In this document: in pieces, positions 1-64,000 of the stretch | Numbering within the stretch: the stretch's first letter is position 1 | How the letters are laid out: each line of letters begins with the position of its first letter | Assembly (NCBI GenBank): GCA_024642115.1 | Contig: JAHEBU010000001.1 | Coordinates: 372,001-436,000, forward strand | Origin: Marivivens sp. | GTDB lineage: Bacteria; Pseudomonadota; Alphaproteobacteria; Rhodobacterales; Rhodobacteraceae | Length of the DNA stretch: 64,000 nucleotides | Direction: 5' to 3' | The notes under the pieces: model-generated | Databases searched by the model: none | The model's input: the letters and a program-made list of their open reading frames with translations, nothing else | What the model was told of the DNA's origin: nothing | Made by a program: the position numbers and the translations under genes

Positions 1-224
1 TAGAGAACGACAAACCGGCGGTTCGGCTCGACCAGATACTGCGACGGGACGCCGGGCAGAAGATACCCGTCATCCTCAATCGGGCCATAGCCATCCACGA
101 ATTGCTCGGGTGGTGGGGCAACGGGCGCTTCGGGCGGCGCGGCGCAGGCGGCCACAAAGGCCAAGATCAGCAGGGACGCTAACGCGCGGGCAGACCGCGC
201 GGCGGTGGTTGGCAGGGTAAACAT
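1..224 (-). CDS. Lipoprotein, probable L,D-transpeptidase, 5' part only
   Basis: The gene runs off the left edge, so only the first 74 codons are visible. The start codon is the ATG at 224. The N-terminus has an Arg-rich stretch, a hydrophobic core and the lipobox VAAC with Cys27, so it should be a lipoprotein exported and acylated at the membrane. A Pro/Ala-rich linker follows, then a segment ending LVEPNRRFVVL. That resembles the region just before the YkuD catalytic domain of Rhodobacterales L,D-transpeptidases, which cross-link peptidoglycan. The catalytic domain lies outside the window, so the family call is an inference; the lipoprotein call is firmer. Confidence 0.5.
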   Translation of the reverse strand, partial: MFTLPTTAARSARALASLLILAFVAACAAPPEAPVAPPPEQFVDGYGPIEDDGYLLPGVPSQYLVEPNRRFVVL

Positions 225-264
225 GGGCAGCCTTCTGGATCACGAATCCGAACGGTCATAACAC

Positions 265-297
265 TTTGACCGGATAGAGCAAATCCATCCGGTCAAA
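265..297. repeat. 11-bp perfect inverted repeat
   Basis: TTTGACCGGAT at 265-275 pairs perfectly with ATCCGGTCAAA at 287-297 around an 11-base loop. It lies between the end of the creatinase gene and the start of the lipoprotein gene, both on the minus strand. There is no T-run on either side, so it may be a factor-assisted terminator for creatinase or an operator for the lipoprotein gene. Confidence 0.5.
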
Positions 298-326
298 CTT
301 GGTTGCACTGTGGCGGTTTTGGGCGG

Positions 327-1532
327 TTAGCCGACGACGTTGAAATCGGGGCCATAGGGGTATTTGGTGATATCCTCGTTGCCATCTTCGGTGATGATCA
401 GAATATCGTGTTCGCGGTATCCGCCCGCGCCCGGCTGGCCTTCGGGCAGGGTCAGCATCGGTTCCATGCTGATGACCATGCCGGGCTCCAGCACCGTGTC
501 GATATCCTCGCGCAGCTCCAGCCCCGCCTCGCGGCCATAATAATGGGACAAAACGCCGAACGAATGGCCATAGCCAAAGGTGCGGTATTGCAGAACCTGC
601 CGTTCCTCGAAAAACACGTTCAGCTTTTGTGTCACCTCGGCACAGGACGCACCGGGTTTGAGCAAGGACATGCCGTATTCGTGGGCGGCCACGTTGATGT
701 CCCAGATGTGACGGGACGCAGGATCAACCTCGCCCACGAACAACGTCCGCTCCAGTGCGGTATAATACCCCGAAATCATCGGGAACGTATTCAGAGACAG
801 GATATCGCCGCGCTGCAATTTCCGCGCCGTAACAGGGTTATGCGCCCCATCGGTGTTGATCCCCGACTGGAACCAGACCCAGGTGTCGCGGTATTCGGCA
901 TCGGGGAATCGCTTGGCAATCTCCAGCTCCATCGCATCGCGGCCTGCCATGGCGACGTCAATCTCGCGGACACCTTCGCGAATGGCGTCCTTGATCGCAT
1001 AGCCGCCCACGTCGGCCACATTTGCGCCGTGCCGGATCAATTCGATCTCGGCGGCGGATTTATGCATCCGCTGCTTCATGGCCGCGACGGAAATATCGAC
1101 GCGGGACTTGGGCGCGAGAAACGCATCAAGCTTCTGGCTCTGCACCATCGTCAGGTGATCCGCCTCGTACCCAATCACCTTGCCGGGGCCTGTGACCGAC
1201 AGAATGGCCCGCCAGTAATTGTCGCGCTGCCAGTCGGTATAGGTGATGTTGTCGCCATGGCAGCGGCGCCACGGCTGGGCGGCGTCAATGCCTGCGCTGA
1301 TGGTGACGCTTTCTGTCTGCGTCACGACCAGACCGTAAGGGCGGCCGAACGAGCAATACAAAAAGCCCGAATAATAGGCGATGCCATGCATCGAGGTGAA
1401 AATCGCGGCCTCGACACCATGCTCGGCCATGATCGCGCGCAGCCCTTTCAGGCGGGCGTCATATTCGGCAGGGGCAAAGGGCAACACCCGGTCGCCCTGA
1501 TGAAACCGATACTGCTGGGGACGTTCCGTCAT
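327..1532 (-). CDS. Creatinase (creatine amidinohydrolase)
   Basis: Predicted to hydrolyse creatine to sarcosine and urea (EC 3.5.3.3). The 401-residue length matches the family. Recalled similarity to Pseudomonas putida creatinase runs end to end, including LYCSFGRPY (58-66), YTDWQRDNY (98-106), INTDGAHNPV (225-234) and a C-terminal FGYGHSFG...LSHYYGREAGLELRED block. His231 corresponds to the catalytic His232. The fold is the pita-bread M24 fold, but these enzymes do not use the metal ligands of the M24 peptidases. The start at 1532 is chosen because GGAGG lies about 9 bases upstream; an in-frame extension to 1568 lacks such a site. The SDR gene 174 bp upstream is on the same strand. No sarcosine oxidase is visible nearby, so the actual substrate could be another guanidino or amide compound. 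Confidence 0.85.
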   Translation of the reverse strand: MTERPQQYRFHQGDRVLPFAPAEYDARLKGLRAIMAEHGVEAAIFTSMHGIAYYSGFLYCSFGRPYGLVVTQTESVTISAGIDAAQPWRRCHGDNITYTDWQRDNYWRAILSVTGPGKVIGYEADHLTMVQSQKLDAFLAPKSRVDISVAAMKQRMHKSAAEIELIRHGANVADVGGYAIKDAIREGVREIDVAMAGRDAMELEIAKRFPDAEYRDTWVWFQSGINTDGAHNPVTARKLQRGDILSLNTFPMISGYYTALERTLFVGEVDPASRHIWDINVAAHEYGMSLLKPGASCAEVTQKLNVFFEERQVLQYRTFGYGHSFGVLSHYYGREAGLELREDIDTVLEPGMVISMEPMLTLPEGQPGAGGYREHDILIITEDGNEDITKYPYGPDFNVVG

Positions 1533-1706
1533 GATCTCAGACCTCCAAAGGGTCCGGGCAACAGCCAAGGGACCCCGAAAGATCCCGGCGTACAGGACGA
1601 CAGCGATTGTCAGATCGCAAGCGGCGGGGCAGTGGCCCCGGTGACGACGCCATCGTCACGGCTCGACCGCAGGATTACGCCCGCCCGGACATTCCGGCAA
1701 GGGGGT

Positions 1707-2408
1707 TCAGACTGACCGGGTAATCCCGCCATCCACCCGGATATTCTGCCCGGTGATATAGGCCCCGCCGTCCGACACCAGAAAGGCGACGGTCGCGGCA
1801 ATCTCGGCCACGGTGCCATAGCGACCCATAGGGATTCGTGCGCGGAATTCCGGCTTTTCCGGCAGGCTGTCGATGAACCCGGGCAGGACGTTATTGATGC
1901 GAATCCCCTTGGGCGCATATTGATCGGCATAGAGCTTGGTGAACGCCGCCAGACCCGCCCGCGCCACGCCCGACGTCGGAAATACCGGGTCGGGTTCAAA
2001 CGTGGCAAAGGTGGTGATGTTGACGATGGCACCGCCCTGCCCTTGGCGCTCGATGATCGGGGTGACAGCGCGAATGGGGCGGACGGCGGACAGGAAATAG
2101 ACCTCCATCCCGGTCAGCCAGTCCTGATCGGTCAGCTCCAGCAACGGCGCACGGGGACCGTGGCCCGCGCTATTGACCAGCACGTCGATCCGGCCCCAAC
2201 GGTCCATCGTGGCATCGACAAGGCGCTGCACGTCGTCGGCACTCTGGTTCGATCCGGTGACGCCGACGCCGCCCAGGGCCGCGGCCAAAGCCTCGCCTTT
2301 GCCGGATGAGGACAGGATCGCCACGCGATACCCGTCCTCGGCCAGCTTGCGGGCGACGCCCGCACCCATTCCGCTGCCCCCTGCGGTGACGATGGCGACC
2401 TTGTCCAT
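1707..2408 (-). CDS. SDR-fold protein lacking the catalytic Tyr and Lys
   Basis: A 233-residue short-chain dehydrogenase/reductase fold. The nucleotide-binding motif TAGGSGMG is at residues 8-15, NSAG at 79-82, and the C-terminal DGGxxFITGQ-like segment is present as AYITGQNIRVDGG. The active site is unusual. The SDR YxxxK signature is replaced by S146-GVA-R150, and the catalytic Ser region reads NITTF (130-134). It probably binds NAD(P) but may not be a classical oxidoreductase, or it may use different chemistry. GAGGAGGGG lies upstream of the ATG at 2408. It is the upstream partner of creatinase on the same strand, 174 bp apart, so co-transcription is possible. The substrate is unknown. Confidence 0.85.
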   Translation of the reverse strand: MDKVAIVTAGGSGMGAGVARKLAEDGYRVAILSSSGKGEALAAALGGVGVTGSNQSADDVQRLVDATMDRWGRIDVLVNSAGHGPRAPLLELTDQDWLTGMEVYFLSAVRPIRAVTPIIERQGQGGAIVNITTFATFEPDPVFPTSGVARAGLAAFTKLYADQYAPKGIRINNVLPGFIDSLPEKPEFRARIPMGRYGTVAEIAATVAFLVSDGGAYITGQNIRVDGGITRSV

Positions 2409-2549
2409 GTGATGCCCCTCCTCATGTGATGACCGACCCTGTCACTCCTGCGTCGCGGCGGCAATCCGCCACCTCGGGGTGCAGGAACGGGAACCGCAGG
2501 GGCGCGGACCTCGTTGATCCTGCGAACCTCTCTCCCGAAAGGAAACCCC

Positions 2550-3098
2550 ATGCCCAAAACCAAAATCCTCATCCTTGCCACCAACGGTTTTGAACAGTCC
2601 GAACTGGAAAAGCCCCGCGATGACCTGCGAGCCGCAGGTCTGACCGTGCATGTCGCCACCCTCGACGGGAAACCGATCAAGGGCTGGGATGACAAGAACT
2701 GGGGGCGCGAGGCGGATGCCGATCTGGCCCTCGCCGACGTCAATCTGGCCGACTACGACGCGCTCGTCCTGCCGGGCGGCCAGATGAACCCCGACATCCT
2801 GCGGACAAGGCCCGAGGCAGTCCAACTGGTCAAGGATTTCCATAGCGCCGGCAAACCCGTCGCCGCCGTCTGCCACGCGCCTTGGATGCTGATCGAAGCG
2901 GACCTCGTGCGCGGTCGCAACCTGACCTCCTACCCCTCCATTTCGACCGACGTGAAAAATGCGGGCGGCAAGTGGCACGATAAAGAGGTCGTCATTGACG
3001 AAGGTCTCATCACCTCGCGCAACCCCGGCGATCTGGACGCCTTTGTGCAGGCGATCCTGTCTGCGGTCGGCCACGGGGACAAGGCAAACGCCGCCTGA
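2550..3098 (+). CDS. DJ-1/PfpI family protein (type 1 glutamine amidotransferase-like)
   Basis: A 182-residue single-domain protein of the DJ-1/PfpI superfamily, close to the YhbO/PfpI group linked to stress protection, deglycase or peptidase activity. Cys108 sits in the nucleophile elbow AVCHAPW (106-112), and the acidic partner region is GFEQSE (13-18). The start at 2550 follows GAAAGGA and gives the usual family length; the upstream in-frame start has no ribosome site. It is divergent from the SDR gene across 141 bp that must hold both promoters. A strong hairpin follows the stop codon, suggesting a monocistronic unit. The biochemical activity cannot be settled from sequence. Confidence 0.85.
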   Translation: MPKTKILILATNGFEQSELEKPRDDLRAAGLTVHVATLDGKPIKGWDDKNWGREADADLALADVNLADYDALVLPGGQMNPDILRTRPEAVQLVKDFHSAGKPVAAVCHAPWMLIEADLVRGRNLTSYPSISTDVKNAGGKWHDKEVVIDEGLITSRNPGDLDAFVQAILSAVGHGDKANAA

Positions 3099-3112
3099 TC
3101 CTGATCCCTTCG

Positions 3113-3148
3113 GGCGCAACCGCAGGCCAGATCGGCTGCGGTTGCGCC
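3113..3148 (+). terminator. Hairpin downstream of the PfpI-family gene
   Basis: GGCGCAACCGCA (3113-3124) pairs with TGCGGTTGCGCC (3137-3148), a 12-bp perfect stem 15 bases after the stop codon. The T-run is weak, so termination is inferred from position and stem strength. Confidence 0.6.
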
Positions 3149-3278
3149 AATCCCTAACCGTGTCTTAATTTTCTGATCAGCACATATTATCAATGGGTTG
3201 AAAGGCGTTCACGCCTGAACACCAATGTAAACGCCGAATTTCCCTTGCCTTTGGCCGCCCATCGGGCAGGCTCAGCCC

Positions 3279-4250
3279 ATGACGCCCGGCCCGACAAACC
3301 TCATCACCGACATCCCCGGCCTGATCGTTGGAAACGCCTCTGATCCGGCGCTGAAATCCGGCTGCACGGTCCTGCTGGCCGACCGTCCTTTCACCGCCGG
3401 GGTCCACATCATGGGGGGCGCGCCGGGCACCCGCGAAACCGATCTGCTGGCCCCCGACAAACTGGTCGAGCAGGTCGATGCGCTGGTCCTGTCGGGCGGG
3501 TCCGCCTTTGGCCTCGATGCCGCCTCGGGCGTCGCGGACGGGCTGCGGGCGGCCGGGCGCGGGTTCGCCGTCGGCCCCCACCGGGTGCCCATCGTGCCCG
3601 GCGCGATCCTGTTCGATCTGGGGAATGGCGGGGCCAAGGACTGGACGGACAACCCTTACAAACCGCTGGGCCGGGCGGCGCTTCAGGCAGCAAGCTCGGC
3701 CTTCGACCTCGGCAGCGCCGGGGCAGGCACGGGTGCTACAACGGCGTCACTCAAGGGGGGGCTGGGGTCCGCCTCGATCCTGCTTCCCGGCGGGGTCATC
3801 GTTGGGGCGCTGGTGGCCGTCAATGCGCTGGGCTCTGCCACGGTCGGGGATGGCCCCCATTTCTGGGCCGCCCCGTGGGAAATCGACAGCGAATTCGGCG
3901 GTCTCGGCCCCGCGCGAACCTTTCCAGTTGGCCCACCCCGGACCAAACTCGACCAGCCCCGAAACACCACCATCGGCATCGTCGCCACCAACGCCAAACT
4001 CACCCAGGCCCAATGCACCCGCATGGCCATCGCCGCCCACGACGGCATGGCCCGGTCGCTGGTCCCGTCGCACACCCCGTTCGACGGCGACCTGATCTTT
4101 GCCGCAAGTTTGGGAGAGGCCGAAGCCGACCCCCTCCTCCTCGGTCATCACGCCGCCACCTGCCTTGCCCGCGCCATCGCGCGGGCGGTCTATCTGGCGA
4201 CCCCGGCACCGAACGATCCTGTGCCGACCTGGAGACAGAAGTTCGGCTAG
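3279..4250 (+). CDS. P1 family (S58, DmpA-like) aminopeptidase
   Basis: A 323-residue protein of the P1/DmpA family of N-terminal nucleophile aminopeptidases, which cleave themselves into two chains and release N-terminal residues or beta-amino acids. Visible motifs are GGSAFGLDAASG (73-84), the GAGTGATT region (148-155) and KGGLGSAS (159-166), part of the conserved core near the active site. There is no signal peptide, so it should be cytoplasmic. The stop codon overlaps that of the convergent hydrolase gene through a shared CTAG. The Shine-Dalgarno match is weak. Substrate specificity is unknown. Confidence 0.85.
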   Translation: MTPGPTNLITDIPGLIVGNASDPALKSGCTVLLADRPFTAGVHIMGGAPGTRETDLLAPDKLVEQVDALVLSGGSAFGLDAASGVADGLRAAGRGFAVGPHRVPIVPGAILFDLGNGGAKDWTDNPYKPLGRAALQAASSAFDLGSAGAGTGATTASLKGGLGSASILLPGGVIVGALVAVNALGSATVGDGPHFWAAPWEIDSEFGGLGPARTFPVGPPRTKLDQPRNTTIGIVATNAKLTQAQCTRMAIAAHDGMARSLVPSHTPFDGDLIFAASLGEAEADPLLLGHHAATCLARAIARAVYLATPAPNDPVPTWRQKFG

Positions 4251-5026
4251 GACAAAAGCGCCTCGGTCAGCGGGCTGTCGCCCTGCTCCAACCCCTCGAT
4301 CACGTTGAAATGGTGGACGCCCGGCTGAACCACAGACGGGCAATCCCAAGCCGCACCCAGCCACCGGGCCTGCTCCAGAAACGCTGGCCTTTCGTCCGCG
4401 CCGACCCAGAGCGTGATGGGGATGTCGGCCTTGCGATGATGAACCGGGCTTTCGGCCCGCGCCTCGGCCGCGTCGATCCGCAAGTCCACGTTCATTTCGG
4501 TCTGCATTAGCGGGGCAAGGTCGGACAAGGGCGACAGGGGCACGACCCGCTCCACCCGCCCCCGCCAGTCGGGGCGCAGATCGGTGCAGGCCATCCGGGC
4601 CACCAGATGCCCGCCCGCCGAATGGCCGACCAGCCGGACCGGACCCGGCACCTTGTCCGCGATCACGCCGATCGCCCGCTCGATCTGCCGAGTGATGTCG
4701 GAAATCCGGACCGTGGGGCAAAGATCATAGGACGGGATCGCGACCGTCCACCCCCGCGCCAGCGACCCTGCGGCCAGATGCGACCAGAGCGATTTGTCCC
4801 CCTCCAGCCAGTAACCGCCGTGGACGAACACGACCAGTCCGCGAGACACCCCGTTGGGGCGGAACAGATCGAACCGTTCGCGCGTTCGGGGTCCATAGGG
4901 TTGGTCCAGATCGGCCCGCCCCGCCCATCTCGACCGAAACGCCGCCGCCGACGCGACCCACTGCCCGTAATATGAGTCGCCCTGCGGAATATGGATGCCA
5001 TTGGCATAGTCGTCGGTCAGGTCCAT
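4247..5026 (-). CDS. Alpha/beta hydrolase of the arylformamidase/esterase type
   Basis: A 259-residue alpha/beta hydrolase. The oxyanion-hole motif HGGYW is at residues 69-73 and the nucleophile elbow GHSAGG at 134-139, with Ser136. A C-terminal PGVHHFNVIEG segment supplies the likely catalytic His. HGGYW is typical of kynurenine formamidase-like and related carboxylesterases. No tryptophan-catabolism genes are nearby, so kynurenine formamidase is only one option. The ATG at 5026 is preferred over an upstream TTG because TTGGGG precedes it. It is convergent with the P1 peptidase (4-base CTAG overlap) and divergent from gabD. Confidence 0.8.
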   Translation of the reverse strand: MDLTDDYANGIHIPQGDSYYGQWVASAAAFRSRWAGRADLDQPYGPRTRERFDLFRPNGVSRGLVVFVHGGYWLEGDKSLWSHLAAGSLARGWTVAIPSYDLCPTVRISDITRQIERAIGVIADKVPGPVRLVGHSAGGHLVARMACTDLRPDWRGRVERVVPLSPLSDLAPLMQTEMNVDLRIDAAEARAESPVHHRKADIPITLWVGADERPAFLEQARWLGAAWDCPSVVQPGVHHFNVIEGLEQGDSPLTEALLS

Positions 5027-5122
5027 GATGTGCCCCAATCGGGACCGGTTTGCGCTGGACGCGCCCCGGCCCGCATGATTTCAGTCGGTCAAATCCTGAC
5101 CCCGACCCTAAGGGAGTGTCCC

Positions 5123-6601
5123 ATGCTCGACCATAGCACCAACATCAAATCCTTGCTGTCCAACCCCGACCTTGTCTGCGCTCAGGCCTTTGTGGCAGGC
5201 GAATGGGTGGACGCGGCCAGTGGCAAGACCTTCGATGTGACCAACCCCGCCCGCGGCGACGTGGTGGCCAAGGTGGCCGACCTCAGCCGCGCCGAAATCT
5301 CCAAGGCAATTGATGCGGCCTATGTGGCGCAAAAGGAGTGGGCCAAGCGGACCGGCAAGGACCGCGCCAAGGTCCTGCGCAAATGGTTCGACCTGATGAT
5401 GGCCAATCAGGAAGATCTGGCGATCATCATGACCGCCGAACAGGGCAAACCCCTGACGGAATCGCGCGGTGAAATCGCCTATGGCGCGTCCTTTGTCGAA
5501 TGGTTCGGCGAAGAGGCCAAGCGCATCTATGGCGAAACGATCCCCGGCCACATGCCCGACAAGCGGATCACCGTCATCAAGCAGCCCATCGGGGTCGCCG
5601 CCGGAATCACGCCCTGGAATTTCCCCAACGCCATGATCGCCCGCAAGGTCGCCCCGGCGCTGGCCGCAGGCTGTGCCTTTGTCATCCGGCCCGCGTCCCT
5701 GACCCCGCTGTCGGCGCTGGCCATGGCCAAGCTGGCCGAAGAGGCGGGCGTGCCAAAGGGGCTGTTCAGCGTCGTCACCACTACCTCGTCCTCGGAGGCG
5801 GGCAAGGAATTCTGCGAGAACCCCAAGGTCCGCAAGCTGACCTTTACCGGATCGACCGAAGTAGGGCGCATCTTGCTGAAACAGGCTGCCGATCAGGTGA
5901 TGAAATGTTCGATGGAATTGGGCGGCAACGCCCCCTTTATCGTGTTCGACGACGCCGATCTGGACGAGGCCGTGATCGGGGCCATCGCCTGTAAATTCCG
6001 CAACAACGGGCAGACCTGCGTCTGTGCCAACCGGATCTACGTCCAGAAGGGCGTCTATGATGCCTTTGCGAAAAAGCTGAAAGTGGCGGTCGAGGCGCTC
6101 AAGGTCGGGGATGGCCTCACCGAAGGGGTCGCTCTGGGTCCGCTGATCGAACCGGCAGCGCTGGACAAGGTGCGCGAGCATATCAAGGACGCGCTGTCCA
6201 AAGGGGCCAATATCCTGACCGGTGGACATGATCATGCGCTAGGCGGGCAGTTCTTTGAGCCGACCATCGTCACCCATGCGACCCCCGACATGATGGTCGC
6301 CAAGGAAGAGACGTTCGGCCCCTTTGCCCCCCTCTTCATGTTCGAGGACGAGGACGACGTGATCGCCATGGCAAACGATACGATCTTTGGCCTCGCAAGC
6401 TATTTCTACGCCAAGGATCTGTCCCGCGTAACCAAGGTGGCCGAGGCGCTGGAATACGGGATCGTGGGCGTCAATACTGGCATCATTTCGACCGAAGTGG
6501 CCCCCTTTGGCGGGGTCAAACAGTCCGGTCTGGGCCGCGAAGGATCGCACCACGGGATCGACGACTATCTGGAGCTGAAGTATATCTGCACCAGCGTCTG
6601 A
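5123..6601 (+). CDS. gabD: NAD(P)-dependent succinate-semialdehyde dehydrogenase
   Basis: Oxidises succinate semialdehyde to succinate, the last step of the GABA shunt and of 4-hydroxybutyrate breakdown. The 492-residue length and motifs fit the GabD branch of aldehyde dehydrogenases. These include PWNFPNAMIARK, FTGSTEVGR, the general base Glu265 in ELGGNAPF, and catalytic Cys299 in NNGQTCVCANR with a second Cys at 301. That Cys pair is typical of redox-sensitive SSADH. The ATG at 5123 follows AAGGGAG; the much longer in-frame reading upstream has no ribosome site. No GABA transaminase is adjacent. A perfect hairpin terminator follows. Confidence 0.92.
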   Translation: MLDHSTNIKSLLSNPDLVCAQAFVAGEWVDAASGKTFDVTNPARGDVVAKVADLSRAEISKAIDAAYVAQKEWAKRTGKDRAKVLRKWFDLMMANQEDLAIIMTAEQGKPLTESRGEIAYGASFVEWFGEEAKRIYGETIPGHMPDKRITVIKQPIGVAAGITPWNFPNAMIARKVAPALAAGCAFVIRPASLTPLSALAMAKLAEEAGVPKGLFSVVTTTSSSEAGKEFCENPKVRKLTFTGSTEVGRILLKQAADQVMKCSMELGGNAPFIVFDDADLDEAVIGAIACKFRNNGQTCVCANRIYVQKGVYDAFAKKLKVAVEALKVGDGLTEGVALGPLIEPAALDKVREHIKDALSKGANILTGGHDHALGGQFFEPTIVTHATPDMMVAKEETFGPFAPLFMFEDEDDVIAMANDTIFGLASYFYAKDLSRVTKVAEALEYGIVGVNTGIISTEVAPFGGVKQSGLGREGSHHGIDDYLELKYICTSV

Positions 6602-6613
6602 GCGGGCAAACGG

Positions 6614-6641
6614 ACGGGGCGTTCACGGCTGAACGCCCCGT
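6614..6641 (+). terminator. Strong hairpin terminator after gabD
   Basis: A perfect 12-bp stem, ACGGGGCGTTCA / TGAACGCCCCGT, with a CGGC tetraloop starts 12 bases after the gabD stop. AT-rich sequence follows. Confidence 0.8.
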
Positions 6642-6730
6642 TATCCATTGATTTATAAAGATAAAAGTATTAACATCATCAAAGTATGGCCTGAATCGGA
6701 ACGATGGCCGGTCGTCGCAGTTGACTCTGC

Positions 6731-7381
6731 ATGTATGCGTTCTTTAACTCCCCGTATTTTCTGATCGGGTGGCTGGGTCTGCTGGTTCCTTGCCTGCTGA
6801 TCCTGTGGCGTGATCTGGCCGGCCCCAACGCGGGGCTGATGTCGCTGATGAAGGTCGTCTGGTGGTTGACCGTCCTTTACTCGGGTCCGCTGGGCCTGCT
6901 GATCTATTGGAATACCGGCCGCAAGGAGATCGCCGACGATCACCTGTGGCGGCGGGCATTCCGGTCTGTCGCCCATTGCTATGCCGGGTGCGGGCTGGGC
7001 GAGGTGATCGGGGTCATGATTGCCGCCGGGCTGTTCGCCGCGGGCAATTGGGGGATTGCGCTGACCACGTTCGGGCTGGCCTTTGTCACCGGGTTCGCGC
7101 TGACCGTCGGCCCGCTGGTGCAGGACGGCGTGCCACTGAACACCGCCCTCAAGGATGCAATCGTGGCCGAGACGCCCAGCATCACGGTGATGGAGATTGT
7201 CGCTGTCACCGTCGATCTGAACCTTGCCGGGACTGCCGGGATGGGTCAGGTCATCTTTTGGTCGTCAATCATCGTGTCGCTGACCTGTGGTTTGATCGCC
7301 GCCTATCCTGTCAACCTGATCCTGCTGCGTTTCGGGATCAAGGACGGGATGATGGACCCCCGCCACCAAATGATTGGCTAG
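6731..7381 (+). CDS. DUF4396 domain-containing membrane protein
   Basis: A 216-residue integral membrane protein. Hydrophobic segments lie roughly at residues 10-28, 40-62, 88-106, 110-130, 155-170 and 175-200. The Cys/Gly-rich HCYAGCGLGEVIG motif, about residues 82-94, is characteristic of DUF4396, a family of unknown function. The conserved His/Cys pair could bind metal, which is inference. The gene stands alone between the gabD terminator and the convergent MoxR operon, sharing CTAG with the stop of the last gene of that operon. No strong Shine-Dalgarno precedes the ATG. Confidence 0.75.
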   Translation: MYAFFNSPYFLIGWLGLLVPCLLILWRDLAGPNAGLMSLMKVVWWLTVLYSGPLGLLIYWNTGRKEIADDHLWRRAFRSVAHCYAGCGLGEVIGVMIAAGLFAAGNWGIALTTFGLAFVTGFALTVGPLVQDGVPLNTALKDAIVAETPSITVMEIVAVTVDLNLAGTAGMGQVIFWSSIIVSLTCGLIAAYPVNLILLRFGIKDGMMDPRHQMIG

Positions 7382-9450
7382 CGTCGCCCCTCGCGCAGCC
7401 ACGCCCCCACGATCAGCAATGCCGCCAGCAGCAGGAACGCCCAAGCGGGCAGGACAGGCGTGACGGTGACATCTGCCGTGCGGTATGCCCCACGCGGGGT
7501 GATCCCGATCCAGCCGCGCCCGATGGCGGGGCGGCCGGGCCGAACCTCGCGCAGCTGGGGGGTGCCGTCCGACAGGGCGAGCGACCCGCCATTCGTCGGC
7601 GCGACCACAGGGGCCAGCACGTCCGCCGTGGCGATCGTCTGCTCAAACTCGCGCGGTGCTGCCGGGCCAAGGGCGATGACCGTCTCCTTGTCACCATTTT
7701 TCAGCCGATACAGCCCCACCTCGGGCGCGTTCCAGAGCGTTTCGAACCGGCCGGGGCTGACCTGATCGAGCGTGAGCGTGGTGTCGGTCCCGTCCGGCCC
7801 GGTCACGGTCACATCGGGCACGGTGTCGCCCAGCGTGCGGCGGATGATGCGCATGGTCTGCCCCGTGGGTTCGACCCAAAGCGCCTCTTCCTCAAGTTCG
7901 GGTTCCTTCATCATCCAATGGGCGAGGCGACGGAGCAGTTCAAGTTGTGGACCGCCCCCTTCGTACCCGCGATCCCAGAGCCATGCCTGATCCGAGTTCA
8001 GCAGCGCCACCCGCCCTTGGCCCACCCGGTTCAGCACCAGCAGCGGCAGGTTTTCCGGCCCGCTCATCACCGTGGTTGACCCCGGCACGGGCGTCGTTTC
8101 GATCAGCCGGAACCAGCGCCCCCAACCCGGGGTGCCGTCAGCCGTAGCGGGCGAGAAGGATTCGAGTCCCTCTGTCACCGGATGCCGTTGGCCGATGTCG
8201 GTCAGTTCGGGTTTGAACCCCTGTTCAATCACCCGCGCCGTCGGCCCGCCCGGCAGGATGTCGCCAAGGGGCGAGCGATAGATGCTTTCCGCGCCGCCAT
8301 ATTCGGGACCCGATGAAATCAGCAGTGCGCCCCCCTCTTCGACATAATTGCGAATGTTTTCAAGGTAGGCGTTGGGCAGGATGCCACGCCGTTTGTAGGT
8401 GTCAAAGATGATGAGGTCGAAATCCTTGATCTTTTCCAGGAACAGTTCGCGCGTGGGAAAGGCGATGAGCGACAGCTCCTCGACCGGGACGCCGTCCTGT
8501 TTTTCGGGGGGCCGCAGGATGGTGAAGTGGACGAGGTCCACCGCCGCATCGGATTTAAGAAGGTTGCGCCAGGTCCGTTCACCGGGGTTGGGTTCGCCCG
8601 ACACCAGCAGGACGCGCAGCCGGTCCCGCACGCCGTTGATTTGCACGACAGCCGCGTTGTTGCGCCCGGTCAGTTCGCCCGCCAGCGTGGGCGTTTCGAA
8701 TTGCAGGACGTTCATGCCGCCGTGGGGGAGTGTGACGGGCAGTTGAATGTCCTGCCCTACCGCCACGTCGAAATTCATCGGTGCGCCGCCGTCGATGGCG
8801 ATGGACAGCGGCACGGCACCGGTCGAGGCAGGGGCTTTGCCCTGATCCTCGATCCTGAGCGTCAGCGTGACGGGTTCGCCGAGGATGGCAAAGGCCGGGG
8901 CGTTGGAAACGGTCAGCCTGCGGTCCCAGTCATCGGGATGCCCAGTCAGCAGGATATTGAGCGGAGCGGGCAGGTTGGGCGGTGCGGCCTCGATATCATG
9001 GACCCGCCCGTCGGTGATCATGACCATGCCAGCCACGCGGCCCAGCGGTTCCTCGGCCAATGCTTCGGACAGGGCGGTCATCGCGCGGGTTCCCGCGTCG
9101 CCTTCGCCGTCTGGCACATCAATAACGCGCAGTTCGGTGTTGGGTCGGGCGGCGACCTGCGCCCTGAGCGCGGCCAGCGCCGCGTCAGTCTGTTCGGTCC
9201 GGTCAGCGATGCGCTGACTGGCGGACTGGTCCACCACGGCGACGATGATGTCAGACAGCGGCTGCCGCTCTTCTTCTTGCACAGACGGATTGGCGATGGC
9301 TGCCAGCAGCGCCAGCGCCGCCAGCCCGCGCAGCCACCAGCCCGCCAACCTGCGCCAGATGGCCAGCCCAAGGCCAAGAGCGGCCAGAACAGCCGCCGCA
9401 TACAGCAGCACCATCGGCACCAGCGGATCGAGGATCAGCGATCCGGTCAT
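7378..9450 (-). CDS. Membrane-anchored glutamine-amidotransferase-like protein of the MoxR operon
   Basis: A 690-residue protein and the last gene of the MoxR operon. Two N-terminal membrane helices lie near residues 13-32 and 39-56. A VWA-like segment begins VVDQSASQRIAD (about 72-83). Ig-like/CARDB-like beta regions follow, then a class I glutamine amidotransferase-like fold (about 250-480), and a C-terminal helix near 665-684. No obvious catalytic Cys of a true amidotransferase is seen, so this domain is probably structural. Members with this layout occur with MoxR, DUF58 and DUF4159 proteins and are thought to act in envelope assembly. The ATG overlaps the upstream stop by 4 bases (ATGA). 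Confidence 0.75.
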   Translation of the reverse strand: MTGSLILDPLVPMVLLYAAAVLAALGLGLAIWRRLAGWWLRGLAALALLAAIANPSVQEEERQPLSDIIVAVVDQSASQRIADRTEQTDAALAALRAQVAARPNTELRVIDVPDGEGDAGTRAMTALSEALAEEPLGRVAGMVMITDGRVHDIEAAPPNLPAPLNILLTGHPDDWDRRLTVSNAPAFAILGEPVTLTLRIEDQGKAPASTGAVPLSIAIDGGAPMNFDVAVGQDIQLPVTLPHGGMNVLQFETPTLAGELTGRNNAAVVQINGVRDRLRVLLVSGEPNPGERTWRNLLKSDAAVDLVHFTILRPPEKQDGVPVEELSLIAFPTRELFLEKIKDFDLIIFDTYKRRGILPNAYLENIRNYVEEGGALLISSGPEYGGAESIYRSPLGDILPGGPTARVIEQGFKPELTDIGQRHPVTEGLESFSPATADGTPGWGRWFRLIETTPVPGSTTVMSGPENLPLLVLNRVGQGRVALLNSDQAWLWDRGYEGGGPQLELLRRLAHWMMKEPELEEEALWVEPTGQTMRIIRRTLGDTVPDVTVTGPDGTDTTLTLDQVSPGRFETLWNAPEVGLYRLKNGDKETVIALGPAAPREFEQTIATADVLAPVVAPTNGGSLALSDGTPQLREVRPGRPAIGRGWIGITPRGAYRTADVTVTPVLPAWAFLLLAALLIVGAWLREGRR

Positions 9451-12227
9451 TGCCCCAGCCTTTCCAGCAGCGCAGGCACATGGACCTGATCGGATTTGTA
9501 GTTGCCCGTCAGCACATACATCATGAGGTTCACACCGAACCGCATGGCGATTTCCCGCTGCCGTTCGCCCGCCATTCCACGCCCGACCGGGAACATGCGG
9601 TTGCCGTTCTGGTCGGTGGCCCAGGCCGCCGCCCAGTCGTTGCCGCCGATGACTACCGGCGTCACCCCGTCATTGAGGTTGCGAAACGGCATCCCGTCGG
9701 CCTGAACGGCATCGGGCGGAGCGGCTTCGACCCACACGTCGCGGCTGTCATACCGCCCCGGAAAATCCTGAAGCAGGTAAAAGCTGCGGGTCAGCACATG
9801 GTCCGCAGGGACCGGTTCAATGGGCGGAATATCAAGGCCCGCGGCGATGGCCTGAAGCTTGCGCCCTTCGGGGCTGGCCGAGCCGAAGGTGGCCGTGTCC
9901 GCATCCCGCGTATCAAACAGGATCATGCCCCCAGTCCGCAGATAGCGGTTCAGTTTCGCATAGGCATCGCGGCTGGGCATCGCTTGGGTCGCCGTGATCG
10001 GCCAGTAAAGAAAGGGGAAGAACGCCAGTTCGTCAGTCTCGATATTCACCCCCAGCGGCACCCCCGGTTCGATCGAGGTCCGCTGGAAAAGCGTGGAGGA
10101 CAGCCCGTAAAGCCCCGCCTGCGCGATGTCGTCTACCCCCTGATCCCCGGTCAGGACGTGGCCCATGACCATCTGCGTCGTGGCCCGCAGCGCGAAGGCA
10201 TCGGCGTTGGGATCGGGCGCGGTTTCCTGAGCAAAGCCCGTTTGCGGCAAAGCCATCAGACCCAGCAGAAGTAGCGCCGCCACCTCGGCCCGGGGACCAC
10301 GCAGCCGCCCCGAAAGCGCCAGCGAGGCGATGATATCAAGCAGGAGCAGGCAGAGTGCTGCGCCCAGCAGCCACCCCTTGAGCACCGTTTCGCGCACCGT
10401 ATTCATCCCTTCGACCACGATCCTCGACGGCCAAGCGGCGGGCGCGAGCGTGGTATCTGGCCGGATCACGTTGACGGCGATCCGGTTCTTCTCTCCGGCA
10501 TATAGTCCTGGCGGCAGGCCGGGTCCGGCGATGCCCGTCGCCAGCGCCTCGCCCGCCACGCCGGGTTGGGTGTCGGCGGTGTTGAGCGCCCCGTAGGCGT
10601 CGAGCATGTCTTCGGGTTGCCAGACGGTGCCTGCCAGATCCTCGGGCGTGGGGGACACGGGCCGGGTGGACACGGCCAGACGTTCCAGCATCTGCACGAA
10701 CAGGCCGGACAGCGGCAGGGTGGACCATTCGGCGTTGGCGGTGACGTGGAACAGGACGATCTGACCCTGCCCTTCGATCTTGCGCGTGACCAGCGGCGTG
10801 CCGTCGGCCAGTTGGGCGATGACCCGGTCGGCAAGGGTTGGATCGGGTTGGGCCATGACCTGGCTCGATACTGTTACATCTGCGGGAATGGCGAGGCCAA
10901 AGAAGGGCGAGGTGTCGGCGAAGGGGGCCAGCGTTTTCGGCTCGCCCCAGCTCATGGCCCCACCCACGCTGCGCCCGCCTTGGCGCAGGCGGACGGGCAT
11001 CAGCGGGTCCTCGGTCGTGCGGGAGATGTCGGAGGCAGCCATGCGGGGACCTGCAAAGCGCAACAGCATCCCGCCTTTATCCACCCAGTCGAGCATCGCC
11101 TGATCTTCGCCCGCGGCAAGGCTGGCTACATCGGCCAGAACGATCACGTCGGGATTGGCCTGAAGGATGTCCGTCACGGTGCCGTCGATCAGATCGGCAT
11201 TGGGGGCCAAGGCTTCGTGCAGGTAATAGAGCGGGGAGAGCAGTTGCAGCCCCTCGCGGTCGTCCCGCCCGGCGATCAGCGCGATTTCCCGCCGTTTGAG
11301 CGCGTCGTCGGTCAGGCTGACCGCCGCTGCCGACCGCACGCCTGGCAGTTCGAACCGGGTGATCCGGTTGCGCAGTTCGGGGGGCAAGTCAAAGGTCGCC
11401 GTCCCGTCCGCGCTGCCCGCGTCAAAGGTGAGCGGCGCTGTGGCCAGTTGCCGTTCGATCCCGCCGGGGTCCAGCCCGATGGCCGCGACCGACAGTTCAG
11501 CGGCGGGGCCGGTGGGGGTGCGCACGGCGCTGATCCCGACCTTGCCATCGGCAAAGCTGGCGGGTTTCAGGCCAATGGTGGCTCGCGGCGACTGAAACAC
11601 GGTGACCGTGCCGTGCTGTTCAAGAGCGGAGAGAAGGCTGTCGCGGCTGTCGCGGGCCAGCCCGTCGGAGAGCCAGAAGGTGTCGAAATCACCCGTTTGC
11701 GCGTCGGCCCAAGTGGTCAGTGCTGCCGGGTCGGGGTCCCAGGGTTTGGGGGTCAGGTTTGGCAGTCGCACGGCCGCTGCATCGGCGGCGATGAAGGTGA
11801 CAGGTCCCTCGCCCAGATCGGTAAGCGTGGTGACGGCGACGGTGCGCCCCATCCGCCCAGCCTCGGCCAAAAGCCCCGCGATCCGGTCGCGCCGCGATTG
11901 CCAGTCACGCGCGTCGGCCCACGTCCCGTCGGCCACGATCAAGAGCGGGCCGGTGCCGGTGCGCTGGGTCTGCGGGTTCAGGACGGGGCCGGCAAAGCCG
12001 ATGATGACCGCCGCGACGGCCAGCATCCGCAGGAGCAAAAGCCACCACGGCGTGCGGTCAGTCTGGGTTTCATCGTCGATGAGGCCCAACAGCAGCGCCA
12101 CGCCGGGGAACCGACGCCGGATCGGCGCGGGCGGCACAGCGCGCAGGATGATCCAGAGCACTGGAAGGGCGATCAGGCCAAGCAGAAGGCCGGGGGCTGC
12201 AAAGCCCAAGGGACCAAGCATGAACAT
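9447..12227 (-). CDS. DUF4159 protein with BatA-like N-terminal domain
   Basis: A 926-residue membrane protein. The N-terminus has paired hydrophobic helices (about 13-31 and 63-83), like the BatA/aerotolerance-regulator N-terminal domain. A VWA-like region follows, starting LLIVADGTWADARDW. Another membrane helix lies near 625-645, and the C-terminal 210 residues form the DUF4159 domain, with FPFLYWPI and MILFDTRD segments. In the known family these proteins accompany MoxR ATPases and are implicated in envelope or periplasmic protein maturation. The start is the ATG at 12227 with GAGG upstream; the next ATG, two codons later, is possible. It overlaps the next gene by 4 bases. Confidence 0.8.
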   Translation of the reverse strand: MFMLGPLGFAAPGLLLGLIALPVLWIILRAVPPAPIRRRFPGVALLLGLIDDETQTDRTPWWLLLLRMLAVAAVIIGFAGPVLNPQTQRTGTGPLLIVADGTWADARDWQSRRDRIAGLLAEAGRMGRTVAVTTLTDLGEGPVTFIAADAAAVRLPNLTPKPWDPDPAALTTWADAQTGDFDTFWLSDGLARDSRDSLLSALEQHGTVTVFQSPRATIGLKPASFADGKVGISAVRTPTGPAAELSVAAIGLDPGGIERQLATAPLTFDAGSADGTATFDLPPELRNRITRFELPGVRSAAAVSLTDDALKRREIALIAGRDDREGLQLLSPLYYLHEALAPNADLIDGTVTDILQANPDVIVLADVASLAAGEDQAMLDWVDKGGMLLRFAGPRMAASDISRTTEDPLMPVRLRQGGRSVGGAMSWGEPKTLAPFADTSPFFGLAIPADVTVSSQVMAQPDPTLADRVIAQLADGTPLVTRKIEGQGQIVLFHVTANAEWSTLPLSGLFVQMLERLAVSTRPVSPTPEDLAGTVWQPEDMLDAYGALNTADTQPGVAGEALATGIAGPGLPPGLYAGEKNRIAVNVIRPDTTLAPAAWPSRIVVEGMNTVRETVLKGWLLGAALCLLLLDIIASLALSGRLRGPRAEVAALLLLGLMALPQTGFAQETAPDPNADAFALRATTQMVMGHVLTGDQGVDDIAQAGLYGLSSTLFQRTSIEPGVPLGVNIETDELAFFPFLYWPITATQAMPSRDAYAKLNRYLRTGGMILFDTRDADTATFGSASPEGRKLQAIAAGLDIPPIEPVPADHVLTRSFYLLQDFPGRYDSRDVWVEAAPPDAVQADGMPFRNLNDGVTPVVIGGNDWAAAWATDQNGNRMFPVGRGMAGERQREIAMRFGVNLMMYVLTGNYKSDQVHVPALLERLGQ

Positions 12228-12251
12228 CAGGTGCAGCGCCTCGTGGTGAGG

Positions 12252-12312
12252 ACGAGGGGGGCTGTCTGCCCCCCGCTACGCTCCCCCCGAGAGTTGTTAT
12301 TGCAAGGTGAAC
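12252..12312 (-). repeat. Intergenic repeat, copy A of the CTTCACC/ATAACAACTCC family
   Basis: Read on the minus strand, this gives TTCACCTTGC, AATAACAACTC and then a GGGGGGAGCGTAGCGG tract. It closely matches 40366-40426 on the plus strand over about 55 bases, and its 5' half matches copies near 19338-19375 and 31459-31498. It sits between the DUF58 and DUF4159 genes of the MoxR operon. Confidence 0.75.
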
Positions 12313-12333
12313 GGAGTTTGGGGGAGGGCCGGG

Positions 12334-13206
12334 TCATACCTTGCGCTCCAAAGCACCGTAGAGCCACAGCAGGGCGGTAGAGGCAGACGTCCCGGTGTGG
12401 TGTGTGCTGAACTGCCAGCCGGTCGTGCGGGCCAGATGCGCCAGCCGGTCTTTACGTTCGGCCAGACGGTCGAGGTAGCGATGTTTGAGGTCGCCCGCCT
12501 TGAGCGTTTCGTGCCGCAGCGTGCCGGACATGGATTCAAAAATCGTGCGCCCATCGAAGGGGAACGCTTCCTCTTGCGGGTCGAGGATCTGGAGGAGCGC
12601 GCCGCGCACGCCCCGGTCGGCGGCCCGCAGCAGCGCATCTTCGACAGGAGCCATGTCGCCGAGGAAATCCGACACGAACAGGGCGCGGGAATGCGGCAGC
12701 ATCCCCTGGGTTTCCGGGCTGCCGTAGTCGAGGCTGTCGTCCTGGCTGAGCAGGTTGGCCATCTGCATGATCTGCGCCTCGCCCCGGCGCGGTGGCAACC
12801 GCAGGCCGGTCAGACCGACTCGTTCGCCGCCCCGGATGAGCAGGATCGCGGTGGCCAGCGCCAGCGTCCGGGCGCGGGTGCCTTTGGTGGGCAGGTCCTT
12901 GTCAGACGAAAACGTCATCGACGCCGCCTGATCGACCCAGAGGATCACCGACTGGGCGATCTGCCATTCCTTGTCCTGCACGAATTGCCCATCGGACCGC
13001 CCGGACCGCCGCCAGTCGATGCTGCGCACCTCGTCATGGCTTTGCGCGGGCCGGTATTGCCAGAACGTATCGCCAAGCCCCGCCCGCCGCCGCCCGTGGT
13101 CACCCAGCAGAACGGTCGTGGCAAGGTGCTCTGCCTCGGCCAGAAGGGCGGGCAATGGCGACGCAAGCGATTCAGCCTGCGCCCTGAGGGCGGCGGGTGT
13201 GGTCAC
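12334..13206 (-). CDS. DUF58 domain-containing protein
   Basis: A 290-residue DUF58 protein (VWA-like fold), the usual partner of MoxR AAA+ ATPases. The family signature IDWRRSGR is at residues 63-70, and a VWA-like strand VILWVDQAAS follows. There are no membrane helices, so it should be cytoplasmic or membrane-associated through partners. The GTG at 13206 is chosen as start because it overlaps the moxR stop (GTGA) and leaves the conserved domain intact; longer in-frame readings lie wholly within moxR. A repeat-containing 106-bp gap separates it from the DUF4159 gene. Confidence 0.85.
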   Translation of the reverse strand: MTTPAALRAQAESLASPLPALLAEAEHLATTVLLGDHGRRRAGLGDTFWQYRPAQSHDEVRSIDWRRSGRSDGQFVQDKEWQIAQSVILWVDQAASMTFSSDKDLPTKGTRARTLALATAILLIRGGERVGLTGLRLPPRRGEAQIMQMANLLSQDDSLDYGSPETQGMLPHSRALFVSDFLGDMAPVEDALLRAADRGVRGALLQILDPQEEAFPFDGRTIFESMSGTLRHETLKAGDLKHRYLDRLAERKDRLAHLARTTGWQFSTHHTGTSASTALLWLYGALERKV

Positions 13207-14207
13207 GCGGCGGCCTCGACCCGGGTGATCTGGGCTGCGACCGTGTCGATCAGGGCGGGCAGCGATTGCCCCCGCGCCCGCGCGGCAAAGCTGAGCGCCA
13301 TCCGGTGCGTCAGAACCGGCCCGGCCATCCGCCGCACATCCTCGGGCGAGGGAGACAGGCGGCCCTGCATCAGCGCCTCGGCCCGGACGGTCAGCATCAG
13401 CGCCTGGGCGGCGCGGGGGCCGGGACCCCAACTGACGTTTTCGCGCACGATCTGCGGCGCGTCGCTGTCGGGGCGGCAGGCGCGGACGAGGTCAAGAATC
13501 ATTTCGACGATGTTCTCGCCCACGGGCATCCGCCTCAGCAGGGTTTGCGCCCCCAGCAGTTCGCCCGCCGTAAAGATTTCGGAGGCTTGCGCGTCCATCG
13601 TTCCGGTGGTGGCAAGCAGAATATCCCGTTCGGTCGCACGAGTGGGATACGGCACGTCGATCTGTACGAGGAACCGGTCAAGCTGCGCCTCTGGCAGGGG
13701 GTAGGTTCCCTCTTGTTCGATCGGATTCTGCGTGGCCAGAACGTGGAACGGCACCCCCAGTTTGCGGTGCTGCCCGGCGATGGTGACCTCTTTTTCCTGC
13801 ATGGCTTGGAGCAGGGCGGATTGGGTGCGGGGGCTGGCGCGGTTGATTTCGTCCGCCATCAGAAGCTGGCAGAACACCGGCCCTTCGATAAAGCGGAACG
13901 ACCGGGTGCCGTCGGCGGCAGTTTCAAGCACTTCGGACCCCAGGATATCGGCGGGCATCAGGTCGGGCGTAAACTGGATGCGGTTTCCCCGCAGGCCCAT
14001 GACCGTGGACAGGGTGTCCACCAGCCGGGTCTTGCCCAGCCCCGGAAGGCCGATAAGCAGGGCGTGTCCGCCCGACACCAAGGCGGCCAGTGTCAGGTCA
14101 ACAACCCGGTCCTGCCCGATGAAGCGGTTGGCGATGCTGGTCCGCGCCTGCCCCAGCTTTTCGCCAAGGGATTCGATTTGCGCCACCAGATCGTCGGGTC
14201 CTGCCAT
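13203..14207 (-). CDS. MoxR family AAA+ ATPase
   Basis: A 334-residue MoxR-type AAA+ ATPase, first gene of a four-gene operon (MoxR, DUF58, DUF4159, amidotransferase-like). The Walker A motif GLPGLGKT is at residues 53-60 and the Walker B motif LLMADE at 115-120, followed by INRASPRTQSALLQAM. Sensor 1 is in VLATQNPIEQEGTYPLPEAQ. MoxR ATPases act as chaperone-like activators for partner VWA proteins, here probably the DUF58 and DUF4159 products. The ATG at 14207 follows CAGGAGACAGG. The 3' end overlaps the DUF58 start by 4 bases. Confidence 0.92.
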   Translation of the reverse strand: MAGPDDLVAQIESLGEKLGQARTSIANRFIGQDRVVDLTLAALVSGGHALLIGLPGLGKTRLVDTLSTVMGLRGNRIQFTPDLMPADILGSEVLETAADGTRSFRFIEGPVFCQLLMADEINRASPRTQSALLQAMQEKEVTIAGQHRKLGVPFHVLATQNPIEQEGTYPLPEAQLDRFLVQIDVPYPTRATERDILLATTGTMDAQASEIFTAGELLGAQTLLRRMPVGENIVEMILDLVRACRPDSDAPQIVRENVSWGPGPRAAQALMLTVRAEALMQGRLSPSPEDVRRMAGPVLTHRMALSFAARARGQSLPALIDTVAAQITRVEAAA

Positions 14208-14319
14208 GTCCTGTCTCCTGCTACGGTCGGTTGCTGCCATTGCTACAGATATACCGGCCAAGCCCAATGGCAAAAACACTGCGCAGCACAGGATCGTGAC
14301 CGTCGGGTGGAAAATTTGC

Positions 14320-15054
14320 CTAAAGTGTGCCGGAGCTGGCCATTCGGACGGCGGAAACCAAGTCTGTCACATCTGGATCGTCTATGCCGAGCGCGCAGAG
14401 CTGCCGGTCGATCTTTTCCAGATAGTCGCGGCTGGAGCCGAGGAAGCCTGTGCCTGACGCGATCAGTCTGACCTGTTGGTCAAAGGTGAGTTCAGGGTGG
14501 ATCGGGTCGGCAGAGTGATCGGCCAGAAAGGCCAGGACGGTTTGCGGCGATCCGTCGGTCAGGGCCGGGACCATGACAGGCAGGTAGCACGGGGCGATCA
14601 TTTCGCGCTGCCAAAGACGTTCGGTCTCGGCTTCGATCCGCGCCGCCTCGATCCGAAAGGCGAGCCCGGCGCAGCCCGTCCCGTTCGCAGCCTGATCCAG
14701 CGCCGCCATCAGCCCCGGCCGGTCCGGCGTGCCGCGCCCGCCGTGGGTGTCATAGAGGATAAAGCGCCGGGCGTGGCCGGGCAGATGGGCGCGTCGCACT
14801 TCGGCAAAATGAAAGCCGGGGTCGGACATGAGCGAACCGTAGGCGAACACCCACAGGTCCCCATCAGGCAAGGATGAGAGGAAGGCGCGCCGTCCTGACT
14901 CGCGCTCGGCATCCGAGTACCACCAATCCTTTTCCAGCCCGAGCTGATCCATCATTTCGGCAAGCGCGGTCAGGTCGAGAGTGCGAAAAAATGATCCCGC
15001 GGGGTCGGTGATCCTGTCGCGCAGTTCGGGATGATGGGCAAACGGGTCGGTCAT
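14320..15054 (-). CDS. ChaC-type gamma-glutamylcyclotransferase
   Basis: A 244-residue protein of the ChaC family, which releases 5-oxoproline from gamma-glutamyl peptides such as glutathione. The substrate-binding motif VFAYGSLM is at 69-76, and the likely catalytic Glu151 is in LWQRE (147-151). The N-terminal extension of about 65 residues before the motif is common in bacterial members. It is cytoplasmic, with no signal peptide. It is transcribed alone and divergently from the DUF1285 gene. Glutathione is the likely substrate by family knowledge only. Confidence 0.85.
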   Translation of the reverse strand: MTDPFAHHPELRDRITDPAGSFFRTLDLTALAEMMDQLGLEKDWWYSDAERESGRRAFLSSLPDGDLWVFAYGSLMSDPGFHFAEVRRAHLPGHARRFILYDTHGGRGTPDRPGLMAALDQAANGTGCAGLAFRIEAARIEAETERLWQREMIAPCYLPVMVPALTDGSPQTVLAFLADHSADPIHPELTFDQQVRLIASGTGFLGSSRDYLEKIDRQLCALGIDDPDVTDLVSAVRMASSGTL

Positions 15055-15142
15055 GGGAGAACACTAGCCGACTGCCGTGCGCCAACAAGTGAAACCGGAC
15101 GGCCGGTCTGTTCGCGGTGGCAGACCGTGCTATCCTCGGGTC

Positions 15143-15724
15143 ATGACCGATGATCCCAAGACCCCGCCGCCCAGCGCCGAATCGCTCGCCTCGTCCGCCC
15201 GCAAGGCAGGCGCCAAGGGGCCGCCCCCTGTTCATCTCTGGAACCCGCCGTTCTGCGGCGACATCGACATGCGCATCGCCCGGGACGGGACCTGGTTCTA
15301 TCTGGGCACTCCGATTGGCCGCAAGGAACTGGTCAAGCTGTTCGCAGGGGTAATCAGAAGAGATGGAGAGGACTATTTCCTTGTGACCCCGGTGGAAAAG
15401 GTCGGCATCTTGGTCGAGGATGCCCCCTTTGTGGCCGTCGATTTCAACCGGGTGGCGGACGGGCTGGAATTCGTGACCAATGTCGAGGACCGCGTCGTGG
15501 CAGGCCCCGATCATCCAATCCGTGTGGTCCGCGACCCGGTCAGCGGGGAACCCAGCCCCTATGTCCTGATCCGCCGCAACCTGGAGGCGCTGATCGACCG
15601 CAAGTCGTTCTATCGCCTTGTCGATCTGGGCGAAGTGGACGACGTCGGCGGGGTGGCGTGGTTCGGCGTTCGCTCGCAGGGCGACTTTTTCCCGATCATC
15701 CCGGCGGCGGAGTTGCAGGGCTGA
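15143..15724 (+). CDS. DUF1285 domain-containing protein
   Basis: A 193-residue cytoplasmic protein. The DUF1285 core includes PPVHLWNPPFCGDIDMRI (28-45), RDGTWFYLGTPIGR (47-60) and VTPVEKVGILVED. The family is widespread in Alphaproteobacteria and its function is not known. The ATG at 15143 is taken because the preceding 22 in-frame codons are compositionally unlike the protein. It sits between divergent ChaC and convergent DMT transporter genes, with only 19 bp to the latter's stop. Confidence 0.8.
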   Translation: MTDDPKTPPPSAESLASSARKAGAKGPPPVHLWNPPFCGDIDMRIARDGTWFYLGTPIGRKELVKLFAGVIRRDGEDYFLVTPVEKVGILVEDAPFVAVDFNRVADGLEFVTNVEDRVVAGPDHPIRVVRDPVSGEPSPYVLIRRNLEALIDRKSFYRLVDLGEVDDVGGVAWFGVRSQGDFFPIIPAAELQG

Positions 15725-15743
15725 CCGCCCCAAGACTTTTGCC

Positions 15744-16646
15744 CTAGCGCTGCGCCAGCACTACGCCAAGCGCCACAATGGCGGCTCCGATGGCCTGCGG
15801 CCAGCTCCATGCCCCGCCCAGCGCAAGCAGGATCATCATGACGTAGAACGGGGCGATATTGATGTGAAAGGCGGCGACCGCCACCCCCAGCCGCCCGACC
15901 GAAGCAATCCACAGGAATTGCGACAAGGCCATTGCGCCCACCCCGTAGATGGCCAGCAACTCCAGCGACTTTGGATCAAACGGGTGGACCGGGGCAGGCA
16001 CCCATCCCGCCAGATAGCCCACCACAAAGGCCGTCCCCGTCACCAGCAATCCCCCGGCCAGACCTATGGTCGTGCGCCCGACCGTGCTCAGATCGGGAAA
16101 ATCGCGCACCGTCATGAAGCTGCCCCATGCAAACAGGATGCACGCCGCGACCGCCGCCAGCGCCCCCAGACCCAATTGCGGCGACGGTGCCTGCCCCACG
16201 GCCACGACGCCCCCCACGACCGAGGCCAAAAGGCCAAGCCCGAAGGCCAGCGTCAACCTGCGCCCGGCATAAACCAGTTCAATCAGCGCCCCTGCCAGTG
16301 GGCTGCAGGCCGCGATGACCGCTACCGTCACCGGATCGGTCAGCGACTGGGCGAGGATCATCAGATACGCTCCACCGCCAAAGGCGATACTGCCGACAAA
16401 GGTGCCGCGTCCCCAGCGGGCAGTCCTGACCGCCCGTGTCCCGTCCAGCACCAGCCAGACCGGCACGAGAATGGCCAGCGCCATGAGGAACCGCCCCGTG
16501 ACCAACGCCAGCGGCGACCATGTGTCCAGCAGCACCTCGGCCGCCGGAAAGCCCGCCGCCCAGACCACCATCGACCCGATCCCGGCCAGATTGCCGGTCA
16601 GGATCGACTGCGTCGCGGCGGGACTGCGGGGCTGCAAGGACGTCAT
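15744..16646 (-). CDS. EamA-type DMT superfamily transporter
   Basis: A 300-residue inner-membrane protein with about ten hydrophobic helices in two EamA halves. The first half includes GIGSMVVWAAGFPAAEVLL (22-40) and the second ACILFAWGSFMTV. It should export or import a small metabolite by the drug/metabolite transporter mechanism; the substrate cannot be read from sequence. The ATG at 16646 has only a weak ribosome site. It is divergent from the hydroxypyruvate isomerase-like gene, with about 120 bp between. Confidence 0.85.
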   Translation of the reverse strand: MTSLQPRSPAATQSILTGNLAGIGSMVVWAAGFPAAEVLLDTWSPLALVTGRFLMALAILVPVWLVLDGTRAVRTARWGRGTFVGSIAFGGGAYLMILAQSLTDPVTVAVIAACSPLAGALIELVYAGRRLTLAFGLGLLASVVGGVVAVGQAPSPQLGLGALAAVAACILFAWGSFMTVRDFPDLSTVGRTTIGLAGGLLVTGTAFVVGYLAGWVPAPVHPFDPKSLELLAIYGVGAMALSQFLWIASVGRLGVAVAAFHINIAPFYVMMILLALGGAWSWPQAIGAAIVALGVVLAQR

Positions 16647-16768
16647 GGCCGCAGTTGTCCTGCGGCATGCCGCTCACGTCTTGCCTGCTGCCGACCGACG
16701 AGCAGGTCGCTTTCGCCCTCTTGGGCGGCGAGCCTGGATGCGTTACGACACCCAAAAGGACATCCGCC

Positions 16769-17518
16769 ATGCCCCGTTTCTGCGCCAACCTGACCATGCT
16801 CTTTCCCGAACTGCCGTTTCTGGAGCGGTTCGGTGCCGCCCGCACCGCCGGGTTCGAGGCGGTCGAGGTCCTGTTTCCCTATGATGCAGCGGCCTCGGAC
16901 ATCCTGCGTCTGCTCGCTGACAATGCCCTGACCCTTGTCCTGATCAACTGCCCCCCGCCCAACTACACGGACGGACCGCGTGGCTTTGCCGCTGTCCCCG
17001 GCGGAGAGGACCGGTTCCGCCACGACTTCAAACGCGCGGCCCGCTATGCCAAGGCGCTGGGCGCCCGGCACCTGCATGTCATGGCCGGTGTGGCCGAGGG
17101 ACCCGAGGCCGAAGCCGTTTTCATCGACAACCTGCGCTGGGCCGCGGCCGAGGCCCTTGGCCAGTCGCTGACCATCGAGCCGATCAATGGCCACGATATG
17201 CCCGGCTATTTCCTGAACGATTTCGATCTGGCCGCCCGCGTCCTGGACGCCGTCGCCGCCCCCAACCTGAACCTGCAATTCGACGCCTACCACGCCCAGC
17301 GGATCACCGGAGACGCGGCAGGGTGCTGGGCCTCACATGGCAAACGTGCCGTGCATGTGCAGGTGGCAGGCGTGCCGGGGCGACACGAACCTGTCGGGGG
17401 CGACATCGACTATCCCGCCTTTTTCGCGCGGCTGGACGCCGATGGCTATCAGGGATGGGTCAGCGGGGAATATACCCCCTCGGGCCGGACCGAGGATGGG
17501 TTATCGTGGCTCACCTAG
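16769..17518 (+). CDS. Hydroxypyruvate isomerase family (Hyi/OtnI-like) TIM-barrel protein
   Basis: A 249-residue TIM-barrel protein of the xylose isomerase/AP endonuclease 2 superfamily. Motifs FCANLTMLFPELPFLERF (4-21), LTIEPINGHDMPGYFL, LQFDAYHAQ and VHVQVAGVPGRHEP include the conserved Glu/Asp/His metal ligands of hydroxypyruvate isomerase and 2-oxo-tetronate isomerase. The start at 16769 follows AAAGGACA and yields the usual family length. A link to the glycolate operon 8 kb away, through glyoxylate and hydroxypyruvate, is possible but only inferred. Hydroxypyruvate and 2-oxo-tetronate isomerase cannot be told apart here. Confidence 0.85.
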   Translation: MPRFCANLTMLFPELPFLERFGAARTAGFEAVEVLFPYDAAASDILRLLADNALTLVLINCPPPNYTDGPRGFAAVPGGEDRFRHDFKRAARYAKALGARHLHVMAGVAEGPEAEAVFIDNLRWAAAEALGQSLTIEPINGHDMPGYFLNDFDLAARVLDAVAAPNLNLQFDAYHAQRITGDAAGCWASHGKRAVHVQVAGVPGRHEPVGGDIDYPAFFARLDADGYQGWVSGEYTPSGRTEDGLSWLT

Positions 17519-18013
17519 CCCCGCCTCTGCGCGAGTTCGTTCTGGGTGGGTCCTAAACCGGGCCATTGGTCCGGCCGCCTCGGCTTGATCCCTACAACCT
17601 TGGGTTGGGATTTCCGTCCGGCCGGATCAACGCCGCTGTGAAATCCCTCGCGGTGGCCCGGATCGACCACGAGATGCGGGGCCTGCTGCACCACGACGAT
17701 GCCCCTCGGTGGGTGAAGCAAAAGCAACCAAAGCTGGCGGGCTGGGGTATGTCCCGCTGCCATGCGCCTCGTCGGTTCGGCGGGTTCCGGCGCCACGCCG
17801 ACGAACTGCTGGAACGGCTGGCGACGGGGGTTGCCAGCCCACAAATGCGACGGATCGCCTGTCAAACGCTCTTTCTCCTCCGCGCGTCCTGCGTTGTGAG
17901 CTATCGCCGCGAGTGGATTGACAAGCCTTTGCACCTGTCGCGCAAGGTGCCAAACATCTGTCATCTCACGGTGACAAAGGTGGAGGATGCAACGGCCTTC
18001 CTGATCGAGGCAC

Positions 18014-18040
18014 AAAAAACCCGGAACGGATCGTCCGGGT
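18014..18040 (-). terminator. Minus-strand intrinsic terminator without an assigned gene
   Basis: Read on the minus strand, ACCCGGA pairs with TCCGGGT and six T residues follow (18014-18019 as A on plus). It would end a minus-strand transcript from 18041 upward, yet no convincing gene is seen there. Confidence 0.7.
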
Positions 18041-18177
18041 CACGGAGATTGATGCAGACATTGTGTCCGGGACGCAGGCTAGTTCCGACGATATTCCGAC
18101 CCGGTTGCGCACTGACCCTCGCGCACGATCCGCGAGCGCATGGAGTTTCTGGTCCAAAGATTCGCGAACGGGTCAGA

Positions 18178-18201
18178 CTGCTGACACGATGCTGTCAGCA
18201 G
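18178..18201. promoter_or_regulatory. Palindromic operator candidate for the VOC-YafY operon
   Basis: CTGCTGACA and TGTCAGCAG form a perfect 9-bp inverted repeat around a 6-base centre, ending 46 bases before the VOC start. Spacing of half-sites is about one to two helical turns. The downstream DeoR/YafY-type regulator is the natural candidate to bind it. Confidence 0.6.
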
Positions 18202-18247
18202 GGCTACGCTAGACGTCTGGGATCCGAAACCCAAGCAGGAGACCGAT

Positions 18248-18610
18248 ATGACCCCCACCGTTGTCTGGACCGAAATCCCCGTCACCCACATGGACAAGGC
18301 CGAGGCGTTCTATAAGACCGTCTTTGGCTGGACCATGACGCGGGACACGTCCGGTCCGAACCCGATGACCAACTTCAGCGATGACATGCAGGCCACCGGC
18401 GGGCACCTCTATCCCGGCAAGCCGGGCGCGGGGGTCGGGCCGACAATTCATCTGGCAGTGCCGGACGCTCTGGAGCCTGCAATGGAGCGCTGCACCAACG
18501 CAGGTGGGGCAGTCGTCGGCCCGATCATCACGATCCCGCCGGGCCGCTTTGCTTATGCCACGGACCTTGACGGCAATTCGATCGGGCTCTTCGAGCCCGC
18601 CAAGCGCTAA
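18248..18610 (+). CDS. VOC family (glyoxalase-fold) protein
   Basis: A 120-residue vicinal-oxygen-chelate protein with two beta-alpha-beta-beta-beta repeats. The first begins TVVWTEIPVTHMDKAEAFY and the second has IHLAVPD and a final DLDGNSIGLFEPA strand. This small form is widespread and its substrate is usually unknown. GCAGGAGACC precedes the ATG. It is followed two bases later by a YafY-type regulator, so the two form an operon, probably under the palindrome at 18178-18201. Confidence 0.85.
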   Translation: MTPTVVWTEIPVTHMDKAEAFYKTVFGWTMTRDTSGPNPMTNFSDDMQATGGHLYPGKPGAGVGPTIHLAVPDALEPAMERCTNAGGAVVGPIITIPPGRFAYATDLDGNSIGLFEPAKR

Positions 18611-18612
18611 GC

Positions 18613-19296
18613 ATGCGCCGCGCCGACCGCCTGTTCCAGATTGTGCAGTATCTGCGGGGCGGTCGGCTGTGGACTTCGGCCATGCTGGCCGAGCGGCTGG
18701 AGGTGACACAGCGCACGGTCTACCGCGACATCGCCGACCTGATGGGATCGGGCGTGCCGATCGAGGGCGAGGCGGGGGTGGGCTATGTCATGCGCGACGG
18801 TTATGACCTGCCGCCGCTGATGTTCACGTCCGATGAAATCGTGGCGCTGGTGGCGGGTGCCCGGATGATCCGGGCCTGGGGCGGGGTGCAGATGGCCGCC
18901 AGTGCCGAGGAGGCTCTGGTCAAGATTGCCGCCGTTTTACCGGACGCCGCGAAGGCACGGGCCGACGCAGTATCCGTTCACGCCTTTGGCATGGGCGAGA
19001 TGTCCGATCAAACCCGCGCTCGCATCGACGAGATCGAGGCCGCGTGTACCGCCCGCACCCGACTGATCCTGTGCTACCGCGACGAGGGGGGCCAGCCCAC
19101 GGATCGCACGATCCGGCCCTTGGGCCTGTGGTATTGGGGCAAGGTCTGGACCGTCGTGGGCTGGTGCGAATTGCGCGACGATTTCCGCATGTTCCGACTG
19201 GACCGGATCGAAGCGATGGAACGGGGGGCTGTGTTCAAGGCGGAACGGGGCAAAACCCTGCGGGACTTCTATGCCCTCGATGCGCATCTGAGATAG
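18613..19296 (+). CDS. YafY/DeoR-type transcriptional regulator with WYL domain
   Basis: A 227-residue regulator. The N-terminal winged helix, residues 1-55, contains TSAMLAERLEVTQRTVYRDI. The C-terminal half, about 135-225, is a WYL-type sensor with IRPLGLWYWGKVWTVVGWC. These proteins repress or activate a neighbouring gene in response to an unknown ligand, sometimes single-stranded DNA. It starts two bases after the VOC stop, so autoregulation of the pair is likely. The downstream intergenic region carries a composite repeat element. Confidence 0.88.
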   Translation: MRRADRLFQIVQYLRGGRLWTSAMLAERLEVTQRTVYRDIADLMGSGVPIEGEAGVGYVMRDGYDLPPLMFTSDEIVALVAGARMIRAWGGVQMAASAEEALVKIAAVLPDAAKARADAVSVHAFGMGEMSDQTRARIDEIEAACTARTRLILCYRDEGGQPTDRTIRPLGLWYWGKVWTVVGWCELRDDFRMFRLDRIEAMERGAVFKAERGKTLRDFYALDAHLR

Positions 19297-19312
19297 CCAA
19301 TCGCGCAACCGG

Positions 19313-19474
19313 GGGCGGTGGGTTGAAACCCACCCTACAGGGGTTCTTGCCCTTCACGTCACCATAACAACTCCGCCCGGAAGCTCCGGGCATTGATCCG
19401 GGAGCCTCCGGCGGGAGTTTTTCAGACCAAAGAAGCTGGGCGCGGTCTGTAGGGTGGGTTTCAACCCACCGCCC
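19313..19474. repeat. 162-bp composite element bounded by 28-bp inverted repeats
   Basis: The outer 28 bases at 19313-19340 and 19447-19474 are exact reverse complements. Each contains the palindrome GGTGGGTTGAAACCCACC (19317-19334 and 19453-19470). Inside lie a CCCTTCAC...CCATAACAACTCC core (19338-19375), a CCGGAAGCTCCGG-like hairpin and GCCTCCGGCGGGAG (19406-19419). The same internal parts recur at 31379-31521. No ORF is inside; it resembles a miniature or REP/BIME-type element. Confidence 0.85.
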
Positions 19475-19581
19475 TTGGTACGAAGTTTAAACGCCAAAAA
19501 GCGGGGGCAGCCGATGGCCACCCCCGCAGGTGGGGTCGATCGGTGGGAGGACGGGACAGTCGGATCGACCCGAAAGGATGA

Positions 19582-21696
19582 TCAGTTGCCCGACAGGCTT
19601 TGCGCCAGCCGCATCAATTGCACGGCCTCAGTCCGGTAGCCGAAGGGGTCGTCGCCCCGGTTGGCGTTGGCCAGCGCGATCGCATCCGCATACCCCCACG
19701 TCCCCAGATAGCCGTTGCCCTTGAGCAGTTGCCCGAACCCCGCGATGGCCGCGGCGAACTGCTGGTCAGTGCCTGCCACGGTGGCATGAGTGATGGGCGC
19801 CTCGATCAGGTGACTGTCCGCCTCGCCGGGGTTCTTGTAGCGCAGTTTGAGAAAGCCCATCTCGGCCGCCGGTTCGGCGGCGGTCGTGGTCATGCCATAG
19901 CGCAGCGGATCGACGTGCTGGCCGGGCGATCCCACGGGCGTCACCTCGTAGATCGCCGTGACCCGGGTCCCCGCCCCCAATTCGCCCGCGTCCACCTTGT
20001 CATTGTTGAAGTCCTCGCGGTTCAGCGCCCGCGTCTCGTACCCGATCAAGCGGTATTCGGAGACGGCGGCGGGGTTCCACTCGATCTGGATCTTGACGTC
20101 ATCCGCGATCGGAAAGAGCGCCCCGGTCAACTGGTCCACCAGCACCTTTTGCGCCTCGGACAGGGTGTCGATATAGGCGGCCGTCCCGTTGCCGTTCTGC
20201 GCAAGCGCCTGCATCGTCGCGTCGTCCAGGTTGCCCCGGCCAAAGCCCAGGACCGACAGATAGACCCCAGACGTCCTCTTGCCTGCAATATAATCCTTGA
20301 GCGCCTGCGGGTCGTTCAGGCCCACGTTGAAATCGCCGTCCGTGGCGAGGATCACCCGGCTGACGTCGCCGTCATGGGCCATCCCCTCGGCCACCTGATA
20401 GGCCTGTTGCAGACCGCCCTGCCCATTAGTCGACCCGCCCGCCCCAAGGCTGTTCAGCGCCTTGAGGATCGCCGTACGGTCTGACGCCGGCGTGGGTTTG
20501 AGCACCTCACCCGCAGACCCCGCATATTCGACGATGGCCACCTGATCGGTAGGCCGCAGGTTGTCGAGCATCAGCCGGAACGATTGTTTTAGAAGAGGCA
20601 GCTTGGCCGGATCGTCCATCGAGCCGGACGTGTCGATCAGGAACACCAGGTTGAGCGGCGGGCGGTTGTCCACGTCGGGCATGATCCCCTGAATACCGAT
20701 GGTCACCAGTTCGGTATCCGGGTTCCAGGGTGTCGCCGCCACCGTCACCGTCGGCTGGAACGGATCGCCACCGGGGGCAGGGGCTGCATAATCATAGGGG
20801 AAATAGTTGATCATTTCTTCGATCCGCACAGCGTCGGCTGGCGGCAATTGCCCCCGTGTCAGCGAATTGCGGATCAGCGAATAGGACGCTGTATCGACGT
20901 CAATGGAAAAGGTCGAGACAGGGGATTCGGCCGTGATCTTGAGTGGGTTGTCGGTGGCATTTGCAAACGCTTCGGTATTGGGCTCGGGCATCTGAAGGCG
21001 TCCGTTTTCCGGCGCCACCAGCGACCAGGTCATCGTCGCACTTGGCGCGGGCATCATGACCGGGGGCGGGGCGGGTTCGGCGGCGATGATCCCGTCCATG
21101 ACGGGGGCCTCATCCGCGACAGCCCCCAGGCCGGGATTGCCCAGGGCAGATCCGGACGCATCGGGACCCCGCGACCGATCCAGATCAGAGCCAGCCGGAG
21201 CCTGCACCACGCCCCCGACCGCATCGGCGGCCATTGGCATCTGTTCGACGGTTTCGGGGACCGGCACCGCCACGGGGGCGACCGGGGCTTGGACCTGTTT
21301 GGCGATCTCATCGGTTGGGAGATTCTGGGTTTGCGGCGCAATTGTCGGCGCAACGGGCACGTCTCCTTCGGCGACCGTGGTCCCAATCGGCCCCTTGGGC
21401 CGCAGCAAGTCCTGCCCACCGGGGGTCAGGAACAGAAAACCGCAGGCGACCAGCGCCGTGGTGGCGGTCAGCCCGCCTTTTGTCGTCAATGCGTTCAGCA
21501 TCGTTTTCACTCCCTGAAAGAGGCCCGAAAGGCCGGTTACAGGGGTAGGACGCGGCGCCTTGGCCGATCCTTGGAGGTCATCGAAATTTTTTCGCGCCAA
21601 CGCAAGATTTTCCGCCCGGCGGGTGGCGTCGGGTTTGGGCGTGGCGGCTTTCATCGCGTCACGCAGGGCGTTCAGATCGTCAAAGTCGTCGCTCAT
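19582..21696 (-). CDS. Membrane-anchored VWA protein (YfbK type)
   Basis: A 704-residue protein co-transcribed with an ECF sigma factor (ATGA overlap). A 75-residue basic, probably cytoplasmic N-terminus is followed by one membrane helix near 76-92 and a Pro/Ala/Val-rich linker. Next come the YfbK-type N-terminal domain (FSIDVDTASYSLIRNSL, about 280-296), a VWA domain with MIDAS Asp355 in LIDTSGSM, and a DUF3520-like C-terminus (to 704). By the positive-inside pattern the VWA region is periplasmic. The cytoplasmic tail next to its sigma gene could act as an anti-sigma segment, which is inference. The ATG at 21696 overlaps the sigma stop. Confidence 0.88.
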   Translation of the reverse strand: MSDDFDDLNALRDAMKAATPKPDATRRAENLALARKNFDDLQGSAKAPRPTPVTGLSGLFQGVKTMLNALTTKGGLTATTALVACGFLFLTPGGQDLLRPKGPIGTTVAEGDVPVAPTIAPQTQNLPTDEIAKQVQAPVAPVAVPVPETVEQMPMAADAVGGVVQAPAGSDLDRSRGPDASGSALGNPGLGAVADEAPVMDGIIAAEPAPPPVMMPAPSATMTWSLVAPENGRLQMPEPNTEAFANATDNPLKITAESPVSTFSIDVDTASYSLIRNSLTRGQLPPADAVRIEEMINYFPYDYAAPAPGGDPFQPTVTVAATPWNPDTELVTIGIQGIMPDVDNRPPLNLVFLIDTSGSMDDPAKLPLLKQSFRLMLDNLRPTDQVAIVEYAGSAGEVLKPTPASDRTAILKALNSLGAGGSTNGQGGLQQAYQVAEGMAHDGDVSRVILATDGDFNVGLNDPQALKDYIAGKRTSGVYLSVLGFGRGNLDDATMQALAQNGNGTAAYIDTLSEAQKVLVDQLTGALFPIADDVKIQIEWNPAAVSEYRLIGYETRALNREDFNNDKVDAGELGAGTRVTAIYEVTPVGSPGQHVDPLRYGMTTTAAEPAAEMGFLKLRYKNPGEADSHLIEAPITHATVAGTDQQFAAAIAGFGQLLKGNGYLGTWGYADAIALANANRGDDPFGYRTEAVQLMRLAQSLSGN

Positions 21697-22235
21697 TCCG
21701 CCTCCTCCATCTCTTTCATCGCCCGCAGGCGTTTCTTGGCCTCGGATATCCGCCAGCTGACCGTGCCTTCGGAGATGCCCAGGATCTGGGCCGCCTCGGC
21801 ATGGGTCACCTCGTCCAGCACCAGCGCCAGCGTGTCGCGCAGGTCGTCCGACAGCCGGGCCATTGCGGCGGTCAGCCAGTCGAGGTTGGCCCGTGCCGCC
21901 GTCATCTCGTCCTGCCGGGCCAGTTCCCAGTCGCCCCAGCCATCGCTGGCCTTGATATAGGTCGCCCGGCGGCGGCGGCGGTCGTGGGCGGCGTTCACCG
22001 CCACCCGGTAGAGCCATGTCGTGACCTTGGACCGCTTTTGATAGCTGGCCAGTTTGGCAGGCAGGGCCGCGCAGATATCCTGTGTCAGATCCTCGGCTTC
22101 TGCCCGCTGGCCAGTCAGCCGAAAGCAGAAGGCAAAGAGCCGGTCATAATGACGGTCAAGCAGAAGCGAAAAGGCCCCCCCGTCCCCCAAAGCGGCCTGC
22201 GAGGCCAGGTCTTCGTCGCTTACCGTCATGCGCAT
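21693..22235 (-). CDS. ECF-type RNA polymerase sigma factor
   Basis: A protein of about 180 residues with region 2 (LLLDRHYDRLFAFCFRLTG, RAEAEDLTQDI, TWLYRVAVNAAHD) and region 4 (THAEAAQILGISEGTVSWRI). This is an extracytoplasmic-function sigma factor. The start is uncertain: ATG codons at 22235 and 22229 both lack a clear ribosome site, and the frame stays open to 22415. No separate anti-sigma gene is adjacent. The downstream overlapping gene is a single-pass VWA protein that may fill that role. It is divergent from the DUF4342 gene. Confidence 0.9.
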   Translation of the reverse strand: MRMTVSDEDLASQAALGDGGAFSLLLDRHYDRLFAFCFRLTGQRAEAEDLTQDICAALPAKLASYQKRSKVTTWLYRVAVNAAHDRRRRRATYIKASDGWGDWELARQDEMTAARANLDWLTAAMARLSDDLRDTLALVLDEVTHAEAAQILGISEGTVSWRISEAKKRLRAMKEMEEAE

Positions 22236-22375
22236 CACGGTGATTGGACGCGGGGGCGGCGTCAATCCTTGGGGCGGCCCCGGAAATATTTCCCACGATG
22301 ATTGATATGCATCAAGGACGCCCGGCGACGATAGCCCCAAGATGAGCCTTTCCCGCCTGAACATGGAGATGACAG

Positions 22376-22723
22376 ATGCAAGACGCTCCTGATCCCGACA
22401 CCCGGACCGCCACAAGGCAGGCCCATGGTCACAAGGACCTGACCTGGAAGGAAGAGATCGAGGTGTCGGGCGAACAACTGGTGAGCTATGTCAAAAGGCT
22501 GGCCGCCGAGGGCAAGGTTCGCCGCCTCCGCCTGAGCGAACCGGACGGCGATCTGGTCGTCGAGGTGCCGCTGACCATTGGTGTGATCGCAGGCGGGGCG
22601 GTGGTTCTGGCCGCTCCGGTCCTTGCCGTCCTTGGCGCGGTGGCGGCCTTTCTGACCAAGGTCAAGCTGGAGATCGTGCGTGACGGTGCGGCGCCGGACG
22701 CTTCAGAGTCGGACGCGGCCTGA
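22376..22723 (+). CDS. DUF4342 domain-containing protein
   Basis: A 115-residue protein matching DUF4342. The KDLTWKEEIEVSGEQLVSYV segment (20-39) is followed by EGKVRRLRLSEPDG (45-58) and a hydrophobic stretch (about 66-93) that may be one or two membrane helices. The function of the family is unknown; it is often found near stress genes. GGAGATGACAG provides the ribosome site. It is divergent from the ECF sigma gene, so it could share its promoter region. Confidence 0.8.
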   Translation: MQDAPDPDTRTATRQAHGHKDLTWKEEIEVSGEQLVSYVKRLAAEGKVRRLRLSEPDGDLVVEVPLTIGVIAGGAVVLAAPVLAVLGAVAAFLTKVKLEIVRDGAAPDASESDAA

Positions 22724-22794
22724 CGTTGGCTCGTGCACAAATGCCTGCAGTCGGGTAGGACCTGCCTGAAATCCTCAGATCAAGGCGAACTCCG

Positions 22795-23490
22795 ATGTCC
22801 CGACTGCACACCGAAACCCATTCCGCCCACCGTGTCGGATGGCTGCGCGCCGCCGTTCTGGGGGCCAATGACGGGCTGGTGTCTACCGCCAGCCTGATCG
22901 TCGGCGTGTCCGCCGCCGCTGGCAGCACGGGCGAGGTTCTGACCGCTGGTATCGCCGGGCTGGTGGCAGGAGCCATGTCGATGGCCGCCGGCGAATATGT
23001 TTCCGTCAGTTCGCAGGCCGATACTGAAAGCGCCGATCTGGCCCGCGAAACCACCGAATTGCGCGATCAGCCCGAATTCGAGTTGACCGAACTGGCGCAA
23101 AGTTTCGTGGCCAGGGGTGTTGCCGCGGATACCGCCCTTGCCGTCGCCCGCGACCTGACGGCCAAGGACGCGCTGGGTGCCCATGCCCGCGAGGAACTGG
23201 GGATTTCCGATCTGACCACCGCCCGCCCCTTGCAGGCGGCGATGACGTCGGCTGCAACATTTGCTGTTGGGGCGGGCCTGCCCCTGGCGACCGTGCTGAT
23301 CGTTCCCGCCGCCCAGCTATTGGTGGCCGTCAGCCTGTCCACCGTTGTGTTCCTGGCCGTTTTGGGCGCGTTGGGCGCCAAAGCGGGCGGTGCGAACGTG
23401 GGGCGCGGCATGATGCGCGTCACCTTCTGGGGGGTGATCGCCATGGCCATCACCGCAGGGGTCGGCACATTGTTCGGCGCGGTCGTCTAG
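22795..23490 (+). CDS. VIT1/CCC1 family metal transporter
   Basis: A 231-residue membrane protein of the VIT1/CCC1 family (iron/manganese transport). The first-helix signature is AAVLGANDGLVSTASLIVGV (19-38), followed by GAMSMAAGEYVSVSSQADTE (61-80) with its metal-binding acidic residues. A soluble acidic helical segment lies at 82-140, and the last three helices at about 147-231. It probably moves Fe(II) or Mn(II) out of the cytoplasm. Convergent with the rhodanese gene, sharing CTAG at their stops. Confidence 0.88.
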   Translation: MSRLHTETHSAHRVGWLRAAVLGANDGLVSTASLIVGVSAAAGSTGEVLTAGIAGLVAGAMSMAAGEYVSVSSQADTESADLARETTELRDQPEFELTELAQSFVARGVAADTALAVARDLTAKDALGAHAREELGISDLTTARPLQAAMTSAATFAVGAGLPLATVLIVPAAQLLVAVSLSTVVFLAVLGALGAKAGGANVGRGMMRVTFWGVIAMAITAGVGTLFGAVV

Positions 23491-23888
23491 TCCTTTTTGG
23501 GTAGCGGTTCGACCGGACCGCCTGCCGCCTTCCATCCGCTGAACCCTTCGGTGATATGGGCGGCGTTGGGGAACCCCATGTCTTGCAGCGTTGCCACCGT
23601 CAGGGCTGACCGCCATCCCGAGGCGCAGTGGAACAAAAACGTCTTGTCCTGCCCAAAGATGGGTTTGAAATAGGGGCTGTCGGGATCGACCCAGAATTCG
23701 ACCATCCCGCGCGGGCAGGAGAACGCACCGGGAATGACCCCTTCCCTTTCGCGTTCGCGGGGGTCGCGCAGGTCGACGATCATAACGTCGTCGCGGGTTG
23801 CCATATCCACCGCCTGCGCTGCTGGAATTTCGGTAATCCGCGCCTTGGCGCGGGCGACAAGCGTGGCGACGGGGGTGGTCAGCGGCAT
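23487..23888 (-). CDS. Single-domain rhodanese-like protein
   Basis: A 133-residue rhodanese domain (sulfurtransferase fold). The likely catalytic Cys88 is in FLFHCASGWRSA (85-96), with IVDLRDPREREREGVIPGA (37-55) forming the conserved N-terminal signature. There is no signal peptide, so it should be cytoplasmic. The ATG at 23888 is preferred; the upstream in-frame reading runs into a repeat palindrome at 23911-23928. The physiological sulfur donor and acceptor are unknown. It overlaps the VIT transporter stop by 4 bases. Confidence 0.87.
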   Translation of the reverse strand: MPLTTPVATLVARAKARITEIPAAQAVDMATRDDVMIVDLRDPREREREGVIPGAFSCPRGMVEFWVDPDSPYFKPIFGQDKTFLFHCASGWRSALTVATLQDMGFPNAAHITEGFSGWKAAGGPVEPLPKKD

Positions 23889-23910
23889 GGCGTGTCCTTG
23901 AGACAGGGAG

Positions 23911-23928
23911 GGTGGGTTGAAACCCACC
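23911..23928. repeat. Palindromic repeat copy 3 (GGTGGGTTGAAACCCACC)
   Basis: A perfect copy, identical over 18 bases to 19317-19334, followed by TTACAG as in the copy at 31382. It lies 22 bases upstream of the rhodanese start. Confidence 0.85.
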
Positions 23929-24031
23929 TTACAGAAACAGCCAGCCGGACGCTGCACTTTTCCGACCAGATCTGCGGTGTCAGTGCTATTGTCTGTGGAC
24001 CAACAATCCATCCGTTGCCGAAAGCCTGCCC

Positions 24032-24508
24032 ATGACCCCGAAAAACACGATCTGCCTGTGGTTCGACAAAGACGCCGAGGAGGCCGCCCGGTTCTACGCC
24101 GCCACCTTTCCCGACAGCGCTGTCACCGCCGTTCACCGGGCGCCGGGCGACTATCCGTCGGGCCAGCGGGGCGATGTTCTGACCGTGCATTTCACGGTCT
24201 GTGGCATCCCCTGCATGGGGCTGAATGGCGGCCCCGCCTTTCACCAGAGCGAGGCATTCTCGTTTCAGATCGCCACCGACGACCAGACCGAAACCGACCG
24301 CTATTGGGACGCGATCGTGGGCAATGACGGACAGGAAAGTGACTGTGGTTGGTGCAAGGACAAATGGGGCCTGTCCTGGCAGATCACCCCGCGCGCCCTG
24401 ACCGAGGCGATGGCTGCGGGTGGCGACGAGGCCAAGCGGGCCTTTGCCGCGATGATGACCATGCAAAAGATCGACGTGGCCGCCATCGAGGCCGCCCGCA
24501 GGGGCTAA
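24032..24508 (+). CDS. VOC family protein, PhnB/3-demethylubiquinone methyltransferase-like fold
   Basis: A 158-residue protein of the PhnB-like VOC group. Segments CLWFDKDAEEAARFYAATFP (8-27), LTVHFTVCGIPCMGLNGG and CGWCKDKWGLSWQITP are typical. Despite an old domain name there is no SAM-binding site, so methyltransferase activity is unlikely. Function is unknown. It ends 5 bp from the convergent MFS gene. Confidence 0.85.
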   Translation: MTPKNTICLWFDKDAEEAARFYAATFPDSAVTAVHRAPGDYPSGQRGDVLTVHFTVCGIPCMGLNGGPAFHQSEAFSFQIATDDQTETDRYWDAIVGNDGQESDCGWCKDKWGLSWQITPRALTEAMAAGGDEAKRAFAAMMTMQKIDVAAIEAARRG

Positions 24509-24513
24509 TCCTC

Positions 24514-25701
24514 TTAGTCCGCCTCGGGTGGTTTGAGCCGGAGCGACGCCCAGATACACACCGCCCCGGCCGCCGCGAACACCGCCGAGGCGAGGTAAGC
24601 GCGCGGCCCAAGCAGATCGACCAGTTGCCCGAACCCCAGCAGCGCCACCACGGCCATTCCCTGTTGCAGAACGACAAAGAAACTTTGCGCCTCGGCGGCG
24701 ATATCTTCGGCGGTATGGTTCTTGATGAAATTGATGCAGGCCATGAACCCCAACCCATAGGTGATCCCATGCAGCGATTGCAGGGCGATCAGGACAGGCA
24801 CGCCGGGGGCAAAGGCCATGACGATCCACCGCAGCACCGTCACGATGGCCGAAAACAGGACCATCGTCCGGGCGGGCCAGCGCCCGTCCAGCCGTCGAAA
24901 GCCAAAGAACATCAACGTCTCTGACACCCCGCCCAGCGCGATCAGCAGGCCGATGGTGGGCAGCGGTATCCCCTGCCGTTCCCAGAGCAGCCCCTGAAAG
25001 GCGTTCAGAATCAAGTGGCTGCCAAAGATCATTGCGAACCCAAAGAGCGGGAGCAGAAACCACGGCTTCATCACCTGCCGCATGGTCCGTGCCCCCATCA
25101 TCGGAGCAGCCTCGCCAGGGGCCGCGCGGAACCTGGGCAGTTGCAACGACATCCCAGCCCGCAGCAGGGCCAGCACCACAAAGAATGGAAGGAACGCCCC
25201 CGGCCCCAGCCAGGAAACCAGATAGCCGGTGCCGACGATGATGAGCAGATAGCCGATCGTCCCCCAGGCCCGCATCGACCCGAAATCCGTGCCCCGCCGC
25301 GCCGTCATCCGCATCGCCGCCGCGTCCAGCACCGGAATGATCGCCATGTGGCAGACGGCAGCCAGCGTCCAGAACGTGAGCGTGATCCAGAACCCCTGCC
25401 CCAGAAACAGCCCCAACGGAAACAGCCCCGCCCCGAGGGCGCCGATGACGATGGCCTGCCGCCAGTCGGACGCCCGGTCCGACATCCGCCCCACAACCAG
25501 ATTGACCGTCAGCATGATGAACACCGGCAGGGCGTTGATGACGCTGATCTGGCTGGCCGACAGCCCCCGCGCCTCGAACCAGATGCCCCCATAGGCATTG
25601 GCCGCCCCGGCAGTCATGAAAAGCACGAGATAGAACAGGATCGTCCTGCGTTCGGGCGAAAGACCGGACGGCGTCGAAGAGGTAACAGGCGAACTTGCCA
25701 C
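24514..25701 (-). CDS. MFS transporter related to 3-phenylpropionate permease (HcaT type)
   Basis: A membrane protein of about 395 residues with twelve hydrophobic segments and the loop 2-3 signature VGRMSDRASDWRQA. Segments such as TAGAANAYGGIWFEARGLSA and RAWGTIGYLLIIVGTGYLV resemble the PPP (phenylpropionate) MFS family. The GTG at 25701 has GGAG 8 bases upstream; the alternative GTG at 25737 adds 12 residues without a ribosome site. The substrate is unknown. It is divergent from glcD, but the glycolate link is only positional. Confidence 0.82.
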   Translation of the reverse strand: MASSPVTSSTPSGLSPERRTILFYLVLFMTAGAANAYGGIWFEARGLSASQISVINALPVFIMLTVNLVVGRMSDRASDWRQAIVIGALGAGLFPLGLFLGQGFWITLTFWTLAAVCHMAIIPVLDAAAMRMTARRGTDFGSMRAWGTIGYLLIIVGTGYLVSWLGPGAFLPFFVVLALLRAGMSLQLPRFRAAPGEAAPMMGARTMRQVMKPWFLLPLFGFAMIFGSHLILNAFQGLLWERQGIPLPTIGLLIALGGVSETLMFFGFRRLDGRWPARTMVLFSAIVTVLRWIVMAFAPGVPVLIALQSLHGITYGLGFMACINFIKNHTAEDIAAEAQSFFVVLQQGMAVVALLGFGQLVDLLGPRAYLASAVFAAAGAVCIWASLRLKPPEAD

Positions 25702-25841
25702 GCGGAATGCTCCGGCTATCGGGTTGGCTCCACTCACGATGTCGGTGCGCCAAAGTCAATGTGGACCGGAATTTGCGCCAGCGACATACTGTGCTGGGAC
25801 GATTTGACCGGATATGACAGGGTTGGGCGATTGCTGCTTGC

Positions 25842-25875
25842 TAATTGGCGTAATTGGTTATATTTTCTTACCAAT
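25842..25875. promoter_or_regulatory. Operator-like AATTGG half-sites upstream of glcD
   Basis: TAATTGG occurs at 25842-25848 and 25851-25857, and ATTGGT (25853-25858) is mirrored by ACCAAT (25870-25875). A TATATT box lies at 25859-25864 inside the mirror. AATTGGT/ACCAATT half-sites are typical of FadR-type GntR repressors such as PdhR and LldR. A similar CCAATT lies upstream of the GntR gene at 43944. Confidence 0.5.
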
Positions 25876-25889
25876 AAGGGAGGTCTGCC

Positions 25890-27329
25890 ATGGAAATGCC
25901 TGTCCCCGACGCCGGCGTGATCAAACGCAAGGCCCGGATTGTCCAGCGTTTGCAAGAGGTTCTGCCGCTATCTGCCGTCATACATGACCCCGCCGAAACC
26001 CGGGCCTATGAATGTGATGGGCTGTCGGCTTACCGCTGCGCCCCCCTTTGCGCGATCCTGCCATCGTCAACCGACGAAGTCTCCGCCGCCCTGCGCGTCT
26101 GTTTTGAAGAAGGCGTGCCAGTCGTTCCGCGTGGGTCCGGCACTTCGTTGGCAGGCGGCGCCTTGCCCACCGCCGACAGCGTCATCCTGGGGGTGGCTCG
26201 CCTGAACGCGGTGATCGAAACGAATTATCCCGACCGCTATATCCGCGTGCAGACCGGGCGAACCAACCTGTCCGTCACGGGTGCCGTTGAACAGGACGGG
26301 TTTTTCTATGCCCCCGATCCGTCCAGCCAGTTGGCCTGTGCCATCGCGGGCAACATCGCCATGAACAGCGGCGGGGCGCATTGCCTGAAATATGGCGTGA
26401 CCACCAACAACCTGATGGGCGTCACGATGGTCCAGATGGACGGCACCGTGGTCGAGATCGGCGGCGCGCATCTGGACGCGCCGGGGCTGGACCTGCTGGG
26501 CGTGATCTGCGGGTCCGAAGGGCAGTTGGGTGTCGTGACCGAAGCCACCCTGCGTATCTTGCACAAACCCGAAGGGGCGCGGCCCGTGTTGATGGGCTTT
26601 GACAGCAACGAGGTGGCGGGCGCCTGCGTCAGCGACATCATCAAGGCGGGCGTGTTGCCCGTGGCCATCGAATTCATGGACCGCCCCTGTATCGAGGCCT
26701 GCGAGGCCTTTGCCCACGCGGGCTATCCGATGTGCGAGGCGCTGTTGATCGTCGAGGTCGAAGGATCGCCGGCCGAAATCGACGAACAGCTTGGCCTGAT
26801 CAAGCAGATCGCCCACCGCCACAACCCGGTCGAACTGCGCGAGGCCAAGGATGCGGAAGAGGCGGGGCGCATCTGGCTCGGCCGGAAATCTGCCTTTGGC
26901 GCGATGGGTCAGATCAACGATTACATCTGTCTGGACGGGACCATCCCAGTCAGCGAACTGCCTTACGTCCTGCGCCGGATCGGCGAGTTGACGGCCAGCT
27001 ACGGCCTTGGCGTGGCCAACGTGTTCCACGCGGGCGACGGCAACATGCACCCGCTGCTTCTGTATAACGCCAACAAACCCGGCGATCTGGAAAAGGCAGA
27101 GGCGCTGGGGTCGGACATCCTCACCCTGTGCGTCGAAGTGGGCGGCTGCCTGACCGGCGAACATGGCGTGGGCATCGAAAAGCGCGACCTGATGACGGTG
27201 CAGTTCACGACCGAGGACCTCGAGGCGCAGATGGCCGTCAAGGACGTGTTCGATCCGCGATGGCTGCTGAACCCGGCCAAGGTGTTTCCGCTGGCATCAA
27301 GCGACGCGCGGCGGCATCAGGCGGCGTAG
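25890..27329 (+). CDS. glcD: Glycolate oxidase FAD-binding subunit GlcD
   Basis: A 479-residue FAD-linked oxidase subunit of glycolate dehydrogenase, which converts glycolate to glyoxylate and passes electrons to the quinone pool. The PCMH FAD-binding motif RGSGTSLAGGALP is at 81-93. NSGGAHCLKYGVTTNNL and the C-terminal HAGDGNMHP and GEHGVGIEKR motifs are those of GlcD. A strong AAGGGAGG precedes the ATG. It is first of glcD-glcE-glcF, separated from glcE by 64 bp containing stacked hairpins. Glycolate is a common phytoplankton exudate, fitting a marine heterotroph. Confidence 0.95.
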   Translation: MEMPVPDAGVIKRKARIVQRLQEVLPLSAVIHDPAETRAYECDGLSAYRCAPLCAILPSSTDEVSAALRVCFEEGVPVVPRGSGTSLAGGALPTADSVILGVARLNAVIETNYPDRYIRVQTGRTNLSVTGAVEQDGFFYAPDPSSQLACAIAGNIAMNSGGAHCLKYGVTTNNLMGVTMVQMDGTVVEIGGAHLDAPGLDLLGVICGSEGQLGVVTEATLRILHKPEGARPVLMGFDSNEVAGACVSDIIKAGVLPVAIEFMDRPCIEACEAFAHAGYPMCEALLIVEVEGSPAEIDEQLGLIKQIAHRHNPVELREAKDAEEAGRIWLGRKSAFGAMGQINDYICLDGTIPVSELPYVLRRIGELTASYGLGVANVFHAGDGNMHPLLLYNANKPGDLEKAEALGSDILTLCVEVGGCLTGEHGVGIEKRDLMTVQFTTEDLEAQMAVKDVFDPRWLLNPAKVFPLASSDARRHQAA

Positions 27330-27373
27330 GGGGCGCTGCCCCCGTCCCTGCGGGACTCCCCCGGGATATTTTT
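27329..27373 (+). terminator. Stacked hairpins and T-run between glcD and glcE
   Basis: GGGGGC-GCT-GCCCCC (27329-27343) is followed by GTCCC-TGC-GGGAC (27344-27356), then CCCCCGGGATATTTTT. This looks like an intrinsic terminator or RNA-stability element inside the operon and could lower glcEF expression relative to glcD. Confidence 0.5.
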
Positions 27374-27393
27374 GGCACAAAGGCAGCGGGAAC

Positions 27394-28500
27394 TTGCAAC
27401 CAGAAACAGAGATTGAGTTGGCCGAGGCCGTCCGTGCTGCCAAGGGCCCCCTGCGCATCGTGGGCGGCGGGACCCGCCCGGTGGGCCGCCCCATCGTGGG
27501 GGAAGTGCTGTCGACGGCCGGACTGACCGGCATTTCCCTGTATGAACCCGGCGCCCTGACGATGGTCGTGCAGGCCGGCACCCCACTGGCCGAGGTCGAG
27601 ACCGCATTGGCCGCCGAACATCAACGCCTGCCGTTCGAGCCGATGGATCACCGTCCCCTGCTGGGCACCACCGGCACCCCCACGATCGGCGCGGTCGCCG
27701 CCTGCAACATCAGCGGCCCGCGCCGGATTCAGGCGGGGGCAGCCCGCGATTACATGCTCGGCGTCCGCTTTGTCGATGGCGCGGGAACCGTGGTCAAGAA
27801 TGGGGGCCGAGTGATGAAGAACGTCACCGGCTACGATCTGGTCAAGCTGATGGCGGGTGCCTGTGGCACGCTGGGCGTGCTCACAGAGGTCGCCTTCAAG
27901 GTCCTGCCCGAAGTTGAGGCGATGGCGACCCTGACCCTGTCCGGTCTGGACGAGGAGCGGGCCGTCGCCGCCATGTCCGCCGCGTTGGGATCGCCGTTCG
28001 AGGTGTCGGGTGTGGCCCACGGGGCGGGAATGACCCGGTTCCGGCTGGAAGGGTTCACCGCCTCGGTCACCTATCGCGCCGACCGCCTGTCGGACATGTT
28101 GCGGCCCTTTGGCGCGGCAAAGGTCGAGTCCGAACCTGCAACGGTGCGCGCCATCTGGTCCGGTATCCGCGATGTGACCGATTTTGCAGGCAAGCCCGGC
28201 GATGTCTGGCGTATGTCGGTCAAGCCTTCTGACGCGCCCGGCCTGATCGCCCGCATGGGCGCCGAAGTCCGGCTGGACTGGGGCGGCGGCCTGATCTGGG
28301 CGCTGGTCCCCGAAGGCACAGACTTGCGCGGACGGATCGGCCCATTTGCGGGCCATGCCACCCTTGTCCGTGCCGCCCCCGAAACCCGGGCGGCCATCGC
28401 GCCGTTCCAGCCGGAACCGGCGCAGCTGGCCGCCTTGACCGCCGGGCTGCGGGCCAAATTCGACCCGCGCGGTATCCTCAATCCGGGGCTGATGACCTGA
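27394..28500 (+). CDS. glcE: Glycolate oxidase subunit GlcE
   Basis: A 368-residue FAD-binding subunit of glycolate oxidase, shorter than GlcD as usual. Motifs PLRIVGGGTRPVGR (18-31), LEPG-like YEPGALTM, GTIGAVAAC-like TPTIGAVAACNISGPRR and GRVMKNVTGYDLVKLMAGA are conserved in GlcE. The start is a TTG at 27394; no ATG lies between the hairpins and the conserved N-terminus, and this start gives the usual Q-P-E-T-E opening. The stop is one base from the glcF ATG (TGACATG), so translation is probably coupled. Confidence 0.92.
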   Translation: MQPETEIELAEAVRAAKGPLRIVGGGTRPVGRPIVGEVLSTAGLTGISLYEPGALTMVVQAGTPLAEVETALAAEHQRLPFEPMDHRPLLGTTGTPTIGAVAACNISGPRRIQAGAARDYMLGVRFVDGAGTVVKNGGRVMKNVTGYDLVKLMAGACGTLGVLTEVAFKVLPEVEAMATLTLSGLDEERAVAAMSAALGSPFEVSGVAHGAGMTRFRLEGFTASVTYRADRLSDMLRPFGAAKVESEPATVRAIWSGIRDVTDFAGKPGDVWRMSVKPSDAPGLIARMGAEVRLDWGGGLIWALVPEGTDLRGRIGPFAGHATLVRAAPETRAAIAPFQPEPAQLAALTAGLRAKFDPRGILNPGLMT

Positions 28501-28501
28501 C

Positions 28502-29824
28502 ATGCAGACCACATTTACCCCCGACCAGCTCAAGGACCCCGGCACGGCACGGGCCAACGAAATACTGCGCGCCTGCGTCCATTGCGGGTTCTGCACGGCG
28601 ACCTGCCCGACCTATCAGGTGCTTGGCGACGAATTGGACAGCCCGCGTGGCCGCATCTACCTCATCAAAGACATGCTGGAAAACGACCGGGTGCCGGATG
28701 CCAAGACGGTTCAGCATATCGACCGCTGCCTGTCCTGTCTGGCCTGCATGACCACCTGCCCGTCGGGCGTGCACTACATGCATCTGGTGGACCACGCCCG
28801 CGCCTATATCGAACAGCGCTACAATCGCCCCTGGTCGGACCGGGCGCTGCGCTGGGTTCTGGCCCGCATCCTGCCCTATCCGGGGCGGTTCCGCCTTGCC
28901 CTGCTGGGGGCCAAGATCGGGCGGCCCTTTGCCCGGTTCATGCCCGATCCGCGCCTGCGGGCGATGCTGGAAATGGCCCCGCGCCAGATCCCGCCCGTCA
29001 GCCGCAACGACGACCCGCAGACCTTTGCCACCGCCGCCCCGCGCAAGATGCGGGTGGCCCTGATGACCGGCTGTGCCCAGCGGGCGCTGAACACCGATAT
29101 CAACGATGCCACCATCCGGCTGCTGACCCGACTGGGGGCCGATGTGGTCATCCCCAAGGGTCAAGGCTGCTGTGGCGGCCTGACCCACCACATGGGCAAA
29201 GAGCACGAAAGCCACGCGACAGCGGCCAAGAATATCAAGGCCTGGGTCGCCGAGATGGACGGCGGCGGCCTTGATGCCATCGTCATCAACACCAGCGGCT
29301 GCGGCACGACAGTCAAGGATTACGGACACATGTTCCGCAATACCCCGCTTGCCGCCGACGCGGCCCGCGTATCTGCCATCGCCCGCGACGTGTCCGAGGT
29401 GCTGATGAAACTGGACCTGCCCGAGGGCGCACCAAAGGGAACTCGCGTCGCCTATCACGCCGCCTGTTCGTTGCAGCACGGGCAAAAGATCAAGACCTTT
29501 CCCAAGGACCTGCTCAAACGGGCCGGGTTCACCGTTCTGGAACCCAGCGATCCGCACCTGTGCTGTGGGTCGGCAGGGACGTACAACCTGATGCAGCCCG
29601 AGATTTCCAAACAGCTCAAGACGCGCAAGGTCGCCACGCTTGAAGCCGTGCAGCCCGATATCATCGCCGCCGGAAACATCGGCTGCATGATGCAGATCGG
29701 CGGCGGGACCGACGTGCCGATCGTCCATACGGTCGAATTACTGGACTGGGCGACAGGCGGGCCGAAACCGCCCGCGCTGACCGCGCCGGGCAAACGCGCC
29801 CCTGCGGTCCCGATCCTGCGCTAG
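28502..29824 (+). CDS. glcF: Glycolate oxidase iron-sulfur subunit GlcF
   Basis: A 440-residue iron-sulfur subunit that takes electrons from GlcD/GlcE to the membrane. Two 4Fe-4S motifs are visible: C25-x2-C28-x2-C31-x3-C35 and C76-x2-C79-x2-C82-x3-C86. The C-terminal half has the two CCG domains, seen as GCCGGLTHH and LCCGSAGTYNL. It completes glcDEF. No glcG or malate synthase gene follows; instead an unrelated secreted protease gene starts 111 bp downstream. Confidence 0.95.
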   Translation: MQTTFTPDQLKDPGTARANEILRACVHCGFCTATCPTYQVLGDELDSPRGRIYLIKDMLENDRVPDAKTVQHIDRCLSCLACMTTCPSGVHYMHLVDHARAYIEQRYNRPWSDRALRWVLARILPYPGRFRLALLGAKIGRPFARFMPDPRLRAMLEMAPRQIPPVSRNDDPQTFATAAPRKMRVALMTGCAQRALNTDINDATIRLLTRLGADVVIPKGQGCCGGLTHHMGKEHESHATAAKNIKAWVAEMDGGGLDAIVINTSGCGTTVKDYGHMFRNTPLAADAARVSAIARDVSEVLMKLDLPEGAPKGTRVAYHAACSLQHGQKIKTFPKDLLKRAGFTVLEPSDPHLCCGSAGTYNLMQPEISKQLKTRKVATLEAVQPDIIAAGNIGCMMQIGGGTDVPIVHTVELLDWATGGPKPPALTAPGKRAPAVPILR

Positions 29825-29935
29825 GCCAGGGTAACGGACAGGGGTACCGCCCGGGGGCTATGCCGGGCCGCGACAATGCCCTAATCTGGCCGCAGACCCG
29901 CGCTAAAGACGGGGGACATGAGGGCAGGAGCGGTG

Positions 29936-30751
29936 ATGCGGGCAATCCTTTGGGCAGGCGTGGCTTGGGTTTTGGCCGCCGTTGCGGCGCAAGCCGAGGA
30001 CAGTGCGCTGCGCACGTTCCAGACCAGCGATGACGGCCGCGGATGGGAAGCAGTCGGTCGTCTGGACATTGGTGGAAAGGGGTTCTGCACCGGCACTCTG
30101 ATTGCCCCGGATCAGGTTCTGACCGCTGCGCACTGCCTGTTCGACAAGGTGACCAAGGCGCGGATCGACCCCAGCCTGATCCAATTCCTGCCGGGTCTGC
30201 GCAATGGTCGGGCGCTTGCCTATCGGGGCGTGCGCCGGGCCGTGCCTGATCCCGACTATGTGCATACGGGTGCGGTGACCGCCGCCAACAGCCGCCATGA
30301 CCTTGCCATTCTGCAACTGGATCAGCCGATCCGGTCGACCAGCATCATCCCCTTTACCGTGGCGAGCACCCTGACCGCCGGAACCGAAGTAGGCGTCGTA
30401 TCCTATGCCCGCGACCGGGCCGAGGCGCCCTCGCTTCAGCAGGTCTGTTCGATTCTGGGCGAGGAAGAGGGTGTTCTGGTCCTGTCCTGCAACGTCGATT
30501 ACGGGTCATCGGGCGCGCCGATCTTTCGCATTTCCAACGGTGTGGCACAGATCGTGTCGGTGGTGTCGGCCAAGGCGGAACTTGACGGCAGACAGGTGGC
30601 GCTTGGCACGTCGCTGGACGAACCATTGGCCCAGATAAGGGCGGAAATGGCCGCCGAACAGGGCGGGTTCCAGACCGCCCCTCCCAGCCAGGTCCGGGTG
30701 ATGGCCCCCGGTCAGCGGTCCAGCGGCGGGGCGAAATTCGTCAGGCCCTGA
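29936..30751 (+). CDS. Secreted trypsin-like serine protease
   Basis: A 271-residue protein with a signal peptide (cleavage near AAQA-ED, residues 19-22) and a chymotrypsin-fold protease domain. The triad is visible as His66 in LTAAHC, Asp122 in SRHDLAILQLD and Ser192 in YGSSGAPIF. It should act in the periplasm or outside the cell. There is no PDZ domain, so it is not a DegP-type protease. The ATG at 29936 is chosen because AGGAG lies 6-10 bases before it; the ATG at 29918 is an alternative. The substrate is unknown. Confidence 0.87.
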   Translation: MRAILWAGVAWVLAAVAAQAEDSALRTFQTSDDGRGWEAVGRLDIGGKGFCTGTLIAPDQVLTAAHCLFDKVTKARIDPSLIQFLPGLRNGRALAYRGVRRAVPDPDYVHTGAVTAANSRHDLAILQLDQPIRSTSIIPFTVASTLTAGTEVGVVSYARDRAEAPSLQQVCSILGEEEGVLVLSCNVDYGSSGAPIFRISNGVAQIVSVVSAKAELDGRQVALGTSLDEPLAQIRAEMAAEQGGFQTAPPSQVRVMAPGQRSSGGAKFVRP

Positions 30752-30766
30752 GCCCACCCAGGGGGT

Positions 30767-30797
30767 CTTGAAACTGGAAAATTCCGTTCCCAGATAT
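30767..30797 (+). promoter_or_regulatory. RpoH (sigma-32)-type heat-shock promoter
   Basis: CTTGAAA at 30767-30773 and CCCAGATAT at 30789-30797 are separated by 15 bases. This is close to the heat-shock consensus CTTGAAA-N13-15-CCCATNT. It lies 96 bases upstream of the hsp20 start, consistent with heat induction. Confidence 0.75.
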
Positions 30798-30892
30798 CAA
30801 TCATCGGGGTGCCAAGAATGGGCCCCGATGTCCTGCCTGTCCCCGATCGGGAAGGCGCACATTGGTATCGCTTGAGAAAAAGGATGTCCCAA

Positions 30893-31366
30893 ATGCGTAC
30901 GTTTGACCTGACCCCCCTGTACCGTGCCACTGTCGGTTTTGACCAGATCGCCGATCTTATGGACCGCGTGATGACAGCTGACGCGGGAACCAGCACGAGC
31001 TACCCCCCCTACAACATCGAAAAGACCGCCGATGACGGCTGGCGGATTTCCATCGCCGTGGCGGGGTTTTCCGACGAGGACCTGAACGTCGAGGTCCGCG
31101 AAAACGCCCTGATCGTGACCGCCCGCAAGGCCGAGGACGACAGCGCCGAGCGCAAGTTCCTGCACCGGGGCATCGCCACCCGCGCGTTTGAACGCCGGTT
31201 CCATCTGGCCGACCACGTCCGCGTAACGGGGGCGGAGCATGTCAATGGCCTGCTGCATATCGACTTGGTGCGCGAGGTGCCCGAAGCGCTGAAGCCCCGT
31301 CGGATCGAGATTGCCAAGGCCCCCGTCAGCGCCGCCAATCTGGTCGAAGCAAAGGCCGTCAACTGA
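30893..31366 (+). CDS. Small heat-shock protein, Hsp20/IbpA type
   Basis: A 157-residue alpha-crystallin-type chaperone that holds unfolded proteins. The N-terminus MRTFDLTPLYRATVGFD (1-17) matches the IbpA class. The alpha-crystallin domain spans about 40-135, with IAVAGFSDEDLNVEV and a GLLHIDLVREVPE end strand. A C-terminal IxI-like RRIEIAK anchor is present. The ATG at 30893 follows AAAAAGGA; an in-frame extension to 30809 overlaps the promoter region. The RpoH-type promoter upstream supports heat-shock control. Confidence 0.92.
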   Translation: MRTFDLTPLYRATVGFDQIADLMDRVMTADAGTSTSYPPYNIEKTADDGWRISIAVAGFSDEDLNVEVRENALIVTARKAEDDSAERKFLHRGIATRAFERRFHLADHVRVTGAEHVNGLLHIDLVREVPEALKPRRIEIAKAPVSAANLVEAKAVN

Positions 31367-31378
31367 TCCCATGACAGG

Positions 31379-31521
31379 TAGGGTGGGTTAAAACCCACCT
31401 TACAGTGGAACCTGGAGGTTCTGGCGTCGCGCTCTGCCCTGCGTTCGGAGCCTCCGGCGGGAGTTGTTATGGCAAGGTGAAGGGTGAAGACCCCTGCAAG
31501 GTGCGTTTCTATGCACCCTAC
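31379..31521. repeat. 143-bp composite intergenic repeat element
   Basis: The left end is the palindrome GGTGGGTTAAAACCCACC (31382-31399) with TAG before and TTACA after. The right end is the variant palindrome GGTGC-N8-GCACC (31500-31517). Between them are GCCTCCGGCGGGAG (31450-31463) and, on the minus strand, the CCCTTCACCTTGCCATAACAACTCC-type core (about 31459-31498). It has the same components as 19313-19474 with the core inverted. Confidence 0.8.
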
Positions 31522-31530
31522 TTTAAGTTC

Positions 31531-31566
31531 AAGGCGCGCCGATATCTGGCGCGCCTTGGTTTTTTT
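31531..31566 (+). terminator. Strong plus-strand intrinsic terminator
   Basis: AAGGCGCGCC (31531-31540) pairs with GGCGCGCCTT (31548-31557), followed by GG and seven T residues. It is 165 bases after the hsp20 stop and probably ends that transcript beyond the repeat element. Confidence 0.8.
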
Positions 31567-32042
31567 CAGAACGTCAGGCTGGCGTGTTCGCCCATGTCCG
31601 GCTCTTTGCCGGTCAAGTTGCCTTTGGCAATCTCGTACAGAAATTTCAGCCCGCTGGTTGAGGTGATCCATGTTTCAGACCGGGTCGGCACGAACCTGAT
31701 CAGCCGGACGTCGGGATCTTCCTGCCCCTCTTCGAACCAGGCAGAGGCCACGGCGCTCCAGACTTCGTCCTGCTTTTTCTTGTCCATCGACAGGTTCAGC
31801 GTGCCTTCGACATCCGCATAAAGCCCCGCCTTGGGATCGGCGATGACGAAGCGCCCGTTTTGCGGGCCGGTCGTAACCGCCTTGACCAGGTCGGTCCCTT
31901 GGGCGGTGATGAACCAGACCTCGTTGGGGTCATCGTCCAGATTGGGGGACATGGGCACCAGCCGGTTGTCCGAGGCGAGCCCCAGCATCCCCGTCTGCAC
32001 CTTGCGCATTCGGTCCCAGAATTCGTGTTTGGTGTCGCTCAT
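31566..32042 (-). CDS. Pyridoxamine 5'-phosphate oxidase-fold protein (general stress protein 26-like)
   Basis: A 158-residue split-barrel flavin-binding protein of the PNPOx-like general stress family. Motifs EFWDRMRKVQTGMLGL (8-23), NRLVPMSPN and VWFITAQGTDLVKAV are typical. It probably binds FMN or a related cofactor; it lacks the residues of true PNP oxidase and its activity is unknown. The ATG at 32042 has AGGAGACG upstream. Its stop codon touches the T-run of the plus-strand terminator at 31531-31566. Confidence 0.85.
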   Translation of the reverse strand: MSDTKHEFWDRMRKVQTGMLGLASDNRLVPMSPNLDDDPNEVWFITAQGTDLVKAVTTGPQNGRFVIADPKAGLYADVEGTLNLSMDKKKQDEVWSAVASAWFEEGQEDPDVRLIRFVPTRSETWITSTSGLKFLYEIAKGNLTGKEPDMGEHASLTF

Positions 32043-32205
32043 GATCGTCTCCTGATATCGCATCCCGCCGGGCAGGACATTCCGGAGCGAACGCGGGACG
32101 CCACCGACCAGTTCCGGCGCCCAGAGGCTAAGCGCGGCCGAAAGGGGTCAGGGACCATCTGTTTCGGGCAGACGGCCCCCCGTTTTTCTGGCGTCGGGAC
32201 CCGGA

Positions 32206-32637
32206 TCAGGTCCGAACGGGACAGACCGAGGTCGCCGTGGCTGTGCCAAAGACAACATCGTGCACGATCCGGTTGGGCGACCGGGTGAACGCTCCGGCAA
32301 TGACCAGAGCCCCCAGAAACAACATCCCCATCGTGCGCTTGTGCTGTGTCACCTGATGATGTCGCGCCCGCATCACCGCAACCGGCAGAAGGATCAGGGT
32401 CGCAACGGACAAAAGGTGGATCACGCTGAACCCGCCGATGGTGCAGATTGTATGGATGCTGAAGGACGACAGCGCCACAACGGCCATCAGGACCACCCAG
32501 ACATAGCCAAGGGTACGGTGGGGCAATGTCCCTTTGGGTGCAGCAAACTGAACAAGGCCCATCGCAAAACAAGCCAAAGCCGCGAAGGCATGGAGGCGAA
32601 TGGCCAAGGACGCCGCGAAAAGAGGTGCAAATGACAT
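32206..32637 (-). CDS. DUF2306 membrane protein
   Basis: A 143-residue integral membrane protein with four predicted helices near 8-30, 46-62, 68-88 and 103-120. The segment KGTLPHRTLGYVWVVLMAVV and the VTQHKRTMGMLFLGALVIAG region are features of DUF2306, a family of unknown function with conserved His residues that may bind heme or metal. It is transcribed alone. Confidence 0.75.
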   Translation of the reverse strand: MSFAPLFAASLAIRLHAFAALACFAMGLVQFAAPKGTLPHRTLGYVWVVLMAVVALSSFSIHTICTIGGFSVIHLLSVATLILLPVAVMRARHHQVTQHKRTMGMLFLGALVIAGAFTRSPNRIVHDVVFGTATATSVCPVRT

Positions 32638-32781
32638 GTTTCACCTGTTCCGATGAAGTTGGCGTTCGAGCCAGCCGTTTTAATTTCAGCGATGATTTCG
32701 GTCAATTGCCTCTTGCGAGGGAACGGGCCAGTTCATCCCGCCGCATCAGCCTGACAGGATCAGGTCACGTCAAGCAAGGCA

Positions 32782-35577
32782 TCAGTGCGCCTGTGCCCAG
32801 TTCGGCCCCTGCCCCGCGTCGACCACCAGTTTGACGTCGAGTTTCACCGCCGGGTCGCTGGCGTTTTCCATCACGTCGCGGGCGGCGTCGATCAGGGCGG
32901 GTACGTCGCCCTCGGCCACCTCGAACACCAGTTCGTCATGGACCTGCAGAAGCATCTTTGCGTTCAACCCTTCGATGGCCTTGGGCATCCGGATCATGGC
33001 GCGCCGGATCACGTCTGCCGCCGTCCCCTGAATGGGCGCGTTGATTGCCGCCCGCTTGGCAAAGCCCGCCCCCGGCCCCTTGGCGTTGATTTCGGGCGTG
33101 TTGATCTTGCGCCCGAACAGGGTCTGCACATACCCGTGGTCCTTGGCGAATTTGACCGTGTCATCCATATACGCGCGGATGCCCGGGAACCGTTCGAAAT
33201 AGCGGTCGATGAACCCCTGCGCCTGATCGCGGGGGATGCGCAGATTGCGGGCCAGACCAAAGCCGGAAATCCCGTAGATGACCCCGAAATTGATCGCCTT
33301 GGCCTGCCTGCGGATGTCCGGCGTCATCTGGTCCAGCGGCACGTCGAACATTTCGGACGCGGTCATGGCGTGAATGTCGAGCCCGTCGCGGAACGCCTGT
33401 TTTAGCGCGGGTATGTCGGCCACATGCGCTAGAATCCGCAGTTCGATCTGCGAATAATCAAGGCTGACCAGCACCTTGCCCGGTTCGGCCACGAATGCCT
33501 CGCGGATGCGGCGGCCTTCTTCGCTGCGCACGGGGATGTTTTGCAGATTCGGATCGGTCGAGGCGAGCCGCCCGGTGTTGGCCCCGGCAATGGAATAGGA
33601 CGTGTGAACGCGGCCCGTTTCGGGGTTGATATGGTCCTGCAACGCGTCGGTGTAGGTCGATTTCAGCTTGGCCAGTTGCCGCCAGTCCAGGATCAGGCCG
33701 GGAAGTTTGTGTTCGGTCGCCAGATCCTCGAGCACGTCTGCCCCGGTCCCCCATGCCCCCGTCTTGCCCTTGGCCCCGCCGGGGAGTTTGAGTTCGTCGA
33801 ACAGGATTTCGCCCAGTTGCTTGGGCGAGCCTACGTTGAACTTGCGCCCCGCGACCTCTTGAATCTCGTCCTCAAGCTGCGCCATCTTCTGTGCAAAGGC
33901 ATTGGACATCCGGCTGAGCGTGTCGCGGTCCACCTTGATCCCCGCCATCTCCATCTCGGCCAGAACGGGCACCAGTGGTCGTTCGAGGGTTTCGTAAACG
34001 GTCGTCACCTGTTTGCGGTGCAGTTGCGGTTTGAAGGTCTGCCACAGGCGCAGGGTGATGTCGGCATCTTCAGCGGCGTATTTGACGGCCTCGGCCACCG
34101 GCACCCGGTCAAACGTCACCTGGGATTTGCCCGATCCGATCAAGTCCTTGATCGGAATGGGAATATGGGCCAGATATTCCTCGCTCAGCAGATCCATCCC
34201 GTGATTGTGCAGGCCCGCGTGCATCGCGTAGGACATCAGCATCGTGTCGTCGATCGGGGCGACTTGAACGCCAAGGCGGGCGAAAATCTTGGCGTCGTAT
34301 TTCATGTTCTGCCCGATCTTGAGGATCGACGGGTCCTCAAGCGCGGGTTTGAGGAGCGTCAGCACATCGGCAAGGGCCATCTGCCCCTCGGCCAACTCGT
34401 CTGACCCGAACAGGTCATCGCCTGCCCCCTTTTTGTGGATCAGGGGAATATAGCAGGCCTTGCCCGCATCAACGGCAAGCGAGATGCCCACGATGTCGGC
34501 ACGCATTTCGTCAAGGCTGGTCGTCTCGGTGTCGACGGCGACATAACCGCGTTCGATGATCCGGTCGATCCAGACCCGAAGAGCCGCCGCATCGCCCACG
34601 TTTTCATAGGCGGCGTGGTCAAACGGCACGGCCTCTTTCATCTCAGCAGGCTGTTCGGTTGGGGCCATTTCGGTGATGACAGGCTGTTCGACACCCAGCT
34701 TTTCCGCGATCCGTTTGGTGATGGTGCGAAATTCCATTTCGGTCAGAAAGGGAAGCAGGACATCGGGGTCGGGCACCCTGACCTCAAGCTCGTCCAGTGT
34801 CGCGTCGACCGGCATGTGCCGGTCCAGCGTGACCAGTTGGCGGGAAATGCGGATCAGGTCGGCGTTGTCGATCAGCGTCTCGCGGCGCTTTGGTTGCTTG
34901 ATCTCGGACGCGCGAGCCAGAAGGCTGTCCAGATCGCCGTATTCCTGGATCAACTGCGCCGCCGTCTTGATCCCGATGCCGGGTGCGCCGGGGACGTTAT
35001 CCACGCTGTCGCCTGCCAGCGCCTGAACATCGACGACCTTGTCTGGGAAGACGCCGAATTTCTCGAACACCTCATCGCGGTCGATCCGCTTGTCCTTCAT
35101 CGGGTCGCGCATGATGACGCCGTCGCCCACCAGTTGCATCAGGTCCTTGTCGGATGAAATGATGGTGACGCGCCCGCCCGCCTCGACCGCCTGCCGGGCA
35201 AGGGTCGCGATGATGTCGTCGGCCTCAAACCCGTCCTGTTCCAGACAGGCGACATTGAACGCCTTGGTCGCGCGGCGGGTCAGGGGGAATTGCGGGCGCA
35301 GATCCTCTGGCGGTTCGGGGCGGTTGGCCTTGTATTTGTCATAGATTTCGTTGCGGAATGTCTTGGACGAATAGTCAAAGACGACCGCGATATGGGTCGG
35401 CGCCTCGTCCCCGTTCGACCGGGTTAACTCGTTCCACAGGATGTTGCAGAACCCGCTGACGGCGCCCACGGGCAACCCGTCGGATTTGCGGGTGAGCGGG
35501 GGCAGCGCGTGGTAGGCGCGAAAGATATAGGCGGACCCGTCGATCAGGTGCAGATGGCACCCCTTGCCGAATGTCAT
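32782..35577 (-). CDS. polA: DNA polymerase I
   Basis: A 931-residue family A DNA polymerase for Okazaki-fragment processing and repair. All three domains look intact: the 5'-3' nuclease (1-290, with LIDGSAYIFRAYHALP and DGFEADDIIATLA), the 3'-5' exonuclease (about 330-520, with VAVDTETTSLDEMRADIVG) and the polymerase domain. In the latter, motif A is LVSLDYSQIELRILAH, motif B is RRQAKAINFGVIYGIS and motif C is LLQVHDELVFEV. The ATG at 35577 has AGGAGGG upstream. It is preceded on the same strand by a zinc-finger gene. Confidence 0.97.
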   Translation of the reverse strand: MTFGKGCHLHLIDGSAYIFRAYHALPPLTRKSDGLPVGAVSGFCNILWNELTRSNGDEAPTHIAVVFDYSSKTFRNEIYDKYKANRPEPPEDLRPQFPLTRRATKAFNVACLEQDGFEADDIIATLARQAVEAGGRVTIISSDKDLMQLVGDGVIMRDPMKDKRIDRDEVFEKFGVFPDKVVDVQALAGDSVDNVPGAPGIGIKTAAQLIQEYGDLDSLLARASEIKQPKRRETLIDNADLIRISRQLVTLDRHMPVDATLDELEVRVPDPDVLLPFLTEMEFRTITKRIAEKLGVEQPVITEMAPTEQPAEMKEAVPFDHAAYENVGDAAALRVWIDRIIERGYVAVDTETTSLDEMRADIVGISLAVDAGKACYIPLIHKKGAGDDLFGSDELAEGQMALADVLTLLKPALEDPSILKIGQNMKYDAKIFARLGVQVAPIDDTMLMSYAMHAGLHNHGMDLLSEEYLAHIPIPIKDLIGSGKSQVTFDRVPVAEAVKYAAEDADITLRLWQTFKPQLHRKQVTTVYETLERPLVPVLAEMEMAGIKVDRDTLSRMSNAFAQKMAQLEDEIQEVAGRKFNVGSPKQLGEILFDELKLPGGAKGKTGAWGTGADVLEDLATEHKLPGLILDWRQLAKLKSTYTDALQDHINPETGRVHTSYSIAGANTGRLASTDPNLQNIPVRSEEGRRIREAFVAEPGKVLVSLDYSQIELRILAHVADIPALKQAFRDGLDIHAMTASEMFDVPLDQMTPDIRRQAKAINFGVIYGISGFGLARNLRIPRDQAQGFIDRYFERFPGIRAYMDDTVKFAKDHGYVQTLFGRKINTPEINAKGPGAGFAKRAAINAPIQGTAADVIRRAMIRMPKAIEGLNAKMLLQVHDELVFEVAEGDVPALIDAARDVMENASDPAVKLDVKLVVDAGQGPNWAQAH

Positions 35578-35643
35578 CTTTCGCCCTCCTCTTTGCATGT
35601 CCCAGATGTGGCACGATACATGCCGGGGGGCCAGCGGTCAGGG

Positions 35644-35826
35644 TCAGTGACCGGCCTTGGCGTCCTTGGCGATCTCGTACCGGGCGTCGCAATAGGGGCA
35701 TTCGACCCAGCCGGTGTCATGCGGGATCGACAGCCACACGCGGGGATGGCCCAACGCGCCGTCGCCGCCGTCGCAGGCGACGCGCCAATCGTGGGCGATT
35801 TTCACTTCGGGGGCGGGTCGGGTCAT
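35644..35826 (-). CDS. CHCC-type zinc-finger protein
   Basis: A 60-residue protein of the CHCC zinc-finger family related to NDUFS6 of complex I. The ligands are visible as Cys18, His27, Cys43 and Cys46, in [18 protein letters not shown] and ECPYCDARY. In Alphaproteobacteria this is a standalone protein of unclear role. It lies 66 bp upstream of polA on the same strand, with AATGTCGC-type spacing but no terminator between them, so co-transcription is possible. Confidence 0.85.
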
Positions 35827-35923
35827 GGCGCGGCCTGTCTGTCTAGGGATCGGGCCGGATCATATCCGACCCCCCGGCACGGACAAGGGGCAATGGGTAG
35901 GGCGGGGTGGCTTTCGAACGGCC

Positions 35924-36295
35924 CTAGCCTTTGACAGGCACCAACATCGGTCCAAGCGGACGCCCGGCCAGAATGTGCAGGTGGTAATGCGGGACCTCTT
36001 GGTGGGCGTGGTCGCGGCTGTTTGCAATGGCCCGAAACCCGTCTTGGACCCCCAGCAGGTCACAGGTGGCGGCAACCGCCCGCATGAACCCAAGATGTTC
36101 TTGAGCCGTCCCGTCGCGGGCGAAATGGTCCAACGACACGTAAGGTCCCTTGGGGATGACCATCACATGCACAGGGGCCTGCGGGTTGATGTCATGAAAG
36201 GCCAACGCCCAATCGTTTTCAAAAACGGTCTTGTTCGGGATTTCACCACGCAGGATGCGGGCAAAGACGTTCTGGGGGTCATAGGTGAACTGCAT
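35924..36295 (-). CDS. HIT family (histidine triad) nucleotide hydrolase
   Basis: A 123-residue HINT-type protein that hydrolyses nucleoside phosphoramidates or related nucleotides. The histidine triad HYHLHILAG (103-111) is intact, and FARILRGEIPNKTVFEND (11-28) is the conserved N-terminal region. The ATG at 36295 follows GAGGAC; a longer in-frame start at 36307 lies against the upstream gene. Eight bases separate it from the stop of the glycosyltransferase gene upstream, so the two may share a transcript. Confidence 0.9.
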   Translation of the reverse strand: MQFTYDPQNVFARILRGEIPNKTVFENDWALAFHDINPQAPVHVMVIPKGPYVSLDHFARDGTAQEHLGFMRAVAATCDLLGVQDGFRAIANSRDHAHQEVPHYHLHILAGRPLGPMLVPVKG

Positions 36296-36303
36296 GGCTG
36301 TCC

Positions 36304-37881
36304 TCAATCAACGAAAAGGTAAGGCGTGTTGGCGATCCCGCGCGCCACGTCGGCGGGCACGGTCAGGAATTCGCCAATGGCGGGCACGTTTTCCTCGGGT
36401 GACAGGTCCTGCCGCAGCCGCAGGTGATTTGGGAAATTCTGGTCACGAACACGGTCGCTTTCAAAGATCATGTCGTAGCGGATCGTCGGCAGCAGTTGCG
36501 ACAGCGTCTCTGGCGAGGTTTCCTCGCCCGCCAGCCCCACCCGCCGGGCATGACCCGCCAGATATTCGTCGGTGAATTCGCACTCGATTTCCAGCAGACG
36601 CGTGGTGGACCGGTCGGAAAAGAAATCCTGCATGAGGTCGAGGCTGGCAGTGTCCAGACAGATGATCAGGCGGTCGGTGTCATAGTAATCGAACAGCATC
36701 CGCATCAGCGCCCGCCGGTGCCGCGTCCGTTTGCCCAGCGTCGTCTGGATCCCGCCCAAGTCAGGCAGCGGCGTGCCCTCTTCGTTGAAAAGGTAGTCGA
36801 TGGCCGGAATGTTGGTATGGTGCTTGATCGACCCCACCAGCCGCTTGGCCACATGCCATTTCTTGCACGCCACGATCAGCAGTTCGCGTTCGCGGCCCAG
36901 CGACGTTTCCGCCTCCCAGAACCGGGTGGCAAAGCGGCGGCCGATCCGGCCCCGCCCGGTCAGGAACTTGAACAGGCCCCGCCCTTCGTCCGAAATCTTG
37001 AAATCCATGCGTTCGGACGCATAGAGCTTGCCCAACCGCGCCTTGAGCTCTTTGGCCTCGGGGGAAATCTTGCGGGCGAACAGATTGTTCTGACCCAGCA
37101 ACAGATCGTAGTGGTCGTTGTAAAACGTCACCGGCATCCCGTAGTCGGTAAACATCAGGAACGTCAGGGTGCGGGTCTGAATTTCTGCCTCTGGCACGAG
37201 ATGCCGCACAAGGGTCTGGAAAAACGTCTCGTCCGGGATCCAGGTGGTCCGAAAGAACCGCATCACATCGCGCCGCTTCTTCGTGAAATCAATGATCCAC
37301 TCGATCGTCCGGCGGCGCAGGCACCACCACTGACTGCCGATCATGATCTGCAAATCCTGCGGGATCGCCCGGGTCAGCCCCAGCCGACGCTGGGTCCAGA
37401 ACGACCAGTAGAACCACCGCTTCTGCGTCCGTTCGTTGAACCAGTGGCGATAGATCAGCCGCTCTTCCTTCAACCCGGTCTTGATCCAGTCGCTTTCGAA
37501 ATAATCAAAGCTCTCGATGTAGTCGCAGTCGTGGGTATCAAGGAAATCATGGGCATATTTGGCCGATTTGATCGCCATGCAGTCGCCCGACACCATGTAG
37601 AAATGGGTGGCGCGGGGAAACGCATCGACCGCCGCCTCAACCGCATACAACGTGGCCTGAACTAGGCTCCACGCCCCCCAGCCACACTTGATCCGCTTCT
37701 TTGCAAAGGCAACGGACGGATTGTCCGACAACGCCGATCGGATCTTTTCAAACGCCTCGCGCGGGGCACGCGCGTCGAAGTGAATCGAGATGTAATCGCC
37801 CACAGCCGTCAACTGCCGCGCCTGCTGGATGATGGCGTCAGGGTCTTTGTGACAGAGCAAGATAAAGGCGATTTTAGCCAT
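36304..37881 (-). CDS. Core-2/I-branching-type beta-1,6-N-acetylglucosaminyltransferase family protein
   Basis: A 525-residue protein. The first 280 residues resemble the Core-2/I-branching glycosyltransferase family (GT14): AFILLCHKDPDAIIQQARQL near the N-terminus, IHFDARAP, FYMVSGDCMAIKS and GSQWWCLRRRTIEWI. The C-terminal 230 residues are a domain seen mainly in Rhodobacterales (DUF5928-like). There is no signal peptide or helix, so it should act in the cytoplasm. Donor and acceptor are unknown. The start at 37881 matches the conserved N-terminus; the frame stays open further upstream without support. It is divergent from a carbohydrate sulfotransferase, suggesting a shared glycan pathway. 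Confidence 0.8.
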   Translation of the reverse strand: MAKIAFILLCHKDPDAIIQQARQLTAVGDYISIHFDARAPREAFEKIRSALSDNPSVAFAKKRIKCGWGAWSLVQATLYAVEAAVDAFPRATHFYMVSGDCMAIKSAKYAHDFLDTHDCDYIESFDYFESDWIKTGLKEERLIYRHWFNERTQKRWFYWSFWTQRRLGLTRAIPQDLQIMIGSQWWCLRRRTIEWIIDFTKKRRDVMRFFRTTWIPDETFFQTLVRHLVPEAEIQTRTLTFLMFTDYGMPVTFYNDHYDLLLGQNNLFARKISPEAKELKARLGKLYASERMDFKISDEGRGLFKFLTGRGRIGRRFATRFWEAETSLGRERELLIVACKKWHVAKRLVGSIKHHTNIPAIDYLFNEEGTPLPDLGGIQTTLGKRTRHRRALMRMLFDYYDTDRLIICLDTASLDLMQDFFSDRSTTRLLEIECEFTDEYLAGHARRVGLAGEETSPETLSQLLPTIRYDMIFESDRVRDQNFPNHLRLRQDLSPEENVPAIGEFLTVPADVARGIANTPYLFVD

Positions 37882-38031
37882 ATTCGAAACAGTTAGGTCC
37901 CTTGTGCCCGGATTGTTTACGCTTGATAGCGTGAACAGACGTTGAATAAGAAGGGTTTGTTTGCTCTTTTGCGGCAAATAGCACCGTGATCTGCCAAAGA
38001 ACAAGCGGCGCGGCATTGGAGGCACGACAGT

Positions 38032-38850
38032 ATGGGTTTTCCCGGCACCTGGATGACAGAAAGCGAAAGCGTGGTTTACCGCGTGGTGCCCAAATGCGCC
38101 TGCTCGACCATCGGGCAGATCATGTTCTACGCCGACCACGGCAAATTCTTTGACGGCGACATCCACGATGCCGACTACGGCATGCACAAATGGGCGATGG
38201 AAAACAGCCAGCCGCTCATCTCGGAAAACGTCAAGACACACAAAAGCTATGCCTTTACCTGTGTGCGCAATCCCTACACTCGCATCCTGTCATCCTTCTT
38301 TGACAAGATTTGCGGCATCCAGCGCAACGGCAAACGCTACCGGGGTAACCTTGTCCCCCTGCTGATCCAGAAATACGGGATCGAAGTGGGATCGCCCGAA
38401 GATGACTTTCAGTTCGACCAGATCAAGTCTTTCCGCCGGTTTCTGCTGTTCGCCCGCGACACCATCCGCTGGCGCCGCCCGATGGAGCCTGACATCCACT
38501 GGTCGGCGATGTCCGGCCATATCAGCACGTTCATCGTCAACGGCGGCCGGTACGACCACATCTTCTGGACCGAAAAGTTCGACGAGGGCATGCAGGCCGT
38601 GCTGGACGCCGTCCCGCCCGCCCATGCCATCGACCTCAAGAAAATCCCCCGCTTCAACGAAAGCGAAGGTCACGGGCCAAAACGCCTGCACCCGGTCGAG
38701 GATTATTTCGACGACCTGTCGATGCACCTGATGTTCGAGATCTACAAAAAGGACTTTCAGCTGTTCAAATACGATTTCGAAAATCCGGGGAACAAGATGC
38801 CCACCGGACCCATTGATCTGGCAGAAGTTCACGCCAAACTGGGCGATTGA
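38032..38850 (+). CDS. Carbohydrate sulfotransferase (Sulfotransfer_2 type)
   Basis: A 272-residue PAPS-dependent sulfotransferase. The 5'-phosphosulfate-binding loop VPKCACSTI is at 19-27, and the 3'-phosphate-binding motif VRNPYTRILSSFFDK begins at 78. Family members sulfate hexosamine or related sugars. It lacks a signal or membrane anchor, unlike eukaryotic Golgi enzymes. It starts 150 bp from the divergent glycosyltransferase gene, so the pair may build and sulfate a surface glycan, which is inference. The PAP2 gene follows 3 bases after the stop. Confidence 0.87.
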   Translation: MGFPGTWMTESESVVYRVVPKCACSTIGQIMFYADHGKFFDGDIHDADYGMHKWAMENSQPLISENVKTHKSYAFTCVRNPYTRILSSFFDKICGIQRNGKRYRGNLVPLLIQKYGIEVGSPEDDFQFDQIKSFRRFLLFARDTIRWRRPMEPDIHWSAMSGHISTFIVNGGRYDHIFWTEKFDEGMQAVLDAVPPAHAIDLKKIPRFNESEGHGPKRLHPVEDYFDDLSMHLMFEIYKKDFQLFKYDFENPGNKMPTGPIDLAEVHAKLGD

Positions 38851-38853
38851 TTT

Positions 38854-39561
38854 GTGACCAACCCCCGCCGCCGCCTGCCGATCGAAATGAAGTCATTGGT
38901 CCTGCTGGCGGTCATCGTGCTGGGCGTGTGGGCCTTTGCGGCGCTGGCCTCCGAAGTGCTGGAGCGGGAAACCACCGCGTTTGACACCAGGGTCCTCTTG
39001 TCGCTGCGGGCGCCCGGCAATCCGGCAGTACCGATCGGCGGGCCAGCTTTGCAGGAATTCATGCGCGACCTGACGGCCCTTGGCGGAACCTGGACGCTGA
39101 CGATCCTGACCCTGATCGTGTCTATCGGTCTGGTGCTCCAACGGCATGGCCGCACGGCGCTCTTTCTGGTGGTGTCGGTGGCGTCCGGGGCGGCGGTGTC
39201 GACCCTGTTCAAACACCTGATCTCGCGGCCCCGGCCCGAACTGGTGCCGCACGGGTCCTTTGTGAACACGGCCAGCTTTCCCTCGGGCCATTCGATGATG
39301 GCGGCGGTGACCTATCTGACGCTCGCCGTGGTGATTTCCCGGTTTCAGACGCGGCGCGCGGTCAAGGTCTATGTTCTGACGGTGGCGACGTTTCTGGCCA
39401 TCGCCGTCGGGATCAGCCGTATCTATCTGGGGGTGCACTGGCCGACGGACGTGCTGGCAGGCTGGGCGCTAGGGGCAGCCTGGGCAATGGGGGCCTGGGT
39501 GGTCATCGACTGGCTTGACAGGCGACGGTTGGTTGACCCGGCCCCGCCCGAACAGGACTGA
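38854..39561 (+). CDS. PAP2-superfamily membrane phosphatase
   Basis: A 235-residue membrane phosphatase of the PAP2 superfamily. Hydrophobic helices lie near 15-34, 79-96, 101-118, 148-164, 173-190 and 203-220. The catalytic motifs are complete: KHLISRPRP (120-128), PSGH (143-146) and SRIYLGVHWPTD (188-199). Probable substrates are undecaprenyl pyrophosphate or phosphatidic acid. The GTG at 38854 lies 3 bases after the sulfotransferase stop and is taken as the start; the internal ATG at residue 12 is an alternative. Confidence 0.88.
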   Translation: MTNPRRRLPIEMKSLVLLAVIVLGVWAFAALASEVLERETTAFDTRVLLSLRAPGNPAVPIGGPALQEFMRDLTALGGTWTLTILTLIVSIGLVLQRHGRTALFLVVSVASGAAVSTLFKHLISRPRPELVPHGSFVNTASFPSGHSMMAAVTYLTLAVVISRFQTRRAVKVYVLTVATFLAIAVGISRIYLGVHWPTDVLAGWALGAAWAMGAWVVIDWLDRRRLVDPAPPEQD

Positions 39562-39631
39562 CCTGAAAAGGGTGGACGGACCCGCTCTGCGGCCTAGGTT
39601 GCCGACCAACCCCATCGGCGGAGCCTTTCCC

Positions 39632-40351
39632 ATGACCACCGTTCTCATCCTCGGCTCCGGCCCCAATGTCGTCGCGGCGCGGTCCTGGGCGCGCGTACCC
39701 TTTGACCATATCCTGGCGATCAACAATGCGTGGGCGGTGCGACCCGACTGGGACGACCTGATCCACCCCGAGGATTTCCCCGTTGACCGTCGCCCGACCG
39801 AACTGGCCCCCGCCCAACGCATCATCACGGCCGAGGATTTCGTACCGGCACAAAACGCGTTCGGCGGCTTTGTTTATGCAGGCGGGACGATGTCCTTCAC
39901 CGCCGGATACTGGGCGCTGCACGCCTTGCGGCCCAGCGTCATCGCCTTTCTCGGCTGCGACATGGTTTACCCCAAGGGGCCGCAAACGCATTTCTATGGC
40001 AAGGGCGAACCGGACCCGTTGCGCCGCGATATCACGCTGCGCAGCCTCGAGGCGAAATCGGCGCGACTGATGATCGAAGCAGCCGACATGGACTGCGCTG
40101 TCGTCAATCTGTCCACTGATCCGTCCCGGCTGATCGTGCCGCGCAGCACACCCGCAACCCTCCGGCACCAGCGCCCCGCACCATTCGACAGGGCCGCAGC
40201 CGCCCGCGCCCGCGCGGCAGAATCGGCGGCCGACTACATGGTGCCATCGGGGCGGTATTGGCTGGAAGAGGACAGGTTCGACCCTGCCGTCATCGACCGG
40301 ATCGACGCGCTCTGGCTTGCTGCCGCCGCACAGGCCGCCCGCGCCGCATAA
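39632..40351 (+). CDS. Conserved protein of unknown function with a Rossmann-like GSGPNV motif
   Basis: A 239-residue protein I do not firmly recognise. It opens TTVLILGSGPNVVAAR, then HILAINNAWAVRPDWD, GGTMSFTAGYWALH, VIAFLGCDMVY and THFYGKGEPDPL. The layout weakly recalls DUF115/MAF-type and GT42-like sugar-binding proteins, which share a G-x-G-P-S/N loop and a late G-x-D/C-x-x-Y motif. There is no signal peptide. It follows the sulfotransferase and PAP2 genes on the same strand, so a role in glycan handling is possible but unproven. A repeat element starts 15 bases after its stop. Confidence 0.7.
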   Translation: MTTVLILGSGPNVVAARSWARVPFDHILAINNAWAVRPDWDDLIHPEDFPVDRRPTELAPAQRIITAEDFVPAQNAFGGFVYAGGTMSFTAGYWALHALRPSVIAFLGCDMVYPKGPQTHFYGKGEPDPLRRDITLRSLEAKSARLMIEAADMDCAVVNLSTDPSRLIVPRSTPATLRHQRPAPFDRAAAARARAAESAADYMVPSGRYWLEEDRFDPAVIDRIDALWLAAAAQAARAA

Positions 40352-40365
40352 AGCGCCGCAGACCG

Positions 40366-40426
40366 CTTCACCTTGCAATAACAACTCCGGGGGGAGCGCA
40401 GCGAGGGGCAGAGCCCCCTCCCCGGC
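40366..40426 (+). repeat. Intergenic repeat, copy D of the CTTCACC/ATAACAACTCC family
   Basis: Begins CTTCACCTTGCAATAACAAC and continues into a GGGGGGAGCGCAGCGAGG tract. It matches the reverse complement of 12252-12312 over about 55 bases. It lies between two convergent genes and is followed by further GC-rich hairpins to about 40470. Confidence 0.8.
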
Positions 40427-40481
40427 GCCCCGCAGGGGCGGCAAGCCTCCCCCGCGCCCCGCTGGGGCCAAAAGTCTGGTT

Positions 40482-41465
40482 TCAGATCAATCCGTCCTTG
40501 CGGAACAGCGCCTTGACGTCGGCCTCGGGCCGAGCACCGAAATGGCTGATAACCTCGGCGGCGGCGACACAGCCCATGCGGCCACTGGTAAACAGGGACT
40601 GTCCCGTCGCGTAACCATACAGGAACCCGGCGGCGAATTGGTCGCCCGCGCCCGTGGCATCCACCGGGATCACCCGTTTGACGGGGACAATCGCGCGGTC
40701 ATCGCCGCGCAGGATCACAACGTCCTGCCCAGACCGGGTGCAAACGACGGTCCCGGCATCCGCTGCTGCCTGTTCCAGCGCCGCGCTCAGGTCGCATTCA
40801 TACAGCGCTTCCCATTCGTGCTCGTTGCCGATCACGTAATCCAGCTCTTTGACCAGCCTGCGGAAATCGCCCCGGTGACGGTTGACGCAGAACGGATCGG
40901 ACAGGGCGATGCCCGCCTTGCCCCCAGCCTCGCGGCAAAGTCTTGCGGCGCGTTCAAACGCCTCTTTCCCCTTGGGCTTGTCATACAGATAGCCCTCCAG
41001 AAACAGGATCTCGCACCGGCCTGCGACCTCGTCGGCCACATCCTCGGGGCCAAGCTCCGAGGAAATCCCAAGGTAGGTGTTCATCGACCGCTCGCCATCG
41101 GGCGAGACAAAGATCATCGACCGCGACGTGGGCAATTCGCCACCCGGCACGGGCGCATTCACGAAATCGGTGCCGTTGTCGGCCATGGCCTTGGCATAAA
41201 AGCGGCCCAGCGCGTCGTCATGCACGCGGCCGATAAACCCGGTTGTCAGGCCCAGATTGCCCAGCCCCGCCAGTGTGTTGGCGACCGACCCGCCGGGGGC
41301 CTGAACGCGGTCCTTCATCGACCCATACAGCATCTCGCCCCGGTCCTTTTCGACCAGTTGCATGATCCCCTTCTCGATCCCCATGAGATCAAGGAACGTA
41401 TCGTCCGACTGGGAAAACACATCAACGATGGCATTGCCGATTCCGACAACCTGGTAGGTTTTCAT
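40482..41465 (-). CDS. Adenosine kinase (PfkB family)
   Basis: A 327-residue PfkB-family carbohydrate/nucleoside kinase, closest to the adenosine kinase group of Alphaproteobacteria. Motifs YQVVGIGNAIVDVFS (4-18), QAPGGSVANTLAGLGNLG and the anion-hole/catalytic segment DATGAGDQFAAGFLYG are clear. It should phosphorylate adenosine to AMP, though other sugars cannot be excluded. The ATG at 41465 overlaps the stop of nth by 4 bases (ATGA), so the two are translationally coupled. Confidence 0.87.
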   Translation of the reverse strand: MKTYQVVGIGNAIVDVFSQSDDTFLDLMGIEKGIMQLVEKDRGEMLYGSMKDRVQAPGGSVANTLAGLGNLGLTTGFIGRVHDDALGRFYAKAMADNGTDFVNAPVPGGELPTSRSMIFVSPDGERSMNTYLGISSELGPEDVADEVAGRCEILFLEGYLYDKPKGKEAFERAARLCREAGGKAGIALSDPFCVNRHRGDFRRLVKELDYVIGNEHEWEALYECDLSAALEQAAADAGTVVCTRSGQDVVILRGDDRAIVPVKRVIPVDATGAGDQFAAGFLYGYATGQSLFTSGRMGCVAAAEVISHFGARPEADVKALFRKDGLI

Positions 41466-42106
41466 GGGGTCTTGTCCTCGTATTGGCACAGATCGCGGAT
41501 CAGGCAGGCGGGGCATTTGGGTTTGCGGGCAACGCACATGTAACGGCCATGCAGGATCAGCCAATGATGGGCATGTTGCTGGAATTCGGCGGGGACGTTG
41601 TCCTCGATGGCGCGTTCGACCTGATCGACATCTTTTCCGGGGGCGATGCCGGTCCGGTTGCCCACGCGAAAGATATGGGTGTCCACAGCCTGCGCGGGGA
41701 CATGCCACCACATGTTCAGCACCACATTGGCAGTCTTGCGGCCGACACCCGGCAGCGATTGCAGGGCAGCGCGGGAACTGGGTACCTCGCCACCATAATC
41801 GTCGACCAGAATCTGGCTCAACTTGATGACGTTCTTTGCCTTTTGCCGAAACAGGCCGATCGTCTTGATACGCTCGGTCAGCCCGTCCAGCCCCAGATCG
41901 AGCATCTTTTGCGGCGTGTCGGCGATGGCAAACAGCCCGCGCGTGGCCTTGTTCACCCCCGCATCGGTCGCCTGCGCGGACAGGGCCACAGCCACGACAA
42001 GGGTATAGGCATTCACATGCTCCAGTTCGCCGCGCGGTTCCGGCTCTGCCGCCTGAAAGCGGGCAAAGATGTCATGCATCGCGTGATAATCAAGTTGGCG
42101 GGCCAT
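41462..42106 (-). CDS. nth: Endonuclease III
   Basis: A 214-residue bifunctional DNA glycosylase/AP lyase that removes oxidised pyrimidines. The helix-hairpin-helix contains Lys124 in LPGVGRKTANVVL (118-130) and the catalytic Asp142 in VDTHIFRV. The 4Fe-4S cluster ligands are Cys191, Cys198, Cys201 and Cys207. The ATG at 42106 gives the normal length; the much longer in-frame extension upstream is not supported. It is the first gene of an nth-adenosine kinase pair. Confidence 0.95.
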   Translation of the reverse strand: MARQLDYHAMHDIFARFQAAEPEPRGELEHVNAYTLVVAVALSAQATDAGVNKATRGLFAIADTPQKMLDLGLDGLTERIKTIGLFRQKAKNVIKLSQILVDDYGGEVPSSRAALQSLPGVGRKTANVVLNMWWHVPAQAVDTHIFRVGNRTGIAPGKDVDQVERAIEDNVPAEFQQHAHHWLILHGRYMCVARKPKCPACLIRDLCQYEDKTP

Positions 42107-42199
42107 GACCCTCGGTATGCCGCCGCATCGACACCCCTGCAAGGCGGGATGCGCAAAAATCGGGTCGCGGGGCGGCGCAGCCGCCTTTAGATTGGGCGC

Positions 42200-43030
42200 A
42201 TGGAACAGGATGACAGATATCATTACCAGGTGATCCGGCGCGCGCTCGACGTGATCGACCGATCTGGCGAAACGCTGGGGCTCGAAGGGCTGGCAACCGA
42301 AATGGACATGTCGCCCGCGCATTTCCAGCGCGTGTTCTCGCGCTGGGTGGGCGTATCGCCCAAGCGGTATCAGCAATACCTCGCCCTTGGTCATGCCAAG
42401 GCACTGCTGCGCGACCATTTCACCACGATTGAGGTGGCAGATGCCGTGGGTCTGTCGGGCGGCGGTCGTCTGCACGACCTGTTCGTGCGGTGGGAGGCGA
42501 TGAGCCCCGGCGAATTCGCCAAGGCCGGCGCTGGCCTGACAGTCTATTGGGGTTGGTTCGACAGCCCGTTTGGCCCGGCCCTCGTGATGGGCACTGACAG
42601 GGGGATTTGCGGTCTGGCCTTTGCCGCGGAATCCGGGGCCGAACCTGCCATGGCCGACCTGCGGTCGCGCTGGCCCCGCGCCACCTATGTCGAGGACGGG
42701 GCGTTGCTGTCGCCGTGGGTGCAGGCCGCGTTTGCCCAGCAAGGACAGACGCAGCTGTACCTAATCGGCGCGCCCTTCCAGCTCAAGGTATGGGAGGCGT
42801 TGCTGACCATCCCCTCGGGGCAAGTCACAACCTATTCCGAACTGGCCGACGCCGTGGGGCATCCCCGCGCGGTGCGGGCGGTGGGAACAGCCGTCGGGCG
42901 CAACCCGGTCAGCTGGCTCATTCCCTGCCACCGGGCGCTACGCAAATCGGGGGCTTTGGGGGGCTATCACTGGGGCCTTCCGGTGAAACGGGCGCTGCTT
43001 GCGTGGGAATCCGCGCGGGCCGAGGCGTGA
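42200..43030 (+). CDS. Ada-like HTH/methylated-DNA-cysteine S-methyltransferase
   Basis: A 276-residue fusion of an AraC-type DNA-binding domain (about 10-110, with GLATEMDMSPAHFQRVF) and an MGMT domain (about 115-275). The acceptor Cys243 is in the PCHR motif. It repairs O6-methylguanine and may control its own gene. Unlike E. coli Ada, the N-terminal zinc/methylphosphotriester domain is absent, so the HTH domain must be activated differently or act constitutively. It is divergent from nth, forming a small DNA-repair cluster. Confidence 0.9.
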   Translation: MEQDDRYHYQVIRRALDVIDRSGETLGLEGLATEMDMSPAHFQRVFSRWVGVSPKRYQQYLALGHAKALLRDHFTTIEVADAVGLSGGGRLHDLFVRWEAMSPGEFAKAGAGLTVYWGWFDSPFGPALVMGTDRGICGLAFAAESGAEPAMADLRSRWPRATYVEDGALLSPWVQAAFAQQGQTQLYLIGAPFQLKVWEALLTIPSGQVTTYSELADAVGHPRAVRAVGTAVGRNPVSWLIPCHRALRKSGALGGYHWGLPVKRALLAWESARAEA

Positions 43031-43161
43031 CTGGATAAACTTTTTGTCAAGAGCGGCGGAACTTTGCCACAACCTACGCTGTTATTGGATAGCACCACGA
43101 TTTAGGCGATATGATTGGCGACAAGCGCCGATTGCGCCTCATGAACAATGGAAAGATCACC

Positions 43162-43824
43162 ATGTCGATTACCAAGATTTCCCTCGCCCTCGCCACCGTA
43201 TCGGTTTTCGCCGTCACCGCCTGCGAACCGCTGCAGGATCCCAACAACCCGAACCGGCAGACCCAGACCGGCGCATTGGCCGGGGCCGTGGTCGGCGGCC
43301 TGATTGGCGCGTCGACGGGCGGCGATGACACCCAGGCCCGCCGTCGTGGCGCAATCCTTGGTGCGGCTGTGGGTGCCGGTGGTGGGGCGCTGATCGGTCG
43401 CCAGCTCGACCAGCAAGAGGCCGAACTGCGTCAGCAGATGGGCAACAACGTTGGCATCGTCAACAACGGCAGCCAGCTGATCGTCACCCTGCCCGAAGAT
43501 ATCCTGTTCGCCACGGATTCGACCGCACTGACGGGCAACCTGCAAAACGACCTGCGCAACCTGGCCGCCTCGCTCAACCGCTACCCCGATACGACCGTGA
43601 ACGTGGTCGGTCACACCGACAGCGACGGCAGCGCCGCCTACAACCTCGACCTGTCGCAGCGTCGCGCTCAGGCCGTGGCGAACGTGCTGGTTCAGTCGGG
43701 CGTTGCCCAGTTCCGCATCCGCGCCATCGGCCGGGGCGAGGATCAGCCTATCGCGTCGAACCTGACCGCTGCGGGCAAGGCACAGAACCGTCGGGTCGAA
43801 ATCATCATCACCCCGAACTCCTGA
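43162..43824 (+). CDS. OmpA-family outer-membrane lipoprotein (YiaD-like)
   Basis: A 220-residue lipoprotein with lipobox Cys21 in AVTAC. A glycine-zipper segment follows (ALAGAVVGGLIGASTGG and AILGAAVGAGGGALIG, about 35-80), then an OmpA C-terminal peptidoglycan-binding domain (about 105-218). The latter includes VVGHTDSDGS and LSQRRAQAVANVL. It should tether the outer membrane to peptidoglycan. GGAAAG precedes the ATG at 43162; upstream in-frame ATGs at 43111 and 43141 would spoil the signal peptide. A clear terminator follows. Confidence 0.92.
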   Translation: MSITKISLALATVSVFAVTACEPLQDPNNPNRQTQTGALAGAVVGGLIGASTGGDDTQARRRGAILGAAVGAGGGALIGRQLDQQEAELRQQMGNNVGIVNNGSQLIVTLPEDILFATDSTALTGNLQNDLRNLAASLNRYPDTTVNVVGHTDSDGSAAYNLDLSQRRAQAVANVLVQSGVAQFRIRAIGRGEDQPIASNLTAAGKAQNRRVEIIITPNS

Positions 43825-43848
43825 TCCCGTTCGATCGGTTTCCACAGC

Positions 43849-43878
43849 AAAGGCCGCGCGATCTGCGCGGCCTTTCTT
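43849..43878 (+). terminator. Intrinsic terminator after the OmpA-family gene
   Basis: AAAGGCCGCGC (43849-43859) pairs with GCGCGGCCTTT (43865-43875) around GATCT, followed by a T-rich CTTGTATTT. Confidence 0.85.
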
Positions 43879-43919
43879 GTATTTGGGAGTTGAGTGGCGG
43901 TCGGGCCGGTCATATATCT

Positions 43920-43933
43920 TGACCAATTGATCA
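43920..43933. promoter_or_regulatory. Near-palindromic GntR operator candidate
   Basis: TGACCAATTGATCA, 10 bases before the GntR gene start, is palindromic except for one symmetric pair. It overlaps the probable -10 region (TATATC at 43913-43918) and contains CCAATTG, similar to half-sites upstream of glcD. Autoregulation is likely. Confidence 0.55.
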
Positions 43934-43943
43934 GGAAAGCCCC

Positions 43944-44711
43944 ATGCCGTTTGAAAAGATCCAGCCGGAAAAATTGTCAAACGGCGTCGTGCGCCAGATC
44001 GAAGGGTTGATTCTGCGAGGAATCCTTCGGCCCGGTGAAAGGCTACCGGCGGAACGGGAACTGGCCGAACGCATGGGCGTGTCCCGCCCATCGCTGCGCG
44101 AAGCCTTGGCCGATCTACAGGAACGTGGGTTGCTGGTGACGCGGGCCGGGGCTGGCGTCTATGTGGCCGACGTTCTGGGCTCGGCCTTTTCCGAGGCGTT
44201 GGTCAAACTCTTCGCCACTCACGAAGAGGCGGTGTTCGACTACATTTCGTTCCGGCGCGACATGGAGGGGCTGGCGGCAGAGCGGGCGGCGCGGCTGGGT
44301 ACCGATACCGACCTCAAGGTCATCAACGCGATCTTTGCCAAGATGGAGGCGGCCCACCTCAAACGCGATCCGGCAGACGAGGCGCAGCTGGATGCCGATT
44401 TTCACCTCGCCATCATCGAGGCCAGCCATAACGTCATCATGCTGCACATGATGCGGTCGATGTATCAGCTTTTGCGCGAAGGCGTGTTTTACAACCGCCA
44501 GATCATGTTCAAGCAGCGCACGACCCGTGACGGATTGCTGGACCAGCACCGGGCCATCAACGCCGGCCTTCAGGCCCGCGACCCGGTAGCCGCGCGGGCG
44601 GCGGTCGAATACCACCTGACCTACGTCGAACGGTCCCTGTTCGATCAGCAAAAGGCAGACCGCAACGAAGCGGTGGCGCGCAAACGGCTGGATCACGAAC
44701 TGGGACGGTAG
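43944..44711 (+). CDS. GntR family (FadR/FCD) transcriptional regulator
   Basis: A 255-residue repressor with an N-terminal winged helix (about 8-75, GERLPAERELAERMGVSRPS) and an all-helical FCD ligand domain (about 90-235) with metal-ligand His residues such as in DADFHLAIIEAS. It is nearest to the LldR/PdhR/GlcC type that senses lactate, pyruvate or glycolate. Given glcDEF in the same window and shared CCAATT half-sites, it is a candidate regulator of glc, but this is inference. Its TAG stop codon is the first part of a repeat palindrome. Confidence 0.9.
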   Translation: MPFEKIQPEKLSNGVVRQIEGLILRGILRPGERLPAERELAERMGVSRPSLREALADLQERGLLVTRAGAGVYVADVLGSAFSEALVKLFATHEEAVFDYISFRRDMEGLAAERAARLGTDTDLKVINAIFAKMEAAHLKRDPADEAQLDADFHLAIIEASHNVIMLHMMRSMYQLLREGVFYNRQIMFKQRTTRDGLLDQHRAINAGLQARDPVAARAAVEYHLTYVERSLFDQQKADRNEAVARKRLDHELGR

Positions 44712-44729
44712 GGTGGGTTGAAACCCACC
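44712..44729. repeat. Palindromic repeat copy 5 (GGTGGGTTGAAACCCACC)
   Basis: A perfect 18-base copy. The preceding TAG, part of the wider repeat TAGGGTGGGT, serves as the stop codon of the GntR gene. Confidence 0.85.
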
Positions 44730-44862
44730 GATGCAGCGACCACGGAGCATGACAAGGCCGCAAGCCCGAGGGTCAGTTTGTCACGACCATCCGGCAAAGC
44801 AGCATAACCTAAACCCGGTGAGCCCAAGACTTCCGCTCCAGAATGAGGCCACCTGTTCCAAA

Positions 44863-45407
44863 TCATTCGATGACGGACAGGTCCACGCCTTCGACGGCGT
44901 CCTTGGGATAGGGATGCATCATCAGCGCGAGGCTTTGGGGCCGTCCGGCACGCCAGACCAGTCCAGCGGCGGGGATACGCCGTCACCGTGGTCGCGAAGG
45001 CATTTCAGATCATTGGGCAAGGCCGCGCCATCCGTCATGGCCGGGCTGGACAGGGTGAACGCACCCGGCGCGTGACATGGGGCCGCCAAAGCGCGCCCCA
45101 TCAGGGCGACCGCAACGAGGTCCGCGACCGTCATTTCGCCACCGGCGGTGTAGTCAGAATAGATGAGGACACCGTTCACGGCCACGCCCAAGGCCGTGTC
45201 GCGGGTCTGGGGCGTGGCGCCCAGAACGGGCGACAGGGGGATGGGGGCGGCATAATCCTTGGCGGGCACGGGGATCTGTTCGTTTGTGCCGACGATGCCG
45301 GTCCTCATTTCATGGTCGGGATAAGTGTCCGATGTGATATGGCCGATGCCGCCATCGCAGGTGACGGTCACCTTGTCCGCAAACACCGCCGCCTGAACCG
45401 AGGCCAT
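44863..45407 (-). pseudogene. Decayed YHYH/PEBP-domain gene
   Basis: The first about 100 codons resemble the N-terminus of YHYH-domain proteins (VTVTCDGGIGHITSDTYPDH, GVAVNGVLIYSDYT). The YHYH region itself is missing. It then jumps to a phosphatidylethanolamine-binding (PEBP) segment, FTLSSPAMTDGAALPN...SPPLDWSGVPDGPK. There the frame breaks at about 44930: reading one base on restores SLALMMHPYPKDAVEGVD, then a stop at 44863. So an internal deletion, a frameshift and a lost C-terminus are all visible. A ribosome site (GAGAGGATAT) precedes the ATG at 45407, and the intact reading alone would give 161 residues ending at 44922. Confidence 0.65.
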
Positions 45408-45721
45408 TATATCCTCTCAGTGCACCGCGTCGTCGTGTGCCCACGCAAGCCGCAGCGGTGGTCTGCTGCGGCATGACCGGGCATCGTGCGATCCTTGAAT
45501 CTTATCGGGCTCCAATCCCCTGAACGCGGCCAGACCGGGGTTCCGTCACCGCGTCACAGAAAAATGTGGCGCTTCGATTGGCGACCCCAGGGTCGGGCAC
45601 GTCTGGCTGGCGAACTGGATGGGCTGGATCGTAAAGCACATTGTAAAATCCGCTGCGATCACCGGCCGTGGTTCGGGACCCGAGCGGCTGACGTCCACAG
45701 CGCGATCTGCCGAACTGAACG
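45408..45721. other. 314-bp intergenic stretch without a supported gene
   Basis: Lies between the start of the decayed YHYH/PEBP gene and the ATP-synthase terminator. I see only a hairpin, GCCGCAGC / GCTGCGGC (45449-45472), and GC-rich sequence with no ribosome-site-preceded ORF. Confidence 0.5.
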
Positions 45722-45752
45722 AAAAAAGCCCGGGCGAAGATCCCGGGCTTTT
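45722..45752 (-). terminator. Terminator of the F0 ATP-synthase operon
   Basis: On the minus strand AAAGCCCGGG pairs with CCCGGGCTTT around a short loop, followed by a run of T. It lies 37 bases after the atpF stop. Confidence 0.88.
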
Positions 45753-45788
45753 GGTTCGGTGCAGGGTGATGTTCACCCCCGGCTTGGA

Positions 45789-46346
45789 TCAGTGCAGCTT
45801 GGCCTCGACCGTTGCAATGGCGTCGTCGATCAGCTTGTTCCCGTCGGCTGCGGTCATCCCCTTGGCGATGACTTCCTGTGCGGCGGCCATCGCAACAATG
45901 ATGGCCTGATCACGGATTTCGCGGATGGCGGCAGCCTGCGCACTGGCGATCTGATCTTCAGCGGCAGCCAGACGGCGGACAACCGAAGACGCGATGTCAT
46001 CCTTGGCAGCTTGGGCAGCCTTTTCGGCCTCTTCCTTTGCGCCCGCCACGATCCGGTCAGCTTGGGCAGCGACGTCTTTCTGCTTGCGCTCGTAGGACGC
46101 CAGCAAGGCCTGCGCTTCTTCCCGCAGGGCGCGGGCTTCGCTCAGGTCGGCCTTGATCCCGTCCGCCCGCTTGTCCAGCATCTCGCCGATCTTACCAGGC
46201 ACCTTGAAATAGATCAGGATGCCGACAAACGCGATGAACGCCAGCCAGACGATGAATTCGGTGTTGCGCAGGGAAAAGAACGCTTCTTCGGCGGCCAACG
46301 CAGGAGAGGCGGTCAGGGTAAAGACGGCCAGCAGGTACTTTTTCAT
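45789..46346 (-). CDS. atpF: F0F1 ATP synthase subunit b
   Basis: A 185-residue subunit b, part of the peripheral stalk linking F0 to F1. A hydrophobic N-terminal segment resembling a signal (KKYLLAVFTLTASPALAAEE, 2-21) precedes the membrane helix (EFIVWLAFIAFVGILIYF, about 30-47) and a long charged coiled coil to the C-terminus. The leader-like N-terminus is usual in this group. It is the last gene of the operon, 4 bp after b', followed by a strong terminator. Confidence 0.93.
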   Translation of the reverse strand: MKKYLLAVFTLTASPALAAEEAFFSLRNTEFIVWLAFIAFVGILIYFKVPGKIGEMLDKRADGIKADLSEARALREEAQALLASYERKQKDVAAQADRIVAGAKEEAEKAAQAAKDDIASSVVRRLAAAEDQIASAQAAAIREIRDQAIIVAMAAAQEVIAKGMTAADGNKLIDDAIATVEAKLH

Positions 46347-46350
46347 CGGC

Positions 46351-46878
46351 TCAGCCTTTCATCCGTGCGGCGACCGCAGCGGCCACGGCCTTGTCATCGG
46401 CTTTGCCTCCAAAGGCGCTGACGATTTCCTTGGCGGTGTCCAGCGCAACCTCGGTCACGCTTTGAACTGCGCCTGCCTTGATCTCCCCAATCGCCTTTTC
46501 ACTTTCGGCGGCCTTCTTGGCGATCTGCGCGTCGGCCTTTTTCAGGGCCACATCCAGATCGGCCTGCATGGCGGCCTTTGCTTCGGCAACGATACGGTTG
46601 GCCTCGGTGCGGGCTTCAGCCAGCGCCTTGTCATAGGCGGCTTCGGCTGCGACAGCCTTTTGCTTGAGCTCTTCGGCAGCAGCGATATCGTTGGTGATCG
46701 TCCCGGCCCGTTCGGCCAGAACCGCGCCAATGCGCGGCAGGGCAATCCGGGACAGCACAAAGTAAATCACCACAAGGGTGACGATCAGCCAGAAGATCTG
46801 GTTGGGAAAGGTCGAAAAGTCGAGCTGCGGCATCCCTGCCCCGCCCGCTTCGGCCCCATGTTCTACTGTTTGTTCCAA
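46351..46878 (-). CDS. atpG: F0F1 ATP synthase subunit b'
   Basis: A 175-residue b' subunit, the second, diverged stalk b subunit of photosynthetic and related Alphaproteobacteria. The membrane helix [20 protein letters not shown] follows [10 protein letters not shown], and a coiled coil (about 45-165) fills the rest. The start is inferred to be the TTG at 46878: GGAGG lies exactly 5 bases upstream and the product then has the usual short acidic N-tail. The ATG at residue 16 (before PQLDF) lacks a ribosome site, and another TTG at 46893 is less well placed. Confidence 0.9.
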
Positions 46879-46947
46879 GTCGGCCTCCGTCAAACCCTGT
46901 CAACGGGGGGAGGACAGGCCGCCCCCCGCACGTAAGGATCGCCAGAT

Positions 46948-47184
46948 TTAGACTGCGAACATCAGCAGCAGAGCGACGAGGAACGCGAAGATCCCCAGAG
47001 CTTCTGCGAAGGCGATGCCGATGAACAGCGTGGCGGTCTGGCCAGCAGCGGCAGAGGGGTTGCGCAGGGCGCCGGCGAGGAAGTTGCCAGCGACGTGGCC
47101 CACACCGATGGCGGCCGCGCCGGAACCGATGGCGGCCAGGCCGGCACCGATGAATTGACCCATTTGAGCGATATTGCCTTCCAT
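46948..47184 (-). CDS. atpE: F0F1 ATP synthase subunit c
   Basis: A 78-residue proteolipid that forms the rotor ring. It has two helices with the Gly-rich first helix ([17 protein letters not shown], 13-29), the polar RNPSA loop (41-45) and the ion-binding Glu61 in [10 protein letters not shown]. No sodium-site signature is seen, so it is proton-coupled. CAGATGTC-type leader with GGAGAC upstream. The high conservation makes the call secure. Confidence 0.96.
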
Positions 47185-47229
47185 GACATCTGTCTCCTTA
47201 CGATGGAATTGCAGTGGATTGACTGAACC

Positions 47230-47985
47230 TTAGTGGCCGGGATGCAAAGCGTCCTTGAGGTACACGCAGGTCAGAATGGTGAAAACGTAGGCTTGGATCC
47301 CCGAGACGAGGATTTCCAGACCGTAGATGGCTGTGATGGCCGCGACCGACACGGGGCTGATGGCCGCGATGGCCGCAAATCCCGCGAAAACCTTCATCAC
47401 AGCGTGACCCGCCATGATGTTCCCGCCCAGACGAATGGAGTGGCTGACGGGCCGCACAAAGTAGGAAATCAGTTCGATGATCGCCAGGATCGGCCGCAGC
47501 GCCAGCGGCGCAGACGACACCCAGAACAGCCCAAGGAATTTGGACCCGTTCAGCACGAACCCAAGGATTGTCACCGTCAGGAACACTGCCAGCGCCAGAA
47601 TGGCCGTCACGGCGATGTGCGACGTGGTGGCGAACGATCCGGGGATCAGGCCCAAATAATTGGAAAACAGGATGAACATGAACAGGGTCATGATGTAGGG
47701 GAAGAATTTCACCCCGTCATGCCCGGCCACATCCTCGACCATCTTGTAGGTAAAGCCGTAGATCAGTTCGCCGATCGACTGCACACGGGTCGGGATGATC
47801 GCCCGGCCCCGGCTGCCCACGACGAACAGCAGCGTAATGCACAGAACGGCAATCGCCATCCACAGCGTCACGTTGGTCGGCGTGTACCAATGGATCGGTC
47901 CCTCGCCGAACAGCGGTTTGACGATGAACTGGTCCAGCGGGTGGAAAACCAGTCCGGTTTCTGCGCCATGTTCCTCAGTCGCCAC
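47230..47985 (-). CDS. atpB: F0F1 ATP synthase subunit a
   Basis: A 251-residue proton-channel subunit with about six membrane helices. The essential Arg is in [18 protein letters not shown], and the last helix ends with [20 protein letters not shown]. The start is a GTG at 47985, giving the usual M-A-T-E-E-H opening, with GAGGG 8 bases upstream; another GTG at 47994 is possible. The start lies inside the end of atpI (11-base overlap), so translation is coupled. Confidence 0.94.
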
Positions 47986-48328
47986 GTCGTTCACCCTCGT
48001 CGTTGCCAGCCTGATCGGCCAACTGTTTCTTCTGGATCTCGGCTGCCGACCGCATCATGGTTTTGACACCGGCGGCAAAGCCCAGACCTACGAACACGAT
48101 CATCAGGATCGGTTTGGTCCCAAACAGGGTATCCAGACCCAACCCGACGCCGAAACCGATCCCCAGACCGGCCACAAGCTCGATCACCATGCGCCAGGCC
48201 AGATTGGCCTGGGAATAGTGTTCCTCCGCATGGTCCTTGGCTTTCTCCGGCCCCTTGAGTTTGGCGATCCTGTCTTCCAGCGCCTTCAGTCGGGCGGCGG
48301 CGGCAGCGTCGTCATGGGGGTCGGACAA
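47975..48328 (-). CDS. atpI: F0F1 ATP synthase assembly protein AtpI
   Basis: A 117-residue membrane protein, first in the F0 operon. A charged N-terminal helix (about 10-40) is followed by two membrane helices ([19 protein letters not shown] and [17 protein letters not shown]). AtpI helps c-ring assembly and possibly Mg2+ supply. The start is a TTG at 48328 with AGGAGGG 8 bases upstream; there is no ATG nearby. The F1 genes are not in the window, as is normal for Rhodobacterales, where F0 and F1 operons are separate. Confidence 0.9.
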
Positions 48329-48404
48329 GGCAAAAGCCCTCCTGCGGCGTTAGGGTGGTGCTACTGGGACAGGCGGCCCGAGTCAAGCAATCGGGGCGGC
48401 CTTT

Positions 48405-48440
48405 CAACTATCTGATATATATGTATATTTTTCGATATGT
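48405..48440. promoter_or_regulatory. AT-rich patch upstream of arsR and atpI
   Basis: About 36 bases of mainly A/T with TATATATGTATATTTTTC in an otherwise GC-rich genome, 77 bases upstream of atpI and 108 bases upstream of the arsR start. It probably holds promoter elements for one or both divergent transcripts, and possibly an ArsR site. Confidence 0.4.
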
Positions 48441-48547
48441 GGCCAGGCCAACCCTGATCGCGTCACCCGATCTGCCGATTTGGACAGCAAACCGACATTC
48501 AACCATCCGGTTGACGTTTTCCGCGCCCTGCCCTCATGCTGTTCGCC

Positions 48548-48961
48548 ATGACGCCAACGCTCGACACCATATTCGCGGCCCTCGCCGATCCGACGCGGCG
48601 GGCGATCCTGTCGATGCTGCTAGAGGATGACATGGCGGTGACCGACGTGGCCGAGCCGTTCCAGATGTCGCTTGCCGCGATTTCCAAACACCTGGGGGTG
48701 CTGACCGACGCAGGTCTCATCAGCCGGGAAAAGCGGGGCCGCGTCATCTGGTGCAAGCTGGAGCCCGACGCCCTGCGCGAGGCGTCGGTCTGGATGCAGG
48801 GCTTTGGGCAGATGGGGGGGCTCGACCTGGACGCGTTCGAAAGGTTTCTCGAACGCGAACTACAGGCGTCAGGCGATCCCGGCGAACCGCAAAACGGCCA
48901 GAACGATGACGATAAGTCCGACGATATAGATGATACCACGCATGATGTGTCCTTTCGTTAG
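48548..48961 (+). CDS. ArsR family transcriptional regulator
   Basis: A 137-residue winged-helix regulator; the ArsR domain covers residues 1-95 (FAALADPTRRAILSMLLEDD, FQMSLAAISKHLGVL, EKRGRVIWCKLEPD). The metal-binding Cys pairs of ArsR/SmtB metal sensors are missing, so it belongs to the non-metal group often paired with SRPBCC or methyltransferase genes, none of which is next to it here. The start may be 48536 or 48548. The acidic, Asp-rich tail after about residue 107 is antisense to a small membrane-peptide ORF (48869-48943) and may be a reading-frame consequence rather than a functional domain. Confidence 0.87.
   Translation: MTPTLDTIFAALADPTRRAILSMLLEDDMAVTDVAEPFQMSLAAISKHLGVLTDAGLISREKRGRVIWCKLEPDALREASVWMQGFGQMGGLDLDAFERFLERELQASGDPGEPQNGQNDDDKSDDIDDTTHDVSFR
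48869..48943 (-). CDS. 24-residue single-helix membrane peptide
   Basis: A 25-codon ORF on the minus strand, wholly antisense to the 3' end of arsR. The peptide starts MRGIIYIVGLIVIVLAVL and ends RFAGIA: a single hydrophobic helix of about 17 residues with Arg at both ends. AAAGGA lies 7 bases before the ATG. It begins 25 bases after the stop of the DMT transporter gene on the same strand, so it probably shares that transcript. Similar very short single-helix proteins occur in Alphaproteobacteria. Its function is unknown; a role as a transporter accessory peptide is speculation. Confidence 0.6.
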   Translation of the reverse strand: MRGIIYIVGLIVIVLAVLRFAGIA

Positions 48962-48968
48962 GTCCACA

Positions 48969-49871
48969 TCAAGCCGCGACCGCTGATTTCGTTCCATCCT
49001 CGCGCAACAGCAGCAACAGGGCCACGGCCGTCAACGCCAGTCCGGCCACGACGGCCACCGGCGGGGCACTGTGGCCCAAGGCAAGCTGCCACAGGATGAC
49101 CCAGCTGGGGGTGAGGTAGGTATAGGCCATGACCTTGGCGCTTGGCAGACGCAGGGTGGCGAACTGAAGCAGGACAAAGGTCGCGGCACTAGCCGCTATG
49201 GCAGTGTAAAGGATCGTGATCCAGACAATCGGCGGCAAATGCACCCAATCCGTCGCCAGAATGTCCCGCCAGCCATACAGGCTCAAAAGCAGGCCACCCG
49301 CGATAAGCATCCCAAAGGTAAAGACGACCGGACTTTCGCCCCGGTTCAACTTGCGCACCATAGGGGTGTAAATGGCATGGCTCACGCAGCCCCAGAAATA
49401 GATGACCTCGCCCTTGCCCAAATGAAACCCCCGGATCGCGTGCCAGTCGGCGCGAAAGATGACCCAGACGGCGCCAGCGGCCCCGATGGCCAGCGCCAGC
49501 GCCATGCGCAGGGTCGTCACCTGCCGCAGAAGAACCCAGCCCGCCACGGCCGCAAGGATCGGGGTCAGGGTAAAGACGGCGGCGGCACTGACGGGCGGCG
49601 CGGTTTTCAGCCCCTCGAACATCAGGACGAAATACACGGCGAACAGCCCGCCCAGCACCGGATAGCGCCACGGCGCGGCAAACGCGGTGCGCGGCACGCC
49701 CCCGGTCAGCATCGCCACGGTGCCGATGATCCCCGCCGCGATCCAGAACCGGATGGTATTCAAGGCAGCCGGCGCGATGTCGTTGGCGGCCAGCGCACCC
49801 AGCGCAAATGACCCTGCGACCAGCGCCGAAAACGTGAGCATCGCAAGATGCCCGGCCAGATGCGGCCGCAT
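48969..49871 (-). CDS. EamA-type DMT superfamily transporter
   Basis: A 300-residue membrane transporter with about ten helices in two EamA halves (AMLTFSALVAGSFALGALAA near the N-terminus; GEVIYFWGCVSHAIYTPMV at the start of the second half). The ATG at 49871 overlaps the TGA of the LysR gene by one base (TGATG), showing translational coupling. The substrate is unknown; the LysR regulator probably controls it. A 24-residue membrane peptide follows. Confidence 0.87.
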   Translation of the reverse strand: MRPHLAGHLAMLTFSALVAGSFALGALAANDIAPAALNTIRFWIAAGIIGTVAMLTGGVPRTAFAAPWRYPVLGGLFAVYFVLMFEGLKTAPPVSAAAVFTLTPILAAVAGWVLLRQVTTLRMALALAIGAAGAVWVIFRADWHAIRGFHLGKGEVIYFWGCVSHAIYTPMVRKLNRGESPVVFTFGMLIAGGLLLSLYGWRDILATDWVHLPPIVWITILYTAIAASAATFVLLQFATLRLPSAKVMAYTYLTPSWVILWQLALGHSAPPVAVVAGLALTAVALLLLLREDGTKSAVAA

Positions 49872-50752
49872 CAGCAGGTCCAGCTCTTGGCCGATTCCTT
49901 GAGATAGCTCAGAAACGCCTGCACCTTGGTCGTGCGATGCAGGTCCACATGGGTCACGATCCACAACGGCGCCGACCATTCGTCCCGCGTCGGCAAAACC
50001 TCATGCAGGTCGGTCCGGCGCTTGACCTCGGCCCGCGGGACAAAGCCGATGCCGGCCCCGGCAATGATCGCATCGCGCAGGGTCATCTCGTCCCCCGTGC
50101 GGAACCTGATCCGCTCTACCGGGACGATGGCCGTCAGCCATTTGTTGAACGGGGCGCGGCTTTCCATGTCGTCGGACCCGACAAAGTGATGATCGGCCAG
50201 ATCCGCCTCGCTGTCCGGCATTCCGTGTGCCGCGATATAGCTATCGGATGCCACCAGTGACATGTGCTGCCGGACAAAGGGCTGAACCACGTTGTCGGGC
50301 TGTTCGGGGGCTGACCCAGCCCGGATCGCCACATGCGCCTCGCCATATTCCAGCCGAAAGATGCGCGGCCCGGTCAGGAACCGCACGATGATCCCCGGAT
50401 TGTTCTTTTGAAACGCCGTCAGGACCGGAGTCAGGACCGGCGACAGACTGACCAGCGACGTGACGACCAACTCGCCTGACACGCCTTCACCCTGCCCCTT
50501 GATCCGACCGGCCAGTTGGGTGAACTGATCGTCGGTGGCTTGGGCCACCTGCAACAGGTCGCGCCCGGCTTCGGTCGCCGTGTAGCCGCGGGCGTGCCGC
50601 TGGAACAGCTTGACACCCAGTCGTCCCTCCAGCGCGTCGATATGGCGGATCACCGTGGCGTGGTGGACGCCCAGCACATCCGCCGCCCCACTGACCGTGC
50701 CCAAACGGGCCACCTGATAGGCGGTCCGGACTTCGTCCCAGTTTTCCATCAT
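49871..50752 (-). CDS. LysR family transcriptional regulator
   Basis: A 293-residue LTTR: N-terminal winged helix (residues 1-60, VRTAYQVARLGTVSGAADVL and HHATVIRHIDALEGRLGVKL) and a periplasmic-binding-protein-like effector domain from about 90. The signature differs somewhat from typical LTTRs (HHATVIRHI). It is the first gene of an operon with a DMT transporter and is divergent from doxX, so the 125-bp intergenic region is the likely operator. The effector is unknown. Confidence 0.9.
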   Translation of the reverse strand: MMENWDEVRTAYQVARLGTVSGAADVLGVHHATVIRHIDALEGRLGVKLFQRHARGYTATEAGRDLLQVAQATDDQFTQLAGRIKGQGEGVSGELVVTSLVSLSPVLTPVLTAFQKNNPGIIVRFLTGPRIFRLEYGEAHVAIRAGSAPEQPDNVVQPFVRQHMSLVASDSYIAAHGMPDSEADLADHHFVGSDDMESRAPFNKWLTAIVPVERIRFRTGDEMTLRDAIIAGAGIGFVPRAEVKRRTDLHEVLPTRDEWSAPLWIVTHVDLHRTTKVQAFLSYLKESAKSWTC

Positions 50753-50877
50753 CAGAAATCTCCGATCGGTGCGTCAGTGAACATTAATACTCTCTGAATA
50801 GCCGTATCGTTCGTCAGCGCAAGGTGCAAGAGTTGCTCTGCCACCGATTATAGCTCTCGACTGACAGGATCGAAACG

Positions 50878-51237
50878 ATGAACGACATGACACGAAAATA
50901 CGGCCTTCTGGCGATCAGGGCGCTTGTTACGCTCGCCTTTCTTGCGGCCGGAACGGCCAAGCTTCTGGGGGCCGAGATGATGGTCCAAACCTTCGACGCG
51001 GTCGGCGTCGGCCAATGGTTCCGCTATGTGACCGGCGCAATCGAGGTCGGGTCGGCTATCCTGTTGTGGGTGCCGGGGCGGCAATACATCGGCGCTGGCC
51101 TTCTGGTCTGCACGATGATCGGAGCAAGCCTTGCCCATATCCTGTTCCTTGGCACCGCGACCATGCTGCCTGCTGTCGTTCTAGGCCTGCTGTCGGCGGT
51201 CCTGCTTTGGTCCCACAAGGATCAGTTGCCCGTCTGA
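50878..51237 (+). CDS. DoxX family membrane protein
   Basis: A 119-residue protein with four predicted membrane helices (about 10-28, 48-65, 70-90 and 95-112). The DoxX signature is LVTLAFLAAGTAKLLG near the N-terminus. DoxX proteins have been linked to thiosulfate:quinone oxidoreductase, but short versions such as this are of unknown function. It is divergent from a LysR gene and probably regulated by it. Confidence 0.82.
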   Translation: MNDMTRKYGLLAIRALVTLAFLAAGTAKLLGAEMMVQTFDAVGVGQWFRYVTGAIEVGSAILLWVPGRQYIGAGLLVCTMIGASLAHILFLGTATMLPAVVLGLLSAVLLWSHKDQLPV

Positions 51238-51351
51238 ACCTTTGAACCGGCTATTCCGGGCCACCGCTTTCCTCTGACCCAAGCGTTGGCCCGTACCAAT
51301 CAGACATCGCAACCCCTTGATTGAAGGACGACAATCGCCCAGACATCGGCC

Positions 51352-51852
51352 ATGACCCTGACCCAGCCAGACCCCGATCACCTGATCCTCGACCATGCCA
51401 CATGGGTGCGGAGCGGGCTGGCTGCGGCGGGCCTTGTTCTGGCAATCGGGCTTTGGGCATTTGCATCGCCCCTCTTGTTGGGCTTGGACCTGATGATCGG
51501 CGTTTTCTCGGTCTTCGCCCTCTTCTGGCGCACCGAACGGACACGGGTCGTATTCGACCGCATCGACAACAGCATCACGATCCGGACGCAGACCTACCAG
51601 CGTGCCCGTGTCACGACCTTTCGACTGACCCAACTCTACATGGTGCAGCCCGAACACTTTACCTCTGTGTTTTCGAAAGAGGCGTGCCGCATGACCCTCC
51701 TGCTCAAGGACGGGACGCGGCACCGTCTGACGCGGTTTGGTGCATCGCCGGTGCTTGCGATCCGGTTTTCCCGGCAGATCAACGAATGGCGGGGCTTTAT
51801 TCCGGGGCAAGAGGACGGCGTGTTTCTGGCCCCGACCCCCGGCACGCCTTGA
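51352..51852 (+). CDS. Unknown two-helix membrane protein with a PH-like C-terminal half
   Basis: A 166-residue protein I cannot assign to a named family. Two adjacent membrane helices (about 20-38 and 42-60: GLAAAGLVLAIGLWAFASP, LLLGLDLMIGVFSVFALFW) are followed by a soluble domain rich in beta strands (TRVVFDRIDNSITIRTQTYQ, TLLLKDGTRHRLTRFG). This layout recalls bacterial PH-domain membrane proteins. No Shine-Dalgarno is obvious. It lies between doxX and ffh on the same strand. Confidence 0.65.
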   Translation: MTLTQPDPDHLILDHATWVRSGLAAAGLVLAIGLWAFASPLLLGLDLMIGVFSVFALFWRTERTRVVFDRIDNSITIRTQTYQRARVTTFRLTQLYMVQPEHFTSVFSKEACRMTLLLKDGTRHRLTRFGASPVLAIRFSRQINEWRGFIPGQEDGVFLAPTPGTP

Positions 51853-52033
51853 CTCTGCCCCCCTCCCTGCCCTAAACGCCCCCAAATCCCGGATTGCGAC
51901 AGCTTTCCGGTCCTCTGCCTTGACAGGGGATCGCCGTCCACCAGCGCGTCGCGCCCGTGGGCGCGATTGTGGTTTGAGCGGTCGCTGCCTATCTGGCGAT
52001 CAGGGTGCAACGGTCGAAAGGAGCCTTGGGGCC

Positions 52034-53539
52034 ATGTTTGAAAATCTTTCCGAACGCCTTTCCGGTGTGTTCGACCGGCTGACCAAGCAGGGGTCGCTGT
52101 CGGATGCCGACGTGGCGACTGCGCTCCGCGAAGTCCGCGTCGCCCTGCTGGAAGCGGACGTATCCCTGGCCGTCGCCCGCGATTTCGTCGCCGCCGTTCA
52201 GGCCAAGGCGACCGGGCAATCCGTCACCAAATCTGTCACGCCCGGCCAGCAGGTCGTCAAGATCGTTCACGACGAACTGGTCCACGTCCTGACCGGCGAC
52301 AGCGACCCCGGCGTTCTGAAAATCGACAACCCGCCAGCACCGATCCTGATGGTCGGCCTTCAGGGGTCGGGCAAGACGACGACAACGGCCAAGTTGGCCA
52401 AACGGCTCAAGGAACGCGAGGGCAAGCGTGTCCTCATGGCCTCGCTCGACACCAACCGCCCGGCGGCAATGGAACAGCTGGCGATCCTTGGCAAACAGAT
52501 CGGCGTGGACACCCTGCCCATCGTCAAGGGCGAGACGCCCGAACAGATCGCCAAGCGGGCCAAGACGCAGGCGGCGCTCGGCGGTTACGACGTCTACATG
52601 CTCGACACCGCCGGTCGTCTGCACATCGACGCCGACCTGATCGCGCAGGCCGCCGCCGTCCGCGACATCGCCAACCCGCGCGAAACGCTGCTGGTGGTGG
52701 ACGGGCTGACCGGACAGGACGCGGTGAACGTCGCGCAGGAATTCGACGACAAGATCGGCGTCACCGGCGTCGTCCTCACCCGGATGGACGGCGACGGTCG
52801 CGGCGGTGCAGCCCTGTCGATGCGGGCGATCACCGGCAAGCCGATCCGCTTTGTCGGCCTTGGCGAAAAGGTGGACGCGCTCGAAACGTTCGAGGCCGAG
52901 CGTATCGCGGGCCGCATCCTTGGCATGGGCGATATCGTTGCGCTGGTCGAAAAGGCGCAACAGACGATCGAGGCCGAACAGGCCGAACGGATGATGAAGC
53001 GGTTCCAGAAGGGGATGTTCAACATGAACGACCTCAAGATGCAGCTGGAACAGATGCAAAAGATGGGCGGCATGGAAGGCCTGATGGGGATGCTTCCCGG
53101 CATGGGCAAGATGAAGGGGCAGATGGCCGCCGCCGGGATCGACGACACGATCCTCAAACGGCAGGTGGCGCTCATCAACTCCATGACGAAAAAGGAACGG
53201 GCGAACCCCGACCTGTTGCAGGCCAGCCGGAAAAAGCGGATCGCCGCTGGGTCCGGGCTCGAGGTGAGCGAGTTGAACAAACTCCTCAAACAGCACCGCC
53301 AGATGGCCGACATGATGAAAAAGATGGGCAAGATGGGCAAAGGCGGGATGCTCAAGAACGCCATGAAGGGGATGTTTGGCAAGGGCGGCGGCATGCCCGA
53401 CATGAACGACCCCAAGGCGATGGAAGAAGCAGCCAAGGCGCTTGGGTCAAAGATGCCCGGCGGCATGGGGGGGCTTCCGGGGCTTGGCGGCGGCATGCAA
53501 CTGCCCCCCGGCCTGTCGGGTTTCGGGAAAAAGAAATAA
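52034..53539 (+). CDS. ffh: Signal recognition particle protein Ffh
   Basis: A 501-residue SRP54 GTPase that binds signal sequences of nascent membrane proteins. The N domain (1-90) contains ALREVRVALLEADV; the G domain contains the P-loop GLQGSGKTTT (108-117) and DTAGRLHID; the M domain (about 325-430) is Met-rich (MFNMNDLKMQLEQMQKMGG). The C-terminal tail is Gly/Met/Pro-rich and longer than in E. coli. AAAGGAGC precedes the ATG. It is followed within 3 bases by three overlapping GNAT genes. Confidence 0.97.
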   Translation: MFENLSERLSGVFDRLTKQGSLSDADVATALREVRVALLEADVSLAVARDFVAAVQAKATGQSVTKSVTPGQQVVKIVHDELVHVLTGDSDPGVLKIDNPPAPILMVGLQGSGKTTTTAKLAKRLKEREGKRVLMASLDTNRPAAMEQLAILGKQIGVDTLPIVKGETPEQIAKRAKTQAALGGYDVYMLDTAGRLHIDADLIAQAAAVRDIANPRETLLVVDGLTGQDAVNVAQEFDDKIGVTGVVLTRMDGDGRGGAALSMRAITGKPIRFVGLGEKVDALETFEAERIAGRILGMGDIVALVEKAQQTIEAEQAERMMKRFQKGMFNMNDLKMQLEQMQKMGGMEGLMGMLPGMGKMKGQMAAAGIDDTILKRQVALINSMTKKERANPDLLQASRKKRIAAGSGLEVSELNKLLKQHRQMADMMKKMGKMGKGGMLKNAMKGMFGKGGGMPDMNDPKAMEEAAKALGSKMPGGMGGLPGLGGGMQLPPGLSGFGKKK

Positions 53540-53542
53540 CCG

Positions 53543-54175
53543 ATGGCCAAGATTATCCCCGCCCGTCTGCCCCAGCCCAAACCGCGCCCCGCGCCCGGCC
53601 CTGCCGCGTTGAAACGGCGGCGGGCGGCGCTTGCGCGCCGGGCGGAACGGCCCGCGCCGCTGATCCAGCCCCCGGTGATCGAAACCGCGCACCTGACAAT
53701 GGGCCCCTGCACCGATGCCGATACCGAGGCGTTCATGGACTTTTGCGCCACCGACCGGTCCCGTTTTCTGGGCGGTCCGTCGGGTCGAACGGATGCTTGG
53801 CGCTCCGTGGCGATCCATGTGGGGCAATGGCACCTGCGGGGCTACGGCACATGGTGGTTGACGGACAAGGCCACCGGCAAACCGGCTGGTCGGGTCGGCC
53901 TTTGGCATCCCGAAGGAAACGACGAACCCGAACTGAGCTGGGTGATCTATGCCCCCTTCGAAGGGCGCGGTTACGCAGCCGAAGCCGCCCGCGCCGCCCG
54001 CGACTGGGCCTATACCACGCTGGGACTGGACACGCTGGTCAGCCACATCGACGCCGAAAACACCCGGTCGATCCGGCTCGCCCAACATCTGGGGGCAGCG
54101 CCAGACGGCGTGCATACTTACGACCACGGCGCGCAGGTCACGATCTGGCGGCATCCGGGGCCGGACGCGCTATGA
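53543..54175 (+). CDS. GNAT family N-acetyltransferase (first of three)
   Basis: A 210-residue GNAT, RimJ/RimL-like. A basic, Pro-rich N-terminal extension of about 45 residues (RRRAALARRAERPAP) is followed by the acetyltransferase fold with EPELSWVIYAPFEGRGYAAE (acetyl-CoA motif A) and ENTRSIRLAQHLGA. The basic tail could bind nucleic acid or ribosomes, an inference from the neighbouring ffh and ribosomal genes. It starts 3 bases after ffh and its stop overlaps the next gene by ATGA. Confidence 0.87.
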   Translation: MAKIIPARLPQPKPRPAPGPAALKRRRAALARRAERPAPLIQPPVIETAHLTMGPCTDADTEAFMDFCATDRSRFLGGPSGRTDAWRSVAIHVGQWHLRGYGTWWLTDKATGKPAGRVGLWHPEGNDEPELSWVIYAPFEGRGYAAEAARAARDWAYTTLGLDTLVSHIDAENTRSIRLAQHLGAAPDGVHTYDHGAQVTIWRHPGPDAL

Positions 54176-54684
54176 CCGACGCCCTGCACACCGCCCGCCT
54201 GATACTGCGCCCGCCCGTCCCCGGCGACTGGGACGCGTTCCATGACTTCATGATGTCGGACCGGTCCACGGCCTTTGGCAGTCACAAGGACCTTGCCAAG
54301 GCCTTTCGCAGCTTTGCCGCCGAACTCGGTCACTGGCAGATCTTCGGCTACGGCATGTGGGCGGTCACGGTGCGCGGCGATGACACCTGCATCGGCCTGA
54401 TCGGCCCGTGGACCCCGCCCGACTGGCCCGAGACAGAAATCGGCTGGATGATCCTGTCGGCGGACATCGAAGGCACCGGCATCGCCACCGAAGCCGCCCG
54501 CGCCAGCATCAAACACGCCTATGACGTTCTGGGCTGGCAAACTGCCGTCAGCTATATCGCCCCTGGCAATGCACGGTCGATCCGGCTGGCCGAAAAACTC
54601 GGCGCGGTGCTTGACCCTGACGCGCCGCGACCCGCAGCAGACACGCTGGTTTACCGGCACCCCAAACCAAAGGATATCGCATGA
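54172..54684 (+). CDS. GNAT family N-acetyltransferase (second of three)
   Basis: A 170-residue GNAT paralogous to both neighbours. Shared motifs are TARLILRPPVPGDWDAFHDF (near the N-terminus), ETEIGWMILSADIEGTGIAT and PGNARSIRLAEKLGAVLD. It belongs to the RimJ/RimL-type Acetyltransf_3 group that modifies protein N-termini or small molecules. It overlaps both the upstream and downstream GNAT genes by 4 bases (ATGA), so the three are probably translated in a fixed ratio. The substrate is unknown. Confidence 0.88.
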   Translation: MTDALHTARLILRPPVPGDWDAFHDFMMSDRSTAFGSHKDLAKAFRSFAAELGHWQIFGYGMWAVTVRGDDTCIGLIGPWTPPDWPETEIGWMILSADIEGTGIATEAARASIKHAYDVLGWQTAVSYIAPGNARSIRLAEKLGAVLDPDAPRPAADTLVYRHPKPKDIA

Positions 54685-55256
54685 CAACGCTTCCCTGGGA
54701 ATCCCGCCCCGTTGGGCAGGCCGCCGTCGCCGTCGAACGGATCGGGCAATCGCTGCCCAAGATTTCGACTGACCGCACCACCATGCGCGGCCCCTACATC
54801 GAGGATTTCGATATTTACGCCGACATCGTCATGTCCGACCGGGGGCAATTCGTGTCCGGCCAGCGCACCCGCGAAGGGGCCTGGGACGATTTCCTGCAAC
54901 TGACGGCCAGCTGGATCCTGCGCGGCGCGGGCCTGTGGACGGTCGAACATCAGGACGACAAGCATGTGTTGGGCTTTGTCCTGCTTGGCCACGAAACCGG
55001 CGACCCGGAACCCGAACTCAGCTTTTTCTTCACCGCCGAGGCCGAAGGGCACGGCTATGCGTTTGAGGCGGCGCGATCCGCCCGCAACAACGCCTGGAAC
55101 GCGCTGAGCTGGGAGTCGCTGGTAAGCTACATCGAACCCGGCAATACGAGGGCCATCGCGCTGGTCCAAAAGCTGGGGGCGTTTCACGACGCCGCCGCCG
55201 ATCACGACGGCACACAGGCGTGGCGCCACCCCCGCCCCGAGGTGCCGGAACTATGA
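54681..55256 (+). CDS. GNAT family N-acetyltransferase (third of three)
   Basis: A 191-residue GNAT paralogue with PYIEDFDIYADIVMSDRGQF, EPELSFFFTAEAEGHGYAFE and PGNTRAIALVQKLGA. The acetyl-CoA loop differs from its neighbours (AEAEGHGYAFE versus IEGTGIATE), suggesting a different substrate or reduced activity. The ATG overlaps the upstream stop, and the stop overlaps the ATG of a 34-codon ORF (ATGA at 55253-55256). Confidence 0.87.
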   Translation: MTTLPWESRPVGQAAVAVERIGQSLPKISTDRTTMRGPYIEDFDIYADIVMSDRGQFVSGQRTREGAWDDFLQLTASWILRGAGLWTVEHQDDKHVLGFVLLGHETGDPEPELSFFFTAEAEGHGYAFEAARSARNNAWNALSWESLVSYIEPGNTRAIALVQKLGAFHDAAADHDGTQAWRHPRPEVPEL

Positions 55257-55357
55257 ACGGCGTCCTAACCCACAGCGCGGTGTGTCTGTACAGCCGGTGT
55301 ACAGCCGGTGTACGGCCAGTGTACGGCCTGTGTACCCTGTTTTGGGGGGGCAAATGA
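55253..55357 (+). CDS. 34-codon coupling ORF containing the tandem repeats
   Basis: A short ORF that begins inside the last codons of the third GNAT (ATGA) and ends with ATGA at the chorismate mutase start. It would give a 34-residue peptide with four Cys/Trp-type residues. The DNA is dominated by 11-bp tandem repeats, and 11 is not a multiple of 3, so the peptide itself is not repetitive. Perfect overlap at both ends suggests it serves to couple translation or acts as a leader; whether the peptide is functional is unknown. Confidence 0.45.
   Translation: MNGVLTHSAVCLYSRCTAGVRPVYGLCTLFWGGK
55287..55340 (+). repeat. Tandem 11-bp repeats (TGTACRGCCNG)
   Basis: Four units start at 55287, 55298, 55309 and 55320, with a partial fifth (TGTACCCTGT) at 55331. 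The first two are identical (TGTACAGCCGG) and the next two differ by a few bases. The 11-bp period is close to one DNA helical turn, as in iterated protein-binding sites. They end 13 bases before the chorismate mutase ATG. Confidence 0.9.
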
Positions 55358-55650
55358 CCGACGCCACGACCCGCGCCGCCGACCTTCTCAAAGGTCACCG
55401 CGACAGCATCGACCGGCTGGACGCCATTCTGGTGTTCACCCTGGCCGAGCGGTTCAAGCACACCCAATCCGTGGGTCGGCTCAAGGCCGAACACGATCTT
55501 CCCCCGTCCGATCCGGTCCGCGAACAGGCCCAGATCGCGCGGCTGACCGACCTTGCGACCCAGGCTGATCTTGATCCTGAATTCGCCAAGAAATTCCTGA
55601 ACTTCATCATTCAGGAAGTCATCAAGCACCACGAGAAACATCAATCTTAG
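55354..55650 (+). CDS. Chorismate mutase (AroQ class)
   Basis: A 98-residue all-helical AroQ-type mutase that converts chorismate to prephenate for Phe/Tyr synthesis. Conserved helices include [20 protein letters not shown] (7-26), [20 protein letters not shown] (30-49, with the active-site Arg/Lys) and a C-terminal [26 protein letters not shown] tract acts as ribosome site just after the repeats. Its TAG stop is the start of a repeat palindrome. Located between GNATs and rpsP, as in other Rhodobacterales. Confidence 0.9.
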
Positions 55651-55667
55651 GGTGGGTAAAACCCACC
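55651..55667. repeat. Palindromic repeat copy 6 (GGTGGGTAAAACCCACC)
   Basis: A 17-base copy with a one-base shorter centre. The preceding TAG is the chorismate mutase stop codon, as also happens at the GntR gene. Confidence 0.85.
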
Positions 55668-55696
55668 AAACCTGCCATTTCAAAGGAGAAAACCAA

Positions 55697-56092
55697 ATGG
55701 CCATGAAAATCCGGCTCGCCCGCGGCGGTTCCAAAAAGCGCCCGCACTATGCCATCGTTGCCGCCGACAGCCGCATGCCCCGCGACGGCCGCTTCATTGA
55801 AAAGCTGGGGACCTATGCCCCCATGCTGCCCAAGGACAGCGAAGAGCGCGTCAAGATGGATGTCGAGCGCATCAAGCATTGGATGGGTCTGGGCGCCCAG
55901 CCGACCGACCGCGTGCAGCGCATGCTCGAAGCGGCTGGCGTGGTCGAGAAAAAGACCCGCGCCAACCTGAAAAAGGGCGAGCCCGGCAAGGCCGCCCAGA
56001 AGCGCGTCGAAGAAAAAGCCGCCAAGGCCGCCAAATCGGCTGAAGCCGCCGCCGCTCCGGCTGCTCCGGCAGAAGAAGCCGCAGCGGAATAA
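55697..56092 (+). CDS. rpsP: 30S ribosomal protein S16
   Basis: A 131-residue S16. The core (1-85: [40 protein letters not shown] and [20 protein letters not shown]) is followed by an Ala/Lys/Glu-rich tail of about 45 residues, as in other Alphaproteobacteria. AAAGGAGAA precedes the ATG at 55697. First of rpsP-(47-aa protein)-rimM-(sulfotransferase-like)-trmD-rplS-rpmE. A hairpin follows and may reduce downstream expression. Confidence 0.97.
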
Positions 56093-56101
56093 GCTGATAA
56101 A

Positions 56102-56135
56102 TCCGGGGGTTATCCTGCCCCCGGACCCTTCTTTC
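56102..56135 (+). terminator. Hairpin between rpsP and the 47-residue gene
   Basis: TCCGGGGG (56102-56109) pairs with CCCCCGGA (56118-56125), followed by CCCTTCTTTCC. It may act as a partial terminator or processing site, lowering rimM/trmD expression relative to rpsP, as is known for this operon in other bacteria. Confidence 0.6.
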
Positions 56136-56149
56136 CGGTCGGGTGACCC

Positions 56150-56293
56150 ATGTTCTGGCTTTTGCGCAAACTGCTGATTCCGGCTGCTGCCTTTGTCTGC
56201 GGCATGTGGGTGCAATCGTCCCTGTCCCAGACCGCCTGCCTTGACGCCGGCGGGATCTGGGCGTCAGGGGTATGTCAGGGGGCGCGACCATGA
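56150..56293 (+). CDS. 47-residue hypothetical membrane-anchored protein
   Basis: A small ORF between rpsP and rimM. It starts [20 protein letters not shown] and has one hydrophobic segment (about 8-25), then a short Cys-containing tail ([17 protein letters not shown]). Cys30 and Cys42 could form a disulfide if the tail is periplasmic. Its stop overlaps the rimM ATG (ATGA), which supports translation. GGTGACCC is a weak ribosome site. No family is recognised. Confidence 0.6.
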
Positions 56294-56796
56294 CGACGGA
56301 CAAGGTTGTGGTCGGGACCCTGGCCGGGGCTTTTGGCGTGATGGGCGAGGTGCGGTTGAAATCCTTCTGCGCCGACCCCGCCGCCATCGCCGACTACGTC
56401 CCGCTGACCACCGACAAGGGTCTGACATTCCATCAGATTATCCTGACGGGCCAAACCACCAACGGATTTACCGCCCGGGTGGACGGGATCTCGACAAAGG
56501 AACAGGCGGACGCGCTCAAGGGCGTCGAACTGTTTGCCGAACGGTCCCTTTTGCCGTCGCTTCCCGACGACGAATTCTATCACGCCGACCTGATCGGTCT
56601 GCCCGTGCACGACACAGGCGGGGTTTTTCTTGGCACGGTCAAGGCGGTGATGAACCACGGCGCGGGTGACCTTCTCGAGGTACACGGTGGCACCCTGCCC
56701 GCCTCGATCCTGCTGCCCTTTACCCGTGCGGTCGTGCCAACCGTTGATCTGGCCGCAGGCCGGATCGTGGCCGACCCGCCGCCCGGCTTGTTCTGA
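56290..56796 (+). CDS. rimM: Ribosome maturation factor RimM
   Basis: A 168-residue 16S rRNA processing factor that helps assemble the 30S head around S19. The N-terminal RimM domain has [20 protein letters not shown] (6-25), and the C-terminal PRC-barrel has [20 protein letters not shown] and [20 protein letters not shown]. The ATG overlaps the stop of the 47-residue gene. It is followed 17 bases later by a sulfotransferase-like gene that interrupts the usual rimM-trmD pairing. Confidence 0.95.
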
Positions 56797-56813
56797 CATG
56801 GGCCTGATCTGAC

Positions 56814-57608
56814 ATGCGCGTCCTGATCCACGCCGGGTTCCACAAGACCGGGACCAAAAGCGTGCAGGACATGCTGCGCCAACACCGGTCGCTGCTGGCC
56901 CCCGCCGTGCGCATGGCGCTCAAGGAGGACCTGCCCGATCTGGCGACCGTCGCCCGGCAGTTTTCCCGCAACCCGTCCGACGCCAACAGCGTCGAATTGA
57001 GCCGCGCCATTGCCGGTTTCGTGGCGACCATCGCCCCGAACGACCCCCGCCCTCTGCTGATCTCGTCCGAGGATCTGGCGGGCTACATTCCTGGGCGTTA
57101 TGGCGTTTTGGGCTACCCTCACGCCGCCGACATCCTGATCCGCCTGCGTGACGCGCTGCTGGTTCATCTGGGGCAAGGCACTGACATTCAATTCTATTTG
57201 TCGACCCGCGCCCCCCTGCCCTGGGTCCACAGCTGCTATGCCCAGCATGTTCGCCACGCACGAATGACACAGGACCGGGATGACTATGCCGCGGGGCAAA
57301 GGGGCCACAGCGACTTGGCCGCGATGGCCGAGGACGTGCGTCGGGCGCTGGCCCCGACCCCTGTCCACGACCTGTCCCTTGAACAGATAAGCCGCCTGCC
57401 GCTGGGTCCGGTGGCCCCCCTACTCGACCTGATCGACCTTGACCCCGTGCTGCGCGCGCAGATGACGCCCCTGCCCGCCAGCAACACATCGGTCCCGCCC
57501 GATGTGCTGGACGACATGCTGCGCCTGAACCGCAGCAACAAACCCAAAGAGGCGCTCAACAAGGCCAAGCGGTTGCTGGTCGCCCTTGCCAATGAGGGTC
57601 AGACATGA
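56814..57608 (+). CDS. Sulfotransferase-like protein between rimM and trmD
   Basis: A 264-residue protein opening with LIHAGFHKTGTKSVQDML (4-21), close to the phosphosulfate-binding loop of sulfotransferase-type P-loop proteins (H-x-G-x-x-K-T-G-T-T-S). The middle has SEDLAGYIPGRYGVLGY and FYLSTRAPLPWVHSCY, the latter like the second PAPS-binding region (R-x-P). So a sulfotransferase fold is likely, though full catalytic competence cannot be judged. There is no signal peptide. Its stop overlaps the trmD ATG (ATGA), so it is a real part of this ribosome/tRNA operon. The substrate is unknown. Confidence 0.75.
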   Translation: MRVLIHAGFHKTGTKSVQDMLRQHRSLLAPAVRMALKEDLPDLATVARQFSRNPSDANSVELSRAIAGFVATIAPNDPRPLLISSEDLAGYIPGRYGVLGYPHAADILIRLRDALLVHLGQGTDIQFYLSTRAPLPWVHSCYAQHVRHARMTQDRDDYAAGQRGHSDLAAMAEDVRRALAPTPVHDLSLEQISRLPLGPVAPLLDLIDLDPVLRAQMTPLPASNTSVPPDVLDDMLRLNRSNKPKEALNKAKRLLVALANEGQT

Positions 57609-58426
57609 CCGACACCCCAAAATCCCACGGCCGCAAGGCGATCCGCCCGACCCTGCGCCCGACCGAGTTGATGACCACCACACCCGACCTTGCAGGCGTC
57701 TGGAAGGCGCAGGTCATCACCCTGTTTCCCCATGCCTTTCCCGGCGTTATGGGCGAAAGCCTTACCGGTAAGGCGTTGCAGGACGGGCTGTGGCAATTGC
57801 AGACGCTCGACCTGCGCGAATTCGGCGAAGGGCGGCATCGCAACGTCGATGACACCCCCGCCGGAGGCGGCGCCGGGATGGTCCTGCGGGCCGACATTCT
57901 GGCCAAGGCGATCCACGCGGCCCGTCAGGATGCCCGCGGGATCATGCCCCTGATCTACCTGTCGCCCCGGGGCAAACCGTTCGATCAACAGATGGCCCGC
58001 AACCTTGCCCGGACCGACGGAGTCACCCTGCTATGCGGCCGGTTCGAAGGCGTGGACGAACGGATCTTGCAGCATTTCGGCATTCAGGAAGTGTCCCTTG
58101 GGGACTTTGTGATGACCGGAGGAGAGATTGCCGCACAGGCCTTGATCGACGCCACAGTCCGGCTTATACCCCGCGTGCTTGGGAATCAGGAGTCTACCGA
58201 GGAGGAATCCTTTTCGGACGGTCTTTTGGAACATCCCCAATACACAAAGCCCGCCGTCTGGGAGGGGCATGCGATACCCGACGTTCTTCTGTCAGGTCAC
58301 CATGCCAAGATCACGACCTGGCGCCGGGCGATGGCCGAAAGGCTGACCAAGGAACGCCGACCTGACCTCTGGCGGGCTTATTGTGCCAAACACAATAGGG
58401 ACCCGGGTGAAGACCAAGAGCTCTGA
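57605..58426 (+). CDS. trmD: tRNA (guanine37-N1)-methyltransferase
   Basis: A 273-residue SPOUT methyltransferase that makes m1G37 in tRNA using SAM. The trefoil-knot motifs are LLCGRFEGVDERIL and SLGDFVMTGGEIAAQAL, and the Asp base region is FSDGLLEHPQYTKP. An N-terminal extension of about 30 residues precedes the usual VWKAQVITLFPHAFPG start of other TrmDs; the same extension is common in Rhodobacterales. It overlaps the upstream gene by 4 bases and is followed by rplS 50 bp later. Confidence 0.96.
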   Translation: MTDTPKSHGRKAIRPTLRPTELMTTTPDLAGVWKAQVITLFPHAFPGVMGESLTGKALQDGLWQLQTLDLREFGEGRHRNVDDTPAGGGAGMVLRADILAKAIHAARQDARGIMPLIYLSPRGKPFDQQMARNLARTDGVTLLCGRFEGVDERILQHFGIQEVSLGDFVMTGGEIAAQALIDATVRLIPRVLGNQESTEEESFSDGLLEHPQYTKPAVWEGHAIPDVLLSGHHAKITTWRRAMAERLTKERRPDLWRAYCAKHNRDPGEDQEL

Positions 58427-58476
58427 GGTAGCACAGAAACTTTGCGGACTAACCGCAAGCAACATAGGAGCGGCAG

Positions 58477-58863
58477 ATGAATCTGATCGCGCAAATCGAG
58501 GCCGAACAAATCGCCTCGCTCGGGAAAGAGATTCCCGACTTCAAGGCCGGCGATACCATTCGCGTCGGCTACAAGGTGACCGAAGGCACCCGCACCCGGG
58601 TCCAGAACTACGAAGGCGTCTGCATCAGCCGCAAGCATGGCGCGGGCATTGCCGGATCGTTCACCGTCCGCAAGATTTCGTTCGGCGAAGGCGTGGAGCG
58701 GGTGTTCCCCCTCTATTCCACAAACATCGACAGCATTACCGTGGTTCGCCGTGGTAAAGTGCGTCGCGCCAAGCTCTATTATCTGCGCTCGCGCCGGGGC
58801 AAATCGGCCCGGATCGCCGAGGTCAGCAATTACAAGGCGCTCGACAGCGCCGCCGACGCGTAA
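58477..58863 (+). CDS. rplS: 50S ribosomal protein L19
   Basis: A 128-residue L19 at the 30S-50S interface. Motifs [20 protein letters not shown] (23-42), [20 protein letters not shown] and [20 protein letters not shown] are typical. ATAGGAGCGG precedes the ATG. A small hairpin (TTGCGG-ACTAA-CCGCAA, 58442-58458) lies just before the ribosome site; it could be an autoregulatory leader, but the evidence is weak. Confidence 0.97.
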
Positions 58864-58874
58864 GGAGTGCGGTC

Positions 58875-59096
58875 ATGAGAAAAGACATTCACCCCGACTA
58901 CCACAACATCAGCGTCAAGATGACCGATGGCACCGTGGTTGAGATGAAATCGACCTGGGGCAAGGAAGGCGACATCATGTCGCTCGACATCGACCCTTCG
59001 GTTCACCCGGCCTGGACCGGCGGCACGTCCCGCCTGCTCGACACCGGTGGCCGCGTGTCCAAGTTCAAGAACAAGTACGCCGGTCTGGGGTTCTGA
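58875..59096 (+). CDS. rpmE: 50S ribosomal protein L31
   Basis: A 73-residue L31, starting [19 protein letters not shown]. It lacks the CxxC zinc pair of type-A zinc-bound L31, so it is the zinc-free form (C-). AAGGAG precedes the ATG, 11 bases after rplS. It is the last gene of the rpsP-rpmE block, followed by a repeat palindrome and a UUCG-capped terminator. Confidence 0.95.
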
Positions 59097-59100
59097 TCCG

Positions 59101-59125
59101 GTACGGTGGGTTTCACCCACCCTAC
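59101..59125. repeat. Palindromic repeat copy 7 (GGTGGGTTTCACCCACC)
   Basis: Core at 59105-59121, flanked by GTAC and CTAC, 8 bases after the rpmE stop. One base shorter in the centre than copy 1. Confidence 0.82.
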
Positions 59126-59134
59126 GAGTTTTGC

Positions 59135-59162
59135 AAACGCCGTCCTTCGGGGCGGCGTTTCG
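59135..59162 (+). terminator. UUCG-capped terminator of the rpsP-rpmE operon
   Basis: AAACGCCGTCC (59135-59145) pairs with GGGCGGCGTTT (59150-59160) around a TTCG tetraloop, one wobble pair included. T residues and a second GC-rich tract follow. Confidence 0.8.
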
Positions 59163-59257
59163 CGTTTCGGGGTGGCCTTTGGGCCTGTGGACAAACTTCC
59201 GCCCCAAAGGGATGATATCCCAAGCCGGTCTGACGGCCGCCCCAACGCGAGGGACTG

Positions 59258-60304
59258 ATGCCCTATTCCGATCTGCCAAAACGGTCGTTCTGGTCCTCTT
59301 GCCGCCGCGATGCGGCCTTTCGCATGGCCGACCTCTACGAGCCGAAATTCGACCTGTCCCCTGGAATGAAGGTCGCCACATTTGGCAGTTGCTTTGCCCA
59401 GCATATCGGCCGCTACATGCGCCGATCGACCCTGACGGTTCTGGATGCCGAACCTGCCCCGCCCCAGTTCCCCCCTGCCGTGGCCGAAGCCTATGGCTAT
59501 GGCCTGTTTTCCGGCCGCTACGGCAACATCTATACCACCCGCCAGCTGCGCCAGCTAATCGAGGATGCGCTGGCTGTCCGCCTGCGCCCCGAAGGCGTCT
59601 GGGCCAAGGCCGACCGGTTCCACGACGCCCTGCGCCCAAATGTCGAACCCAAGGGCCTGACAACCGCCGACGAGGTCCGTCTGCACCGGACCGACCATCT
59701 GCGCCGGGTCAAGGCGATGCTGGGCCAGATGGATGTGATGATCTTTACCCTTGGCCTGACCGAAACCTGGGCAGACCGGGCCACCGGTACCGTCTTTCCC
59801 AGCGCCCCCGGCGTCATCGCGGGCATATATGATCCCGCTGCCCATGGATTTGTGAACATGAGCTTTGCCGATGTGCTGGAGGATCTGGATGCCGCGCTGG
59901 CGCTGGTGCGCGGGATCAATCCGAACCTCAGGATCATCCTGACCGTGTCCCCCGTCCCGCTTGCCGCAACGGCGACGGGCGATCATGTCCTGCGCGCCAA
60001 CACCTATTCCAAATCCGTACTGCGCGCCGTGGCCGAGGAATTGTCGGCCCCCGACCCCGCCATCGCCTATTTCCCGTCTTACGAGATCATCACGGGCCTG
60101 CCCTTTGCAGGACAGTTCTATAACGCCGACCTGCGCACCGTGACTGCCCAGGGGGTCGATACGGTCATGTCCACATTTTTCGCAGCCCACCCCGGCCTGA
60201 TGGAGGTGCAAGCCCCCGATGTGGCCGTCCCGACCCCGGCCGAGGCAGAGGCTGACGACGTCGTCTGCGAAGAAATCCTGCTGGACGCCTTTGCCAAGCC
60301 ATGA
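59258..60304 (+). CDS. GSCFA domain-containing protein
   Basis: A 348-residue GSCFA-family protein, a branch of the SGNH/GDSL-like hydrolases. The name-giving motif FGSCFAQHIGRYM is near residues 43-55, and FTLGLTETWADRATG and ILTVSPVPLAAT are further family blocks. Members are thought to remove or transfer acyl groups on glycans, but this is not proven. There is no signal peptide. It overlaps the next gene by ATGA (60301-60304), so the two are translated together. Confidence 0.82.
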   Translation: MPYSDLPKRSFWSSCRRDAAFRMADLYEPKFDLSPGMKVATFGSCFAQHIGRYMRRSTLTVLDAEPAPPQFPPAVAEAYGYGLFSGRYGNIYTTRQLRQLIEDALAVRLRPEGVWAKADRFHDALRPNVEPKGLTTADEVRLHRTDHLRRVKAMLGQMDVMIFTLGLTETWADRATGTVFPSAPGVIAGIYDPAAHGFVNMSFADVLEDLDAALALVRGINPNLRIILTVSPVPLAATATGDHVLRANTYSKSVLRAVAEELSAPDPAIAYFPSYEIITGLPFAGQFYNADLRTVTAQGVDTVMSTFFAAHPGLMEVQAPDVAVPTPAEAEADDVVCEEILLDAFAKP

Positions 60305-61113
60305 AGGTCTGTGTCATCGGAAATTCTCATGCGGGCATGATGGTGCGGGCGTTGGACGTGGCACCCGTACCTGACCTGACCTGTCAGTTCTTTGCCAGCC
60401 CCGGCACAGGCCCGGTTGACTTCAACCTGACCCCGGACGGCATCCTCAACAGCTCCAACCCAGCCGTTCGTGCCAAACTTGATGCCTACGGGATGCAGCA
60501 AGAGGCCAATCTGGCGTCGTTCGACCTGATCGTTCTGGTGGCGATGGGGGGCAGCGTCTTTACCGTCCAGTCGCTGCTGGGCGATCATGTGGTTTATGGC
60601 TGGCCGGGAGCGCAAGCGGCGGTCGATGCGCTGAGCACGAACGATCCCGATGACGGACCGCCGCTCCTCTCTCGTCAGGCCATGACCGACGCCGTCGTCG
60701 CCCGTATTCAGAACGGTTTGGCCCATGCATATGCCACAGCCATTCGGCGTTTTCTGTCTGTGCCGATCCTTGTGGTGACGCAGCCTGCGCCTTCGGTCGC
60801 GCTTCTGGACATGCGGGGGAAATTCCCCCAGATCCGCAAGATGCACCGGCGGGGCGACGGTCCGTCGGCGACGGGCCTCTTGACCGAGGCGCAGCGCATT
60901 GCCTTTGCCAAGACGTCCGGCGTGCATGTGCTGATGCAGCCTCAGGACACTCTGGCGGACCGGTTCCTGACGCGTTCCGAATTCACCACCGGGGCAAGCA
61001 GGCTCAAGTCAGGGTCGCAACAGCCGGACGACGACATGCTGCATGCAAATGCCCGGTATGGCCGCCTTGTCTGGGACCAGATCCTGCACACCGCATCGGA
61101 TATATCGCCCTAA
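60301..61113 (+). CDS. SGNH-like hydrolase-fold protein of unknown function
   Basis: A 270-residue protein. The opening KVCVIGNSHAGMMVRALD (2-19) fits an SGNH block I with GNSH in place of GDSx, and a C-terminal DDDMLHANARYG (about 244-255) resembles the D-x-x-H block V. So Ser9, Asp and His250 may form the catalytic triad. Function is unknown; the coupling to the GSCFA gene suggests a shared glycan or polysaccharide deacylation role. There is no export signal. Confidence 0.7.
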   Translation: MKVCVIGNSHAGMMVRALDVAPVPDLTCQFFASPGTGPVDFNLTPDGILNSSNPAVRAKLDAYGMQQEANLASFDLIVLVAMGGSVFTVQSLLGDHVVYGWPGAQAAVDALSTNDPDDGPPLLSRQAMTDAVVARIQNGLAHAYATAIRRFLSVPILVVTQPAPSVALLDMRGKFPQIRKMHRRGDGPSATGLLTEAQRIAFAKTSGVHVLMQPQDTLADRFLTRSEFTTGASRLKSGSQQPDDDMLHANARYGRLVWDQILHTASDISP

Positions 61114-61205
61114 TCCATTAAAATTGAAAAGAAATCTCGCCCCACCTTTAAGGCCATTTTAAGTGCGCTCACGCCACCTTCCCGACACGATGTCGAGGGG
61201 GCAAC

Positions 61206-62456
61206 ATGGCACTTCCAATCTACATTCTGGCCGGACAAAGCAATGCTGTCGGGATCGAGGCCAGTCTTATCGCAGACCTGACCAGCCGATTTGGCGTTGG
61301 CGGATTCGTTCTGGTGACAGCCGCTTCGGCGGGGGCACCGCTGACCTTTCAAAGGCCACTGGCGGATTGGTCGGACCCGAATGAACTTCAGGCCGACCTG
61401 ATCCAGTCCACGCTGAACGCGTTGACCGCCAATCCGGACAGCCAGATTGCCGGGTTGATCTGGGTGCAGGGCGAGGCGGACACCTGGGCCATCGGTCGTG
61501 CGGCGGAATACGCCAGCGACCTGACCCACCTGTTCGACGGTTTTCGAGCGGCGATCGACGTTGCAACCGGAAACCGGGCAACAGGGATCGAAACAGCGAC
61601 CTTTGTGATTTCGGGCCTGTCCGATCTGGCAGCGGGGGCTTCGTCCCGGCCCAATTGGGACGCCATCGCAGCCGCCCAGCAGGCCGTCGCAAGTGCGCTC
61701 CCCGGTGTCAACTTGGTGGACCCGGACGTCATCGCGTCAGAAAACGGGTTCGGGGCGGACAGCATGTTTCGCGACGGTCTGCATTATACCAACAGCTTTT
61801 ACAGTTTTCTGGCGCATGCCTTGGTGGACGCCACGGCGTCCCGGCAGACAGTCCACAGCGGCACGACTTTGCCCGACAACCTTGTGGGAACAAGGGGCAA
61901 TGACGTGTTCTACGTAAACTCTTTGTCCGATCATGTGAGCGAAGCCCGCAACTGCGGCACGGATCTTGTCATCTCTTCGGTCAGTTTCGAATTGCGGGCG
62001 CACAGCCAGTATATCGAAAACCTGACGCTGACCGGCACCGCGAACCTTCGGGGCGTTGGGAACGCCTTGGGGAACGTGATTCAGGGGAACAGTGGCAACA
62101 ACGTGCTCAGCGGTCTTTTTGGGGACGACCTGTTATTCGGCGGGGACGGGCGGGATCAACTGTTCGGCGGAACTGGCGACGACATTCTTGTCGGAGGCCG
62201 AGGGGCTGATGTCCTAACAGGCGGGGCAGGCGCGGATATCTTCGTGTTTGATGATGTCGGCGTCTGGAGAGAGAAGGTCATGGATTTCGAGGACGGGATC
62301 GACCGCATCGACCTGTCTGGCACGGGTCTGACCAGCTTTTCCCAGTTGTCAGTTACCCGCTACGGCACCGGGACAATCATCAACTACGGGTCGGCATCCA
62401 TTCTGCTCGTCGGCGAGGATTATCACAACATCGATGCGTCGGATTTCCTGTTCTGA
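61206..62456 (+). CDS. SASA-type esterase fused to RTX calcium-binding repeats
   Basis: A 416-residue two-domain protein. The first about 215 residues are a sialate O-acetylesterase-like (SASA) SGNH domain with nucleophile Ser12 in AGQSNAVG and RDGLHYT near 189-195. The C-terminal half has RTX nonapeptide repeats (about 295-355: GGDGRDQLFGGTGDD, GGRGADVLTGGAGAD) that bind Ca2+ and signal type I secretion. There is no Sec signal, as expected. It is probably an extracellular acetylesterase acting on a polysaccharide; no cognate T1SS genes are nearby. GAGGGGG precedes the ATG. Confidence 0.87.
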   Translation: MALPIYILAGQSNAVGIEASLIADLTSRFGVGGFVLVTAASAGAPLTFQRPLADWSDPNELQADLIQSTLNALTANPDSQIAGLIWVQGEADTWAIGRAAEYASDLTHLFDGFRAAIDVATGNRATGIETATFVISGLSDLAAGASSRPNWDAIAAAQQAVASALPGVNLVDPDVIASENGFGADSMFRDGLHYTNSFYSFLAHALVDATASRQTVHSGTTLPDNLVGTRGNDVFYVNSLSDHVSEARNCGTDLVISSVSFELRAHSQYIENLTLTGTANLRGVGNALGNVIQGNSGNNVLSGLFGDDLLFGGDGRDQLFGGTGDDILVGGRGADVLTGGAGADIFVFDDVGVWREKVMDFEDGIDRIDLSGTGLTSFSQLSVTRYGTGTIINYGSASILLVGEDYHNIDASDFLF

Positions 62457-62474
62457 GGACCCGACAGAACTGAA

Positions 62475-62505
62475 AAGGGCGGCTGAGGGTCCCCCAGCCG
62501 CCCTT
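62475..62505 (-). terminator. Terminator of the RhlE-type helicase gene
   Basis: On the minus strand AAGGGCGGCTG pairs with CAGCCGCCCTT, followed by TTC. It lies 6 bases after the helicase stop codon and between two convergent genes. Confidence 0.82.
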
Positions 62506-62510
62506 GATCG

Positions 62511-63818
62511 TCACCGCGCAGCGACGCGAGGGCGGCTCTTTGGTTTGGCGACCGCATTGGCGGGCTTGCTACGGCCGCGTTGGCCCTGCGGTTTGCCTTC
62601 GGCACCCGGCGCACCGCCACCACCACCGAACCGGCGACGCTGGCCGCCAGCACCCCCGCCGTTGGGCCGCTTTTTAGTCGTGCCTTCACCCTCCCACGGG
62701 CGCCCGGACGCAATGGGAATGTCTTCCTTCATCGCCCGCTGGATGTCGCGCAGGTCCTGCATTTCATCCGGCGCACAGAACGCGATCGCCGCGCCATCGG
62801 CCCCGGCCCGCGCCGTCCGACCGATCCGGTGAACGTAATTCTCGGGCACGTTGGGCAGTTCAAAGTTGTAGACGTGGCGCACGTCCGGAATGTCGAGCCC
62901 GCGGGCGGCCACATCGGTTGCCACCAGAATACGCACCTTGCCCGACCGGAAGTCGGTAATCGCCCGTTCGCGTTGACCTTGGCTTTTGTTGCCGTGGATC
63001 GCGGTGACGGCGAACCCTTTGGCTGCCAGATTCTTGGACAGCTTCTCCATCCCGTGTTTGGTGCGGCCAAAGACCAGCGCCAATTCGTCGCGGTGGGCGT
63101 CCAGCAGGTCGACCAGCAGGTCGAATTTTGCGGCCTGAGCCACGAAATGCACCGACTGTTCAATCTTTTCCACAGCCTTGCCCGGAGCGTTCACCTGAAC
63201 ACGCACCGCATCGCGCAGGAACGCTTCGGCCAGTTCGCCCATCTGCTTGGGCATGGTGGCCGAGAACAGCATGGTCTGGCGGTCGGCTGGCAGCAGCGGG
63301 GCAATCCGGCGCAGCGCGTGGATGAACCCCAGATCCAGCATTTGGTCCGCCTCGTCCAGCACCAGAAAACGGGTGTTGGACAGCGACACGGCGCGGCGAT
63401 CCAGAAGGTCGATCAGTCGGCCGGGGGTGGCGACCAGCAGGTCGACGCCATTGGCCATCCGTTTGATCTGCGCGGTAATGCCCGCACCACCGACGACCAG
63501 CGCCACCTTGAGGTGCGATCCTTGGGCATAGGCGGTCAGGTTGTCAGCGATCTGTTTGGCCAGTTCGCGGGTCGGCGCCAGCACAAGGCCGTTGGCCGAT
63601 TTGGGGTTCGGGCGCACGCCCGATTTCAGAAGCGCGTCCACCATCGGCAGGCCAAAGGCGGCGGTTTTGCCCGACCCGGTCTGGGCCAGCCCCATCACGT
63701 CACGCCCGTTCATGGCGTGCGGAATGGCCTGGGTCTGGATCGGGGTGGGGTCGGTGATGCCCTGTTCGGCCAGTTTGGCCACAAGGCGGGGCGCGAGGCC
63801 CAGCATGTCAAAATCCAT
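62511..63818 (-). CDS. rhlE: DEAD-box RNA helicase, RhlE type
   Basis: A 435-residue DEAD-box helicase that unwinds structured RNA, for example in ribosome assembly or mRNA decay. Motifs are complete: Q motif (TPIQTQAIPHAM), I (AQTGSGKT), II (VLDEADQMLDLG), III (SATM), Ib and VI (HRIGRTARAG). The C-terminal tail (about 380-435) is Gly/Arg/Lys-rich and low in complexity, typical of RNA-binding RhlE tails. The ATG at 63818 follows AGGA; the in-frame extension to 63935 has no ribosome site and is unlikely. Confidence 0.93.
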   Translation of the reverse strand: MDFDMLGLAPRLVAKLAEQGITDPTPIQTQAIPHAMNGRDVMGLAQTGSGKTAAFGLPMVDALLKSGVRPNPKSANGLVLAPTRELAKQIADNLTAYAQGSHLKVALVVGGAGITAQIKRMANGVDLLVATPGRLIDLLDRRAVSLSNTRFLVLDEADQMLDLGFIHALRRIAPLLPADRQTMLFSATMPKQMGELAEAFLRDAVRVQVNAPGKAVEKIEQSVHFVAQAAKFDLLVDLLDAHRDELALVFGRTKHGMEKLSKNLAAKGFAVTAIHGNKSQGQRERAITDFRSGKVRILVATDVAARGLDIPDVRHVYNFELPNVPENYVHRIGRTARAGADGAAIAFCAPDEMQDLRDIQRAMKEDIPIASGRPWEGEGTTKKRPNGGGAGGQRRRFGGGGGAPGAEGKPQGQRGRSKPANAVAKPKSRPRVAAR

Positions 63819-63949
63819 CAAGGATATCCTGTTCTGTCGGCGGGGGCGCGTGGCCAGCCCGCAATAAAGGTTCCCCCCGGCCAGATGGCCGAAGGCATCG
63901 CAAGGTTGCGCCCTGTCCTGACAGGCGGACCGCATGTCCGCGCGCCGTC

Positions 63950-64000
63950 ATGACGCTGGACCCCCGCGTGATCTGGGAACCGGAAAACGATACGATGCCT
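63950..64000 (+). CDS. Possible 5' fragment of a plus-strand gene at the window edge
   Basis: An ATG at 63950 opens a frame encoding MTLDPRVIWEPENDTMP before the window ends, 131 bp upstream of and divergent from the helicase start. The composition is protein-like, but there is no clear ribosome site and no family can be named from 17 residues. Confidence 0.3.
   Translation, partial: MTLDPRVIWEPENDTMP

Follow-up and report, generated by a model that had tools for sequence, protein, structure and literature searches.

Arrays of short direct repeats with 11-bp units are dispersed over the genome of Marivivens sp., and arrays in other genera stand at some of the same loci and in the same orientation, keeping the 11-bp pitch even where the unit itself differs. 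One of them lies between a GNAT acetyltransferase gene and the chorismate mutase (CM) gene, inside a small open reading frame (ORF) that bridges the two. We put the chance at about even that the arrays are sites of a cooperative, head-to-tail DNA-binding protein that has a chromosome-level role or recognizes an old element, and that changes together with its sites, with the ORF coupling GNAT and CM.

Results

An array of 11-bp units at the GNAT/CM junction

The window, by which we mean the whole 64,000-nucleotide stretch that was analyzed, contains a row of genes running in one direction: three GNAT genes, all of which match Pfam Acetyltransf_3, then the genes for CM, ribosomal protein S16 and RimM (Pfam). 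The features at the junction are listed below in window coordinates.

54681..55256, + strand: third GNAT acetyltransferase gene (Pfam Acetyltransf_3, 2.5e-19; sequence)
55253..55357, + strand: 34-codon ORF bridging GNAT to CM, with ATGA overlaps at both ends (sequence)
55287..55330, + strand: four 11-bp units, TGTACAGCCGG, TGTACAGCCGG, TGTACGGCCAG and TGTACGGCCTG, at 55287-55297, 55298-55308, 55309-55319 and 55320-55330 (sequence, Tandem Repeats Finder)
55331..55335, + strand: fifth TGTAC core, a partial unit (sequence, Tandem Repeats Finder)
55340..55343, + strand: T-tract, 15 bases past the end of the fourth core (sequence)
55344..55350, + strand: G-run just 5' of CM, a possible ribosome-binding site (sequence)
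55354..55650, + strand: chorismate mutase, CM_2, 98 amino acids (Pfam CM_2, 3.7e-20)
55697..56092, + strand: ribosomal protein S16 gene, next downstream (Pfam Ribosomal_S16, 3.9e-27)

The initial annotation had described four copies of TGTACRGCCNG and a partial fifth at this place, and these were borne out by the sequence and by Tandem Repeats Finder, which reports an array at 55287-55335 with a period of 11, 4.5 copies, 92% matches and a score of 70, rank 2 among its 34 rows for the window. Exact matches to TGTACRGCCNG occur in the window at these four places only, and a repeat as good as this one, whatever the period between 5 and 25, arose in 0 of 200 mononucleotide shuffles of the 150 bp upstream of CM. 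The 34-codon ORF with its double overlap was likewise found in the sequence as annotated, at 55253-55357; its ATG overlaps the TGA of the third GNAT gene (55254-55256) and its own TGA (55355-55357) overlaps the CM ATG at 55354. A second small ORF of this bridging kind, 47 amino acids long and with no Pfam match, lies in the same gene row at 56150-56293, and its stop overlaps the start of RimM.

RNA structure at the CM locus gave a z of -0.01, the fold being no better than those of shuffles, and no Rfam family scored above its cut-off there. A freshwater-2 match of 22.9 bits, against a cut-off of 49.9, lies outside the array at 55602-55699, from the end of CM into the stretch before the S16 gene. 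Neither a terminator nor a promoter was found within the array, and no sigma-70-like promoter was found at the locus.

Arrays of the same kind are dispersed over the genome

When the window's own genome was searched with (TGTAC-N6)x3, 30 exact matches were obtained, merging to 17 places, against 0 for the reversed pattern, and with two mismatches allowed the three-core pattern gave 66 matches against 3 for the reversed control. A core-plus-spacer pattern with up to three mismatches matched 47 times (reversed control, 10), and both TGTAC cores were kept in 45 of the 47, a constancy that is inflated because the arrays were located via their cores. These 45 are the matches to arrays, and the other 2 lie outside arrays. 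Within the 45, all variation falls in the spacers and leaves the cores untouched, which is the pattern expected of a binding site. The cores of end units do vary (TGCAC, TGTAT, TGCAT).

In this genome the TGTAC core is followed by R and S, GTC stands 5' of the first listed core in 16 of the 17 arrays, and pairs of arrays are alike across about 45-60 bp; arrays within a genome also partly agree in the order of their units, a feature that copying would likewise produce. A dispersed array is about 55 bp long and consists of three to five head-to-tail 11-bp units with a near-constant core and looser spacers. One own-genome array of three units, at L233:4000-4027, lies inside a called ORF of 405 amino acids. 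Among the copies of genome G202, some pairs (from L286, L288, L291, L292, L293 and L300) share 50-90 bp more to the left of the array, so that these may perhaps be parts of a composite element.

Spread among relatives

The exact array of three TGTAC cores was absent from all of 40 relatives, 24 of them of the same family. Across 394 family genomes it was present in 10, the window's own included and one of the ten with a single match, and the reversed control gave 6 matches in 5 genomes. The looser TGYRCx4 was detected in 41 of the 394, some of which show one match only or a plain repeat (control, 4 matches in 3 genomes), and TGYACRSx3 in 47 of 292 (control, 0). Carriers of TGTACx4 named among the matches listed are Paracoccus albicereus, Yoonia litorea, Palleronia aestuarii and a Planktomarina MAG. 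The presence of arrays is patchy within genera, and spacers differ by genome (AGGGGG in G202, GGGTTG in G272). G202 and G370 have more arrays than were used: 20 loci were taken from each, along with 5 from G272 and 3 from G147.

TGTAC arrays from other phyla and from viral contigs were set aside as evidence, since a TGTAC query recovers that word by construction; many of them are plain tandem repeats. Several have features of their own. Loci of Bacteroidales MAGs (L057, L062, L066, L067 and others) have 11-bp TGTAC units, inverted about a short center, with species-specific spacers (e.g., TGTACAGTATA, TGTACAATATA), and occur on many contigs of one MAG. Arrays with variable spacers were seen in Lactobacillus-related and viral contigs (L089:1710-1759, L114:2346-2395, L219:10568-10617), directly beside genes that we take to resemble ArpU-type phage regulators, and a Shewanella contig (L129:2157-2292) carries about a dozen TGTAC units, mostly at an 11-bp pitch, with very different spacers.

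Loci, orientation and pitch are kept while the unit changes

The flanks of 110 arrays, two of 1.3 kb each, were compared by translated search. Both flanks were homologous, with the array in the same orientation, in 25 cross-genus pairs, and flipped in none; these pairs represent about 10 loci and are thus not independent, and the 3 that involve G013 carry no orientation information, since the G013 unit is palindromic. A further 18 pairs matched on one side only, and in 2 of these the array was flipped relative to the shared gene. The shared loci include the following, with gene names beyond the Pfam-confirmed ones (gltD, ArfB, leuD and lpd-like) read from protein starts.

GNAT-CM locus: arrays in G000, G370, G065 and G013
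gltD 3' end: arrays in G000, G202, G265 and G370
ArfB locus: arrays in G000, G065, G202 and G265
leuD junction: arrays in G000 and G065
lpd-like gene: arrays in G065, G265 and Yoonia

The region upstream of CM was compared in 60 genomes, a non-random set made up of the 30 best-scoring of 60 that matched and 30 picked, many of them as array carriers. With periods of 5-25 and mononucleotide shuffles, a repeat with shuffle P < 0.02 was found in 12 of the 60, and the best period was 11 in 11 of them and 23 in one (G418); the repeat of G520 (P 0.015) is weak. As array-bearing at CM we count the 11 period-11 genomes and G010 (P 0.025), and the G370 array upstream of CM (L276) falls outside the 60 loci. 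No array was found upstream of CM in the other 48 of the 60, among them the array-rich G202 and G265. The annotation had proposed comparing the GNAT-CM region in other Rhodobacterales, and in this set 12 of 60 genomes had arrays there. Its treatment of the repeats as an element belonging to CM was not supported, given these 48 genomes and the dispersal of arrays, also between convergent genes.

Units upstream of CM include, across genomes, TGTACAGCCGG, TGTGCATNNNN, CATACGCTTTC, CATATGCAAAA, TGTGTACGGGC, ACACTTGCCCG and TGCACGSRTTG, and the 11-bp pitch stays as the unit changes (among TGTACAGCCGG, TGTGCATNNNN, CATACGCTTTC and ACACTTGCCCG). In the set of 91 arrays, which have 3-5 units each, the pitch was set by the search; the period tests upstream of CM found it independently. 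Of the initial suggestion that the repeats are a protein-binding or an RNA element, the protein-binding half was strengthened, by the period of 11 in 11 of 12 and the intact cores in 45 matches, and the RNA half was not, given the z of -0.01 and the absence of an Rfam family.

Changed units are also dispersed in their own genomes. G065 has CATACG[CG]TTTC-like units at 14 places on its 3.33-Mb contig (control, 0), four CATATG places were found in G013, and G051, which has neither CATATG nor CATACG places, has about 16 places with ACACTTGCCCG-like units at up to three mismatches (control, 1), a search that gave chance matches in 5 of the other 6 genomes. At gltD, where 29 of 30 loci were testable, a period of 11 with P at most 0.02 was seen in 4 of the 29 and a period of 6 in one (G042); G065, the nearest genome by gltD (89%), has no array there.

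Placement relative to genes and chromosomes

To place the arrays, 93 loci were processed, 2 of which (L259, L262) failed the array script, leaving 91 arrays; 3 were not flanked by a gene call on both sides, 5 lay within called ORFs, and the other 83 were classed by gap. Gene calls were made from GC by codon position with our own script, which makes the start codons and the gap classes approximations. The arrays are mostly intergenic, with only 5 of 88 inside called ORFs. The 83 gaps were tandem in 53 cases, convergent in 20 and divergent in 10, compared with 186, 48 and 72 among other gaps of at least 60 bp in the same loci. Arrays were depleted from divergent gaps (p 0.023, one of two tests, uncorrected) and not clearly enriched in convergent ones (p 0.10). 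Of the arrays in tandem gaps, 26 had the orientation of the genes and 27 the opposite one.

A TTTT within 40 bases past the last core followed 32 of 90 arrays, 26 of them at an offset of 13-17, compared with 10 of 90 on the upstream side and 8 of 89 for a control far downstream; in the window's own genome it followed only 2 of 17. Of the 90 arrays, 17 had GTTTT downstream and 3 had it upstream; for AAAAC the counts were 9 downstream and 10 upstream. The arrays showed no clear inverted ends.

The 25 largest clusters of neighboring genes did not reveal a binding protein; recurring genes came from shared housekeeping loci and common families, and the regulator-like clusters were one LacI-like and one LysR-like, named by eye, in three genomes each. 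No shared transposase was seen by eye in the same 25. A tyrosine-recombinase motif, searched for as a motif and not with a profile, was present near 0 of 16 own-genome array loci (about 8 kb each) and near 1 of 58 viral arrays, compared with 5 of 290 random positions, and on these counts we rejected integrase arm-type sites as a candidate.

On three chromosomes the arrays were clustered (p 0.013, 0.019 and 0.021), following no one rule; part of these placement counts used exact matches only and left out one on a small contig, two odd G051 matches were dropped ahead of the gap test, and dnaA and gyrB were recognized by eye or by short motif. G065 has an array gap from 652 kb to 2.03 Mb (p 0.013), roughly opposite dnaA, which prompted the idea of a Noc-like exclusion from the terminus. 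The pattern is not general, and two genomes do not fit it: the origin inferred from skew falls inside the array gap of G013, and in G424 few arrays (1 of 10, p 0.18) lie on the contig that carries dnaA and gyrB.

The bridging ORF is a property of the junction

Of 48 genomes without an array, 28 have an overlap of exactly 4 or 8 bases between the stop of the upstream gene and the start of CM; in the 12 with an array the two are 37-136 bases apart. In 10 of those 12 a mini-ORF begins within the upstream stop and runs to CM position +4 (eight genomes) or +8 (two genomes). As for the remaining two, the ORF of G023, whose CM start is uncertain, continues out of frame past that start as far as +247, and in G051 no mini-ORF begins within the upstream stop. 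When the spacers were shuffled without change of length, 3.3 of 10 would stay open to that point against the actual 10 of 10, a comparison that measures openness only loosely, since the ten ORFs were chosen for being open. The peptides look unrelated between genera. Among 16 genomes that have a spacer but no array, 8 carry the same kind of bridging ORF, which makes the coupling ORF a property of the junction. The annotation's suggestion of a coupling ORF is supported by the mini-ORFs of array-bearing genomes, although ORFs of this kind are found without arrays as well. The array respects the coupling property of the GNAT/CM junction, and the CM locus offers a natural case of a coupling junction kept bridged across an inserted array.

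Discussion

Each array most likely hosts one cooperative assembly of a putative DNA-binding protein, which would place one protomer per helical turn, head-to-tail, on one face of the DNA, in the manner described for BldC and RdfS. Its role is most likely not promoter control. Since neither promoters nor orientation show a pattern, we favor, with modest confidence, a chromosome-level role (structure, anchoring or insulation) over gene control; recognition of an old dispersed element would serve as well. The protein's specificity appears to shift in step with the sites of a genome, and related genera would then keep loci, orientation and the 11-bp pitch and yet could differ in unit. At the CM locus, translation of the short ORF that spans the array would keep GNAT and CM coupled.

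The main rival is a mobile or selfish short repeat of the MITE or REP kind, a module of about 55 bp copied by an enzyme between intergenic sites, inherited at fixed loci, homogenized by gene conversion and without a host function. This possibility is a serious one, and we hold it to be on balance unlikely. It would account for copies alike over about 45-60 bp within a genome, for a partly conserved order of units, for arrays that are mostly intergenic, in any orientation and patchy between close species, for the T-tract found 3' of some copies and for the additional sequence on the left of some G202 copies. It accounts less readily for cores that outlast spacers in the window's genome, for loci and orientation that are the same across genera even with a different unit, and for unlike units that keep the pitch; nor was there a tyrosine-recombinase motif at the 16 own-genome loci or, by eye, a transposase in the largest neighbor clusters.

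Explanations that tie the arrays to gene expression fare worse. That they are operators of one transcription factor, for example an OmpR/PhoB-type response regulator, we consider improbable: the pitch and direct-repeat layout fit that class and some arrays lie in divergent gaps (e.g., L238, L246), but convergent gaps make up 20 of the 83 classed, the divergent class is depleted and orientation is random (on approximate gene calls), no sigma-70-like promoter was found at the CM locus, and 48 of 60 genomes have no array upstream of CM. A leader or attenuator in which the translated ORF and the repeats sense something and control CM is very improbable. The ORF does bridge GNAT and CM in most array-bearing genomes, but the same kind of arrays stand at many unrelated genes, bridging ORFs occur without arrays, the peptides are unlike between genera, and the RNA folds no better than shuffles. 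A chance minisatellite produced by replication slippage is hardly credible; the units at the CM site are tandem, but one core recurs at 17 places, with no exact match for the reversed control, and other genera share loci and orientation.

Extending the reading of the arrays as sites of a cooperative binding protein, we tentatively propose, at somewhat below an even chance, that the Rhodobacteraceae have an undescribed chromosome-wide system in which a protein that oligomerizes coevolves with its arrays (at 17 places in this genome and 14 in G065), the word being replaced in each lineage while loci, orientation and pitch are kept. If so, each lineage would have its own dialect of arrays. Sites that keep their place, direction and pitch and change sequence together genome-wide are unusual, and such a system would be a natural experiment in the coevolution of a bacterial DNA-binding protein with its many sites; otherwise the arrays may represent a new kind of dispersed repeat.

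Comparison with known systems

In the open-licence literature we found analogues only and no described arrays of this form, which is not proof of their absence. OmpR/PhoB-type response regulators bind promoter operators made of direct repeats at about one helical turn, a similar spacing, whereas the arrays here are depleted from divergent gaps. Binding sites of Noc, like the arrays, are scattered around the chromosome; they are not known to form tandem arrays, and an exclusion from the terminus is inconsistent here, G065 fitting it and G013 and G424 not. REP and MITE elements are likewise dispersed short intergenic copies, palindromic or with inverted ends, and no such ends were clearly seen on the arrays. 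The stop/start overlap of the ATGA coupling junction is present at the CM locus, where two such overlaps surround the mini-ORF.

BldC and RdfS are described as winged-HTH proteins that form head-to-tail oligomers cooperatively along DNA (PMC5859096, PMC11963761). BldC assembles on direct repeats of varying number, of the AATT type and at promoters, and the discussion of that paper adds that PhoP and PmrA bind direct repeats (PMC5859096); RdfS acts at att sites and promoters (PMC11963761). The arrays resemble such sites in being direct repeats about one turn apart and of variable number, and differ from them in most likely not being tied to promoters; no protein of either kind was found here.

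The nearest described thing is the TAACTGA direct repeat, a 7-bp unit shared across phyla, in Beggiatoaceae, Cyanobacteria and Bacteroidetes, which in one genome lies mostly just upstream of start codons (PMC4679880). Both kinds form many short, mostly intergenic direct-repeat arrays per genome and are patchy across species (PMC4679880). In contrast to that heptamer, the arrays described here have an 11-bp unit, TGTACRGCCNG in the window, that changes between genomes, stand in any orientation, and occupy loci shared across genera.
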